Source: Cylindrodendrum hubeiense
Lineage: Eukaryota; Ascomycota; Sordariomycetes; Hypocreales; Nectriaceae
Reading direction: 5' to 3'
DNA: 64,000 nucleotides
NCBI GenBank assembly: GCA_014621425.1
Contig: JAANBB010000006.1
Location: 62,001 to 126,000 of the forward strand
Below, piece by piece: positions 1 through 64,000 of the stretch. The notes under the pieces were generated by a model, which saw nothing but the letters and a program-made list of their open reading frames with translations, was not told the DNA's origin and searched no databases. A program made the position numbers and the translations under genes. Position 1 is the first letter of the stretch; every line of letters begins with the position of its first letter.

Positions 1-805
1 CTCAGACTCGGCACAATTTTACGTTCAGGTCCTTTGTTTTCTAATCACCCGTTCAACCCGATTTTACATTTCGTAGTACTCATCTATGACTAGTATTGTA
101 ACTATAGAAGAATATACATTTGGTCTGCGTCTCTTTCACTGCCCATATGCCCGTATTGAATCAGTCGTCAGGTACAGGATTGCCTTTGTAATCCTCTGCG
201 ACGGTATTATATCTATCTGATTCCAGAGCCACCTAAAATCAATCATGGCAAGAAATGATGATCAGATAATTAAGCTCGCATCCAGGCTTGTTGTTGACTC
301 GAGCTGAGATGGGTCCATACACTTTTGTGTTTTTGTATTAAGAAATGGGACACGCGGCACGACTCATGGCGCTCTGTAGCTAAGTGGAACTGGGCTTGTT
401 GTAGCAACGACGTGGCCAAATGACGGTAAAAATTGACAATCGCAGAGCACCTAGTTCGCTGACTATCTTGGGCTTTTCGATAAGTTGTCGTTGGTGTGTT
501 AGTTAGGCGACCCACCAACCCTTCACACACGTGGCTGTGGCGGACGGGAGCGGGTCTGCCAACTCACTCTGCAGTATAAACTGGAGATTTAAATAGCACT
601 TCAAAAATTCCAGTGGCAACAATATTTTGCGTGCTCCCTCTCAAGCACTCGGTAAACTAACAGCGCTCCATCAGAAATTTATCGTGACAATTGAGTTATC
701 AGAGTGTGTGCCACTACCTGCACGACGTGTTGCCAGGAAAATCATTGAAGATGGGTGGCTGCCCCATATCACCTTTAATGACAGGAGCTGACGGAACGCT
801 TTTAG
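1..805. other. Left-edge spacer, no gene seen
   Basis: No open frame here has recognisable domain content or a consistent splice structure. The longest frame (minus strand, about 270-530) is low in recognisable motifs and lies in ordinary mixed-composition DNA. The rightmost part is upstream of the HET remnant. Confidence 0.5.
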
Positions 806-1495
806 AATAATAAAACCACCTTTGAAGAATTCAAGCATACACCATTAACTATCGACGAAGCTTTTCGGCTCGTCACGTTGCATCTGCCTTCGTCTGATAG
901 CCTTATCTATTGCACCGTAAAAGATGTGTCTCTTACCGAGCACGAACATTACGAAGCGCTGTCATATTGTTGGTGGATTGATAACCCACTTGGAGACACG
1001 CAGGAAGGAGAGATTAAGCACATCATCTGCAACAACAAAATTCTCCCGGTATATGAGAATATTTATAACGCATTACTACAACTTCAGCGAAACAAGACAT
1101 ACACTTCACAGTGGAAAGATGCGATATGCATAGACCAGAGAAAGAGTGCCAACGATGGGGGGATAAGTGCAGCAATGTGGGAAACGAAGGGAGTGGCCCA
1201 GCAGAGGCAACTGAAAGTGAAGAGAAGACGCGAGAAAAAGAAAATGAGGCCCGCAGCCCCAAGGAGGAGAGAAGGACAAATATACATCATGGGACAGATT
1301 TTCGCGTTGGCAAAACGGGTCATTGTTTTTGGAAACTACGAAGGCTACAGAACGAAGTTGAACATCGTTTTGCGGAAGGAGACTGCACATTTGGCATTAA
1401 TGTTAAACTCAAATCTTGCGACAATGTGTGACTTGGAACTCTTTAATCGATCTTGCTTGTCATGGCAGTCGCATGGCCATCGCAGCCATTACTAA
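806..1495 (+). pseudogene. HET-domain fragment fused to a beta-lactamase-gene piece
   Basis: The frame opens after a TAG near 804 and reads a HET (heterokaryon incompatibility) start: FRLVTLHL, then YEALSYCW near 945-975, AICIDQ near 1120-1140 and MGQIFALAKRVIVFG near 1288-1333. HET proteins act in fungal allorecognition and cell death. Three things argue for decay. No ATG opens the frame. About 50 Lys/Arg-rich residues separate ICIDQ from MGQIF, where HET proteins usually have a short spacer. From 1331 the frame changes abruptly into a copy of the C-terminal region of the hydrolase encoded at 5926-7578, and it stops at 1495, far short of a complete HET protein. The HET identity rests on motifs I can see; the call that it is non-functional is inference. 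An expressed chimera is possible but less likely. Confidence 0.65.
1331..1449 (+). repeat. 119-bp segment duplicated from the beta-lactamase-like gene
   Basis: This 119-bp stretch matches the reverse complement of 6107-6225 with seven mismatches and no gaps by hand count (about 94% identity). It encodes the same peptide as residues 452-491 of the hydrolase (GNYEGY to DLELFNR) in the same reading frame as the HET remnant. Similarity drops sharply at both ends, apart from one or two bases at the left junction. It is a recent dispersed, inverted partial gene duplication. Confidence 0.9.
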
Positions 1496-2001
1496 TCCTC
1501 TTTGTGTTGGGGTTTTTATTCTCTTGCACCCTCCCATCACACATTGCGCACTATAGTAAATTTAAGATAACTATATCACTGGTTCATATTGCCTTGGAGC
1601 CGTGATCCAAACCGGAAGCCGGTCGGCCCAGACCCTGAGACGACAGTGAATCGCGGTCGGGAGTAGAACGGGAGAGTGCGGACAGAGAAGCACTAAGTCC
1701 AATGTCTCGAGTTAGAAGCCGCGGAGAGAGTAGGCATGAGTCGGCTGTGGATCTGGCCTTGGTGGAGGGAACTACGCAGCTTCAAAAGAGGTAGGCTTTG
1801 TTCGAACAAAGGGCAGATACCGAGCCGGTTTTGAGCGGACCTACATGGTTCCAACCCCATAATACTGCAGGCGCTCTAGATAATCAGTATTGGTTACGAA
1901 AGAGAATTAAATAAATAATAATAAATATAGCTTTAGAAGAATATTAAGTAACTCTTTCTAATTTTTATTTACAGTCAGGTATGTAGCCCTATCAACTTGA
2001 A
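1496..2001. other. Spacer, no gene seen
   Basis: A gene-free stretch between the HET remnant and the 3' end of the Thr-rich gene. The part from about 1890 to 1975 is very A+T-rich. No domain or RNA gene is recognisable. Confidence 0.5.
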
Positions 2002-3771
2002 CTACGCTCGACATCTTCCAGATCCAGAGCAGACAGGAGGATCTTGGCTAGGATACTTTGTCTCTCTAACTACAACCGTCCGTGTGCTGGTGACAATATC
2101 GCCACTCTGTGTCGTGGTAATACTGACAGTAGCAGTAGAATACACAGTCTCAGTGAAGGGTGCTGGAGTCCGGTGGACAGTGATGGTAGCGGGAGTAGGC
2201 GCAATTCGGACAGTGGTATGTCTGAAGATTGTGCGTGTCGAGCTAGCTGTAGTTGTTGAAGTTGTCGTAGATCGATCAGCAGTGGCGGTGATCGTCTCTG
2301 TGGTGGTAGCCGTAGTGGTGACAGTAGCATCCACGTCGAAACAGACGGTTGAAGTGAGGACCTCGGGGTACTCAGTCGTGGTATCAGTGACCGTGCTAGT
2401 CTCATACACAGTAGAAGTGGTTATGAGGGTGACCGTAGGGCTAGCAGCAGTGGCAATCTCTGTCTCAGTGTTCGTAATCGTCTCCGTAGCTGTATCCTGG
2501 GTGTAGCTGCAAGTTGTAATTGTCGCCGGGTCAGGGGTGATGGTATCAATCTCTGTCGAGACAATCGTTCCTCCGATGTTCACGGTAGATGTAACAGTGT
2601 CGTACTGAGTGGTGGTACCACTGGCAATTGTCGTTGTCGCGGCAGCGTTGCAGTCCAGAGTGCCGAGAGCGCGCTTTTTGATTCGGTTTGATTGCTCACC
2701 GGGGACACAGAAGCGGGAAACAGTCGACGTGGTCACGACAGTCTCAGTGAGAACGTGAGAAGCCTCTGTTATAGTGAAAACACTGGTAACAGGGAGGGCT
2801 GGCAGAGTCTTGGTGGTGGTTGACCTCTCGGCACGGACGGTGACCTTGGAGGGTCTGCCTCGAATGGTTCGAGTCAAATACTCGGTCGTCGACACACACT
2901 CGCTGACAGTCTCGATGGAGGTGGATGGCTCAGGAGTCACTGTGCTTGTGACAGACTCAGTAATCTCGGGAGCAGCCTCGGTCAGGGTTCCGGTGGTGCA
3001 GAGGCTGGTCGATGTTTCTTGTGCAACGCTCACAGTGGACGTAGTGGTTTCTGTGCCGGTTTCCGTCGTGCTCTCGGTCTCCGTCACATATTCGGCGTCA
3101 GGCGTAGTAGTGGTCGTTGTCGTCTCGGTGTCGATCTCGGTTTCGGTGACTGTGCTGTCGACACATCGGCTGCTCGTGGTCACGACGGGCAGGGTTGAGG
3201 ATGTTGTGATCGTGTTGAAGGTGTCGCTCGAGATGGTCTCGCTGACAATTGCTGTTTGCGTGATAGTTGCTGCCGAATATGAAGTCGCCTGAGTGTTAAC
3301 CGAAAAGGTGATTTTTGAGGTGGTTGTCGTGGCCAGGGCAGACCGGACTCCCAAATGGGTAACGGTCATTGCAGAGCCCCGTTTTAAACTTGCGGTCAAA
3401 ACCAAGAATGTCAATGTGACGGTTTGGAGTGAATTGGCGACAACAGTAGATCCCATCTGTGGAAGCTGGCCTGTAGTGGTTGAAACAATACCATTGGACA
3501 TGGTGAATGCAACGTTTGCTTTCTCAACTTCGGCATAGCAGGGGCTGAACAAATTCTGTTAACCCACAGGCCCATCAACTCGAAGGCAAAGGACTCACCA
3601 AACAACGAATTCAATCGAAAGAAGGTTTGTACCGACGGGCTGAAACACACAGACTCCATCGTCACTTTGGGCGTACAATGGAATTAACGTGTCACATGCA
3701 TACTCGCCACAGTCAGCGGCTGCGATACCCAAAAGGCATGCCCAAAGGGCAAAGATGTATGAAGCAATCAT
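2002..3771 (-). CDS. Secreted threonine-rich protein
   Basis: Two exons: 3599-3771 and 2002-3544, with a 54-bp GT-AG intron at 3545-3598 (donor GTGAGT). The joined product is 571 residues. It begins with a typical signal peptide (MIASYIFALWACLLGIAAA) and a Cys-containing stretch of about 60 residues. The rest is dominated by Thr/Ser/Val with motifs such as TETET, TTTTTTT and VTSTVT, as in heavily O-glycosylated fungal wall or extracellular proteins. A dibasic Kex2-like site (IKKRALG) lies near the middle. No catalytic domain and no obvious GPI signal at the C-terminus. The style resembles the Thr-rich tail of the giant pectinesterase at 30192-38956, which also has a KKR site. Function is unknown; an adhesin or structural wall protein is possible. 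Confidence in the gene is good, in a function low. Confidence 0.75.
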
Positions 3772-3913
3772 GGCTTCTGGTTTATAACGAATGTGTGGAA
3801 CGAATGACGGTCGAGGCTGAAAGAGTGACAGAACCTACGCTCTTCACGCCCTGACGGCGGGGATCGCTGTGGTTGATCATATATGATTCTCTGGTTGGCA
3901 AATCGACGGGTCG

Positions 3914-4250
3914 ATCCACTGTAAAATGAACGGAGTACGCGTCCTGGGGTTGTGCCCCTGGCCAGGGGCGTAGAAGTTGTTGAATAGCCGCCAGCCACAT
4001 TCGATAGTTTGTCCAAACGCACTCTCCAGACCCATTTAACGTATGTAACGGTGGATAGCTGTAAGTCTGATTGGGGTCCGCTACCGAATGTACGGAGTCA
4101 TGTCCTGTTATGTAACACTAGCCAGGATCTTAGAGGCTATTGAATACAGCCTTAAACCGCATCCGGTAGTTTGTCAAGATGCACCATCCGTGCCCATTCA
4201 GCTCCGGTCGATAGCCGTGAATCTGATTGATGTCACTATGCACCATGATC
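3914..4250. repeat. Diverged tandem repeat, period about 160 bp
   Basis: Two adjacent copies, about 3914-4075 and 4075-4250, align along their length with small gaps. Shared anchors include CGGAGT..GTCCTG (near 3930 and 4093), GCCAGG (3961 and 4121), GTTGAATA/ATTGAATA, TAGTTTGTC and CTGATTG. Identity is roughly two-thirds by eye. No open frame spans both copies. Could be an old noncoding tandem duplication or a mobile-element remnant. Confidence 0.6.
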
Positions 4251-5925
4251 CTTCCAGCGAAATATTCAATGCATCATAGCGCTAGTTAAATTTGTCAGTT
4301 CATTTTCACCGTCACCTGGGCCACCAAATTCCAACCCAGAACAGAAAACCCATGTCCAGGTTCTGTACTATGAGAACATGGGTTGGTTGAAGAAGCTGCG
4401 GTCAAACCGTGGCAGAAATAACAAATGAGCGAGGTCGATAAAATAGGAATTCCAATTCGCAACTGTCAATGGATACTCAGTAAAGCAGAGGTCAGGGCTT
4501 CATCTGAGCAAATGCGAGGCAATTCGATGTCTAATTTAGTTAGTGTGGAAAAAAGATTCCGAGTTTGGACACTCATTGGTCCTCCAATGTGGGGAGCACT
4601 AAATTTGCAGCCCTCACGGCAACAACCCCTTCTACCTCGCTTTCTAGAAAGACCTAAGAAGGCGGCAAGAAAGCCACTCCCGACTGTTGACTTGCGATGG
4701 GCGGTAGTGCATATAAACACCCTCAGTAAGAGAATCGGTCAGGAATTCCAGAACATGACCTCAAGGTGTCCCGAACTAGCGACATTTATCATCGTTGCTG
4801 TTGAGCAGACATTTTCGAAAGACAGGGGAAAAGGAGATGAGGAATCCACATAGTGGGGATGACGCGGCCATTAGAAATCGATCCAAAATCGAATGGGGAT
4901 TTCAAGGATAAGGATTCAGCTGGCGATTTACCGCCCGGGCAGGTGTACTAAGCTCGATAAATACAAGCGTTGTACGCAACATCGGCTCAGAAAAACATCC
5001 CCTGTAATTTCTCTCCAACTCACTCACACGGATAGCGCTAGAGGGAGCAGTGGGTCAGACCTCAGTACACACTCCTCAGTACTTCGTATGGAGATTGACG
5101 CTTGAAATGTTAGATTCGCCCCACGCATGCAGGGGTCAACTTGGTCACACGGGTCGTGCCTCTCCGTCCCTCTCCGTGCCACAGACGTGCACAGTCAATT
5201 CGTCAAGGTCCCTGCCGCTGTCTCCGGCAGTCACCGTCAAGCTGGCCAGTAAGTGGCTCCGGTTTTTGCCAATGGATCGGTGTGAGTTATCAAGAAGTGC
5301 CAAACATACATCTTCCACACACCCGAAGAGACATTCCCCACCCTCGAGCGGGCATCCACTCTCATCGCAGTGACAATAGGCTGCTGGGTTCAGATGTCTC
5401 AGCGGCTAAGGAGGTGATAGTGGTAGAGGTTTATAATGGGCGATGTTGGCCATAGATACCACCGGGCCGAGGAGGAAGGGTCTTGGGAGAAGACACCCCG
5501 AGGTAGTTACCATGGGAATATGAGAAGATGAGAGAAGGGGGTTTTATCAGAGATACTGCGAGAATTGTTTGGAGTGGTGCCATCGTAAATCCTATCATGG
5601 ATGGAAAGACAACCTCCGTCAGAGGAAACGAGAACGAAGCAGTGTACTCGCTGCTGCAATTGGGCCCACGCTTTGCATCATAAACCAAACAGGCAATTTA
5701 TTCCATCAACCCAATAACCGTGCTCGAGCAACCAAAGCTCGACCCTGAAAGGTCGAGTTTATTTTTCGCTGTTAGGGGGTAGCTTTAGGCGTCTCAATTG
5801 GTAAACTCGGGAGTCTGATGCTCGGCAGACAGTCACTGGAGAAGCCACATGTATAGGTGATGATGGAATTCTAAATACCGTGTTCAATCTTGGGATGATT
5901 GCCTTTAGATACCCTTTCTATGCCC
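4251..5925. other. Spacer, no convincing gene
   Basis: Several frames of 60-140 codons occur, the longest at 4425-4853 (+). None has a recognisable motif, codon pattern or splice context. The right end lies downstream of the 3' end of the hydrolase gene on the minus strand. Confidence 0.5.
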
Positions 5926-7578
5926 TTAAGGCTCTATTCTTTTAAACCAAGCGGTATCCGATGGCTCATACTCCCAGGAAAGTCCTTCAATTTTGCCCGC
6001 ATTATCTCGCTTGAACCGCAAAACGCCAACAAACCACTCATCCCAGTCAATCATCCCTTGACTCAACCAAGCATCTCTTGTAGTAGGTTGAAAGCTGAAC
6101 TGATCGCGATTAAAGAGTTCCAAGTCACACATCGTCGCAAGATTTGAGTTTAACATTAATGCCAAATGTCCAGTCTCCTTCCGTAAAATTATGTTCAACA
6201 TCGTGCTGTAGCCTTCGTAGTTTCCAACGTAATCTTCAAGATTAGCCTCTTCTTGTATTATATTGCGATGGGCAAGCCACTTATCAATAATGTCATTGTA
6301 CATCTTTTTGTGCAAATGAGCTTCTCTTTTGGCAAGCTCAAGGATGTCAACATGCGGTTGTAGGTCAAACAAGGCTTGAAGCATTATCTTAGCTGCAAAG
6401 TCGGCGGCATCCCCTAGGTTCATTCCATTAGCGAGCGCTATAACTCCGCTGTTTGTTTCAGGAAAAAGATATAGTGCAGACGCATAACCATTCATATTGC
6501 CGTTATGGCCAACAAAGAACTTTTTCTCTGAGTCCCGACCCAGGATGTATTTCATATTGTACTCAGGATCCTCTTCAGATGTTTTATGATTCACTCCCAT
6601 GTAGCCGAGGCCGACAGTCGGCAAGTAGCCACGATACCACCCTTTTCCATACGCAAAGTCGTCGTTGAAGTCGTCGTCGACGAGTCCAACCCACTCTGCT
6701 GACCATGCCTCATCAATATGTCGTAAGGGGTTTTCTGGGTGCAATGCTTCACCGTGAAGAGGCAAATATTGGTCTCCTTTCCCAGCAGCAAGAACCGCTT
6801 TGGACCATTTCAGCATGTCCCTGACTGAGCTCCGCATGCCCATTGCCGCCAGAATGGGAGTGTGATGACCAGTGGTGAAATTTGCCGTGTCAATCTTCGA
6901 ATAGTCTCCATTCTCAAGCTTTGCATAACCATGAGCTTGGTTAGAGATCTTGTCAACCTCTTCCTGGGAAACAGCAGTATCGTTCATACCAAGGGGATCG
7001 AGGATCCTGGCTCGCACGAAGTCAGAATATCTCTGGCCACTGGCCTCCTGAACTGCTAACCCCACTAGACCATATGTGAAGTTATTGTAGAGCCACCAGG
7101 AGTTGAACCTCTGGCCTTCTTCATTCTCGGTTGGCGAGTGATTGAGAAAATCCACGAACCCGTATTCCTCACTGGCCACAGAGCCGCGGGGGCCTAGTAA
7201 AAGGACTTGTGGGCGGCTCAGACCAATGGAATGAGCCAAGGCATGCCTAATCGTGGCCTCTTTGGCAATACGGTCGTTGCCCACGGGATTGAAGTTAGGT
7301 AGGTACTTCGTTACAAGATCGTCCCACTGCATCTTGCCATCACTGACAAGAATACCGATTGCTGCAGACAGGAACATTTTGGAGCAAGAACCGAGGAGGT
7401 ACGTCGATTCCCAAGTGGCAGAATACTCGTGTTCGACGTCACGAAGGCCGAAGCTTCTACTGAACACAGTTTCGCCATGGTGGAGTACTCCCACAGAAAT
7501 AGAGGGGACAGCACAAATCTCTCGAATTTGTTTAACATCGTTAAAGCCATCTTCTAGGCGTTTAGATAGTCTATCCAT
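5926..7578 (-). CDS. Beta-lactamase-family serine hydrolase
   Basis: A single-exon frame of 550 residues with the fold signature of class C beta-lactamase/penicillin-binding-protein-like hydrolases (PF00144). The SxxK nucleophile motif is SCSK at residues 64-67, the Tyr motif is YNN at 164-166, and the third motif is HNG at 358-360 in place of KTG, as is usual in the esterase/peptidase branch. A C-terminal extension of about 150 residues follows, as in many fungal members. No signal peptide, so probably cytosolic. Family members hydrolyse esters or amides or act as acyltransferases in secondary metabolism; the substrate here cannot be told. The start at 7578 is the first Met and lies just before the conserved N-terminal region. 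A 119-bp piece of this gene (6107-6225) is copied into the HET remnant at 1331-1449. Confidence 0.88.
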   Translation of the reverse strand: MDRLSKRLEDGFNDVKQIREICAVPSISVGVLHHGETVFSRSFGLRDVEHEYSATWESTYLLGSCSKMFLSAAIGILVSDGKMQWDDLVTKYLPNFNPVGNDRIAKEATIRHALAHSIGLSRPQVLLLGPRGSVASEEYGFVDFLNHSPTENEEGQRFNSWWLYNNFTYGLVGLAVQEASGQRYSDFVRARILDPLGMNDTAVSQEEVDKISNQAHGYAKLENGDYSKIDTANFTTGHHTPILAAMGMRSSVRDMLKWSKAVLAAGKGDQYLPLHGEALHPENPLRHIDEAWSAEWVGLVDDDFNDDFAYGKGWYRGYLPTVGLGYMGVNHKTSEEDPEYNMKYILGRDSEKKFFVGHNGNMNGYASALYLFPETNSGVIALANGMNLGDAADFAAKIMLQALFDLQPHVDILELAKREAHLHKKMYNDIIDKWLAHRNIIQEEANLEDYVGNYEGYSTMLNIILRKETGHLALMLNSNLATMCDLELFNRDQFSFQPTTRDAWLSQGMIDWDEWFVGVLRFKRDNAGKIEGLSWEYEPSDTAWFKRIEP

Positions 7579-8463
7579 TCATTTTATTAGAGTCAAGGAA
7601 CCTGTAGGTGGATGAGATGGACAACCATACTCGGGCATGATGAATTCGATAGAGATGTATTTGACAGTTGCAGTGAGAAAATAATCAGAATTCAGATTGA
7701 AATCATAGTTTGACAGGTATAACAGGTTGTGGAGAATCCGAGTGAAGATATAGAGTGAGGCGAGGGAAAGGCAGGCTATACGGGAACTTGGGGGACCTCT
7801 AGAAATGAGGCTCTGTCCCAACTGCTCTTTTTTTGTCTTATCGGCTAAAGTCAGATCAAAAGTGCAATTACTACCCAATTATGCCCCGAGGTGACATCGC
7901 ATGATCAAGGACCAGGCCACCAATAGTTTGCACACCCGTATCATTACTCCTATCTGCACATGTTCTTTGAGGCCCTTGTCAGACCGACGTGCACGGCCTC
8001 ATTCCTACCCTGCTCTTGTCACCCGACAGCCTTGATTTCCTTGATTCTCTTGATGCTTTACATTTAAGAAGGTATCATTTTCCACGCGGTGCATTTTAAA
8101 TTGGTATATTTATGCGGATGCCAAGCACGATATCACACCGTGGTACCACGTCTATTGGATGTCGATGTATTTTGGAATACCCGAGGTACATGCCGATCAG
8201 GAGACCGGCAATAATATCGCAGGTGACCCTAACTTGTATATTTAAAATAATTACGCAATACTTGCACAATCTAAAAAGATGCTGCCATGGAAGTGAACCT
8301 CTGTTCGAGAGCGGAGTATTTAACCAGCGGGCACGCGGGATACCGCCATTTCTATCTGCGTAGTAGGGAATCAGCAACTCGGATGTCCAGTTGACCGAGA
8401 ATAAACTGCCCCTTCATTTCGTCAATCACAAAGGCTACCAAGTTGTCCGTGGAAGTCACGAAG
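7579..8463. other. Spacer with promoter of the hydrolase gene
   Basis: The left part is the 5' flank of the minus-strand hydrolase gene. An upstream frame (7579-7878, minus) ends immediately before its ATG and looks like leader sequence rather than a gene. No other feature recognised. Confidence 0.45.
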
Positions 8464-8622
8464 ATGAACTGCCCGAGTATGTGGTCTGGAGGCGGTGGTC
8501 CCGGTGGTGGTCGTGGCTCTCGCCCAAAGCCAAAACCGTCGCCTAACCCCGTTGTGCCTCCGGATCCCCCTCCGAATCCCCCTCCGAATCCCTCCCCAAA
8601 GCCTCCAGAACCTACAACCTAA
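8464..8622 (+). CDS. Possible small Gly/Pro-rich ORF
   Basis: ATG at 8464 opens 52 codons: a Gly-rich segment (GGGGPGGGRGSR) followed by a Pro-rich one (PKPKPSPNP, PDPPPNPPPNP). The Pro-rich part is encoded by short tandem repeats of CCCCCTCCGAAT around 8568-8595. The same frame is open upstream to a TGA at 8392. Low-complexity composition alone can produce such a frame, so this may be a fragment of a larger spliced gene or not coding at all. No family is recognised. Confidence 0.25.
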   Translation: MNCPSMWSGGGGPGGGRGSRPKPKPSPNPVVPPDPPPNPPPNPSPKPPEPTT

Positions 8623-9472
8623 GAAGTCAAAGGACGCAAGTAAGCAGTCCCCCCTCCCCCCTAAAAGTCCCCCCAAGTTGAACGTGCTAATTCTTGCTGA
8701 ATAGATCCATGCGGTTGAAATCGGCATGAACATGGGTAAGCGGGCTCTTTGTTGGATTTCTACTTTATGCAAGCTAATTAATTCCCTTGATTCACAGACA
8801 AGGTTTGTTGATTCAGGTATTTCTTTGCCCGTGCAGAAGATAGGTCCCCATTCCAAGGAAATGTGTCTAAAATGGAATAATTCCAAAACTATGTATCCAC
8901 CTCTGATTCCGGAATTGGCGACTTGTGAATAGGCGACGTACGTGATCTCGTTGAGAAAATGGAAGTGCATAAGGCGGTAATTAACTCCTGGATCCTGAAA
9001 TGGCTGGTTCTGAGGACCAAAATCGACTCCTGATCGATTTAGGGGCTGCCTGTGGGTTTAAATACGAGCTTAAGCTTCTGAGATAGACTCTCTGAAAGGC
9101 ATATAATGCATTCTATGATCTCCTAATTCCTTGATTGTGACCAGAGATGAAGACGACCTTTTCCAATATTAGAGGCCTGCCGAGGCTCCTTAAAATAGGT
9201 CAGGCCCGATGCACCTTTTCTTGGTGCCCAATGCCCGGTGCTTAGATGCATCCTCCGCGAATCAATGCAGTAAGCCTCACCAATCTGGCCTTCCTGAAGG
9301 TTATGGCGGGGGTTTTCAGGCTCGTTCTCAGTACATAAGCGTGATCTGTAGGCGCTGTCGTGGGCGATATCTGTTCTTTATTGCTGTCCCTGGAATTCTG
9401 CTCTGCTTTCCGTCTACTCAATTAAATCGGTGCCTGATTGATTTAAACCCATCTACGTTTACGTCCTTGTTG
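8623..9472. other. Spacer with intron-like signals, no gene resolved
   Basis: Plus-strand splice-like pairs are visible: GTAAGC near 8639 to AG near 8704 (with a branch-like GCTAAT), and GTAAGC near 8735 to CACAG near 8799. They do not join into an open frame with the Pro-rich ORF upstream, because stops intervene. An in-frame Met-led extension of the NLR gene from 9209 is open but looks noncoding; ATG 9473 fits the family better. Confidence 0.35.
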
Positions 9473-12400
9473 ATGGAACAAGAACTTGTTGATGTCTGGA
9501 AAGACGCTCACGAACGGTACCAAAAGAGCCTTGGGATTCAGGATCAAGGCAAGATCAAGGCAGTGGCAACACCAGAGCAGTGTGTCGAAAAAGTGAAGCA
9601 ACTCCAGCGCACATATTCACTTTCTAGGTTTTCTTCGCTACTATCTAAAGCAGAGTCTTTTATAGTTCAGGTCCGATCGTTGTCAGTAATAGCCTCGATA
9701 TGTGTCCCGCCCAACCTTGATGTCTTTGGTTTGGTTTGGGGCTCCATCGCATTTGTATTCGAGGTACATTCATAAACCACTAGACGTCACATAGCGAACT
9801 AACAGTGGAACTTCGCGTACACGAAGCTCGCAGCACGTCATATGGTAGCCTTGGAGCACATTGCGGAAATTTTTGAGCAATGGGAAAGGGCACTTGCGCG
9901 TTTCGCAATTTATGTTGAAGGGTACCATGGCATTGCAATGGCGTCCGATAGGCTAAAGAAAGCTCTTGTTGAGTACTACGCAGAATTGCTACAACAGTGC
10001 CACGAGCTCATCAGCTTTCTCCGAACATCGCCCGTTAGTAAGTTCAGAGCTTTCTTTTTCTTTTATTCCATCCGTTCAATCCAGGTCCCTTCACGTGACG
10101 CGGCGATACCCCGCTCACAGCCTGATCAAGATGTCTCGCTTCGCAGGTATGAGGACGTAAATGTATCATGCCACATAGTTAAATGAGCTTCTTTTTTTCA
10201 ACGGAGATGTGACTACTCTGCCACTGATCACTCCTTTGCTGCTTATCAATTAGAAGCTACGTTCATATTTCGAGATATAATCACCCCGCCCTTCAGTGAC
10301 AGCTGTTGATCATTCTGACACCACGCGCTTCTTTCTAGAGAACCTACTACTGGGCGGAAGGGCAGCTCGCAATATTCACCGCAACTCTTCGAAACAACTG
10401 ACGCGAATACGGGATCTGGTCGATTGGGTAGATCGCGAGGCTAGTGTGGACAGCGTTGTTTTGCTCGAAGGACAGTTCCAAAATCTTCTCGGCCTCATCA
10501 GACCATCCAGCATGAACGTAGGGGCACTGCCATATTATGGCCTTCCCTTTCTTCGAAATCCATCTCATTTTTCAAGAAGAGGGCCGTTAGAAACATTGGA
10601 GACGACACTAAGCCCACAATCGACCCCAATGGAACTCATTCCCACAGCGATATGGGGAGGTGGAGGGTGTGGGAAGACTCAAATAGCCCTGGAGTTTGCC
10701 TACCGCAATATTGGGGTCTATGGGGCAATTCTGTGGTGTGATTCAGAGACGTCAGGTCAACTCACCTCATTCTATATCAAGCATGCTGAAAGCTTGGGTT
10801 TGATTAGCAAAGATGAAGTGCCTCAAGGAGATCAAATAAAGAGTCTACTCAAGAAATGGCTAGTCAGCGTGAGAAAGTCTGGTGAGTAGCTTTGAAGTTG
10901 ATAAAGCCGGGAATGATACTCACTATTTTCCAGCAAATGGTCCAGTCAAATGGCTCCTGATATTCGATAACCTGGAAGAGTTTGATGACTTTCAATCTTT
11001 CTGGCCCGTCGGTGGACTAGGTGCTGTCATAATCACCACCCGCAGCCCCGTTCTGTCTCAGAAGTATGCAGCATGCCAGATACCCCTCTCTGTTCTTACA
11101 AAGGCCGAGTCAAGGGAGTTCCTGCTCAAATTCCAACCAACCATCGAAGATGAACCCTCGACGGACGAACAGAAGGCAGCGGATTCTATCTCGGAAAAGC
11201 TAGGTTATTTACCATTAGCTCTTGATCTCATCAGATGCGATGTACAAGAAATGGGTTGCTCATTGCAGCAATTCCTCCTGAGTTATTCAGACTTTGATCA
11301 CTCTTTTCTCTTTCACCATAATAGGGTTGGGCGAAATCTTGATTGGTATCCCACGAGCATCTTGAAGACATTCACCTTTCGTCGGGAGCAAATAAGCGAA
11401 GAAGGACGTCTTCTTATGGACATTCTCGCCTTATTGAGTGCAGATGGAGTCCCTATATCTTTATTCGACAGCGAGCCAGAAGATATGTAAGTAAACACAA
11501 CTTCTTCTCTAAACCTCTGCTGCTGTGTGCTTATAAATAATTCAGGCTGTGTCACGGTCCTGATGTAGAATATGAGGTGGCAAACCTGGGGGAATTGATT
11601 GAGAACCCGTTAAAAGAAACACAGGAGTAAGCAGTTTGCCTACCCGAGTTATAAAACTATGGATAATTATTCTGATATACTCTAGTCTGAACAAGGCAGT
11701 ATCGGAGCTGTTAAACAGCTCCCTGGTGACTAGGAACGCAGCAACTAATGTTTTAGGAACCCATCGAATGACCCAAAAGGCAGTCATCTATTCCATTTCC
11801 GCGCCTCGTAGGAATTTGATATTCAACAAGTGTCTGTTCCTTTTGAATGCTCGGTTTCCCCTCCAGAAAGATGGCAGCTTACTATATCACTGGTGGCGAG
11901 AGTGTGAGCAGTACGTCACGCAGATCAAAGCTATCCTAGACGTTTATAAAGAGTTTCAGACCGAACTGGGTCCGCCAATGCTGCTTTGCGAGCTAATTCG
12001 CCGGTGTGCCTGGTATGCATATTATTCGCGCAAAGAGACAAATGATTCTAGAAATAACATAAATATGCCAGGTACCTTTTCGAAAAAGGACAATTTAAGG
12101 AGTCCGCGCAAATAACCAACGATGGACTGAAGATCTGCGAAGAGGCTGCTCAAACTGATGTCAAAATTGGCTACTCCAAATCTTTCTACATTCCCCGTCT
12201 TACAGGAGATATGTACTGGACCTTAGGTTGCATCGAATGCAAAACAAACAGAGTAGGTCATGGGATGCAGTGGCTGTTAAAAGCAAGAGAAATACGCCAG
12301 AAGCTTTACGATGAGTATCAAGATGAGTTTGATGGCTTAATGCTTCAATCTTGCGATGGCAACATTGCTCTAGCTTGGTTAGCTGATGGATATGCCGAAA

Positions 12401-13139
12401 AGGCCCTGCCATCCCTGACGACGGCTTACGAGACATCACTTGCAACTGGCCCCCTACAAGAGAACAACTGGCACTATCCAATAAATCTTGCACTTTGCCA
12501 GAGGATCTTAGGGCAGTATGATGATGCGTTAAAAACAGTTCACGTTGGCATTGCATCGATTGAGAACCTCTTCGGCGAGGAAACCTTGCCGATGGCGCTG
12601 TACGATACTCAACTTCAATTCTGCCTTACAGTACGTTATACTGACTGGTTTTAGGGCTCAGTTTCATCTTGGAGGCATTTTAATTTACTTGGGAAAACAG
12701 AAGGAGGCTCTTGATGCCTTCTCCATGTGCTTGAAAATTCGACAGGTTGCTATGCCAAATCATCTAGAAACTGCAATGGTTTGTCATAAGCTCGGCATTT
12801 TATCTCAGAAAATGGGAAGCTTGGCCACTTCTATGTAAGCTGCAATTTTATGCATACTTGTCGATACTGTCCTGCTAACATGTCACTTTTAACGCAAGAA
12901 CCTTCTTAAGGCAAGCTCTTGCAATCTTGGGGGACACTGCGCTATTGAGTCCTGCTGCAGTGCGCACTGCATATTTTCTCAACGCTGCTTTAACTGCAGA
13001 AGGCAAGCACGAAGAGGCAAATGAGGTGAAAAGCATTGTAAATGAGGCTCTCGAGTCGCATGGGCTCATTGAACGTGCCCAAAGCCAAGGTTTTTCAGAT
13101 GAGTTCTTCGATGGTCTGGTATTATATAAACATAGATGA
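9473..13139 (+). CDS. NLR-type STAND protein: NB-ARC with TPR repeats
   Basis: Nine exons: 9473-9763, 9806-10037, 10297-10881, 10934-11486, 11546-11626, 11686-12012, 12072-12599, 12655-12834, 12899-13139. They join to 1005 codons plus stop. The N-terminal ~170 residues resemble the DUF7708/Goodbye-like effector region of fungal STAND proteins (LVDVWKDA, VFGLVWGSI, ALARFAIYVEGYH). The NB-ARC shows a P-loop GGGGCGKT, Walker B LLIFDN, a sensor-like GAVIITTRSP and LGYLPLALDL in the place of GLPLAL. The C-terminal ~350 residues are helical repeats of TPR style (for example QFHLGGILIYLGKQKEALDA). Such proteins act as intracellular non-self or stress sensors. The second intron (10038-10296, 259 bp) is long for this window; it is chosen because it is the only join that keeps phase, so that boundary is the weakest part of the model. 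Confidence 0.82.
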
Positions 13140-13796
13140 ACCTTCCCCATTGTTATTTCCCTTCATAAAACGATGGTACCGTCAGTAGGGCTATGAAATT
13201 ATTACCATTTTGAAGGCGATTGTTATGGGTATCTTGTGGTGTTGTTTCGGAGGCTTCCTTCTTCTTTCTTCCTTCTTTCTTCAATTTATTTTACTCTTAT
13301 TCTTTTCATATTTATGGCTGAGAATAAGTGTATCGCGAGCGGGTGGCAATTATAAAGCTGGAGGGATTGAATTAAGGGCTTGAAACAAAGGTGATGTTTA
13401 GTAGCCCCATTGCTAGTATTACTATTATCTCTTGTGGCACTACATGTATTTTGCCCTCGAGCTTGTAACCAGGGCGCTGCTCTAATTTACTTGACGACAT
13501 TGAAATAGAGCTGAGATAAGAATTGAATTACGTGTGTACATATATTCATATCTACTCTCTTACGTGTGTAACATAAGAGAGTCGTGAAAACTGATATTGA
13601 CTTGCAATACCAGTTTTAGTACTGAGCTAGATCCATGGACATGATATAAATATCTCTTCCTCATTCAAATCTTTGGTCACTTTAGTAGTCCGCACTCTGC
13701 CATTGTCCACATCCAATGTGATGTGATTTGCTTCGGGAATATATACTCCTCTGGCGTTAGTCACTCCTCCAATAGTTCTGCCTTTGAAATATATCT
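13140..13796. other. Spacer between convergent genes
   Basis: The 3' ends of the NLR gene (plus) and the C2H2 gene (minus) face each other here. A polypyrimidine run of CTTCCTT/CTTTCTT type lies at about 13254-13285. No gene seen. Confidence 0.5.
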
Positions 13797-15084
13797 CTAT
13801 TTTGAAAGATTCTTCTTTCGTGGGCGGCCTTTAGTTCTTCGCTCGCATCGCTCGTAGTGAACCAAAAATGATTGCTTGGATGTATACTGAACACGATGAG
13901 TAGTACCTGGGCGCCAACAGACGAAGGGGTGATCTCCTTTGCTGCAATTCTCGGCGTGCCGTTTGAATTTGTCTTCGCGATAAATCTTGCCACACCAGCA
14001 CTGGATCTGTCGACGCTTGGAACTTCTGAGGTGTGCCTTGAAAGGGTCCTTTCGCGCCACTTGAAACCCACAGCGGCACTGGTATAGCGGAATACAGGAA
14101 GTGAGCCTGCAATCGCCAACAGCCTGACCGGAGCATACATCGCATGCGCAGTGACAACTAGGACCAGGATGACCTAACTCGACATGTTCTCTAAAATTCA
14201 GCGTGTCAAATATGTTGAATCCAGGATATGGTTTTGCGTACCTGAGTTGATTGGTGCTTGAGAATTGCTTTGGGCATCTAATACAGTACTGCAAGACTGA
14301 GCTTTGCGAACTGGATCCGTCGATGATAAGCTTGGTAACTGATGAATCCGTTGTACCCGTTGAGGGCAATGGTACGTCAAGCTTGGAGCAGATGCTGTCA
14401 TTGGCTACTTCAGCGAGGAAGACGCCGGTGCTTGTTGAGATAATAGGAGTGGTAGGGTTGGGAAGCAGTGGTATTGGGAGTGAACCCCCTGAGTCTCCTG
14501 TGTAATTAATGTCAGGATTGTCGAAGAGAGGGGCCAGGTGATGGTGAAAGTCGTCACTGGCGGGAGTAGCAGCCCATGTTTGGCTCGGAATAGCACAGTC
14601 AGCGGTAGCAGGCCACTCTGAGCTCAAAATATTAGTGCTGGACAGGGCCAACCTCTCGTCGTAAATGTCACCGCTCATATCAGGGGCCTCCCCCCGAAAA
14701 TCAACCAGAGATGTGTTTCCATCGGACCAGTAACCAGATTCGAGGAGCCATTTTTCATTTCCAAGGGAATCTAGATCATTAAGAAACGCGTCGTTTGTAA
14801 CACGATCTTTTAAGATTTTAGAAGGAATAGGAATAGTGAGTATACGGAGTCGAGGCTATATATATGCCAGTCAGTGTGGAAGCAAATGGATGTGTAAGTG
14901 GTGACTTATAGGAGAATGAACATCATACTGTCGCCTATAAATGGGTCTGGGCGAAGGGCTCACCGAGTACCCTCACGGGCCACAGCGGGAGAAGCGTATG
15001 GGTGGCTTCAACTTGTTTGCAAACGCCAGAAATATGATCGTTTAAATACTCGAGAATTGGTTCTGCTGACATAATAACGAGCAT
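13797..15084 (-). CDS. C2H2 zinc-finger DNA-binding protein
   Basis: Three exons: 14964-15084, 14242-14806 and 13797-14190, with introns of 157 and 51 bp. Joined length is 359 residues. The second intron splits a zinc finger: after splicing it reads CIRCPKQFSSTNQLREHVELGH, a C-x2-C...H-x4-5-H finger. A Cys/His-rich region follows (CRCGFQVARKDPFKAHL, CWCGKIYREDKFKRHAENC) like paired atypical C2H2 fingers, and the C-terminus is basic with an AT-hook-like KGRPRKK. Residues ~85-210 are acidic/Ser-Thr-rich, as in activation regions. This suggests a nuclear regulator. A start four codons inside (15072) is equally possible. The gene lies 0.4 kb downstream of the flavin monooxygenase on the same strand; regulation of that gene is only a guess. 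Confidence 0.72.
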
Positions 15085-15494
15085 CGAAAGGCCAATTTTC
15101 TGATTCGTCTACGTTCTGAAGCCTGGGGCCAGTTTTGTGATTTGGCTAAAACCTCTGATGACCAAGCTCGGTCAGTTTTGTGGCTAGCCAGTCATATCAA
15201 GGATCTGAGGAGCTTGTCTGAGGTCCAGTACCAGTTGTATCCTGTACGGTACCCGGATGAGGAAATTTCACTGTCAACACGGGTACCTTGGCCTCAATCT
15301 CTTGCCATTCCTACCCGGATAAATAAGCAAGCCGACTATAATACCCATGTCAACTGACGGTGTAAGACATGGTTGCTTCAGAATATAACCAGGTCATACA
15401 ATGTTTGCGAGCATTCAAAGCAATTTGAGGGGCTTAGGATAACTGAATATATTTGTCTGAAGATTGTACCGTGGGACTCCCCAGATGCTACTGT
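15085..15494. other. Spacer: promoter of the C2H2 gene
   Basis: This lies between the 3' end of the monooxygenase gene and the start of the C2H2 gene, both on the minus strand, so it should hold the promoter of the latter. No distinct site recognised. Confidence 0.45.
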
Positions 15495-17485
15495 CTAATT
15501 ATCACCATACTTGTAAATTCCCTCTTCGAGACCCTTAATCTGCAAGGCCAACAGCTTGGAGTAGTATCTGCACAATGCCAAATTTCCTCCGTGGAACCAG
15601 AATCCGGGATGGCCACTGCGTTGCCAGATCATCCTCATTTCACCCTCGTTGTTGAAGCCCCAAATATCCCCTACCGCATCAGCAACCTCATCGCCGAAGA
15701 TGGTGCGTGTCTGGGTTCGCATGTTCTGGTACCCGGTCGCCAACACGATTTCATCGGCCTCCAGCTCTGAGCCATCGGCAAACTTCAACCCGTGTGGCAG
15801 TACTTTCTCAACCTCTTGGCCTTGCTTGATCTTGATCTTGCCATTGATGATGAGATCCGAAGCGCCGACGTCCATGTAGTACCCACCACCGCGTTCGAAA
15901 TACTTGATGAAGAAGCCCGCATCGTCTGGACCGCTATCGAGCTTGAACCCGGCCTTTGTCAAGCCCTTTAGCAGTTCGGCGTCAAGCCTGCCCTGAGCTA
16001 ACGTGACGCCCACTTGGTTGGCCTTAAACACGGGCATGGGAATACTGTGAAAGAGGAGATCCGCATCATCGACATCCGGCCCATTTTCCCTGTAGAAACC
16101 CTTCAGCCCGATTTCGGTGATTCCCTCAGAAGAAATGACGCAAGTGCTAGATCTTTGAACCATGGTCACATCGTATCCATTCTCGTAGAAATCTTGGGCA
16201 ATATCGTGGGCAGAATTGCAGCAGCCGATAACCACGGCCTTCTTTCCCACCTGGTTCTCTCGCGCGCCAGGAAATTCGGAGGAATGGCAAAGGAGATGGC
16301 CCTTAAAGCTGTCAATGCCGTCGATATTAGGCAAATTCATCTTGCCGGAGTGCCCAGTAGCCTGGACGACATGACGTGGGCGAAAGGTTCTCGTCTCTTC
16401 AGTACCATCCCCAAGTTGTCGCTTGACGGTAACGGACCACCTGCGTTCCTGTGCATCCCACTTGCTACTGGTGATTTCCGACTTCATCCAAACATTAAGT
16501 TCGAGTAGGTTTACGTAAGATGCGAAGAAATCGGCCAACTTGTCCTTGGGCGTGAAGATGGGCCACTGAGGAGGGAATCGAATGTAAGGGAGATGATCGT
16601 ACCAAACAGGGTCGTGCAAGACTAATTGATGATATCGGTTTCTCCAGTTGTCACCAACCTGGTCATTCTTGTCGACCATGAGCGAGTTGATCCCGAGGGC
16701 CTTCAGTCTGGCCGCAATTGTGAGACCGGCTTGCCCGGCACCTAAATGATAGATTAGTAAGTCAACCCACCAGTCAGTCTACTGATGGAGCGCATCATCT
16801 TACCAATAATTAACACTTCCGGCTCGGTTCCGTCATTATACTTCACCTCGGAGGTGCGTCGGTCCGCCCAGTTCTTTCTTCCGGGCTTTCCGCCGTGCTC
16901 AACGCCCTTTGGCCGTTGGTTGAATGTGTTTTCCTCATGGCCATCGAGCTCTTGGAGCCTCGTGTAGAGCGTAAAGATCTTCCAGTCATTAGATCCAACT
17001 TCGATAAGGCGCCCGAGGCCTTCGCCGGTTCCAAAGGTCGTCTTTAGCGTGAAGCAGAATTGTAGACATGAAACCTCTTGATCTGCGTCAAGGAAGCTTT
17101 TTTGGGGCTTGCGAGCGGGGGAACTGGCGTCGACGGCGATGGATTTGAGCCGAACTCCGGTCTCAGTTGAAGAAAACCCGTTGAGGAACGCTTCGATGTT
17201 ATTTTGGCCTTGGACGGTTCGAAAATCCCATGATAGGGCTAGATGGTCTCGCCAAAAGCTGTCCTCGGCAAAAAGACCGGAGAGGGCTGCAAAATCCTGC
17301 TTTTCAAGAGCCTGGTTGAACTTTCCCGCGACCTGTGCAACAATTGCGCCGGGATCGGCACTGATGGATTTGGGTGGAGAAGGCAATTTGGCTGCTTTGA
17401 TGTTGATGGACCCTGGAACAACCCGCATGTGGGACGGGAGCTCCTCTAAGACGGCGGTGGGCATGGTGAATGTGTCAAGAATCAC
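15495..17485 (-). CDS. Flavin-dependent monooxygenase (YUCCA-like FMO)
   Basis: Two exons, 16804-17485 and 15495-16741, with a 61-bp intron, giving 642 residues. The intron falls inside the FAD-binding fingerprint, which reads IIGAGQAGL after splicing (residues ~226-234). An NADPH-site Rossmann motif VVIGCCNSAHD and the late FMO motif LATGYQ follow. The first ~200 residues form an extra domain with an NTF2/SnoaL-like look (FAEDSFWRDHLALSWDFRT), an arrangement known in fungal and bacterial group B FMOs. Enzymes of this type oxygenate N-, S- or carbonyl-containing small molecules using FAD and NADPH; the substrate is not predictable. The start could be 17485 or the internal Met at 17464. No signal peptide, so probably cytosolic. 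Confidence 0.87.
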
Positions 17486-19707
17486 AAAGCGATGAGGGTA
17501 TCTGAATACTAAGTGGAAAATTGCAGGGAAAAGGCGATGGTTGAGTTAATTCGTTGGAAGACAGCATCGGGGAATTGGCCATTCATATACGTGACATCCC
17601 ACATGCAAGTCTGCCTGAAAGATAACTCAGAAGCGGGGGAAGGCGGCTGTGATACCGTCCTGCCGCAGTGTAAAATGCAACCTTTACACAAAACCAACAC
17701 CTGATCGGCACGAGGCGGAGGTAAAGTGCGGGGGAGGGAAGCTCTTTGCGGAGTGCCGTGGGGGATCCGGGGTAGAATAAAGGACCAACTGACCCGTCCA
17801 CCAATGGCTGCCAATTCAATTGCGCTTGCAACTTCCCGATGCTGCTTTGGGCACATTCTACTGCATGTGGGATCATCTAGGCAAACCCTAAGAATCCGGG
17901 TTGCCCAGTGAAGTTAGCCCGAGTATAGAAGCAACGGATATGAGCGTTTCAAGTCAGCGAAACATGCAAGCTTTGATGACGGTTGATCTTCCACCTCAAT
18001 AAAATGGATATCATCACACCAGGATTCTTGTCTGAGTCATGGAAAAGCATCAAGCACTGCGGGGAGCCTCCTGCGCTTCAAGCTAAGGAGGCTGGCTAGC
18101 GCTTGTGCATATCAGTGCGCTTGTTGGCCCCAAGATTGGAAGCATTGCGGCCTCCAAGCATCTGAGATTGTCCCAAATCTGTTGGGTAAAGCAGCCGATC
18201 AGCAACAGTTATGTTGGGTAGAAATAATGGTGTCTTGGATGGAGGATTATGCAGCGACTCGCATGCATTAAATCCAAAGTCCAATCACATGACTTATGAT
18301 CAGATGACCAGCATTCTCCTTTTCGCACACGAGTCATGCATACAGTTGGGATTCTCTCTTATCCTTTGCATACATTGACAGCATCATTTCGCCACTAAAC
18401 GTCGACCTAGCACTGTTCAAAGCGTTGAGAGAAAAGCGGAAGGCCTAGGTCGCCATGACGGTGTCATGAATTGACATGAACATTCATCAACACACAAAAT
18501 TTTCCTGAACCATAACTCTTTTCAACGTTCTGGAGCTGAAAGATGTTGAGAGTGCAGCTTTTGAAATGACATGAATTCACTAATAACGTTTATTTGTCCT
18601 AATACTACATTTTATTTTATCATTTATGCCCTAACATTAAAAATCTCTCCTGAGGTTAAGGGTGTCAGTTAAATAATAAAGCTAAGGTTTAGGTGTATTG
18701 TGTTTATGTGCGAATGGTAACCTGCATATGTGCAAATAGCAATACTCTGCATTTATTTATTTAGCATACATCGTCCTATTTATTCATCTACATGTATAGA
18801 ACCTCTTTACTTGTCTTTATAAGGGGAAAGACTTGGTTGACTGAGGGGGAAAACGCCTTACCCTGCACTAGCCCATCTACTGCATATCGTGCGCTCGTCG
18901 GTCGCTCCTCTCATTAAGGTCCTCAACTCATATATCAGCTGATCCAATGATTTTGTTAGGTTCTGTGTGCAGAGACTGTTTCGCCGCGGTCGGGTCGGCG
19001 CCTCGCTGATCCTGATGGGGCGGAGATTCTTGGCCGAAGCTACTTACGGCTCAACCCGTCCCCGCCAAATCCGGAAGCGGATGTAAGGGAAGATGGTGGA
19101 TCAGGACCTATTGGCACCACACTCAATTGGACAAGCACATGAAACATGGGGATAGCGAAGGAAATATCAATAACGTATTCAAACACAAAGTCTTTCTCGT
19201 CTCTGTCTTACTGGGAAGAAGAAGAAAAAGCATGACGTCATACACTTGCCTGCTTGGACAAACGACAGGCGGTCAGCTTTACAGCACAGAGTTTCCACGA
19301 GGCCATGATCCTTACTTATGTGGCTTGCTGTCGATGCCTCACTCAAGATTGGCGGAGCCCCGCTAGTGACCACACGAATCATCATCGAAGCACCTTGGCG
19401 AAGCGGGGATTGGCCGACATTTGCATCAGTATTTATGCTTTTCGTGTCATGGGACGGGTGCGTCGATCGCCAACCGCTTACGACGTCATGATTGAGCGGA
19501 TGATGCAGCGCCGGGTCAGCAGCCTCAATAAGATGGCTTTCTATAAAGGTAGAGACGGGGTTTGTCACTTTCCATTTTCATGCGATATCAGCCTAATACA
19601 AAGCACTGCAATTGGAACCATCGTGTCCGAGCCCAACTGGTGCAGGATTCCAACCATAAGAACCAACATCGAGTATTCAGTAATCAACCCTCACCACTAA
19701 CATCACG
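17486..19707. other. 2.2-kb spacer, no gene seen
   Basis: The left side is the 5' flank of the monooxygenase gene and the right side the promoter of the opsin-related gene. The stretch around 18560-18830 is A+T-rich. Frames present are short and motif-free. No tRNA-like structure found. Confidence 0.5.
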
Positions 19708-20723
19708 ATGGACTTCCTCTATGTTCGCAATGATGCCCTCGAGGTCAACCCCCAGGGTGGCGATACCCATCTCTCCGAGGGAGGCTCCTCCTGGTTGTGG
19801 GCCGTCATGGCCTTCTTCACCATTGCCTTCGTTCGTCAACCTCCAATATGCTCCTCGTAACAAGTAACTAACCACACGTCAATAGCTCGCCTACTTCGTC
19901 CTCAGCTTCCGGCCGCGCCATGGTGAAAAGATCTTCCACTACCTCTTCACCATCGCTCTGTTCGTCGGCGCCATCTCCTATTTCGCCATGGCATCTGGAC
20001 TTGGCTGGTCTGTCATCGCGACGCATCTGCACCGCAGCGATGCTTTCACATACCAGGTCTTTTTCGCCAAGTACATCTTCTGGGTCGTGGCCTTCCCCGT
20101 CATCATCATGGCTCTTGGCCTTGTTAGTGGTGTGAGCTGGGCTACCATCTTCTTCAACGTTTTCCTGGCCTGGATCTGGTACGTGAACCTGCACCAAATC
20201 AACTTACATGGGAATAGGTTGCTGACAACATGATAGGATCATCTCGTATCTCTGCTCGGCTTACACGGCCACCCGCTACAAGTGGGGCTTTTACGCCTTC
20301 GGCACCGTCGCCTATCTCCTCCTTGCTTTCCAGACTATGTGGGCCAGCCGCTCCTCTGCTGACCGGGTCGAGGTTGGTCGATCTCACACAATGCTCGCTG
20401 GCTGGGTCAACTTCTTCTGGTTCCTCTACCCCATCGCCTTCGCCGTCTCGGAGGGTGGCAATGTTATCGGCGTTACCCAGAGCCTCATCTTCTTTGGTAT
20501 CCTTGATTTGTTCCTCGTGGTCGGGACTGCCTTTGCCTTCCTCTTCCTCGCTCGCGACTGGGATTACGGCCGCATGAACTTGCAATTCACCCAGTACGGT
20601 CGTGTTAGCTCTCACGGGCATGGTATGCACCCGGAGAAGAAGCCCGTAACCGCTACTGGAGCTCCACCAGCAACGACAGCAAACCCTACCATGCACAGCG
20701 GCCGTCCTGTGAACCCTGTATAA
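19708..20723 (+). CDS. Opsin-related membrane protein (ORP/Hsp30/Yro2-like)
   Basis: Three exons: 19708-19830, 19886-20178 and 20237-20723 (introns 55 and 58 bp; the first donor is the less common GTTCGT). Product is 300 residues with seven hydrophobic segments and a hydrophilic His/Pro-rich tail. The order and spacing match microbial-rhodopsin-fold proteins, but key residues are changed. The helix-G motif reads GILDLFLVVG, so the retinal Schiff-base Lys expected four residues after the Asp is Val. Helix C reads KYIFW where pumps have RYxDW, so the proton-acceptor Asp is also gone. This places it in the non-photoactive opsin-related group (yeast Hsp30, Mrh1, Yro2; Neurospora ORP-1), plasma-membrane proteins induced by heat, acid or ethanol stress. 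Function in that group is still unclear. Confidence 0.87.
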
Positions 20724-21616
20724 AGGGAATGTTTGGAAAGTGTGAGTGTTACCTGAATGTTTTCTGGCAAGAGACATAATAAAACACGAAATGTGGTCTC
20801 TGCCAAGGGTTGACAGGCGGGATTTGGCAGTGACATGAGATTGTGAGAGATTAATTTACCCAGATGATTAGGAAGATAGCGTAGTTAGCCACAGCTTTCA
20901 GTCTCGTCCTTCGTATAAAATTAAATAATGCAGCAAGTTCCCTTTGATCGTTGTTCTTGATATGGCCAGGTCCATAAAACGAAGCCCCAAGCAGCCGAAC
21001 TCCAAATAGCAATCGTGTGATAGTAGAGAAGCAAGAGATGCCACAGCGCTCTAGGAAGAAGCTACAAATCAAATATTGTATCGAAGGTTTGTAGTCGGAG
21101 TCATTGCATCGGTCGTCGCGGCATGAAAGCATCATCATAGGCCTCAAGTTCAAGAAGGGGCAGTAAATTCGTCAAGGATGTAGTTGGCTCGGAGTTTCGG
21201 GTGTCGGTTCGACGAAGGGCCTGGCTAAAAGTAAGCAAACGGCTGGCTGATTTGCAGTGCTTTGGCGTGTGTAAAAGGAAGCTCGTGATGTTTTAATACT
21301 AGGGTACCAGCCTTGGAGAGGTTGGATCGGCTTGTAGTTGGATAGTTGTAATAGTAGATTTTCCACCACACCAGGGCTGGGTTCCTATGTCGCTGGATCT
21401 CGAGTCGGGGTTGTAGGCGACTGTAGAGGAGATGCTATTCGTGTAGCCTGCTCGAGGGCTGCGAGGATGAGAGCCTGAGCTCATCTAACGTCTTGGATGG
21501 AGGTCGGAGGCGATTGCACTCGGTATTAGCAAAGATATTAGATACAATTATAAGAAACGCAAAAGATCTGGAAGTTTTCGCAGGACCAGACTATGGTAAG
21601 GTGTCTAAGTTGGTGC
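20724..21616. other. Spacer, no gene seen
   Basis: Downstream of the opsin-related gene. Minus-strand frames at 20851-21153 and 21172-21484 have no recognisable motifs or splice logic. Confidence 0.5.
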
Positions 21617-22108
21617 TTAGATGACATCCGCCATCCAAACGATGATGCGTTGCTTATTGTCAAGAACTTGCAATGACGAATATTGTTCCGACGGCAATGC
21701 CTGATGCGAAACATGAGATCTCTCTTTCATTTCCCTACGGAGAATCTGAATCATTTGCTCGGGAGTTGTTCCATCCTCACGCAACCATTTCCGAGTTGCT
21801 GGGTTCGGGAACCAAGCTCCTGGAACAATATGCCCACACGTGGGATGCAATAAGCTTCCGAACACGGTGTTCAACCCGGGTTCGTGGGGTGATCCAGCGA
21901 TTTAAACATCTGCGTTGCATTCATAGATTGGATCGTGGTGTGATAAATGACGAATTCCGCTGTATCGCGCGACTTCCACCTTCCCAATCACCCGGTCTCC
22001 CGAGCCCTCTGGCCAACGATCAAATAGCTCAACTGATGTATCATCGAATAAATTGCTCAACTATTGGACTTGATCACGTATAGAAATGATAACTGGCTCC
22101 ACTCGCAT
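21617..22108 (-). pseudogene. Uncharacterised ORF with two internal stops
   Basis: Reading from an ATG at 22108, one minus-strand frame runs 164 codons to a stop at 21617 with just two internal stops (a TAG near 22063-22061 and a TAA about 55 codons later). The peptide between is of ordinary mixed composition (for example VELFDRWPEGSGDR, PNPATRKWLRED). Both stops could arise from Gln codons by C-to-T change. No family recognised. An ATG-led frame on the opposite strand (21673-22083) is fully open, so it is uncertain which, if either, was coding. Confidence 0.3.
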
Positions 22109-22512
22109 GTTTTTCTACTTTTCCGACGATTTGAAGTCAACCTTGCGACCTGTCTCACTTCGCGTAGAAGCGATCATGCGATGTCTCTGCGGCTCTGCTT
22201 TCACAGGCAGCGCGTACGCCACCTGCAGGCGGTTTCGACGTGCATGTAATTTAATTCACTTGATCATCCTTGACCTGTATTTCTTGAATATACGATCCTT
22301 GAGCCTCAACCGTATGTTTGTCGAGGCTCCAAACAGGAGATTGTAGTATTTTCGGAATTCCCACACCGAGACACTATACACGTCACATCACCGCCCTTCT
22401 GTCCGGTGCGGCTTCTGGACCGTGTCTAGATGCTAGGTGGTAAGTGCTCAAGGTGAATACTAGTGGTGTCACCCAATGTCGGAGGTAAGCCCAAGGCGGG
22501 AAACAAGTGCGT

Positions 22513-22540
22513 GTTATCGAGGTGCCGTTGGCTCGATAAC
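22513..22540. repeat. Perfect inverted repeat, 9-bp arms
   Basis: GTTATCGAG and CTCGATAAC flank a 10-base loop, about 420 bp upstream of the sugar-transporter ATG. Could be a dimeric regulator site or chance. Confidence 0.5.
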
Positions 22541-22643
22541 AGGTTCCCTGCCCCCTGATGGCTTTGCGGGCGTGAGATGACTGGTGGTGTCTGAGAAGGT
22601 TTACGGGGTTGGGGATGGCCTGCCCAATGAAATAAGCGTCATT

Positions 22644-22666
22644 CCATCGGAAATACACTCCGATGG
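22644..22666. promoter_or_regulatory. Palindromic CGG-N9-CCG element
   Basis: CCATCGG and CCGATGG form a 7-bp-arm palindrome that contains CGG and CCG triplets nine bases apart (22648-22662). Inverted CGG triplets are the known binding mode of Zn2Cys6 regulators. It lies about 300 bp upstream of the sugar-transporter start. Assignment as an operator is inference. Confidence 0.4.
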
Positions 22667-22831
22667 TGGCAAACTGCGCTTAGGCCACCAATACTAAGCC
22701 TCGGAATTCGAGATGCGAGCGAACGACTCAGTCCCACGGACTCGCGCGAACATGCAAGAGAATGAATGAATCAGGCCTACATCGTGTGAGCTGATAGTGC
22801 TTCTCCGCAATTCCTAAACACCCCGTCCACT

Positions 22832-22840
22832 ATATATATC
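22832..22840 (+). promoter_or_regulatory. TATA-like element of the sugar-transporter gene
   Basis: An alternating TATATATAT lies about 125 bp upstream of ATG 22963, followed by a C/T-rich leader typical of fungal transcription starts. Confidence 0.45.
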
Positions 22841-22962
22841 TACCCCAGATTTTACTTTTCCCATCTTCCCCAGATTTACCCCACGCTCCACGCCTATTCC
22901 CCAGTGCCTTACCCCAATACCTTACCTTTTCACCGAGCATCACCGAGCCATTGTCCGCAGAA

Positions 22963-24833
22963 ATGGAGGAGAAGACCACCAAGGCGGCTTCCGACTCGCA
23001 CCATATCGAGTCCAGCAGCGGCATTGACATTGCCGAAACCGAAGCTGTTATTCTCCAGAATGAGATCTTGACCGGCGAGAGAGAGCCATATGGAAAGGCT
23101 GGTATGTAAAACCCCATTATCCTGTGCATTGCCATCTCTTTGCTGACGCATGGAATTTGACAGGATTCGGCGGAATCTTTGGCAACAAATATGTCACCGT
23201 CTGTGCTGCATTTGCAACTATGGGCGGTGCCTTGTTCGGATACGATCAGGGTGTGGTCTCCGTGACGCTGGTCATGGATCAATTCCTCGAACAGTTCCCC
23301 GAAGTCGGCCCTGACGCTTCAGGAGCCGGCTTTCTCAAGGGACTCATGACGGCCATGATTGAGCTCGGTGCCTTTCTGGGCGCCATGAACCAGGGCTGGC
23401 TTGCCGACAAGATTTCCCGCAAGTGGTCCATCCTGGCTGCCGTCTTCATCTTCTTGTTTGGCTCTGCGCTGCAGACTGGCGCCATGAGCTTCGGCATGCT
23501 TGTCGCGGGTCGCTTCATCGGCGGCATTGGTGTTGGCATGCTTGCTATGGTCGCGCCCCTCTACATCTCAGAGATCGCGCCGCCTGAGATCCGAGGAACA
23601 CTTCTTGTGCTTCAGGAATTCTCTATCGTCACAGCCATCGTCATTGCGTTCTACACCACCTACGGCACGAGGCACATACAGAGCGAGTGGTCCTGGAGAC
23701 TTCCCTTCCTGCTCCAGGTATGTTTCGATATGCTCTTTACTATCTGCAGCCAGCTAACATTCTATCTAGATGGTGCCGGCTATTTTCCTTGGCATCGGAG
23801 TCCCGTTCCTCCCGTATTCCCCCCGCTGGCTCGCCTCCAAGGGCCGCGACGACGAGTCCCTCGAAGTCCTCTGCAAGCTCCGCAACCTGCCTGCGACCGA
23901 CGCCAGAATCCTGCGAGAGTGGTTCGAGATCCGATCCGAAGTCCGATACCGCAAGGAGGTCAATGTCGAACTACACCCTCACCTTCAGGATGGAAGCATG
24001 TTGAGCCGCGTCAGGCTGCAGATTGTCGGCTATCTCGACTGTTTCCGCAAGGGAGCCCGCGCGCGCACCCATGTTGGCATCGGACTGATGTTCTTCCAGC
24101 GTAGGTTTAAGAATCCCTCCTCGATTTGCACAGCTCGCTAATATGTGTCCCAGAGTTCGTTGGTATTAACGCTCTTATCTACTACTCCCCGACCCTGTTC
24201 AAGACCATGGGTCTCAGCTACCAGATGCAACTCGATATGTCGGGAGTATTGAACATTCTTCAAGTGGTTGCGTGCTCTTGGTCTCTCTGGGGCATGGATA
24301 GATTTGGCCGACGACCCCTGTTGCTGGGCGGAGCCGTTTGCATGACCACAGCCCATTTCGTCATTGCCATCCTCGTTGGCTTGTACCAGAACAGCTGGGA
24401 GTCCCACGCAACTGAGGCCTGGGTCTCGGTCGCATTCCTCTTCTTCTTCATGCTGACCTTTGGCGCAACCTGGGGCCCAATTCCCTGGGCGATGCCCGCC
24501 GAGATCTTCCCCTCGTCGCTGCGTGCCAAGGGAATGGCCTATGCCACCATGTCAAACTGGTTCAACAACTTCATCATCGGCCTCATTACGCCCCCTCTTA
24601 TCCAAAACACTGGCTTCGGAACCTATGTCTTCTTCTGCGTCTTCTGTCTCCTCGCCACTATCTGGGTCTGGTTTGTGGTCCCCGAAACCAACGGCCGTAC
24701 CCTGGAGCAGATGGACGAAGTCTTCAACGACAACAATGGCCAAGAGGAAGCCGTCCGCCGGGCTAGAATCGAGGGTGAAATGGAGGCTGAAATCTTCCAG
24801 AATGGCGAGCGAAAGATTGCTGGCGATGCTTGA
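22963..24833 (+). CDS. MFS sugar transporter (SP family)
   Basis: Four exons: 22963-23101, 23164-23717, 23770-24100 and 24154-24833 (introns 62, 52, 53 bp), giving 567 residues. After splicing the protein shows the sugar-porter signatures: GYDQGVVS in TM1, GRFIGGIGVGML before TM4, QQFVGINALIYYSPT in TM7 (restored exactly by the third splice), MDRFGRRPLLLGG, and PETNGRTLEQMDEVF after TM12. These mark proton-coupled hexose/disaccharide/polyol carriers of the plasma membrane; the exact sugar cannot be named. The N-terminal 46 residues are cytosolic and acidic. Upstream lie a TATA-like element and a CGG-N9-CCG palindrome. Confidence 0.92.
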
Positions 24834-25205
24834 GGTTGGAACTATTCGGTGGCTCCCCATGATGGGGTGGAAGCGGTCAGCTCTGATCGTCGAGCTCCAC
24901 GCTTATGGACCAAATTAAAACTAGCCACCCTATACTGTATATAGATACAATAACTCCAATTATTTTCTTCAAATCATCATCTTGACCCAACTCCGATGTT
25001 CCGATGTTCTTGATGTGGTTAGTGCGTCGCTCACAACCATTCCCCACATGGCCCTTTGATGGCTTGCTAGCTTAGGTATTGACATCGATCGCCCTGTGTC
25101 AGCCGAAGGGCGCACACGTACATGTGGGGGGATAATGATTTATTATAACTAAGTCGACAGAGCAACTCAATTAACTGCCACCTTGGCCACCATACCAGTA
25201 TCACC
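24834..25205. other. Spacer between two transporter genes
   Basis: Holds the 3' flank of the sugar transporter and the promoter of the next plus-strand transporter. No separate gene. Confidence 0.5.
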
Positions 25206-26702
25206 ATGACAGAGTCTTCAATTGAGCCGCAGCGTCGCCCGTCGGCTACTCGTGATATCGGAGTGTCTTCTGGCCTGGAAGAAGAGGCAAATGACAGGCA
25301 TGAATTTTCACTGCCTAGGGTAGATGGCGGAAAAGATGCATGGCTTTTCCTCGCTGCTTGTTTCACAATTGAGGCCTTGACATGGGGTAAGATTTCCACC
25401 TCGCTAATACCGCTGCCTACAAGATCGGCCTTGAAGCTGACTGCCATATTCCTCTTTAGGCTTCCCGTTCGCCTTTGGAGTGTTTCAGGATTATTACAGC
25501 ACGCATGAGCCGTTTTCGGGGTCTTCCCAGATCGCCGTCATTGGTACGTGCGCCATGGTAAGCCGCCCGAAATTAAAATCTCCTGTCTTAAGCTGATGGA
25601 AGCGACCAAGGGAATCATGTATCTGGGCCTCCCATTTGTCATGCTCGTCCAGCGACTATATCCGAGGCAAACGAGGTGGTCCCCGATCGTGGGCCTCCTG
25701 ATCATGTGTGTGGCCCTTGCTGCGAGCTCCTTTTCGCAGAACACCACGCATCTCATCGTGACCCAGGGCGTTGTGTATGCCATCGGCGGGTCGATATCAT
25801 ACTGCCCTTGCATCTTGTACATGGACGAATGGTTTGTGAAGCGTAAAGGCTTCGCGTACGGCATCATGTGGTCTGGCACAGGATTGGCTGGCTTCGCCCT
25901 GCCATTGCTCTTCGAGGCCCTCCTAGGACGCTACGGCTTTCGCACTACCCTGCGGGTTTGGTCATTGGCTCTATTTATCCTGACCCTGCCGCTGGCCTAC
26001 TTCATCAAGCCGCGGCTACCGTATTCGGTGTCAAGGAACGTCAACCCGCTGAAGCTTAGCTTTACCTTCAGCCGCACCTTTATGCTGCACCAATCCGCCA
26101 ACATCTGCCAGTCGCTCGGCTTCTTCATGCCGAGCATCTATCTCCCGTCTTATGCACGCGCTGCTCTCGGAGCCAGCACGGTCAAGTCGGCGCTCACTGT
26201 CTTGCTGGTCAATGTCGCATCTGTCTTTGGTTGCGTGGCCATGGGGCTACTGACGGACAAGATCGACGTTACCACCTGTTTTATGCTGTCGGCGGTCGGT
26301 GCTGGCGTGAGTACCTTTTTCGTATGGGGATTCTCGTCCAGCCTTCCTGTTTTGTACATGTTCTGCATCGTGTACGGCTTCTTTGCCGGATCATACACCA
26401 CTGCATGGCCTGGAATCATGCGACAAATCACGTCCGGACAGGATTCACGAAGCGAAAACACGCGTACGGGAAGCGGCAGTTCGTTTGACCCCGCCATGGT
26501 GATGGGGATGCTGTCCGCGGGAAGAGGCATCGGGAATCTCGTATCGGGGCCGCTGAGTGCGGTGCTACTCCGGGGAATGCCGTGGCAGGGGCAAGCGGCC
26601 GGAGGTTATGGAACGGGCTATGGAACGCTGATCGTGTTTACGGGAACGACGGCCCTAGCCGGTGGGGCGACATATCTGTGGAGGAGAGTCGGTTGGATGT
26701 GA
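25206..26702 (+). CDS. MFS transporter, monocarboxylate-transporter-like
   Basis: Three exons: 25206-25386, 25460-25557 and 25611-26702 (introns 73 and 53 bp), giving 456 residues. A hydrophilic N-terminus of about 50 residues precedes a predicted 12-helix membrane region. Motifs fit the fungal MCT-like branch (TC 2.A.1.13): GFPFAFGVFQDYY in TM1-2, ILYMDEWFVKRKGFAYGIMWSGTG between TM4 and TM5 (conserved W-F-x-x-R-R-G-x-A-x-G pattern) and SAGRGIGNLVSGPLSA in TM11. Fungal members carry monocarboxylates, riboflavin or secondary metabolites; most are uncharacterised. Plasma-membrane location is expected. Confidence 0.87.
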
Positions 26703-27751
26703 GCGGCATGGTGTTAACGGGTGGTGATGCGGTCATAGCATTATCGGGGAGTTTAAAAGTCATTCCATCAATACTTGCCACCGCACCAGGCGAAATGCGG
26801 CAGGGTTTGTGCTTCGGCAATTCACATCTGCCTTTACTTGCCCTAAAATTCACAGAGCAGTGCGTGCCACTGGACATTTGCTGCTATTAATACGGCACAG
26901 GCTACTCATTTGCCCTAATCCAACGTGGCGCGACAATGCTATGCCCTCGGCACGACACGATACGACGTAGCAACCTACCTGATGGCTCCTGTTCGCTTCC
27001 ATTTAGGGCTGAATCCACGGAAACTATCGACGCCAGGTCCCTTCGGCGGTCTGCGAGGCGAGGTGCAAGTCCTCAATTGGCAAGCCAGCAGGCTAATTTT
27101 AGAATCCCGGTGCAATTCCTGGGGCCCAACCTACGGTCGAGCCACTGAAGCGCGTGCCGGACTCCCGAAATGCCCGTCATGCGGCATGCCCTGAGCCTAA
27201 AATGAGCGCCTAGATCGTCTGTGCCTCGGCCTGGCCGCTGGGCTGCCCTGCCACGGGCTAGGCGACTCACAGCTCGCTCAGGGAGTCTGGGCGTGTTCTT
27301 TGGGCCTAGACCGGAGCTATCCAGACATTCTCGTATTAGCCCCGTACTGTCACGCTCGTGGCTGGGGATCCTCTCCAATGGCGGCCTGCCAATGATGTCA
27401 GTGGAGCCCGCCCGCTGATCCAGACTCCGCATTTGTTTGTACGAGATGGCATGGAGTAGAGTGGGAAGACCGGGCTCCTGATTTGGGGCTGGGGTAGACG
27501 GCGAAGACTAGACAACAGGCGACTGAATCGCCGAGTGCAGTAGGTCGTAGGTCGCCGGGACATAGCGAGATTTCTGTATATAAACAACGGGAAGCTCGCC
27601 AGACTGCACCATCCAATCCATCACACAACAGCCTCTTCTCTTCACTCAACCATCTCAGCTCTCTCAAAGTCCAAGACTTTCCATTACAACTCGCATCCAC
27701 CAATCTCCCAACCACAACCACATCCACAACCAAACCAACCAATCAATCACC
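26703..27751. other. Spacer with phiA promoter
   Basis: The first ~800 bases hold no recognisable gene; a G+C-rich part lies around 26990-27450. The last ~175 bases form the phiA core promoter and a CT-rich then CA-rich leader. Confidence 0.5.
27577..27583 (+). promoter_or_regulatory. TATA box of phiA
   Basis: TATATAA lies about 170 bp upstream of the phiA ATG. Downstream comes a pyrimidine-rich stretch and a C/A-rich leader ending CAATCACC just before ATG, the layout of highly expressed filamentous-fungal genes. Confidence 0.65.
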
Positions 27752-28312
27752 ATGCAGATCAAGGCTCTTCTCCTCGCTCCCCTCGTCGCCACTGGCTTCG
27801 TCTCCGCGGCTCCCGCCACCAGCAAGACCACCACCTTCGAGGTCATGTCTCTGCGCTCCGCCAGCCCCATTCACTTTTCCGAATTGCAAGCCGCACGCAA
27901 CAGCATCTTCATGCACCTGCCCGACCAGAAGGCCACTTGCCACACCAAGTCCGACAATGCCGTGACTTTCAAGCTGGTCGGCACTGAGCTGCACCTTTAC
28001 AAGTCGTCCGGAACTCCCCAGAAGGTCTGGGTCGACCGATCCGGCATGGGCCAGGGCGTCCTTGGCTACTCCACTGGCGACCTCAAGCCTAAGAACGGAG
28101 AGCACAAGGGCTGGAAGATTGACAAGAACGGCGACCTGACCTTCAACGGCGCCGGTCTCCTTGCCTGCCCCGGCAGCATCAGCAAGTCTTGGAGTGTCTG
28201 GGTCAACGCCGGTGTCAGCAACCCCGGCGGCAACAAGAACTGCCTGGGATTCACTGCCCGCACTCTTCCCATTACCAAGCCCAACAGCTGCAAGTACACC
28301 GAGCAGAAGTAG
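27752..28312 (+). CDS. phiA: PhiA-type secreted cell-wall protein
   Basis: A single exon of 186 residues with a clear signal peptide (MQIKALLLAPLVATGFVSAAP). The mature part carries family hallmarks MSLRSASPIHF, DRSGMGQG, and GVSNPGGNKNCLGF with spaced Cys residues. In Aspergillus nidulans PhiA is a wall protein needed for phialide and spore development, and homologues are abundant secreted proteins across Pezizomycotina. The strong-looking TATA box and leader fit high expression. The family assignment is firm; a conidiation role in this species is inferred from the homologue. Confidence 0.9.
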   Translation: MQIKALLLAPLVATGFVSAAPATSKTTTFEVMSLRSASPIHFSELQAARNSIFMHLPDQKATCHTKSDNAVTFKLVGTELHLYKSSGTPQKVWVDRSGMGQGVLGYSTGDLKPKNGEHKGWKIDKNGDLTFNGAGLLACPGSISKSWSVWVNAGVSNPGGNKNCLGFTARTLPITKPNSCKYTEQK

Positions 28313-28810
28313 AGGATTGTGACGATTTTATAGGGGAACACATTGGGAAGGCTGCATAAGGACGATAATGGATTAGATGAGGTCATTCAAGCATTGTCAT
28401 TAGGCATTGGTCATTTAGGCATTGGTCATTACTACATAGCGATATTTACACCATAATAATTACAGAGAAATGCTACAGCACATACTTGCATATCTGATCG
28501 TGTCACATTTTCTGAACAGTATTCCAGGCATTAATTGTTACTACTTTTCTCCACAATTGGGCTACTGGTGCGTGGGACGGCTCATCCCGCCATCTTTTAT
28601 ATGTGGGCTGGTTGAGTTTCTCGATTTCCGGTCGCGACTAAACAATATTTAACGGGTCCACGCCAAACAGGGAAGCTCCGCCCTGTACTTACTCAGCTAC
28701 AGGTTTATCTACGTGGGGCTAGGCGGAGTCTAGATCATCCTTCCTTCAACCTGGAACTCACCGCATCACCACGGAATTATCCATTGTCATCCCGTCATTG
28801 ATACCTCATA
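28313..28810. other. Spacer, no gene seen
   Basis: Holds the 3' flank of phiA with a short direct repeat (CATTAGGCATTGGTCATT twice near 28397-28430) and the promoter of the DUF218 gene. Confidence 0.5.
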
Positions 28811-29860
28811 ATGGACGGCTCAGCCCTAGAATCCACCGCGCCAACGATTTCAGAGCTGGCATCGTCGATCAATACCATCTCTTCATTTCTTGCGCATGAG
28901 CAGATACCAGATGTCGTAGCTTTGGAATCGTTCCTTAGCTCCCCCACCTCCCAGGGCACTGATGGCGTGTCATCGACAAAACACAGAGTGGTGGTATTGT
29001 GTGGGTCTGCAATTCTCTCTACTGCTGAAGCCGTTTTCCTCTGGGCATCTGGACGGTCAAGTCCAGGAGTCAGTCTTGAGCCTGGATCTTCAAAGGCGGA
29101 ATTTGGCAACGACAAGATCACCTTGGTCATCTGTGGAGGAGTAGGGCACTCAACAATGCTTCTCTACGATGCACTCGAGAAACACCCGGTCTTTAACGTC
29201 ATTGCCGATGAGATTGAAGGGAAGCCAGAAGCTCTGGTTTTAAAAATTATTGCTGAGCGATTTTATAATCTCTCCGTCTACAATGGTCAACCTAGCGATG
29301 CAAGCACGGCCACAAATGAATCGCAAGGCGGATTGCTCATCTTAGTCGAGGATAAATCCACGAATTGCGGGGCCAACGCATCGGAGACTCGAAAGGTTCT
29401 CGACACACACGGCATCATATCGCCACACTCAATTGCGGTGGTCCAAGATCCGACAATGAGTCGCAGGACTGTGGCTTCGTTTCAACACACGTACCGGGAT
29501 ATCTGTGAAGGACCCCTTCAAGTGTTGAGTTGGCCGACTTTTGTCCCAGAGGTGTGCATCAAAAATGAGCCATCGCAGAATGAGCCTGCATCATCGCTTT
29601 CATCCCTTGCCTACAAAGCCCACGGAAAAATACTTACTCAGAAAGATGGTATGTGGTCAATGGATCGATTTGTGGATCTTCTGATGGGAGAGATTCCGAG
29701 GCTGAGGGATGATGCAAACGGATATGGGCCTAACGGGAAAGGGTTTATTGGGCATGTGGATATCCCCGCTGGCGTTGAGACGGCTTGGGCAGTTGTAGAG
29801 AGCTTCTTACGAGACATTCGAGGGGAGAAAGCATCCCAAAGGCTTCATGTGGGTGCTTGA
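28811..29860 (+). CDS. DUF218 (YdcF/SanA/ElyC-like) protein
   Basis: A single exon of 349 residues. It shows the DUF218 fold motifs: VVVLCGSA at residues 60-67, ICGGVGHS at 107-114, an alpha-helical middle (ALVLKIIAERFYNL), and EDKSTNCGANASE at 180-192, which corresponds to the E-x-x-S-x-N-T-x-E-N signature. E. coli YdcF binds S-adenosylmethionine, and SanA/ElyC affect envelope integrity; the fungal role is not known. There is no signal peptide, and unlike SanA no N-terminal membrane anchor, so a cytosolic protein is likely. The gene converges with the giant pectinesterase gene. Confidence 0.8.
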   Translation: MDGSALESTAPTISELASSINTISSFLAHEQIPDVVALESFLSSPTSQGTDGVSSTKHRVVVLCGSAILSTAEAVFLWASGRSSPGVSLEPGSSKAEFGNDKITLVICGGVGHSTMLLYDALEKHPVFNVIADEIEGKPEALVLKIIAERFYNLSVYNGQPSDASTATNESQGGLLILVEDKSTNCGANASETRKVLDTHGIISPHSIAVVQDPTMSRRTVASFQHTYRDICEGPLQVLSWPTFVPEVCIKNEPSQNEPASSLSSLAYKAHGKILTQKDGMWSMDRFVDLLMGEIPRLRDDANGYGPNGKGFIGHVDIPAGVETAWAVVESFLRDIRGEKASQRLHVGA

Positions 29861-30191
29861 TAGATGGGTCCACTTCTAGAGAAAATCTGCAAAGAAAGCA
29901 GCAGACTGATTAGACAATACGAGCGCTTTGACGCCGATGGTGGGATGGTAAGTCACAATTAGAGTGCTTCTAGATACAAAAGCCATTTGCAAATCATGAC
30001 ACGATCACATGGCCAATTATGAGAAGGAAGTAATTATTCACTGACTTCTAAATGTAATTAATAAAGTGGATGTAAAGAAGATTAATCTACCCCAAGCCCC
30101 CACACGCCTAAACGTTACACTTAGCATTGCATGCTATCCTTCAGCGCTAAACATTATCATATGCAAACCCCACCCCTATATTATCGTCCTT
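29861..30191. other. Convergent 3' flanks
   Basis: Tail-to-tail spacer between the DUF218 gene and the giant pectinesterase gene; should contain both polyadenylation regions. No gene. Confidence 0.5.
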
Positions 30192-33100
30192 CTAAGCCGT
30201 AGGGCAAGCCTTGGCACTCTTGCTCGTCTTGGTAACCCAAACGGTCGTCGAGGCTCCAACCTTGACGGTAGTCGTCTTGACAACCGTGGATTGCTGGGTG
30301 ACGGTGCTGCTAGGCTTGAGCGTAGTCTTGACAGTGGCCCAGTTGGTAACGGTGCTGGCTGGGAGAGTTGTCGTCTCAACAGAAGTCACCACCTTGGACT
30401 GGGTCACAGTTCCTGTTGACTGGTCGAGCACAGAGGTGATAACTCTGGTGGTCGTCTCCGCAGCAGTGACCGTGGAGGCAGGCAGAGTGGTTGTGGACTT
30501 GATGGTCTCCGTGGAGCTAGTCGCGGATGTGATGACAACCGTGGCAGCCTTCAGGGTCGTCGCCTTTCCAGTGGTCTTTGTGGTGACAGCTGTGATGGTC
30601 AAGGTGGAACCGGGGAGGGTCGTGGTCTGGAACTTGGTAGCCTCAGACACGCTGGTGACGACCGAGGTCGAAGCCTTGAGCGTAGTGGCCTTTCCAGTCG
30701 TCTTGGTGACAATCAAGCTGGTGGAGACAGTGGATCCTGCAATCACAATGGTTGAGGTCTTGACGGCAGTGGTGTAGACTGAAGACACAACGACAGTGAC
30801 GGTTTGAATACCGGCGGCGCGAGCCAACAGGACGCCAGCATTGTCGTCAGACCACACCATGCGAGGAGCCACCGTGGGCGCCGGGATGTCATCCAAAGAC
30901 CTCTTCTTGGCAGCGTTCGCAGGGATACAGCTGATGGTCGTCGTCTTTGAGGTGATCTTGGTGGAAGTGGTGTACACGGTGACATATGAGGTAGTGGCCT
31001 TGGCGGTAGTAGTCGTGACACCACCGGAGCCGGAGGTAATCGTAGTCGTGCTCTTGACGGTGACAGCCTTGGGAGAGGTTGTCTTAGTGCTCTGAACGGT
31101 GCTGCTGATAACCTGGGTGACGGTGGTGGCCTTGGGAGTGCTGGTAGTGTAGGCTGTCTGAGTCTGGGTAGTCTTGACAGTGGTAGCTTTGCCGGAAACG
31201 GTGGCAAAAGACGTGGTGAGAGCCTTGACAGTCGTCCATGAGGTCACACTCGTGGCATCAGGGGTGACGGTTGTGCCGATGTCGATGAGCTGCGTGGACT
31301 TGGCGGTAATCGTCTCATCTCCCTGTGTGATGGTTTGCGGGATGGTTGTGGTACTCTTGACAACAGTGGTGACCGTGGCCGCAGCAGGAGTGATGGTGGT
31401 TCCAACATCAACAACCAGAGTCGTCTGGATGGTGGTGGTTTGAACCGGGCCAGTTGTGGTGGTGGACAGCGTCTGCTTGAAGGTAGAGACGGTGGTGGTG
31501 AAGATGGTGGTGGTGCTAGGGACTGAAGACGTGGTGCTAGTCTTGGTGCTGGTCGCAGTGCTGGTAGCAGAGGAGACAGTGGAGACAGTAGCAGTGGTCT
31601 GAACGATAGCTGAAGCAACAAACGGCGTCGCGTAAACGAAGGTGCTGTTGATCCAGGCCGTGGCAGTGAAGAAGGTGCCTAGCTCGAACTGCGCGGCGCC
31701 AGTGGGAGTCAACTGCGTAGCGAACGTGGCTCGGCTCTTGGTCGACGCTCCAGGGCCGGAGTTGCCCAACTCACCGAAGATGACTCCATCAGTGCGAGGG
31801 TCGGTCTTGGTCCACATATCCCAACCAGCGGCCTCGATGAGAGAGCCGAGGTAGCTGCTGATGTAGGCAACGCGGGCATACTGGTTCCAGGGGCGACCCA
31901 GGGACACGGAGGTGTACGACGCACCGCTGGCAGCCTTGATGGTGCACTGATCGAAAACGAAACCGGCAGCGGTGGTGGCATCGGTGCGCTTGTGAGCAGT
32001 GATGTCAATACCATCTCGGTTGGTGGCAATGGTGGAGTTGAGGAAGTATCCAGCTCCAGATCCCCAAATCATGTCGATGTTGCCCTCGATGTACGAGTTG
32101 GAGGCGAACAAGTAACCGTTGATCAAGAGAGCATCCTGGTTTCCGTAAACCTGGCAGCCGTAGAGACCAGCGTACTTGCTGCTCTTGACACCGAAGCCCA
32201 GCGAGGCGTAGCTAGTTCACGGTTAGCATTAACTATAAAGGGGAGACGATGATTCTTACTTGGCGGCAGTGCCGTAGGTGTTGGCAAAGTTGATGTTGAC
32301 GGCCTGGAAGTAGTTTCCAGTAGCATACACAGTCGCAGAGTCCGAGTTGGAAGCATCAGCCTGGGTATCAATACCAGTGTTGTAGGTAATGATGACCTGG
32401 TTCTTGGTGTAATCCTTGGGGGAGTCTGAGTATCCGAGGAAGATAGTGGTGCCAGACTTGCTGAGGATCAGCTGCTCGGTGTATGTGCCGGGGTAGATGA
32501 AGACGGTGGACGTGATACTGCTTGAGGCGGGGAGAGCGTTCAAGGCTTCCTGGATCGTGCTGTAGGTAGTCTTGCCCTCAATGGCGGTCTTGGAAACGAG
32601 GAATGCTCCAGCGGGAGGAGTAGTGCCATCATAGGTAGTGGTGACTGGCGTAGTGATGACCGCAGCAGGCTGAGGGGTCTTGATATCATCCCAGTAGGTC
32701 ATGTCAATCCAGTCGGTGGTGTCCATGACAGTCGCCAAGGGGTACGTGTCGCTCGTGAGCAGAGTAGCAAAGCCAAAGTTTGTTCGGGCAACCGAGTTGT
32801 TGCCCCAGTTACCAGGACCATCGTTGTTGTACTCAGCAAAGGTGATGGCATCGGTTCGGGGATCGGTAGCCGACCAGATCTTCCATCCAGCGGGCTGGAT
32901 GATGCTGTCAAGGTAACTGTTCTTGACGACAACGACGGCGTACTTGGAGTAGGGACGGCCGATGAACACGGAGTCGGTCAGATCGACGGTGGCGCTGGAG
33001 GCGGCGGTGAACAGGCACTGATCGAAGATGTATCCACCAATGGCAGTGGCAGTGGTGCGGCTCTGAGCCGTAATGGCAGAGGACTTGCGCTTGGCACCGA

Positions 33101-36100
33101 TGGTACATCCCTTGAAGTACGACTTGGAGTAACCCCAGATGAAATCGATGGCACCCTCGATGTAGCAGCTCTCGTAGTACTGGTATCCAGCAGTGGCACC
33201 AGTGAGCAGAGTATCCTGCCAGCCGATCATAGAGCAGCCGTAGAATCCAATCTTGTTGCCGTAGATGCTGGCGGCGAGGGTAACGTAGTTAGCCGTAGCG
33301 CCATCCAGGTTCTCCGAGTTGATGAGGTCAATGTTGTACATTGAGATCTTGGTGCTGCCGGTCGCGATGGTGGCTGTCTCAGCGTTGCTGTGGCCCACGG
33401 GGAGCGGGCTGACGGACAAGCCCTTGGCCTGGGTGATGATGACCTGGTTGGTGGTATACGTCTTTCCAGGGGCGCTCTCGGTGTATCCAATGATCATGAC
33501 GGGACCGCTGCGGCTGATGGAAGGCACCTGCTCGTTGTAGGTACCAGCGTACATGAAGATGACTTGAGTAGACGAGTCCGCGGGAAGGCTCGCGAGAGCG
33601 GCGGTGAGGCTGCTGTACGAACCCTCAACGCTAGCACCGACGGAGACGAGAACGGCGCCGGCAGGGGGCTCAGTGCCGCTGGTAGGGTGAGCCCACTGAG
33701 CGGCAGTGGTGGTGGTGGTAGCCGCAGGAGCAGCGTCGGTAGTCTTCGTCCAGGTGTAGCTGGGCACGTACTCGTACGCAGTCATGTCGAGCCAGCTGGT
33801 GCTTCCAATGAAGGTAGCCAGAGAGTAGGCAGTGGCCTGAGACTCGGTGAGGCTAGTCGCGAAGGATGCACGAGAGCTGGTCCAGTTACCAGGTCCGGTG
33901 TTGTTGAACTCACCAAAGAGGACATTCTAATAAAGTTAGCGAGCATTCAAAAATAACTGGGCATGATACTTACGCCAGTGCGGGCATCGCTCGTCGACCA
34001 AGTGGCCCATCCCGCGGAGGAGATGTGCTTGTCCAAGTACGAGTTCATGTAGACGACAATAGCGTACTGCGACCACGGTCGACCGAGCGAGGTGGAGCCG
34101 AAAGTGCTGCCATAGCTCGACGTGTAGGTGATGAGAGAGTTGTCGAAGACGAAACCACCGGCCCAAGCGGCGGTGGGACGGTTCTGCGCAGTGATGTAGG
34201 CGTTGGCAGTGTTGGAGGCAATGATACATTGGTGGAAGTAAGCCTTGCTGTAACCCCAAATGAAATCGACGCTACCCTCAATGTACGAGTTACTGAAGAC
34301 CTGAACACCCTGGTTGACCAAAAGACTGTCCTGGAATCCCTTGAAGGCACATCCGTAAGCAGCCATGTTGGTGCCGTAGAAGTCAGCGGCCAGAGAGGCG
34401 TAGCTGTTGGTCTGAGGGAAGCTGTTGGTGAAGTTCAGGTTGTACAAGGCCAAGCCTTCGCCATTGGTGTTCTTCCAGTTGATGACCGGAGTCAGCTCAT
34501 TCTGGTTGGAGCTAGTAGAGACTCCGTAGCTGAACTTAATCAAGACAGTGTTGCCAGTGAAATCATTGGTGAAGGAGCTCTCTCCTCGAAGGGTAACCTT
34601 GCCTCGGCGAGTGAGGGCAAGCTGCTCCTCATAGGTACCAGCCAAAATGTAGATGGTGTAGTCCTTTCCATCAGCGGGAAGAGCCGCAATGGCTGACGAG
34701 ACCGTTCCATATTGAGAGCCGGTAGGGGTGGGGGCAACAGTGAGGGTAGATCCAGCAGCGGTGGAAGTGGAAGAAGCGGAAGTCGTCGTGGACGCGGCAG
34801 ACGTGGACGCGGCAGAGGTGGTCACAGACGTGGTAGTGGTAGTGACGGTGCTGACGTACACGGAGTCGGGCCAACCGGAGAAGGGAACGATGGCAGCTGA
34901 GTCGAGGAAGGCATCATCACCGAGGACGTTCTTCACGTTGTATGCAGAGCTGTCAGAAAGGATCTGGGCATATGATGAACGAGAAGTCGTAACGGAGCCG
35001 GGGCCAGTGTTGTTCGCCTCAACAAAAGTACCAACAAAGGTCGAGGGAAGGCTGACCAACCAACCAGCAGCAGCGATATGAGCATCCAGGTACGAGTTGA
35101 CAAAGGCGACGTTGGAGAGAGTGTTGTAATCTCGGCCAAGGTAGGTGCTCTTCTGGGGGACTGAACTGCTTCCTGGCACCACAGCGCAGAGATCGAAGAC
35201 AAACTTGGAGTTGCCATATGATGCCTGGTACTTCTGCGCGGCAATGGTCTGACCAGTGGTGGTTGCATCAGACTCGATGATCGAGTTGTAGAAGTAACCA
35301 GCTCCCTGGCCCCAGATGAAGTCGGTTGTACCAGAGATGCGACCACCGCTGAAGTAGACGGCGCCGTAGTCGAGGTACAGCGATCCCTGAGAGGAGTCGA
35401 TGTTGCAGCTGTAGAAAGCAACCTTTCCACCCTTGGAGTACACAGCGATGGCGATGTAGTTGGTTTGCGCAGGGTAGCTGTTGACGAAGTTGATGTTGTA
35501 GAATGCCGCCAGCTTCGTCTCGTACTTGCTCTGGCTGAAAGTGGCCGTAAGGCTGGAGCTTCCAGCGCTTGAGGCACGGCCATAGCTGTTCGTGATGGTG
35601 ACCTTGTTGGCAGAGGACGACGAAGAGTCGGAGGTCTCACCGCGGAAGACGACGGAGCCCGCTCGGGTAATGATGGGTTGCTCGTTGTACGTGCCAGCCA
35701 GGATGTAAATGTACTGGGTGTTGGTGATGTCGGCAGGCAGGGCAGCGATGGCAGCAGCGATGCTGGTGTACTGGGAGCACGCGTTGGTCGCGGGACCGAC
35801 AATCAGAGCGGTGCTGGGCATGGACGAGGGCAAGCAAGAAGCGACGCTTGCAGCGGTTGTCGTAGTGCTGACAGCGGACGAAGATGAAGCGACTGTGGAC
35901 GAAGACGTAGTGACGGTCGACGAAGACGAAATGTCAGAAGACGAAGACGAAGCGGCCGTGGACGACGAAGCGACGGTGGAGGACGACGAAATGTCAGTGG
36001 ACGAAGACGAAGCGACTGTGGACGACGAAGCGACGGTGGACGAAGACGAAATGTCGGACGACGAAGACGAAGCAACCGTGGACGAAGACGAAATGACCGT

Positions 36101-38956
36101 GGACAACGTGGTGCTGGTAGAAGACGTAGACGCCGAGCTCGAAGTCGTCGAGGAGCTGGTAGACGCAGTATCCGCGGCGTTGCTGGCCCGGATGGCGCTC
36201 AGCACATCCGCGTCAATCCAGTTGAGGTTGGCGGCCTGGACAGTAGGGTAGACCTTTGTGAAAAAGGTGCCAATGTCGTAGTTGGAGAGGCCAGAGGCGT
36301 CGGAAATCAAGGTGACGTAGAGTGCTCGCGCGGCAACGTTCGAGGCGTAGCTTCCAGTGCCAGTGTTACGGTACTCGTAGTACTGGTTCAGGTTCGGTGT
36401 ACCTTGCGTGACGGTATCAACGTGGGCACCAGACGCAGCGAGGAGCGATCCCAGGGCGCTGCTTCGGAATAAAGCAACTGATCCAGGCTGGTTGGCAGCG
36501 AAAAGGTAGACGTTCTTGTTGGTAGTGCCATCCTTCTGGACCACCTTGCAGCTATCAAACACGGTTGTTGAGTTGTAGAGGATACCGCTTGTGGAGCCGG
36601 CGGTGTACGTCAACAAAGCATTGTTGTTCGTGGCGGTGATAGTTGAACCGAAGACGTACAGAGAGGGGGACTTGTAAAAGACCTTGTCTTGCGCCTCGAT
36701 GTAGGAGTTGGCGATGATTCCAGAGGATACACTTCCAGTGATGGCGACTTGTCCAGCGGAGACAAAGCTGCAGCCATAGAAGGCATTCTTAGATCCCTTG
36801 AGGGAGACAGCACCGTTGCTCGAGCCAACCAGAGCGTTGACAAAGTTGATGTTTCGCCAGGTGATGCCGTTCGTGGCGACGCCCAGGCTCAGGGGCAGGG
36901 TGGCGCCTCCGCCGTTGGTGATGACGACCTTGTTGGAGTCCCACGCATTGGAATCTCGCTTCTTGGTGCTGGTCGTTGCGCCAACGATTGTCACGGTGGC
37001 TGTGGCAGCGACGGAAACCGCCTCGGTGTACGTGCCGGCAAGAACGGTGACTGTGGGGATCGCGTTCGCCTGGGCGTATGAAATGGCCGAGTTGATGGCT
37101 GTGTAGTCTCCAGTTCCATCAGCGGCGACAGTCACGGCTAAATGTTGGTTAGTTGATGTCTGCGAAGTTTGAGATGAAGACGAAGATGAAGTGAGTGAAG
37201 TGACAGTGGTGGAGGAAAAGATAGTGGAGGAAAGCTCTGTGGAGGACGAGGCAGTCGAGGACGAGGCGGCAGAAGAGACGGTCGAGGACAAGGCGGTGGT
37301 CAAGTCCGTCGAGGAAGGAATTGACTCTTCGCTGAGTCCAGTAGTTGATCCCGCAGTCTCGCTCGTGGTGTCCAAGAATGAAGTAGACGTCTCATCTTCG
37401 AGTCCGGTGGTTGATCCTGGAGTCTCAATAGGAGTGGCAAAGTACGAAGTAGACGTCTCATCCTCGAACCCGGGAGTCGATCCTGGCGTCTCGCCCGGAG
37501 TGAAAAAGGATGAAGTAGGAGTCTCAATTTCGATTCCGGGAGTTGACCCTGGCGTATTGATTGGAGTGGCAGAATACGACGGAGTTGTCTCGGCCTGGAA
37601 GTCCGAGCCTGGGGTGGAAACAGACGCAGAACGAATGCCCGGTGTGTCGGTCGGAGTAACAAAAGAAAGAGGCGTCTCAGACTGGATTCCAGCACCTGGG
37701 GTTGAGAAAGACGCGGAGTTTATCTCTGGTGTGCCGCTCGGTGTGGCGAACTGCGACGAAGGCGTCTCAGACTGGAAGCCGGAACCGGGAGTAGAGGCAG
37801 ACCCAGAGTCGACCCCTGGCGTGTCACTCGGAGCAGCATATGAATAAGTCGTCTCCGAGAAGAATCCAAAATCCGAGGTTGAGTAAGAGTCGGAGATAAT
37901 CTCGGATGCGTCGCTCGATGTGACGAACTGCGACGAGGTCGTCTCCGTCTCAGACTGAAATCCGGAACCGGGGGTAGACGCAGACGCGGAGTTAAACCCT
38001 GGGGTGCCACTCAGAGTGCCATATGAAGAAGCCTGGGAGGCTTGGGATTCATAACCCGGGGTAGACTCGGCGCTGTTCACACTCGATGTGCCGCTGGTGT
38101 AGCCGGGTTCCGTTGAGAAACCAGGCGTGGCTCCGGGCGCATATTCGGTGTGAGCTGCGGAACCCGTGGGTGTCGATGTGCCGGGAGTAATCGCTTCGCT
38201 TGATGATTCATAGTCGCCTTCAACATACTTGTAAAGAGTGAGAAGTATGTTGTTGGAGATTTCGTCTCGAGGACCAAGGAGTTGATTTCGCTCAGATCGT
38301 CGTGCTGGTGCAGTGGAGCCTGAGCGTGTTCCGCCACAAAAGTTTCCTTCATCTCCAGGACACGGGATATCGCACCGCGCGTCTTGCAGGAAAGCAGTAG
38401 ACGTCAAGGAATCCGCGGCATAGCAGGAGCTTTCGTAAATGCCGACGTACAGCCGTCCAACGGCAAGGGCTAGACATTCGGCGGTTGTCACATCAGAACC
38501 ACTGGCAATCAACTCGAAGGTTGGGTAACCTTGTTCGGAGCCTAGGCATCCGATGTAGACGTATTGGCCAGTGGCGGGACTGCTCGACGGGGCTTCTGAA
38601 GTTGCCGAGAGTGGGGTGGCGACGGTATTCCAGGTAGGAGTTCCAGAGATAGAAGGTGTTCCAATCGATCCAGATAGTGTTGGAGTGGTATCGGATCCTG
38701 GGGTCGAATTCGTTGATTCGATCAAAGAGTGTGGGCTGGAGGAGGCCAGTTCCTGGGAGAGCGGGGTGGACGCGGACTCTGCAACGAGTGACGCCGTGGC
38801 AGAGGGGGCAGTGAAAGAGAAAAGAGTGGAAGGGTTCTTGGCACGGCAAGCAGAGGGGGGATCACGACGAGAAAGAGAGACGAGCGCACCTGTTTGAGCG
38901 TGAACAGAGCTCCCGGCGCAGAGGCCGAGTAGCATCCATCGCGAAATCTTGGCCAT
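30192..38956 (-). CDS. Giant secreted protein: WSC domain plus five pectin methylesterase domains
   Basis: Three exons (33974-38956, 32260-33926, 30192-32211; introns 47 and 48 bp) join in frame to 2889 residues. In order: signal peptide (MAKISRWMLLGLCAGSSVHA); WSC carbohydrate-binding domain at ~131-212 (YIGCLG to NFCGG); Ser/Thr/Pro-rich TPG repeats ~255-600; PME1 ~605-920; Ser linker; PME2 ~1040-1365; PME3 ~1405-1710; PME4 ~1748-2073; PME5 ~2098-2411; Thr-rich tail to 2889 with a KKR site. PMEs remove methyl esters from pectin by QD, D and R residues. PME3 (FQDSLL, DFIWG, LGRPW), PME4 (WQDTLL, DFIWG, IGRPY) and PME5 (NQDALL, DMIWG, LGRPW) keep the set. PME2 has QG for QD and LGRDY; PME1 has GQV and no LGRPW, so both look inactive. 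Ordinary fungal PMEs are ~330 residues with one domain. The start is the Met opening the signal peptide; an upstream in-frame Met at 39154 adds no plausible sequence. Confidence 0.88.
35878..36105 (-). repeat. 60-bp minisatellite in the Ser-rich linker
   Basis: Nearly four units with an exact 60-bp period (unit starts near 35881, 35941, 36001, 36061) encode SSSDISSSSTVASSSTVASS-type peptide between PME1 and PME2. Such units commonly vary in copy number between strains. Confidence 0.85.
37320..38160 (-). repeat. Degenerate TPG-rich repeat, about 90-96 bp
   Basis: The encoded peptide repeats a 30-32-residue pattern anchored by STPGSGFQSETP, SGTPEINSAS and DTPGIRSAS variants. It forms the spacer between the WSC domain and PME1 and is probably O-glycosylated. 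Confidence 0.75.
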
Positions 38957-41900
38957 GATGCTCAACCCTGGTGGTGCGTGCCTCTCGATCAACCTCACTG
39001 GAGGGAAAGGGAGGTCAAAACGCAGGGTAGCAATGGGAGGATAATAATACAAGTTCGACGAAGGCCCCTGACGTCGATCAATGGGGTGGGTGATGAATGG
39101 AAACAAACCGATGGAATCAGGGTGACATGCTCCAGAATAAAACCGGGGTGTCACCTTGATAAACGATGGCTACCCGAGTGTTGATAGAGGGAAGAAAATG
39201 CAGCTCGACACGCCGATGCCTCGTTGGGATGCGCCCCGAGTGTCAGCTCAGCTCGTGGCGTCTTCCGTAGCCTGGGTGTCGCCGCATGTCGACGCATGTC
39301 GTGTCCATCACGCTCCAGACCCATCGAAGCGATCCAGACTATCGGTATTGCCATGCTGGCGGATCCTGGCAGGGCGTCCCAAAGGGGGAACGTCGAGATA
39401 GCAGGTGCCGACGGTTCCTGACAAAATGGGTTCTCTCCAACGGGCACGGCGCCCATTGGCCTCGCAAGACTCAGGCTGCATCAAACGGCAGGCCCGGAGA
39501 GAGGTGACTAGAGAGCAAGCGCCAACTCTCGTGGATTGGAGCATCGTTTCAGCCAACGGCGTCGACGTCCAAGAAGACCCTGGTGCCGGCAAAGGCGTCA
39601 ATAGTCTACGGAGCACGACTTTCCACCAATCCGGCGGCCCGGAGCTCGACTTAAAGTCGTTCAGTCAAGCTTTGACAAGACGCCGCCAAGCCGGTCCGGG
39701 CAAGGTCCATGCTCGTATCGGGACGAGCCCCGAGCGACTACTGGCGTCGGCGGTGCAAGTGGGTGACTTAGACCGACCTAGGCATCGTCCTACCGAGGAG
39801 AGCCCGGCAACACGATCTAGACTCAGGGGTGGACCTGGCTCGGCAAAGTCTCCCTATCTCCCGGAGGTCAGAATGCAGCCATTCCGGCCTGAGCGCTGCG
39901 GCGTGGTGGTGCATTTGGGCTCGGATCTTTCCGCGCCCGGGACGAGTCATATCGAGAGAGGCCGTCACAGGGCTGTGACACCCGCAGCTCGTTGCTGTTT
40001 ACTGGGTATTTACTGGGTAGTACGCATTAGATACCCGGCAAGGTCGAATGGCAATTCCCAGGGTGCGGTGGTGCGGTGGTGTGGGCCCCGGCGGACTCGT
40101 CGACGCGCAACGTACGGTGTAGCCAGACCCGGGATACTTGGTCAACCTCATTTTCAGCAGACGGACGACGACGATGTGAATCCGAAGCCTGCCCGCAGCA
40201 GCGATAGCGATAGCGAAGGCGCCGCGCGTCCGCAATGGCGCACAATCGACAATTGCCACGTTTTCGCCAGCCACGCCGTCATAATCACGCTGTGAGGCGA
40301 CGCAAATTTGGTAGGCTGCCGAACTCGGCCATCCGCTTGTCCCGATGAAGCCGGATCCCGTCGCCAGCATCGCCAAAGGTTGCGCCACCGCATCTCCGGC
40401 CTCTGGTCGTTCGGAGCCGGGGCGTGTCTAGGGTTAGACGCATTTGGCACATGGCCCCCCACGCCACCGACGCTGTCAGGCGCGACTCAGGCCAATACGA
40501 GGCCTCTAGCGAGTCGCTGCCTCTTTTTACTCCAGTCATGTCGCCCAAGTGCCGTGGACTAGCGAAAATCGCTAACCGACTGCTTCCAGCTGCACGGGAT
40601 GCCTCCCAATGCAGAAATCGGGATCGTCAGGATCGTCTGGATCTGCCGCCTCAACCCGTAAATGGCAGCTTCTCGCTTCCGGAAAACCGGCCTCGACACA
40701 GCCGTGTTAATCAAACGTGCAAGCCCGGTTTTTGGCGGGGTTGGGACTCCTTTTACACTGCAGGATGCCTCTCTGCAGTCGATCCTGTGCTTCAGCGGGG
40801 CGCCTACCCTAGAACTCAGCTGGCTACTATCACGACAGAGAATATGTTGATGCACGCCATCGCATTACAAAATAAAAGCTGGACATGCTCAGAGTATCGA
40901 CCCGTCCGTCAATGGCATAGGTAAACAAATTAAAAATGTCACAGAAGAGCACGTAGGATATATTTAATTTGTAACATCGACGTGTCCAATATATATTTAC
41001 CTGAATTAGAGAACAATATATTTACTGTGAAGCGTCTGGTAAACAATTGAATGAGTGTGCCTTTGAGCCCAACGTCTGCACCCGTTTGGTCAGCCCTCCC
41101 TGACCCATACGCGTATTGATACTGGCAGACTAAATATCCCTATGGGTGTGCTAAGGCTCTAGTCCGTACCTCACCCCACACAGCCCTGAAAGACACAGAG
41201 GACCATGTGGCAATGGCAGTCACGGCGTGATTGTGGTCTGTTCGATCTAGATCCTCGTAGCTCCAAAAACCGGTGTACTCCTGTTATCACTTGGTTTGTA
41301 TGGGTGCTGATGTACCTCTCCAGCAACCATTCCTAACTGGTTAGACATCCCCAGAGCCTTAGCACTCTCAAAGGGATGGGTATGGGAGAAAGCTCAAACA
41401 CCCACCGGCACACGCGTCCCGACCCAGGCCCTTATTAAACCCACGCATCTCCGTCAGTCACGATAGCTGAAGCTTGGAGGACAGCCAATGCCATACCCGG
41501 AATAAGCGAACCCGCATCTTCAATAAACCAGCATTAGAATTAGCCGCCTTGACTGAAATGAATTCGCAAACCCCTGCAGTAGGGTCGTCCAGCCAAAACC
41601 ATAAGCGAAAGTATTGCAGCTCGAGTTCAGTTAGAAAGCAGACGAGTATTGGCCTAGGTCCGACGGGAACGGAAAATTGTATGCCGCTTTTCTTCCACCG
41701 CAACAGTCCCTGTTTGTTAAATAGGGCCTTCAGCGAGCGGGATTACGGCAACGCTATTAGCCCTAGGAGGAAGCACGCCGGGATGAGAGCCAGCTGAAAT
41801 TATAGTGCGTATGGGGGTCAGATTTGAGTCGCTCATTCAGGTTTGGCATCGTCGGATGTAGCCGCTCCGGAGCGTGACGGGTGGTGTTGCTTGGAAGGAC

Positions 41901-43016
41901 GGAGACTGAACTCGTGATAAAGGTCACCAAGCTGTCGGTTCTGGTCTCGAACACTGAAATATATGCATCAAAAGCAGCAGAAACAGTTGTCAAGTCGGAG
42001 AGAGCGCTGGTGTCGCAGTAGCCCCAGAGCCAGCGCACTCGTTGCACATTAGCGAGGCTGAGTCGGTGTTGTCTGGGTGACTTAATTGGACACCAATGTT
42101 CTGTTAGTGACCACTTCCGCGCTACTGTCGACACCATCACAAGCAGGGAGGCTTTAATCGCGCAGGGGTTGATCGAGGGGTAGCGCGGCGTGGCGATGTG
42201 GATGGAGACTTGACTTTACCTCGGCGCCACCTTTCCCGTCACGCAGATGGGAGCTCCAGCTCTTGGCCCACAGAATTTCAACACAACCGTCTATTTGGCG
42301 CGTGTCCAGCAGGACGTTGAAATCAATAGTTTAGAAGAAGCGACTGTTCTAGGGGTGTCCACGTCCACCTTGTGAAGATTCTGTGTGATGGTGGCTGACT
42401 TATCTCCAACTAGTGTTTGTCGGCCAAAGCTTATCTTTAGCTCTCAGCTATCATTTATCCGGTGTTGTGGTCTAGGGTAGGTCCGCATGAATTTATGAAG
42501 GCCAGTTTGAGGCTCAACATTGTTTAACAGGAGACCAGAGCATCTTCAGTGACAGAATATTCGAGATTTAACTTGTTGAGGTAATACGCTGCTTGGAGTG
42601 AGAGAGAAGACTAAATGAATGATTCGTCTCCAAAGAAAGTTTGGATGAAAAAGTTAATGTGGAGGTAGAGCAGTCGAAACATTCGGCCACTTTCGATCGC
42701 TTGATATGTAGTGCCTTGAATCCCTTACTGAGTGAAGCCATTCAGGTTAGGCTACCGAATCGAATACCACTTTCAGCGCTCTTCGAGTTACTAGATACTG
42801 TTGCGGGCCACAAGGTCACGTGGGGGACCCACGAAGCATCAAGCCCGATGCCGGACTATCAGATGGGGCCGGTTAGGGCTGATGGGAATGCCAACACTGT
42901 ATTTAGCTGTGCGGATACTGCTAGCAGCTTGAATTGACCACCGATGCATCTCTCTGAGTCCAGACCTATTGTGACGACCCCCTCTAACAGATACATCTTC
43001 AGATGGTGGAGGCGCC
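38957..43016. other. 4-kb spacer without a convincing gene
   Basis: From about 39180 to 40860 the DNA is visibly G+C-rich with many long overlapping frames on both strands, the longest 39405-40295 (+, 296 codons, very Arg-rich, no motif); these look like composition artefacts. Around 40920-41040 it turns A+T-rich. The remainder (41.1-43 kb) carries only short motif-free frames. The left edge must hold the promoter of the giant pectinesterase gene. Confidence 0.5.
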
Positions 43017-44551
43017 TCAGGAAGCGACTTTGATATTGTCTACTTCCAGCACATCTTGAATCTCCTGGCCCAAGCTCTCTAAAAGCATCTTCTCATTCCA
43101 ATGAGGCCGCCACCCAACTTCATATGCGTTGACAGGGACGAGTTCGGTGCTGCACCACTTGTTAGTTCTCTGTACCTGCACATGTAGAAAAAGTCGTGTA
43201 CCTGTGGGTTCCCATGACACGCGCGATAAAAGGCGGAACTCCTAGAGATTCCGCTGCCATTTCATCGCTGGGCCAAGTACGTGTTTTCGGTTCCGCCACA
43301 AGTCCTAGGAGATGCAGGCGCTCGGCAAAGCCTTGCATCAAATCCCAACAATACACTTTGTGGGCTACTGCAAAGTAGTAGCCCTTCTCACCGTTCGGGA
43401 TCGCCTCCTCCTGTAATATCTTTTCCACAAGAAGACCATAGAGGGCTGTCATATCTGATATGTGAACTGCAGCGGGGTTCTATATACGCGTCAGTATGTT
43501 GTTCTGAAGAAGAAAATGCACCCCACGCTCAAGTTCCTGAGATAGCAATCCCAGCTACTTCAAGGGCGCAGAGTGTTGAACACATCACAGGGCTCTTTTA
43601 GCGTTTGGGCAAGATCATAAACAACTTACCCCATTCTTGTCGAATTGATGTACCAGTTTGTCCTTGATGCTGGATCTGATGAAGATTGGGAAGGCAATCG
43701 ACATATTCTTACACTGACCCGTGCCTCTGCCATCTATAAGATGCTTAGCCTGGGTTCAACAAGTTGGACATGTCGCACTTTCGCGAACATGCTTTCTTGC
43801 GAGAAGCATACTTACAAACAGCTGGAGCCACGACGATCAGGGTTGTTACACCTTGCGTTTTTCCTTCTTCAATGACTTGGATGTCGGTCTTCACATATTA
43901 TCAGAAGCCACAAACCCAATGAAAACACGGAGCAGTACTAACAAGTCGGATAGGGTGGTTCGCTGCCAACTGCTTCTCGGTTTCGAAGATAGGATCAGTA
44001 TCTTTCATCTCTCCGGATGGCCAGCCAGCCTCTGGGGCAAATGCAGTGGATCCAGAAGTCTTGGTAGAGTTCAGTAGGTGATCAGGTGCTACTTATTTAG
44101 GATAATCTTACGTGGACAAAGAATGTTTCATTTCCAGTGGCCTTGCGACGCTGACCAAGGGCTTTTATCAGGTAGGATGCGACGTTGGGATCGTGCGAGC
44201 TGGCCGTATGTAGAACGATGTCAACTGAGATGATGTAAGTGAGCTGACCTTAGACTCTGTTTATAAACGCACTCTCATTGCGAAGCACGACTTCAGTTAC
44301 ACTCGCTTCGTCGCTAAGATCGACAAGAACCACGTTGATGCCTAAGTTTGCTAGGCTTTCCACTTGTGCTTCCGATCGAACGGCAGCGCTAATGTTTGCC
44401 CGCGAGAACGGCCCAGTTGTACGAGTGATGAAGTCCGCGAGGATGGAACCTCCGCTGCGATGGTGTTAGCGCATCAGTTAAAGATGAAGTAGGGACTCCG
44501 GTCGTCATACATGTAGCCGGCAGCACCGGTGATGAGTAGATTTCGGTCCAT
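43017..44551 (-). CDS. NAD(P)-dependent epimerase/SDR-like protein
   Basis: Eight small exons: 44511-44551, 44273-44454, 44112-44224, 43943-44059, 43816-43888, 43630-43733, 43202-43479, 43017-43149. They join to 346 residues, and every join keeps frame. The N-terminus reads MDRNLLITGAAGYIGGS, the GxxGxxG dinucleotide-binding motif of extended SDRs, interrupted by intron 1. DIVLHTAS follows at the end of beta-4. The C-terminal half (HISDMTALYGLLVEKIL, GYYFAVAH, WPSDEMAAESLG, VNAYEVGWRPHWNE) matches fungal NAD-epimerase/NmrA-like proteins. The classical YxxxK motif is not seen, so it may be a reductase of atypical type or a redox-sensing regulator. It is divergent from the adjacent Zn2Cys6 regulator. 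Confidence 0.82.
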
Positions 44552-44916
44552 GATGCTTGCGCAGAGTACAACAAAGTCTTTATGGTAGAAAGTGTCCTCT
44601 CGATCTTTGGGTAACAGGAAGCCGAAGGCCTATTTATATTCTGACTACATCCTGCCTAGAGCCTTGGTGATATTGTCGAGCAATCCGCAACTGCAAGTGA
44701 TCCACAGTTAGCCTTTTGGAAATGGGGGGCTTTGGTTGAGAGTCAGCCAATCAGCCCCTGTCGTCCGTGTCGGAAACCCGCGCGATTCCGCTACTGTTGA
44801 AGCACGTCCAGAATTTGTCAGCTCTGGCGTCCCCACTTACCTCACTAACTACGTGAGTACGGTCATCGCTACAACGATCGTCTCCTTACTCTACATCACC
44901 ACACCCTGTATCAAGC
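44552..44916. promoter_or_regulatory. Divergent promoter between SDR and Zn2Cys6 regulator
   Basis: A 365-bp shared upstream region. It contains an everted CCG-N3-CGG at 44765-44773, the kind of triplet pair bound by Zn2Cys6 proteins. Autoregulation or control of the SDR by the neighbouring regulator is possible but inferred. Confidence 0.45.
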
Positions 44917-47399
44917 ATGGAATTCCGCGGAAATAATCCCAGTGAGCGACCCAAGAGTCGTCCACCAATCGCCCGTCGCTCAGTAAGCTCAAGAGCGGTA
45001 CCCGTGACCATGTGCGGACTTGAGCTTACGTTTGACAACAGTGCGACCATTGTCGAGCTCGGAAGGTTAGGCCATCGTCATTGGGAAACAGGACAGAGAA
45101 GCTGAAAACTCACCACCGGACAGGTGGCCTGTGACAGGGGGTCGCCTTGTTCGAATTGCGTCTCCGCCAGGCTCAACTGTACCCACAGCGCAGTTGCATC
45201 CAATTCGACAACGCCCAAGCAGCGGGTGATGATTTCATCGCAATAGTACGTTGGCATTCAGAGCGTCTTCAGCTTTGCTTTAGGAATGTACTGAAATACT
45301 CACATGGCTTTGTGTTGTAGTGAGAAAAAGATCGACGACATCGCAAAGAGCATCGAAGACATTAAACTTCTCCTCCAAGGGTTCAGCACGCCCTCAGACG
45401 TTAAGAGACCCGAAACTATCTCTCCACAGCACATCCTTGCAAGTGGATTGGCGAAGCCCTTGGCTAAGCACCAGCACATCGCTACCGCGGATGGCGAACA
45501 TCTATCGTGGGATCACTCAGCATATATCATCGGATTTGTCGAGTGTGTCGCGGAATATAGAGGCGTGGAAGAAGCCCCGTCCGGCGCGGATCCCATTATT
45601 GCATCTCTAAGAAATCTCACACAGACTTTAGCACGCCCTGATAGCATTCGAGACTCGACTTACACCGAGGCCAAGACCGTGAGGTATCAGACCAAAACGT
45701 CCCCCATGCCACCTTTGGAGGCTGTCGTGGTGGCATTGCGGTGGGTTAAGGGTTCGTTGTTGGCCGGAAACAGGTTCTACGGATTTGGCTAATACTCCAT
45801 GTTAGCCCACGAACAACATGACAGGATTGACTGGATGTCTCATATATTGCCTCACGAAATGTTTGCCGAGATTTGCAAAAAGGTCTACTTCGCACTCGAC
45901 GACTACAGTGAAGTAGATTTTGTCCTCGCTAATGGTTACTTATCTTACGTGTTCGATGCATATGCCATCATATCTGAAGTGCTGGATTATCGAGGATACG
46001 GGGAACTTTGCCGAAATAATCTCGATGGGGCTCTTTTGCGGCTGCCTCTTATCCTACCTACATCCATCGAGGCTGTTGGTGCATTGACACTTGGGGTATG
46101 TATCCCATAAAATTACAATATTATCCCTAATGATTATTTCAGGCCTTTAACGCAATTAAAAATTTCGAAGCCTCTATGGCTTGGACATTCATTTCGAATG
46201 CCTCGGACCTTATCCAGAGGTTGGGATATCATCACCAAAATTCCCAAAGAGACACCGACCAATCCCTACGACTGGTTCGCGAACGATTATTTTGGACTGT
46301 TTACCGAGTAGAGAAGGCACTTTCGCTTCGACTCGGCCGACCATCCACTATTAACGATATTGACATTGCACTTCCTGACCTAAACCCACAGATTCCACGA
46401 TTAATGAGGCTTGAGAAAATTCGGGAACGGGTCTATGATCTACTACATCGCCCAGTTGGTTTGACTTGTTCCGAAAATGAGGGAGATCATTCAGCCAAGC
46501 TTGCTGCAGAGCTACGAGAAGTGATTCAAGAAACACACCTTCATGTTTTGGTAGGTTTCCGTAGCCTTCTTTCCCTAAATGAATTACTAACGAGTAATTG
46601 AAGAGAGCCAACAACCAATCCTCTGAAATGGGACCGATGCAGGTTGTCCATCTTCAATGCGAACTGGCATGTCACTCGTCTCTGCTCGCTTTGATTCTCC
46701 GGGCCATTTCCGCGGTTGGAGGCTCTCTAGAGGATTGCGTTGCGGTCGCTCGCAACATTTTAGACATTCATCATCAGTGCATCATTAGTCATTGTGGTTC
46801 TGAAAATGACCCGTTTATGATATCCAAGTACCTTGACTGGTGAGTTCTATTTCCATGGTGTTCATTTAAACAAGACATTTGTTGGATACTGCCTTTCAAC
46901 CCACCTCTCGCTTCTAACTCCTAATAGGTCGATTCTCTATACGCCTTTCGTCCCATTCAGTATTCTTTTCACTCGTACAATTCAGCTATCGGATCTCGAC
47001 GACTTGACCCGCCTAGAGCGCTTCGTAGCCTCATTCAGGCCCGAGGGTGCTTCTTGTTCGTCGACGACGCAACTATACCAACTATATCGGCTTCTATGCC
47101 AAGCTGCACGTCTCTATGTGCAGCCGAAACTGCCTTCTCTCACTATAAGCTCCAACTTAGCTCACAATCTACCAGATTTGCTCAGAGAGTTTGATCTCGA
47201 TTATCTCGTGAAGGAGGCACAAGCTGCGGCATGTGGAACTTTTGAGGTCAATGATGCTTGCCCTTCGGCGTTGAGTGGTTGGGAAGATAGCAATGAGCGG
47301 CTCATGGATTTATTGGATGATGAAGTGATGTTTTCGACATCCGTTCTGCGGGACGAGAACAATGTAGAACCTCAAGGTCTAGACGATGTCGCATCTTGA
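44917..47399 (+). CDS. Zn2Cys6 transcription factor (copy 1)
   Basis: Eight exons: 44917-44982, 45042-45065, 45124-45245, 45321-45751, 45806-46095, 46143-46550, 46604-46839, 46928-47399, giving 682 residues. The zinc cluster is assembled from three exons and reads CDHCRARK then VACDRGSPCSNC and VSARLNC (C-x2-C-x6-C-x5-C-x2-C-x6-C), with a basic N-terminus. A coiled-coil-like linker (IDDIAKSIEDIKLLL) follows. The fungal_trans middle homology region includes SLRLGRPSTINDIDIALP. These are nuclear regulators of carbon, nitrogen or secondary metabolism genes. All seven intron phases (0,0,2,1,0,0,2) and the 24-bp second exon are matched by the regulator at 55550-58366, which makes the two paralogous. 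Its target is not known; the divergent SDR is the closest candidate. Confidence 0.87.
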
Positions 47400-48927
47400 A
47401 CACACCCGGCAGACACGATGATCGAGCCGGCGTTATTCTGATTTGACAAGGGTCGCCTTAGGGTTAGTCCAACATTCTTTCCATATCTGCTTATACACCA
47501 CCACTTAAAGCTAGAATTTCTGCCGAGGAAGGAATCAACACGCATTTTGGTTGTCACTGCCTTATCTCTTGGGATCATCCCATGCCCTTGCTGCAGGTTG
47601 GGCTCCAACTCGGCGAATGCATGTGTAAGAGGAAATGATCGGGGCCTTTGGCTGTGTTTATAGTTGTTTGAGCTTGAACGGTGGATATGGCAAGTTGTGA
47701 TGGTCTAGATAGCACCACTCGACTCGTGGCGTTAAAGCAAAAACTCTCTCCTGATTATCGACCTTTATCTTCATATGTATTCTCTACAATCGCCTCATCA
47801 CCGATTGCCGTCGCACGATCTACGCCGAGTTCTCTTCCGCAAGCCCGACCCATATTCACAATGCACCCAAGTGGAATCGGAGTGGGCTAGCCCCGACGAA
47901 ATCCGGGGTATGTCCGTCGCGGGAGCAGGGAGTACCGACTAGTCGCCCACACTGTCCCCTCTCAACGAGGTACATCGAGATTTCGACCGTGACAAAACAA
48001 TTAAATGCCGTGGTAGCCGAACGACCCCGCCTTCGGTGCGCTGCGGCCTTCGGAGAGACGAGCTCACTTACCGAATGCCCGAGTTTGCGCTGGCAACTCG
48101 CCGTTTGGGCAGCAGTTGCAGGACTCTTTGTTGTAGAGGTTGCCGTCTTACAAGGGAGAGGTCAAGGCCCTGTGCCAAGGCCAGGTGCTCAATGGATAGC
48201 ATAAGACGGCGTGGTGTTTCCGACCCCTGCAAGCAGCCCTGCAACCTGCGGCGCGTGAGACCTAACTGACCGGGGATGCGCCGTCTGCCGCCGCCAAGAC
48301 ACTCGACCGATCACACCTCAGCTTCGACGGAAGCGGGGAAGCGGGGGTTGTGGGGGTTGAAGGACAAACCAAGGAATCGCGATGAAGGCGTCCAAACATA
48401 TCACGGCAAACCTCTGCCTTGAATGAGCGCTGAGCCTGGAACGTCGCCCACTTGTCCGAATTTGGACTCGTCCGAGAGGGGTCGGCTAGGCGTCCGAATC
48501 CTATCTCGGATATTGATTATGCGGGGATCTGTCGGTCGGTGGAATAGACTGTCTCCGCACCATGCCGGTCTTCATTCCGAATCACACATGTCCGACTCAA
48601 TGTGGAGACGAGTTCGAGAATCCCAGGGCTGTCACAAACATTGAACCTCCGGTTGATCCTTCCAAGGCCATCCATCATTGCTAGCCATTGTCTTGAATTC
48701 CACAGACTTGCACTGGTTCAGCTTCCTTGAGTGAATGCAGTCACGATGATGTCGAAAGCAGGCACAGGGAACAAGGTTGGCAAAGAAAACGTAGCACGAC
48801 CAGCCTCTGTAGCATTCATCTGATGTCATGTCATGGAACTTTTGATAGTTTATTCAATTTGTACGAGCTAATTCCGCGCGAGTATCCCCTAGATGAAATT
48901 CACGACCCAATCAAATTTTCCATCATT
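47400..48927. other. 1.5-kb spacer, no gene seen
   Basis: A convergent gap between the regulator (plus) and the oxalate decarboxylase gene (minus). The stretch 47990-48350 is G+C-rich. Frames are short and lack motifs. Confidence 0.5.
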
Positions 48928-50509
48928 TCAAAGATCCCCAGCCATATCATTTTTGGATCGGACAAAGTCGGGCTTGGTAACGACATTGTTGTTGGCATCC
49001 TTGATCTTGTTAAGGAAGAGCTTGCCGTTCTTGGGATCATCGGCGAAGAGCGTGTCAATGACTTGCTTCTGCGGGGTCTCGCCCATCCACTTGAAGAGCG
49101 AAATGTCCCGAAACTCGTCGGCGCGGAAGATCTCGAGCATCTCGATGGGCTCGTCGCCAATGTTTTCCACAAAGTGACCCATGTTACGAGGCACAATCCC
49201 GACATCTCCCGGAACGTAGTCGAAGGTCCTGGCAGTACCTTCAGAAGCAAAGATGGTCACTCTGGCGCGGCCCTTGATGAAAAATGACCATTCGTCAGCG
49301 TTGGGGTGCCAGTGCATCTCCCGAATTGCTCCCGGCTCGATGACCGCATGAGCTGCGGCAATGGTCTTCGAGATGGGGAAATTCTTCGAGTCCGTGATCC
49401 TGACGTGGCCACCGCCGTTGGTGCTGTTGATGGGTTCTTGCTCAAGCATCCTGTGGGTGAAGTTGTACTTGGACTTCTTCACCTCCTTTCCTTGGGGCTC
49501 TTCATCATCAATACTGCCGGGCTTGCTCCCCTGGAAGATGTACTTTTCTCCCTGGGGAATGTGGGCAAACACCTCCGGTGCCAGGTTAAAGTTTTTGGCG
49601 ATGACAGACTTGGGGGTGTGTGCTGATTTGATTAGTAAATGATTAATATTTGGGCTGACGAAACTTACCAAGCCAGTCAGTCAGGATGAAAGTCGACTCC
49701 TCAGAGAAGCGGCCGTCATCGAAGATAAGCAGAAACTCGGTGCCGTTCTCGCTTAAGCCCTGGAGGGAATGAGGCACACCGCTGGGGAAATACTATTCTT
49801 ATCAGCCTCACATATTCGAAGAGCAGCATCTGTAAGTAACTCACCCAAAGATCTCCCTTCTTTAGGTCATCGATAAAATTACCGCCCTCGTAGTCGAGTG
49901 CTGTGACTCGGACCTCTCCATCGAGAACATAGGCCCACTCGGCTTCCTTGTGCCAGTGAAGCTCACGAATGACACCCTCACCGAGGCGCATATTGACACC
50001 TGCGAGCTCCACACTAGTAGGTAGCTCTGTGATGGTGGTTTGGCGGGTCCATCCTCCTTCCTGCATTATCAATTAGCTCTAGTTAAGATATAGCATCCTG
50101 GCCTTGAGAAATATCAATGCTAGTGATTGATTAGACTTACCTCAATGCGAATGTGGGAGTCGGCAAAACTCCAGCGCATGTTGGCCACGTTTCCATGATC
50201 AGTGCTTGGTGGTCGGACAATGTCAGGGCTCTGCCTAGATCTTTCCTTATTCCATGGGCCTAGGACAGAAGCACCGAGGCCATTGCGCCAAGGCAGTGGG
50301 TCGAGGTCGTCTCCGACGGCATCGACTGCATTATCATAGGGGTCTTTATGACCAGGAGTAAAGGGAAGACGCCCACCGCCAGTTACACTGCGGTAGGTTG
50401 AAGGGAGGCCGAGTCCATCAAGAAGGCGCTGGCGAGGGCTATCTTGGATGGGGATAGCATCGCAAAGGTTTGCGACGAGGGCCACACCAAGCAAAAGGTG
50501 GGAGTGCAT
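48928..50509 (-). CDS. oxdC: Oxalate decarboxylase (bicupin)
   Basis: Four exons: 50141-50509, 49845-50060, 49669-49792, 48928-49622 (introns 80, 52, 46 bp), giving 467 residues. A signal peptide ([18 protein letters not shown]) points to secretion. Cupin 1 binds Mn by H158, H160 and E164 (ELHWHKEAE) with H203 (GVPHSL). Cupin 2 has H340, H342 and E347 (MHWHPNADE) with a late His (NMGHFVEN). The active-site lid reads SEEST at 225-229; the Glu in the second position corresponds to the catalytic Glu162 of the Bacillus enzyme (SENST). This supports decarboxylation of oxalate to formate and CO2 rather than oxidation. Fungi use such enzymes to control self-made oxalate. It is divergent from a DUF1275 membrane protein and near a SulP anion carrier. 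Confidence 0.93.
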
Positions 50510-51116
50510 CTTGATTATTGGACAGCCTCAAGGAAGGCTCAAATTGATTGTGATGGGTGTGTGTGTGTATGATGTGCCTGCGTGAATCAAGCTGGATAAG
50601 ATGGGAAGCACTGGAGCCGTCACTCAAAGCTTCCAGAGATCACAGGACCTATAAAGTCCGAGGAAGGTCTTTTCAGGGATCATTGACCTGGGTCTCGGGA
50701 ATTGAAACCGAACGAAACCCGAATATTCTCCATGAAGCAATTGAGCCGTTGAGGGTCGCAAAGCGCTATGATTGACTGCCATTGAGAAGAGTGTGGGGTG
50801 TGAGCTCCGGCAAATAGCGTCGGTTGAGGTCGGATTTGAACCAGGGTGTGGTTCATGTACGTCTAGACCTCTTTAGCTTGCATTGATCGTCTAGACTAAG
50901 CTGTGCCAAGGTGAGGGGTTATTGCAATGCTGTCGAATTATTGAAAGCATGTCGGAAATCCGGACTTGGCAGCCCGTCATCAATGTATAAGGGGTAATCC
51001 TGATCGAGATTTCTTTCGACTACTCGCGCATTCGCACTGAGAGAAACGTACGATTTTTATCTTGCCATAGCCTCATTCCTCACTCTCCGCCGAAATCCGT
51101 CTTTATATCGCACACA
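50510..51116. promoter_or_regulatory. Divergent promoter region of oxdC and the DUF1275 gene
   Basis: 607 bp shared between two genes that point away from each other. A GT-dinucleotide run near 50556-50571 lies in the oxdC leader. No clear operator recognised. A tRNA-like B-box on the minus strand near 50830 was examined and dismissed. Confidence 0.4.
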
Positions 51117-52019
51117 ATGGCGACCTTGCCCACTTCCAACTCGTACGGAACAGTCACCAACTCTGCCACTGCCGGGGGCGATGACGCCATCACAGACGAT
51201 GGGCAGCAATCTCCTCTACTTGGGCGGAAGCCTGAGATGAAGTCTTGGTGGCGAAGAAAGATGGCGGTTGATGTGCGCCGTGACTGGGCGGATGTAGTGC
51301 TGCTGGCCTGCTACATCATTACCGGGATCCTTGACAGCGCTTCCATCTCTACCTGGGGGGCGTTTGTGTCGATGCAAACAGGTAGAATCCGCGAGAAATA
51401 CTAGATGTGATTTTACGTCGAAGCTAACATCCATAATCTAGGTAATACGGTCTACGTCGGTCTTGGACCAACAGCTGGCACCAATCGCTGGAAGAAGTCG
51501 GGTGTCTCGATTCTGGCCTTTTGTATTGGGTCTTTCTTTTTCAGTCGCCTTCACAGAGCCTTTTCTCCTTCACCAAAGCGGAAATGGGTTTTATGCCTTT
51601 CCTTCGTCATTCAGATGGTCTTCATCGTGGTGGCAGCTTCCATCTTGACGTGGGGACCCAAGGGTGCCGGACCAGATGACGTCCCATGGTATGTCATTGT
51701 TCCCATTGGCCTTGTGGCCTTGCAAAGCTGTGGACAAGCTGTCGCGAGTCGAGCATTAAAGTACAATGCCCTCACGAGTGTTGTCTTGACGAGCATCTAC
51801 TGCGATTTATTTTCCGACGCCGAACTGTTTGAGAGCATCTTCGTCAACGTGGAGAGGAACCAGAGAATGGCAGCACCTGCTTTGCTTCTGATTGGAGCTC
51901 TGATTGGTGGATTCATCGCAAAAAGCGCTCTCGGCGCGGCTGGAGCTTTGTGGGTTGCAGCGGCACTGAAGCTTGTGATTGTCGTGTCATGGGCGCTGTG
52001 GCCTGCCGAGGGATCATAA
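51117..52019 (+). CDS. DUF1275 (YoaK-family) membrane protein
   Basis: Two exons, 51117-51381 and 51442-52019 (intron 60 bp), giving 280 residues. A ~55-residue hydrophilic N-terminus is followed by about six hydrophobic segments. The first is VVLLACYIITGILDSASIS with the family motif FVSMQTGNTVYVGLG (completed by the splice), and the last half has QSCGQAVASRALKYNALTSVVLTS. DUF1275 proteins occur in bacteria and many fungi as small polytopic membrane proteins of undefined transport role. Its divergent pairing with oxdC suggests co-expression and possibly handling of oxalate, formate or another small anion; that is inference. Confidence 0.85.
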
Positions 52020-53252
52020 TAGTCCTATATCCTAGATACATACGAGATAGCAATATTGAAACTTTATTCTGGGGAATTCTTTTTGCCATTGTCGCTCATG
52101 CCGAACTTCAACATTGCCGTTCCAGTTGCTCCAACTACCTCGAGTCCGTTGCGTCCGATCTATTCAAATGCCAGAGCCATTGATGCACCGTCTAATTACC
52201 GCTTCTAACGCCGATAGTTTATTACGGACCTGGCGCTTTACCTGAAACAACGGAACGGCTTGTATGTTTTGATCAACGTGACATCACCGTCACAATGCTT
52301 ACGGAACCCGATATATCATTATTAGACACGGGCCGATGCATTCGCTGTGTGGCGCCTGCAGCACTCACAAACCAACCAGTCACCTTCCGTATTGATGCTC
52401 GGCTAGGTGTGTCGGGTTACCCGTGACCATACTATACGGATAATAGGCAAAAATTAGAAACTGGATTCGTCCACAGACGGTGATGATTTTCCAGTCGCAA
52501 GGCTTCAAACCTCCCCCCCCACACATATCCCTCATAGCGCCCGTCCTATCCCCGCATCCGTGAGACGTGCGTGTGATCACGATGCAGAGTAGCGGGCCCC
52601 CACTGCAGCCGTTCTTGAAGACCTAGTGGATTGCACTTCTCTGCACCAAGGAGAGGGGAGTCAGCCTCCAATATTCCGGAACCCTTGGGGTCACACCCTC
52701 TTGGTCAATGATCGTCTATCTGTGTCTAAACTAATGCTCTCACGGCTAGCACGGACGTTGTTTCGTGAATACTACCTTCATCACTGTCACCTTCATGACG
52801 ACTACCTTTGCGACTGCCACTCGCCCTACACCACCGCAGTCACTTGCACCAACCATTGGAAACATGTGGCAGGCCTTCCATACACCCTCAACTCAACTCT
52901 AACTGTTTTCCTGGTCTCCTTGATTCCCTTCCCCTCATCTTGAGAGGGTTTGGGGATGCCGAAGCCCGAGCTTCAGTTGATGGGATTCACACATGAGAGG
53001 GGGACGATGGGCACGGCATGTACAAACTATGCCCAGCCTTCTAAAGCAATGTACCCTTTTGGAGAGACTGTGCGTAGACACAGTACAGCCAGATCCATGC
53101 AAAATCCGTTGAAAGTGATCCATTAATCGCCGTGTCTGAGTGTGAGGTTCTCATATAAACCCCACCTTGGCTTTGGTTTGAGCTGTTTGTGGAACTCACA
53201 CTTTCTCCCCAGCTTCTCACACTTCTCCAAAACCTACTCAACTTACATCATC
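52020..53252. other. 1.2-kb spacer upstream of the SulP gene
   Basis: No convincing gene. A TATAAA lies at 53154-53159, about 95 bp upstream of the SulP ATG, followed by a CT-rich leader; this is a likely core promoter. Confidence 0.5.
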
Positions 53253-55358
53253 ATGAAGCTTGTGGACAAAGTTACCTCGGATCTTAGAACCGACGTAACC
53301 TGGAACCGGGCTGCCCGCCTGGGAGCCGCTGGTGCCAGGGCGCTACCGTCTGCCTCCGTGCAATATGCCAGCGACAAATTCCCCATCATCGGATGGATTC
53401 CAAGATACAACTTCAGATGGATTCTCAACGACGTGATTGCTGGGTTGACCATTGGTCTCATGCTCATTCCACAAGGTCTTTCTTATGCGAAGATTGCTGA
53501 AATTCCTGTCGAGTATGGGCTCATGTCCAGTTGGTTGCCTGCTGCCATCTACGCTTTCATGGGAACTACCAAGGGTACGAATTTGTCCATCAACCTTGAT
53601 TGAAAGGGATGAAGCTGACTTATGCTATTAGATGTATCGACCGGACCAACTTCGCTTATCGGCCTCCTCACATCCGAGAACGTACATGCTTTACAAGACC
53701 GATGGACCCCCTCCGAGATTGCTTCAGCGACAGCCTTCATGATGGGAGTCTACGGCATGGCACTGGGGTTCCTCAAACTCGGCTTTTTGCTGGAGTTTAT
53801 TTCTCTGCCCGTTCTCAGTGGCTTCATCACTGCCATTGCCATCACTATCATCTTGAACCAGATGGATAATCTCCTTGGCGAAAACAACGTTGGTGATGGA
53901 GCGGCCACACAGATCCACGACATCTTCAACCAACTCCCAAATGCCAACGGTTGGGCATGCCTCATCGGCTTCACGGGAATCCTCTTCTTGACCATCCTCG
54001 ACAAGTCGGGAAAGAGATGGGGAAAGAAGTACAAGATCGTCTGGCTCTTGTCAATTACTAGAGCCTTCTTGACTCTTGTTTTATTCACTGGAGTCAGCTA
54101 TGCCGTCAACAAAAACCGGGAGAACTATCTCTTCGAGGTCGTTGAGGTTCACGCCGACGGCCAGGAAGCCCCGAAGATGCCAAGGACCGATCTCATCCCC
54201 GAGGTTGCGGGTCGCAGTATAGCTGTCTTCATAGGCGCAGCGGTAGAGCATACAGCCATTTGTCGCGCATTCGCTGTGAAAAACGACTACACCACGGATC
54301 AGAGCCAAGAACTTTGTTACTTTGGAGTAACCAACTTCTTCAACAGCTTCTTCCATGCCATGGGTGTTGGTGGTGCCATGTCTCGCACAGCGGTCAATTC
54401 TTCCTGCAACGTCAAGTCCCCTCTTTCTGGCCTTATAACCATGGCCACTATTCTCATTTGCGTTTACGAGCTGGTTGGAACGCTGTACTGGATTCCCAAG
54501 GCGACTTTGGCAGCTATCATCATCACGGCCGTCTGGGGACTGATTTCTCCACCGTCAACCTTTTACAGGTACTGGAAGACGTCACTGGCCGATTTCATCT
54601 CGTCCATGCTTGCGCTTTGGATAACTCTATTTGTTTCCTCCGAGGTTGGCATTGGCTGTGCGGTTGGCTTCAACATTGTATATGTGCTACTGCGTCAACT
54701 CTTTACTCAGTTGTCGTCAACAGGCGGCGGTATCCAGACAGGATCTGAACTAGCACATGCTCTGAACGAGGCGCGTTCAATGCCGCCCAATTTGCCTGCA
54801 GACACCCGGATTTTCCGATTCAACGAGTCGCTATTCTTCCCCAACGCTTTTAGCAACACCAATGCGGCCTTGGATGATATCCAGACGTTTCATTCACCCG
54901 TGTATAATGGCAGCCATGGTCCTGAAACGGAACGAAACTGGTCTGTCGTGGGCGAGAAGAGAGTCGCTCGGCTACGCAAGAAGGCAGGAATTCACGACCC
55001 TTCGACATTGCCTGCTATCGGCCTCGTCGTGTTGGACTTTGGCCGCGTCAATCACATTGACAGTACTGCGGTAACCCATTTGAAGAACCTGGCCGGCAGT
55101 ATCAAGAAGTACGGAGGCAAGGAGGTCGAAATTCGCTTTGTAGGGATGACTCCATATGTTCGTGAGCGTTTCGAAAGGGCCCAGTGGCACATTATCGAGA
55201 CAGGCGACGAATATGGGGATTATGATGATGATAACAAGCCTACGGTACTGTACCGAGATTTGCTAAGCGCCGTAAGGGCTCCAAGAGGGGCGGACTCGAT
55301 GACTAGTGACAGCGCCCTGAAGCCACATGCGGAGCACTACGAGAAGGAAGAAGCTTGA
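53253..55358 (+). CDS. SulP-family anion (sulfate) transporter with STAS domain
   Basis: Two exons, 53253-53574 and 53632-55358 (intron 57 bp), giving 682 residues. The SulP signature spans the splice: GLMSSWLPAAIYAFMGTTKDVSTGPTS. About ten to twelve transmembrane segments follow, including GFITAIAITIILNQ, and a C-terminal STAS domain at ~550-650 (VVLDFGRVNHIDSTAV, VEIRFVGMTPYVRERF). Family members carry sulfate and other divalent anions; several SLC26/SulP proteins exchange oxalate or formate. The usual fungal assignment is sulfate permease. Being next to oxdC and DUF1275 raises oxalate or formate transport as an alternative, not shown by sequence. Plasma-membrane location is expected. Confidence 0.92.
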
Positions 55359-55549
55359 ACAAAACATGGGCATGATTATGAGCTCCGGGGTTTAATGATG
55401 GAACTATTTAGCTATATTGTATTGTCATGATAGCTACAAGCAGCGGACTTCAGGGTGGAAGAATTTGAATTCCAAGTCAACTTTTGTATTATGAACCTGA
55501 CCGGTGCCTTCACATCTATGAACGGTCGAAACATCTCGCTCTCTTAGCG

Positions 55550-58366
55550 TTACAGGTCTTCCAACATCATGAGCATCTCTTGATTCCTGCAAAACCAATT
55601 GCCAAGTTCCGCACCGGTGGGATCCATCTCAAAGCCAGAATATCCAATGGAGGCATTTTGCCCTTGCAATCCTGCCTTCACACCATAACCAGATAATCCA
55701 CTGAGGACTTGAGCTTCTTTCATCCCGTTGCCCGGTATGTTCCCAAAGGGTGCAACAGAACTCTGCAAAGCACTCGGGAATTCTGATACAGAAGCAGGGA
55801 GTGTTGCTCCTCCACTGTAGTCAAGTCCTGAAACCCCCACAATTTGCTCATCAGTTTTGCTAGCCTTCACCTCCACATACTTGACTGCGACGTTGTAGAG
55901 GGCTTTGAACAGTCTGAATTGCTTCCAACAAATGGGGTAGTGTGTAGACGATGATGCCGATTGTAGCGTTTCAACCAAAGCGCCGAGGCAGTCGAGGCCG
56001 GAGGATTCCGATGTCTCGACAATCTCACAGAAGAGAACAATGAATGGGATGAATGGAGATTGCATCAAGCCCCTGTGGTAGAAGTAGTGTAAGCAATAAA
56101 AAATACCACGACCGGTCGCTTTACGTGCGTGATCTGAAGCAATGGAGCCTACGTACCAATTGACATACATTCCGAGGTAGCTCGAATGCAGCTCTTTATT
56201 TCCCATCATAGCGATGCATTTTTCGTGTTCTTTCAATGTGGCCTTTGCGGTTGCGATACAATCTTCACAGAAGGCGGAGCTTGATATCCCGTCAGAGGGA
56301 ATGCTTCGGTATATGAGAGTTAGCAAGGATAAACATATCACGTTGTCCATGCGCCGTAGAAGTTCGTGCGCAGCAGGTCCCACTGCCTGTCGAATCGCAT
56401 TATTGTATTGCATCTGAGAATATATTAGCTTGATCTGACGGCTATAAAGATTGTCTATTGTCGTTGATTGATATGGCTAATGTTCGAACGTACCTCGAAT
56501 TCGTCTTCAACATTCATAAGGCCTTCAAGCTCTGCTGCTAGAGCCCGTGCACGAGATGTCCGGATCGCTTCTGGCTGTAAGAGGGCACTGGAACTGTATA
56601 TCTCATCATAAACTCGGCCTTGCAAAGACGCGACACGAATCCAGCTTGGAAGCATGCTGCCTAAAATGGAATCTGTGCTCTGATCTGAGCCTAACAGCGG
56701 CAGGGTAATGTCATCATCTCGGATGGTCGAGGTTCGGCCGAGCCTCAGAGATAGCATCTTTTCCGCTATATAAATACACCAAAAGACTCGCATATGTTGG
56801 CGCTTTTGCTCTGGCGCGTTGGAGGCGATTGGGGGAATACTGCTATATATCCCGAGTGTCTGGCATATTCTGGACGCTGTAGTGGTAAAGGTCCACGCAG
56901 CAGAGGATTGAGACTTTTGTAAGAGGTAAGATGCCTTGCCGTAGAGTCAGCTCATAGAATTTAGTGAGAAAGTGCGATGCTTACAGCCATGCTTAGCGCG
57001 CAAGCGTAGTCCATTGTCGTTGGTTGGTGAAAGGAAAGTCTGGACAGAACTGTCTCGAGGTTGTCTCGACATATGAGTGATTGAGTATCATAGTCTTGCT
57101 TTGCTACTTCATCAATGGCGATTTTGGAGCAGGCACAGAACAGCCAGTAGAGGCCGGCATGGACTATAATGAGATCTGCTTCAGTGGCTCCACCGGGAGA
57201 GTAGACCTTGATGAAGTATTCCATAAAATGCCCAATAGTTGTAAACTCCATGGCCCAGTAGGACCGAACTTCTGGAAACTCTGGAGCAGTCTGTTAGTAA
57301 ACATTAAGAAGGAAAGAACTTTGAGGAGTCGCGCTAACCTTTGGCCATTCGTAGACACGTTAGAGCTTTGTCGATTGGAGGCATGGGGAGATGGCGGGCT
57401 GTTGAACCTGGTTGGATTGACTTGGCGTGTGGATACAAGGTCTCGATGCTATCTGTATTTTGCTTTTGGGCTTCTACAATGGTTCGTAGAGTATCCAGCA
57501 CCGAGGTCATTTCTATGAACACCTCCGTTGAGTGATTGTTGTTGACTTCCCCCTGGAGGAACTTGGTTGCAAAGACGGCGTGAGCGAGAAGGGACGATTC
57601 ACCCTCATACTCAGGCCTCGGGTCATCATGCGTCTTGGTATCCTGGATGGAGCGGGCGATATCACTAGTCGTCGATGTCGAGACTGCAGGTGTGGGACCA
57701 AGAGAAGTCGAAGATTGAGGGGTGGGGACCGGTGGGTAGAGGCCGGATGAGACGGGAGAGGCATGAGCTAGTTGAATAGAATCCAACCGATTGATGACTT
57801 GGCTCATGTCCTCTATTCTCTTCGCTATCATATCCATTTTGGTTTCGCTATTATTGTGAGTTTCGGACCATGCCCAGTAGAGTGGGTCGGACCTACAAGA
57901 CGGTTGAGACGAGTATCCGCTGTCGTTTCTCCCTAAACCTCGGTGCCATGGGATAGGAACAGCGTGTCTTTGTTTTGACGCATTGTGAACAAGGGTTAAC
58001 TCGGTCACATCGAATCTATAGAAACCGTTGTGAGCGGAAAATGCACGATGCCATGAGTGGGATGGGTGAAGACTTGGTACCTTTCGCAGGCGGCATCGGT
58101 CACACTGTTATTATTAATAAGTCAGGTTGACGTATATTTTATGAAAGAAGAATTATGAAAGAAAGGAAAAGAAAACAGTAAATGGCCAGATGAGAATAAA
58201 ACAAAAGAAGGAGGCTTTCAGCTCTTACCACCAGTTTTTCCGTCGCATGCCTGTCCCCCAACTGCGGGGACGGATCAGCATCGCCAGCCCAGAAATCATC
58301 TGTTTCCTCTTCCATTGCAGTAGGCGACATGGATTCGGAGTTACTCTTCATCGGAGCGAACGGCAT
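55550..58366 (-). CDS. Zn2Cys6 transcription factor (copy 2)
   Basis: Eight exons: 58229-58366, 58081-58104, 57897-58015, 57339-57847, 56985-57280, 56494-56913, 56157-56413, 55550-56072, giving 761 residues. The zinc cluster is CDRCRLRK, then IRCDRVNPCSQC and VKTKTRC, built from exons 2 and 3. The middle homology region has MLSLRLGRTSTIRDDDITLP. Exon order, the 24-bp zinc-cluster exon and all seven intron phases match the regulator at 44917-47399, and peptide blocks align (VEKALSLRLGRPSTINDIDIALP against AEKMLSLRLGRTSTIRDDDITLP). A start at 58351 is also possible. The gene converges with the SulP gene, only 191 bp apart. A role in controlling the oxalate decarboxylase block is a reasonable hypothesis. 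Confidence 0.86.
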
Positions 58367-58943
58367 CTCGTTACGTTATTCGATCCAGGTGCTAACAAAT
58401 CGATCAGAGCATGCACTGGGGACGAAGTGTTGCGTTCGGAGAGCGGATTCTTAGGAAGACACGTTAAATGCCAAGCACGGGTCTTGGCACGGAGATCGCA
58501 GTCTTGGCGTCCGCAATCCCGAAAGATTAGGCCAAGGAGCAAGCGTCCGGAACGCGCGGACTCCACCCTTGTACAGCTTATCTCAATTGATCTTGGCGCG
58601 GACACTCAAGGCTTGAGGCGTAAGCTCCGGTTGGCTGCTCCGTAGAATCTACGAACACCTTCATTCTATTGGCTAACCACCGAAAGAGACCCAAAGCTTC
58701 GCTCTTGGGTCCCACAAGTTCCAAGTACGAAGAACGCTCATTTTACGATGTGTGATTTGGATCAACATGGCCTCGCGTGCAAAGTCTGGACTACGACACG
58801 GTATATGTCTTGTTACGATCATTTATCTCACTGCATCTCCATTTATATCGCTTGACCAGGCATGTCATCTTTTTCTTTTAATTTTTCATCCTCGTTTCGT
58901 TTGTCTACCCATTTATTGCTTGCATCTTTGCCACAACATCGAA
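58367..58943. other. Divergent promoter of regulator 2 and the ABC transporter
   Basis: 577 bp between genes that point away from each other. Short motif-free frames only. Holds both promoters. Confidence 0.5.
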
Positions 58944-61900
58944 ATGTCTGTTTCATCAGGTTCCCCGGAAAAGCAGCGGCATGCCACCGGTCCCTCCAAC
59001 CTAGTAGGCAAAGATAATGCCACAATGCAAAAAAGCAGCAGTGGATTCTGGGTATGTAATCACTACCATAAAATAGACAGTTTCGAATTAACCTAATTGC
59101 TAACGTCTTATAAATAATAGAGAATCTTCACTTATGGCCGTCCCATCCATTATTTACTCGAATTTATTGGGATTATCGCCGCAATTGGCTCCGGAGTTGC
59201 AATGGTTATGGTAAACGTGGTGTTGGGTCAGTTTATAACACTCCTCGACGATGCTTCTACCACGGGTATCATTTCTGACAAATTCATGTCGTCCGCGAGA
59301 AGATCTGCGTAAGTAGCTTGTGTGTCATCTAAAGCAAAGCTGATTTCCCAAGTCTTTATTTCGTCTACATCGGCATCGCACGTTTTGTATGCACCTACCT
59401 CTACTCGTCTTTATTCACTTACGTTGCCTTCCACTTGACTCGCAACATCAGGCACAGCTATCTTCGTGCTGCATTTAGCCAAGAGATTGGCTTCTTCGAC
59501 CAGGGAGTCAGCGGTTCTATCTCAATGCAAGCAACCTCAAATGGAAAATTGATCCAGTCGGGGATCTCGGAAAAGCTCGGTGTCTTCGTCCAAGCCGTGG
59601 CATCATTCGCGGCAGCCTTCATTATCGCCTTTATCACCAACTGGAAGCTCACCTTGATCATCATATGTATAGTCCCCGCATTACTAATCGTGGTGGGTGG
59701 CGTTGCCGTTCTTGACGGTCAAATCGAAATGAAGATCTTGAAAACATACGGCCAAGCCGGGAGCTATGCCGAGCACATTCTAGGAGGCATCCGCACCATC
59801 CACGCCTTCAGTCTCCGGCCACGGGTTATTGCTAAGTACGACACATTTCTGCAAGATGCTTACAATCTTGGAATGAAGAAAAATCTCCTCTATGGCGTAA
59901 TGTTTGGAGGAGAGTACTTCATCGTTTACAGCGGCATGGGCCTGGCGTTCTGGCAGGGTGTCAACATGATATCGCGAGGAGAAATCCCTAATGTCGGTGT
60001 AGTGTTTACGTGAGTTGCTCCCTATCACTGTCGACCATGTTACACCATCGATAACTAATGTATAAAGTGTACTATTCTCCGTTATCGTGGCTGCTAGCAC
60101 GGTGATGAATATCGCACCTCACATGGTCGCATTCGGACGTGCTGCATCGGCAGCATCGGAGATGTTCAGGTTGATCGACAGAACATCGGAAATCAACCCA
60201 TTTGAAAACTCGGGAGAAAAGCCCGAGAAATCCGACGGCATCATCGACCTTAAAGCCGTCGATTTCAGCTACCCCACTCGCCCCGACGTTCACGTTCTGG
60301 AAAGCTTCTCCCTTCATGTTCCTGCAGGGAAGGTGACTGCTTTCGTGGTAAGCCTCTAACCCGACTGCTATTAGCTTGTGAATAAACAATTGAAACTGAC
60401 TTTACTGAAGGGTCCTAGTGGTTCTGGCAAAAGTACTATTGTTGGACTCCTCGAACGGTGGTACGATCCAACTTCAGGGACTATCACACTAGACGGGAAG
60501 GACATTAAGAACCTTAACCTAACGTGGCTTCGAACAAACATCCGACTTGTACAACAAGTAGGTAGACTTATTTCTACCTAAGTCTCACTTGTGGCTTGTG
60601 ACATAGTTGACATTTTCTAGGAACCTGTGATTTTTAATGGGAGTGTTTTTGAAAACGTTGTCAATGGTCTTGTAGGAACTCCCTGGGAAACTTCTACTCC
60701 TGAAGAACAGATGAACCTCGTCGAGGATGCTGCCAAGCTTGCATTTGCCCATGACTTTATTATTGAACTTCCCCAGGGTTACCAAACTCGAATTGGAGAG
60801 AGAGGTGGTCTTTTATCTGGCGGACAGAAGCAGAGAATTGCTATCGCACGAAGCATAATCTCTCGCCCAAAGATTCTCCTACTCGACGAGGCAACTAGCG
60901 CCCTTGACCCGCATGCCGAGGGAATCGTCCAGCAGGCGCTTGATAGCGCTTCTCAGAACCGAACAACTATCGTCATCGCCCACAAGCTCGCAACTATTCG
61001 CCATGCAGACAACATTGTGGTCTTTTCTAAGGGGAAGATTACTGAGCAAGGAAGACATGATGACCTTGTCGCTCGGAATGGCGTATATTCCACATTGGTT
61101 AAGGCACAGGACCTTTCCCCATCTGGAGCCCAAGGTGACCTTGAAACGTCTCCAGGGAGTGAATCGGAAACTAGCTACAAAGTTGAGCAATCTCAATCCC
61201 TGGCAATAATTGGCACTGCAGAGGAGAGAACCTTGGCATCGCTGAGGGATCGTGAGGATCATGGCCTATATGAAAAGTCGGGAATCATCCGCACTATTTA
61301 CAGGCTTCTCCGTTCAACCCCGGAACTGAGATTTTGGTATTTTCTCACAATAGTTTCCTGCATTGGAGGAGGTTTGTTTTATTCCCATCGTTCTTTGAAT
61401 ATTGGCTCCAATACTAACAGATTTCAGCCGCCGTCTTTCCTGGACAGTCACTGCTTCTAGGAAACATCACGGACGTTTTCTCTTCCCCCGACATGGTGTC
61501 TAGAGGAAACTTCATCTCCTTAATGTTCTTTGTCATGGCAATAGGATGCCTTGCTGTATATTTCGTTATGGGATGGGCCACAAACATGATCGCACAAGTA
61601 AGGCAACTACTATCTCGCTGATACAGCATTATAGCTAACTGCAAATCATGAAAGAACATTAGCAAAAATCTCCGCAAGAAATTGCTTGATTCTATCCTAA
61701 GACAGGATCTCCGATTCTTCGACCGTCCTGAGAACACTGTAGGGGCAATTAACAGCCGTCTTGACTCTTACCCTCAAGCAGTTTTCGAGCTGATGGGCTT
61801 CAACGTGGCTCTTGTTTTTCTGTCCGCATTAAATGTGCTGAGTAGCGCGGTGCTGTCCCTTGCAGTCTCCTGGAAACTTGGGGCTGTAGGCGTGTTTGCT

Positions 61901-63361
61901 GGACTTCCACCGATGCTACTCGCTGGCCACGCTCGAATTCGACTGGAGACCAAGATGGATCACGATATGGACAAGCGGTTTTCTACAAGTTCATCTGTCG
62001 CATCTGAAAGCATTATGGCTATCCGAACTGTTTCATCTCTGGCTATTGAGGGCACCGTTTTGAAGAAATACACCGATGAGCTGGATAAAGCTATTCGTGA
62101 GGGGACAACTCCTCTATTCAGCATGATGATCGGATTCTCACTGACACAATGCATTGAGTATTTTATCCTGGCATTGGGATTCTGGTAAGTCTTTATTCCC
62201 GTCGTGTATTTGACTCATATTTTGTTAACGGTGAGTTCATAGGTGGGGATCAAAGCTTATCTCGCAGGGAGAGATCACGTTCTACCAATTTATGGTTTCT
62301 TTCATGGGAGTATACTTTTGTGGCCAAGCTACAGGTCAAATGTTCAGCTTTGTGAGCAGTAAGTTAATTCACGGGTTACTGAACGGTCTTGACAGTTTGA
62401 GGGGGTTTGTTTCCTAACCAGGCATCTACCTAGGTTTCACCAAAGCCTGCCAAGCTGCGAACTACTTCTTCTGGCTCGATGAACTTGAACCAACAATACG
62501 TGAGACAGAAGATAATAGTGAGAAAGGTCCAAAGGACGACTGCAAGACAATTGGACTCGAGAGTGTTCAGTTTTCGTACCCGCTTGCGCCAGATAACCGC
62601 GTCCTCAAAGGCATATCTCTTCAGGTATGTATCTTACATTTTGTTCCCTCAAGATAGACTAACACGTGTTAAAATAGATCAAATCTGGCGAGTTTGTGGC
62701 ATTTGTGGGAGGCTCAGGTTGCGGCAAGAGCACCATGATCTCCTTGCTTGAAAGATTCTACGACCCTACAAGCGGAACGATATCCATCGATGGCTCTGAT
62801 TCTCTCGCATCTATCAACCCACTACTGTATCGCAACCATCTAGCTCTTGTTCAACAGGAGCCAACTCTTTTCCCTGGTAGCATAAGAGAGAATATCTCAC
62901 AGGGAGTGGATATGGGAATTACCGAGATGATTTCGGATTCTAAGATTGAGGACGCTTGCCGCGCTGCAAATATATGGGAGTTTATTGCCTCGCTCCCCGA
63001 AGGCCTTGCTACTCCTTGCGGAACAAGTGGCAGCCAATTATCTGGAGGACAGCGGCAACGAATCGCCATTGCTCGTGCACTGATACGAAATCCCAAGGTC
63101 ATCTTGCTGGATGAGGCGACCAGTGCGCTAGACACCGAGTCCGAGCGGATTGTACAGGCAGCGTTGGCGGAAGCGGCCACTGCAGAGGATCGTATCACAA
63201 TCGCAGTTGCCCATCGACTCTCTACAGTTCGCAATGCTAGTAGGATCTTCGTATTCTACGGAGGAAGAATTGTGGAAGCTGGAACACATCGTGAACTAAT
63301 TGAGCAAGGTGGCATGTATGCGAAGATGTGTGAGGCACAAAAGCTGGATTCCAGCACATAG
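58944..63361 (+). CDS. Full-size ABCB multidrug-type transporter
   Basis: Eleven exons: 58944-59051, 59121-59308, 59353-60009, 60068-60347, 60411-60557, 60621-61371, 61428-61597, 61655-62184, 62243-62358, 62422-62624, 62678-63361. They join to 1277 residues, the normal length for a fungal P-glycoprotein-like TMD-NBD-TMD-NBD exporter. NBD1 has Walker [10 protein letters not shown], signature LSGGQKQR, Walker [13 protein letters not shown] and an H-loop IAHKL. NBD2 has [29 protein letters not shown] and VAHRL. All ATP-site motifs are intact in both halves. Each TMD has the usual six helices. Likely substrates are lipophilic toxins, drugs or secondary metabolites at the plasma membrane. Neither start nor splice model is in serious doubt; the eighth exon start uses the AAAG acceptor at 61654 because it alone keeps frame. 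Confidence 0.93.
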
Positions 63362-64000
63362 AGATAGATGGGATTGACTAAAAGGTGTTTGAAAAGCAGT
63401 TAAAAAATACACCACTCATTCATATTGTTAGCAAACAGCTTTTCCGAATTGAAACGACGACGAAAGAGCATGACGTTTGTGTTTTTACGTCCTGTTAACT
63501 TTAGCTCAGGAACAGCAGCGGAGAACATGATGGCGTAACCTGGCTTCTACTGCATCTCGTACACGTCCAACACAGGGCAGCCTGAATTTAACCTCGGCTA
63601 TTAAGGTTTGTTCAAAATTTCCATCACCGCGTTCTGTTGCAATGCTTGCCTCTTATTCATAGATACATGTCTTGGCAACGACCGTGAAAGGCTCTGGATT
63701 TCTCTGTGCATAACTGGCCCAAGTCACCACCCTTGCTCTAGAGTAGCTTAAAGAACTCAAAAAGTTATGTCATGCTGATAGAGTAAAAGTATTATGTTTC
63801 AAAATTCCTGTCTTCTCGCCCCCGTCACGACCTTAAGAATGGGTGGGAAGTACTTCGTGTTTTGGAGGACCAAAGGTCAGGTGAAAAATGAAGCTTTTCA
63901 TTCAAGGATCTATTCGCTACTGTACCACTGACATTGTCTTCCAGCTGTTATTTAGACGACGGATAACGCCGTGTAAAGAAACAAGAGTAATCCGAGCGCG
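63362..64000. other. Right-edge spacer, no gene seen
   Basis: Downstream flank of the ABC transporter gene. No open frame of note, no RNA gene recognised. Confidence 0.5.

Follow-up and report, generated by a model that had tools for sequence, protein, structure and literature searches.

The pattern of pectin demethylation affects the stiffening or breakdown of plant walls. According to the accessible text of PMC12109409, CE8 enzymes have a conserved triad of two catalytic Asp and one Arg, and one of them, PmeC5 of Butyrivibrio fibrisolvens, is a large secreted multi-domain protein (2089 aa) in which one CE8 catalytic domain is combined with a PL9 lyase and adhesin-like domains. WSC domains are described in the accessible text of PMC9024836 as having eight Cys in four disulphides, and SiWsc3, a protein with WSC units, is described there as binding beta-1,3-glucan.

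Here we analyse a window of 64,000 nucleotides from Cylindrodendrum hubeiense (contig JAANBB010000006.1, positions 62,001 to 126,000; coordinates below are those of the window), in which a single predicted gene joins a WSC domain to a chain of five pectin methylesterase (PME) modules. The C. hubeiense protein appears to belong to a widespread ascomycete family of giant CE8 proteins that look secreted, and to be a member that carries a WSC domain.

Gene model and domain layout

The gene occupies 30192..38956 on the minus strand, and its joined coding sequence of 8670 nt encodes 2889 aa with a single terminal stop. Exon 1 (33974..38956, aa 1–1661), exon 2 (32260..33926) and exon 3 (30192..32211, stop included) are separated by introns of 47 nt (33927..33973, GTAAGT...TTATTAG) and 48 nt (32212..32259, GTAAGA...GAACTAG), all on the minus strand. 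All splice sites are predicted; both introns have a GTAAG donor, a CTAAC branch-like motif and a TAG acceptor. They lie inside PME modules 3 and 5, which are whole only once the predicted introns are removed. The initial annotation had joined the three exons in frame into one gene, and with these predicted splice sites that model holds, the sole stop standing at its end.

From the N-terminus, the protein consists of a signal-peptide-like segment (aa 1–20, 38897..38956; end set by eye, best hydrophobic 10-mer 1.75 on the Kyte-Doolittle scale), a WSC core (aa 133–210, 38327..38560; aa 130–245 with its extension), a TPG/Ser/Thr-rich region (aa 246–604, 37145..38221), five PME modules and a Thr-rich tail (aa 2415–2889, 30195..31619), all on the minus strand. 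The modules span aa 605–926 (36179..37144), 1048–1362 (34871..35815), 1403–1720 (33750..34750), 1751–2077 (32679..33659) and 2101–2414 (31620..32609), also on the minus strand. By profile envelopes, the linkers between them measure 121, 38, 31 and 20 aa and the tail 473 aa. Tandem repeats of 18 to 60 bases occupy 35872–36104, in the Ser-rich linker between modules 1 and 2, and further repeats lie in the TPG region at 37334–37552 and 37700–38031.

Given singly, module segments 1–5 score 30.2, 104.6, 144.6, 138.6 and 144.5 bits against PF01095 (Pfam cut-off 27), so that module 1 passes by only about 3 bits. Although marginal by Pfam, its assignment as a PME module is also supported because its structure model (pTM 0.76, mean pLDDT 63.6; built from an alignment of six pieces of the protein) matches PME structures: the best PDB match is the Aspergillus niger PME 5c1c (E 5.8e-9), and all 14 PDB matches at E ≤ 0.001, 2nsp among these, are PMEs or YbhC. 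With the WSC domain and all five segments above cut-off, the Pfam content is as anticipated, PF01822 once and PF01095 five times, and the secreted-looking layout with Ser/Thr-rich linkers that had been read from the DNA is borne out.

A Pfam scan of ten flanking frames, from the 31 listed at ≥180 aa, revealed no pectin gene among the ten. They encode two MFS proteins, a sulfate permease, an ABC ATPase domain, a cupin, a beta-lactamase-fold protein, a flavin monooxygenase-like protein, a sub-threshold DUF218 match and two products without a match. The MFS transporter frames lie at 23064–24101 and 25509–26699 (plus strand), the first being sugar-transporter-like; the sulfate permease, which has a STAS domain, lies at 53619–55355 (plus strand) and the beta-lactamase-fold protein (PF00144) at 5929–7578 (minus strand).

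A five-module family across filamentous ascomycetes

A homologue search with residues 1400–1661 scored 4784 candidates and returned 326 proteins at E ≤ 0.001, of which the best 120 were examined. Counted with a profile built from the protein's own five modules, exactly five module hits are present in 102 of these best 120 of 326, as in the C. hubeiense protein. The other 18 comprise 13 with four hits, three with six, one with seven and one with three; in some of them the protein is plainly short or a hit is split. The top match, from Dactylonectria macrodidyma, reaches 91 per cent over the query stretch. Organisms named among the best 120 of 326 include Fusarium, Colletotrichum, Verticillium, Hypoxylon, Cytospora, Aspergillus, Diplodia, Paraphaeosphaeria, Phialocephala and Oculimacula, which we take to span four classes of filamentous ascomycetes. 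Because 102 of the 120 have five modules, the chain is widespread and common in filamentous ascomycetes, and a unique five-module layout is ruled out. The initial annotation had named a layout both common and already characterised as a refutation, and the first half of this applies. As to the second, we found neither a description nor a characterization of a five-module PME in the open-licence literature (PMC) searched; a passing mention there or in subscription journals may exist.

We reconstructed a FastTree phylogeny from the modules of 23 full chains, chosen for spread, and six single-module PMEs. Each module position forms its own clade (supports 1.0, 0.998, 1.0, 0.951 and 0.999), and the positions group as (1,2) with support 0.976, (1,2,3) with 0.784 and (1,2,3,4) with 1.0. 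Judged by these clades, the C. hubeiense protein is a family member, its five modules each being orthologous by position. The nested order is consistent with modules having been duplicated step by step towards the N-terminus before the sampled lineages diverged, although long-branch attraction may be what pairs modules 1 and 2. The chain modules do not form one clade relative to all single-module PMEs, but group with two genes of the same genome, on C101 and C35 (support 0.873). These (L017, C101:125000–127000; L018, C35:162200–164200) are single-module CE8 genes of another type, in which AHA replaces QAV and DFLYG replaces DFIFG; comparing their approximate joined frames gives 62 per cent identity between the two.

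Catalytic residues

For residue counts we retained 93 full chains, namely 92 of the 120 homologues plus the C. hubeiense protein, each with exactly five hits of ≥230 aa (28 homologues were dropped), and aligned all of their modules with the A. niger PME. In modules 3, 4 and 5 the QD pair and the second Asp occur in all 93 chains, and the Arg in 93, 92 and 93, respectively. In C. hubeiense the corresponding residues are Q1542, D1543, D1564 and R1626 in module 3, Q1898, D1899, D1922 and R1985 in module 4, and Q2242, D2243, D2263 and R2323 in module 5. Module 2 has Gly at the first Asp in 93/93 (G1191), the second Asp in 91/93 (D1212; Glu in 2) and the Arg in 92/93 (R1275). The Asp missing here is presumably D178 of the 2nsp structure. 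Module 1 lacks all three catalytic residues, with Lys at the second Asp in 93/93 (K758) and Arg in 0/93 (Ala in 77).

The two Asp and the Arg of CE8 are thus found together in modules 3, 4 and 5, and not in modules 1 and 2. Since only modules 3–5 keep the catalytic residues, the five chained esterases of the initial annotation reduce to three candidates; five active esterases are ruled out by the fixed Gly of module 2 and Lys of module 1 (93/93 each). Modules 1 and 2 are better described as sequence relatives of CE8 than presumed to be active enzymes. Their replacements, being fixed in all 93 chains, look unlike the result of free decay. Columns with ≥95 per cent identity across the 93 chains number 36/324, 69/314, 108/320, 142/330 and 106/316 in modules 1–5; module 1 is the fastest-changing, a pattern that weak constraint would explain as well as a binding role would.

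The Gln of the QAVAL motif was found in none of the five modules in the counts from the 93-chain alignment, in which an indel lies nearby and the exact register is unsure. In its column module 1 has a gap, and nearly all entries of the other modules are Asn, Ser, Asp or Gly. The A. niger PME has this Gln, as do three of the single-module PMEs encoded in the same genome; the C101 and C35 genes lack it. Because it is missing from all five modules, catalysis by modules 3–5 is likely, not certain.

The C-terminal tail

The tail measures 405–570 aa in the 93 full chains; 90 of the tails contain two Cys and the other 3 a single one. In 85/93 the first tail Cys is followed by a dibasic pair no more than 25 aa away, against a background of 0.027 per 25 aa in the rest of the tails. 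Among the eight chains that lack the pair are three Colletotrichum proteins, which have ER in its position. The pattern [KR]-x-A-x-x-C is found at the C-terminus in 81/93. The C. hubeiense tail has both Cys and the dibasic site: the conserved cassette ISCIPANAAKKR (30900..30935, minus strand) contains Cys 2645 and the basic residues 2652–2654, and the C-terminus, ending TSKSAKACPTA (30195..30239, minus strand), contains Cys 2886. A genome search with 340 aa of the tail, in which 16 candidates were scored, matched only this gene, and a surface tail common to other genes of the genome was therefore rejected.

Wall anchoring had been suggested from the sequence. By a simple hydropathy test, a hydrophobic GPI-like end above 1.8 is found in 0/93 full chains, the best 12-mer of the C. 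hubeiense protein reaching 0.875. On this test we reject a GPI anchor, so that wall anchoring, if there is any, would have to depend on the WSC domain or the tail.

The WSC domain and the N-terminal stretch

The WSC domain passes the PF01822 cut-off of 27.8 narrowly, scoring 27.9 bits within the complete exon 1 and 34.3 bits when submitted alone. This call, marginal by Pfam, is also supported because paralogues sit in the same genome. The best sequence match among solved structures is yeast Wsc1, at a non-significant E of 0.27, and the structure model (mean pLDDT 46.5) is too poor to use. The domain has six Cys rather than eight, and the six match three of the four Wsc1 disulphides; the missing pair corresponds to C53–C71 of yeast Wsc1 (pairing according to the accessible text of PMC9024836). 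By eye, the same pair is lost in the five WSC units of P0122, a Hypoxylon protein, and in five of the seven nearest paralogues of the same genome; given this common loss, the domain looks like a three-bridge subtype.

A phmmer search with the C. hubeiense WSC domain found no WSC in the 120 homologues (best 120 of 326), and a WSC profile of which that domain is a part gave ≤2.6 bits in P0001–P0121 and five hits in P0122. None of the 195 candidates of a WSC-directed database search, which covered proteins of about 913 to 2907 aa sharing exact words, reached E ≤ 0.001. A search with the N-terminal stretch scored 7986 candidates, drawn by words from the Ser/Thr-rich part, and returned two hits, P0121 and P0122. 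Given no case among the 120 homologues (best of 326), in P0121 or in the WSC-directed search, the fusion of WSC and PME looks rare.

P0121 has the signal peptide, an SRRxPPSACRAK stretch and TPG repeats in common with the C. hubeiense protein, and no WSC domain was found in it; the stretch after the signal peptide is partly common to Neonectria too. The first 600 aa hold 17 TPG in the C. hubeiense protein, 7 in P0121 and 0 or 1 in P0001, P0002, P0014, P0026 and P0054. The frame of P0121 reads through the intron 1 site, so this sequence seems to derive from DNA that was not spliced; it stops at that point, in module 3. In the annotated homologue P0001 the signal peptide is joined directly to module 1. 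Since predicted introns may have removed N-terminal stretches from annotated homologues, the absence of a WSC domain is weaker evidence in them than in P0121. Identity to the C. hubeiense modules is 73.5 per cent in P0121 versus 65.6 per cent in P0001 for module 1, 78.0 versus 83.1 for module 2, and 91.7 versus 90.5 for module 3. As P0121 is closer in modules 1 and 3 and not in module 2, more than one branching order would fit, and with it either gain of the WSC domain in this lineage or its loss elsewhere. GC3 over aa 21–604 is 0.48–0.56, versus 0.67–0.76 in the modules, linker 1 and tail, and the WSC domain looks like a late arrival in this lineage.

Queried with the WSC module, the genome yielded 17 matches, which fall at nine contig places, this gene being one of the nine. 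In seven of the other eight (C486, C146, C101, C350, C288, C70 and C40) the match breaks just before a CYA/CYC motif, and spliced alignment predicts a phase-2 GT-AG intron at the break in six of these seven paralogues (L028, 59 nt; L029, 52; L030, 55; L031, 57; L032, 58; L034, 50). For the seventh, L033, five candidate introns were predicted, of which those of 54 and 48 nt start at the shared site in phase 2. The copy on C486 is the nearest, 56–61 per cent identical and with an extension ending ILLTLYK in common. The eighth place, C601, is only 25 per cent identical and uninterrupted, as are other WSC matches of the same genome. The PME-fused WSC domain of C. hubeiense has no intron at the site where its seven nearest copies have a predicted one; in view of C601 and the other uninterrupted copies, an intron-less WSC domain is odd only among its nearest kin and not in itself. 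The pattern fits capture via an RNA copy or later precise loss of the intron. L028 (C486:3000–8000) and L029–L034 are a family of WSC-bearing genes, in which L032 and L034 keep the Cys pair lost in the other five; the L028 product has, by eye, a hydrophobic, GPI-like C-terminal stretch.

Proposed working and alternative explanations

As one explanation of these features, we propose a five-module CE8 chain in which modules 3–5 demethylate pectin, modules 1 and 2 hold the polymer, the tail is processed and the WSC domain tethers the protein. Judged from sequence, we consider this on balance probable. Modules 3–5, with their kept catalytic residues, would demethylate homogalacturonan, and modules 1 and 2 would be retained sugar-binding grooves that grip the polymer without turnover. 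The long Ser/Thr-rich linkers would give the modules access to neighbouring parts of a single chain, and several active sites there would provide avidity, not necessarily processivity; the processive machine of the initial annotation was overstated, as nothing tested speaks for processivity. We would guess that a kexin-type protease may cut the tail after its first Cys and, again as a guess, that the two tail Cys possibly hold the cut pieces together through a disulphide. In this lineage the WSC domain may keep the enzyme at the hyphal surface or wall. Single WSC units of SiWsc3 are without an obvious pocket in the accessible text of PMC9024836, so the lone WSC domain here may not bind glycan.

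The protein could instead be a structural or adhesive glycoprotein whose modules act mainly as rods adhering to plant pectin, with little or no esterase activity. The missing QAVAL Gln in all five modules, the loss of the catalytic set in modules 1 and 2 and the long Ser/Thr-rich regions would agree with such rods, but the Asp, Asp and Arg of modules 3–5 are kept in the 93 chains with one exception, and these are the best conserved modules, where drift would be expected if catalysis were unimportant; we regard this explanation as unlikely. The chain could also be a precursor that kexin-type proteases cut into separate enzymes, its length reflecting mere co-production of three esterases. Sites of the form [KR]R do occur before the WSC domain (30–31), after its core (219–220) and in the tail (2653–2654), the tail site being present in 85/93 chains, and KR at 666–667 (36956–36961) falls in module 1, within whose residues 50–110 a site is found in 49/93 chains. 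The four inter-module linkers of the C. hubeiense protein, however, have no [KR]R, and the remaining sites (1450, 1940 and 2291) fall inside modules 3, 4 and 5, which makes release of separate enzymes improbable.

A different kind of doubt concerns the WSC and TPG stretch, which could be an unspliced or misassembled insert and not part of the mature protein, as might be read from the WSC domain not found in the 120 homologues (best 120 of 326) or P0121, from the lower GC3 over aa 21–604 (0.48–0.56 versus 0.67–0.76) and from annotated homologues such as P0001 that join the signal peptide straight to module 1. Yet the coding frame over these 584 codons has 0 stops (the other five frames have 10, 17, 24, 14 and 25), the stretch after the signal peptide is common to P0121 and partly to Neonectria, all six Cys of a three-bridge WSC domain are present, and the intron required, about 1.7 kb long, would dwarf those of 47 and 48 nt in this gene. 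An insert is very improbable.

The demethylating chain with polymer-holding modules is the reading that we prefer, and it can be sharpened into a bolder version that we put forward as doubtful. Modules 1 and 2 would be pectin-binding pseudoenzymes, module 2, with its first Asp lost, holding esterified pectin and module 1, with its Lys groove, the de-esterified product, so that both feed and grip one chain for the three active modules, an arrangement kept across the broad range of filamentous ascomycetes sampled; the WSC domain, from an intron-less, RNA-derived copy of a cell-surface gene, would pin the machine to the hypha.

Comparison with known systems

With three esterase modules that look active and two that look inactive in a fixed way, such a conserved chain would be well suited to asking whether linked active sites give blockwise patterns, and the WSC domain, present here and not found in relatives, offers a natural comparison for the effect of tethering. 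Many database entries named "pectinesterase" or hypothetical are very large multi-module proteins, in which not all modules should be expected to be active.

The five-module ascomycete pectinesterases, such as P0001 of Dactylonectria macrodidyma, P0054 of Fusarium oxysporum and P0041 of Aspergillus coremiiformis, share module number, order, loss pattern and tail type with the C. hubeiense protein, and unlike in the latter, no WSC domain was found in them. The A. niger PME (CE8, PDB 5c1c/5c1e) has the QD, D[FYM]I[FW]G and GRP[WY] motifs in common with modules 3–5, but is a single module and has the QAVAL Gln, which is absent in the aligned five-module proteins. PmeC5 is likewise large, secreted and multi-domain, and differs in being bacterial and in its single CE8 domain (accessible text of PMC12109409). 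Yeast Wsc1 and SiWsc3 are alike to the C. hubeiense protein in the WSC profile match and the six Cys of three bridges (accessible text of PMC9024836); the WSC domain is joined to a transmembrane segment in yeast Wsc1 and to further WSC units in SiWsc3, whereas here it is joined to PME modules.
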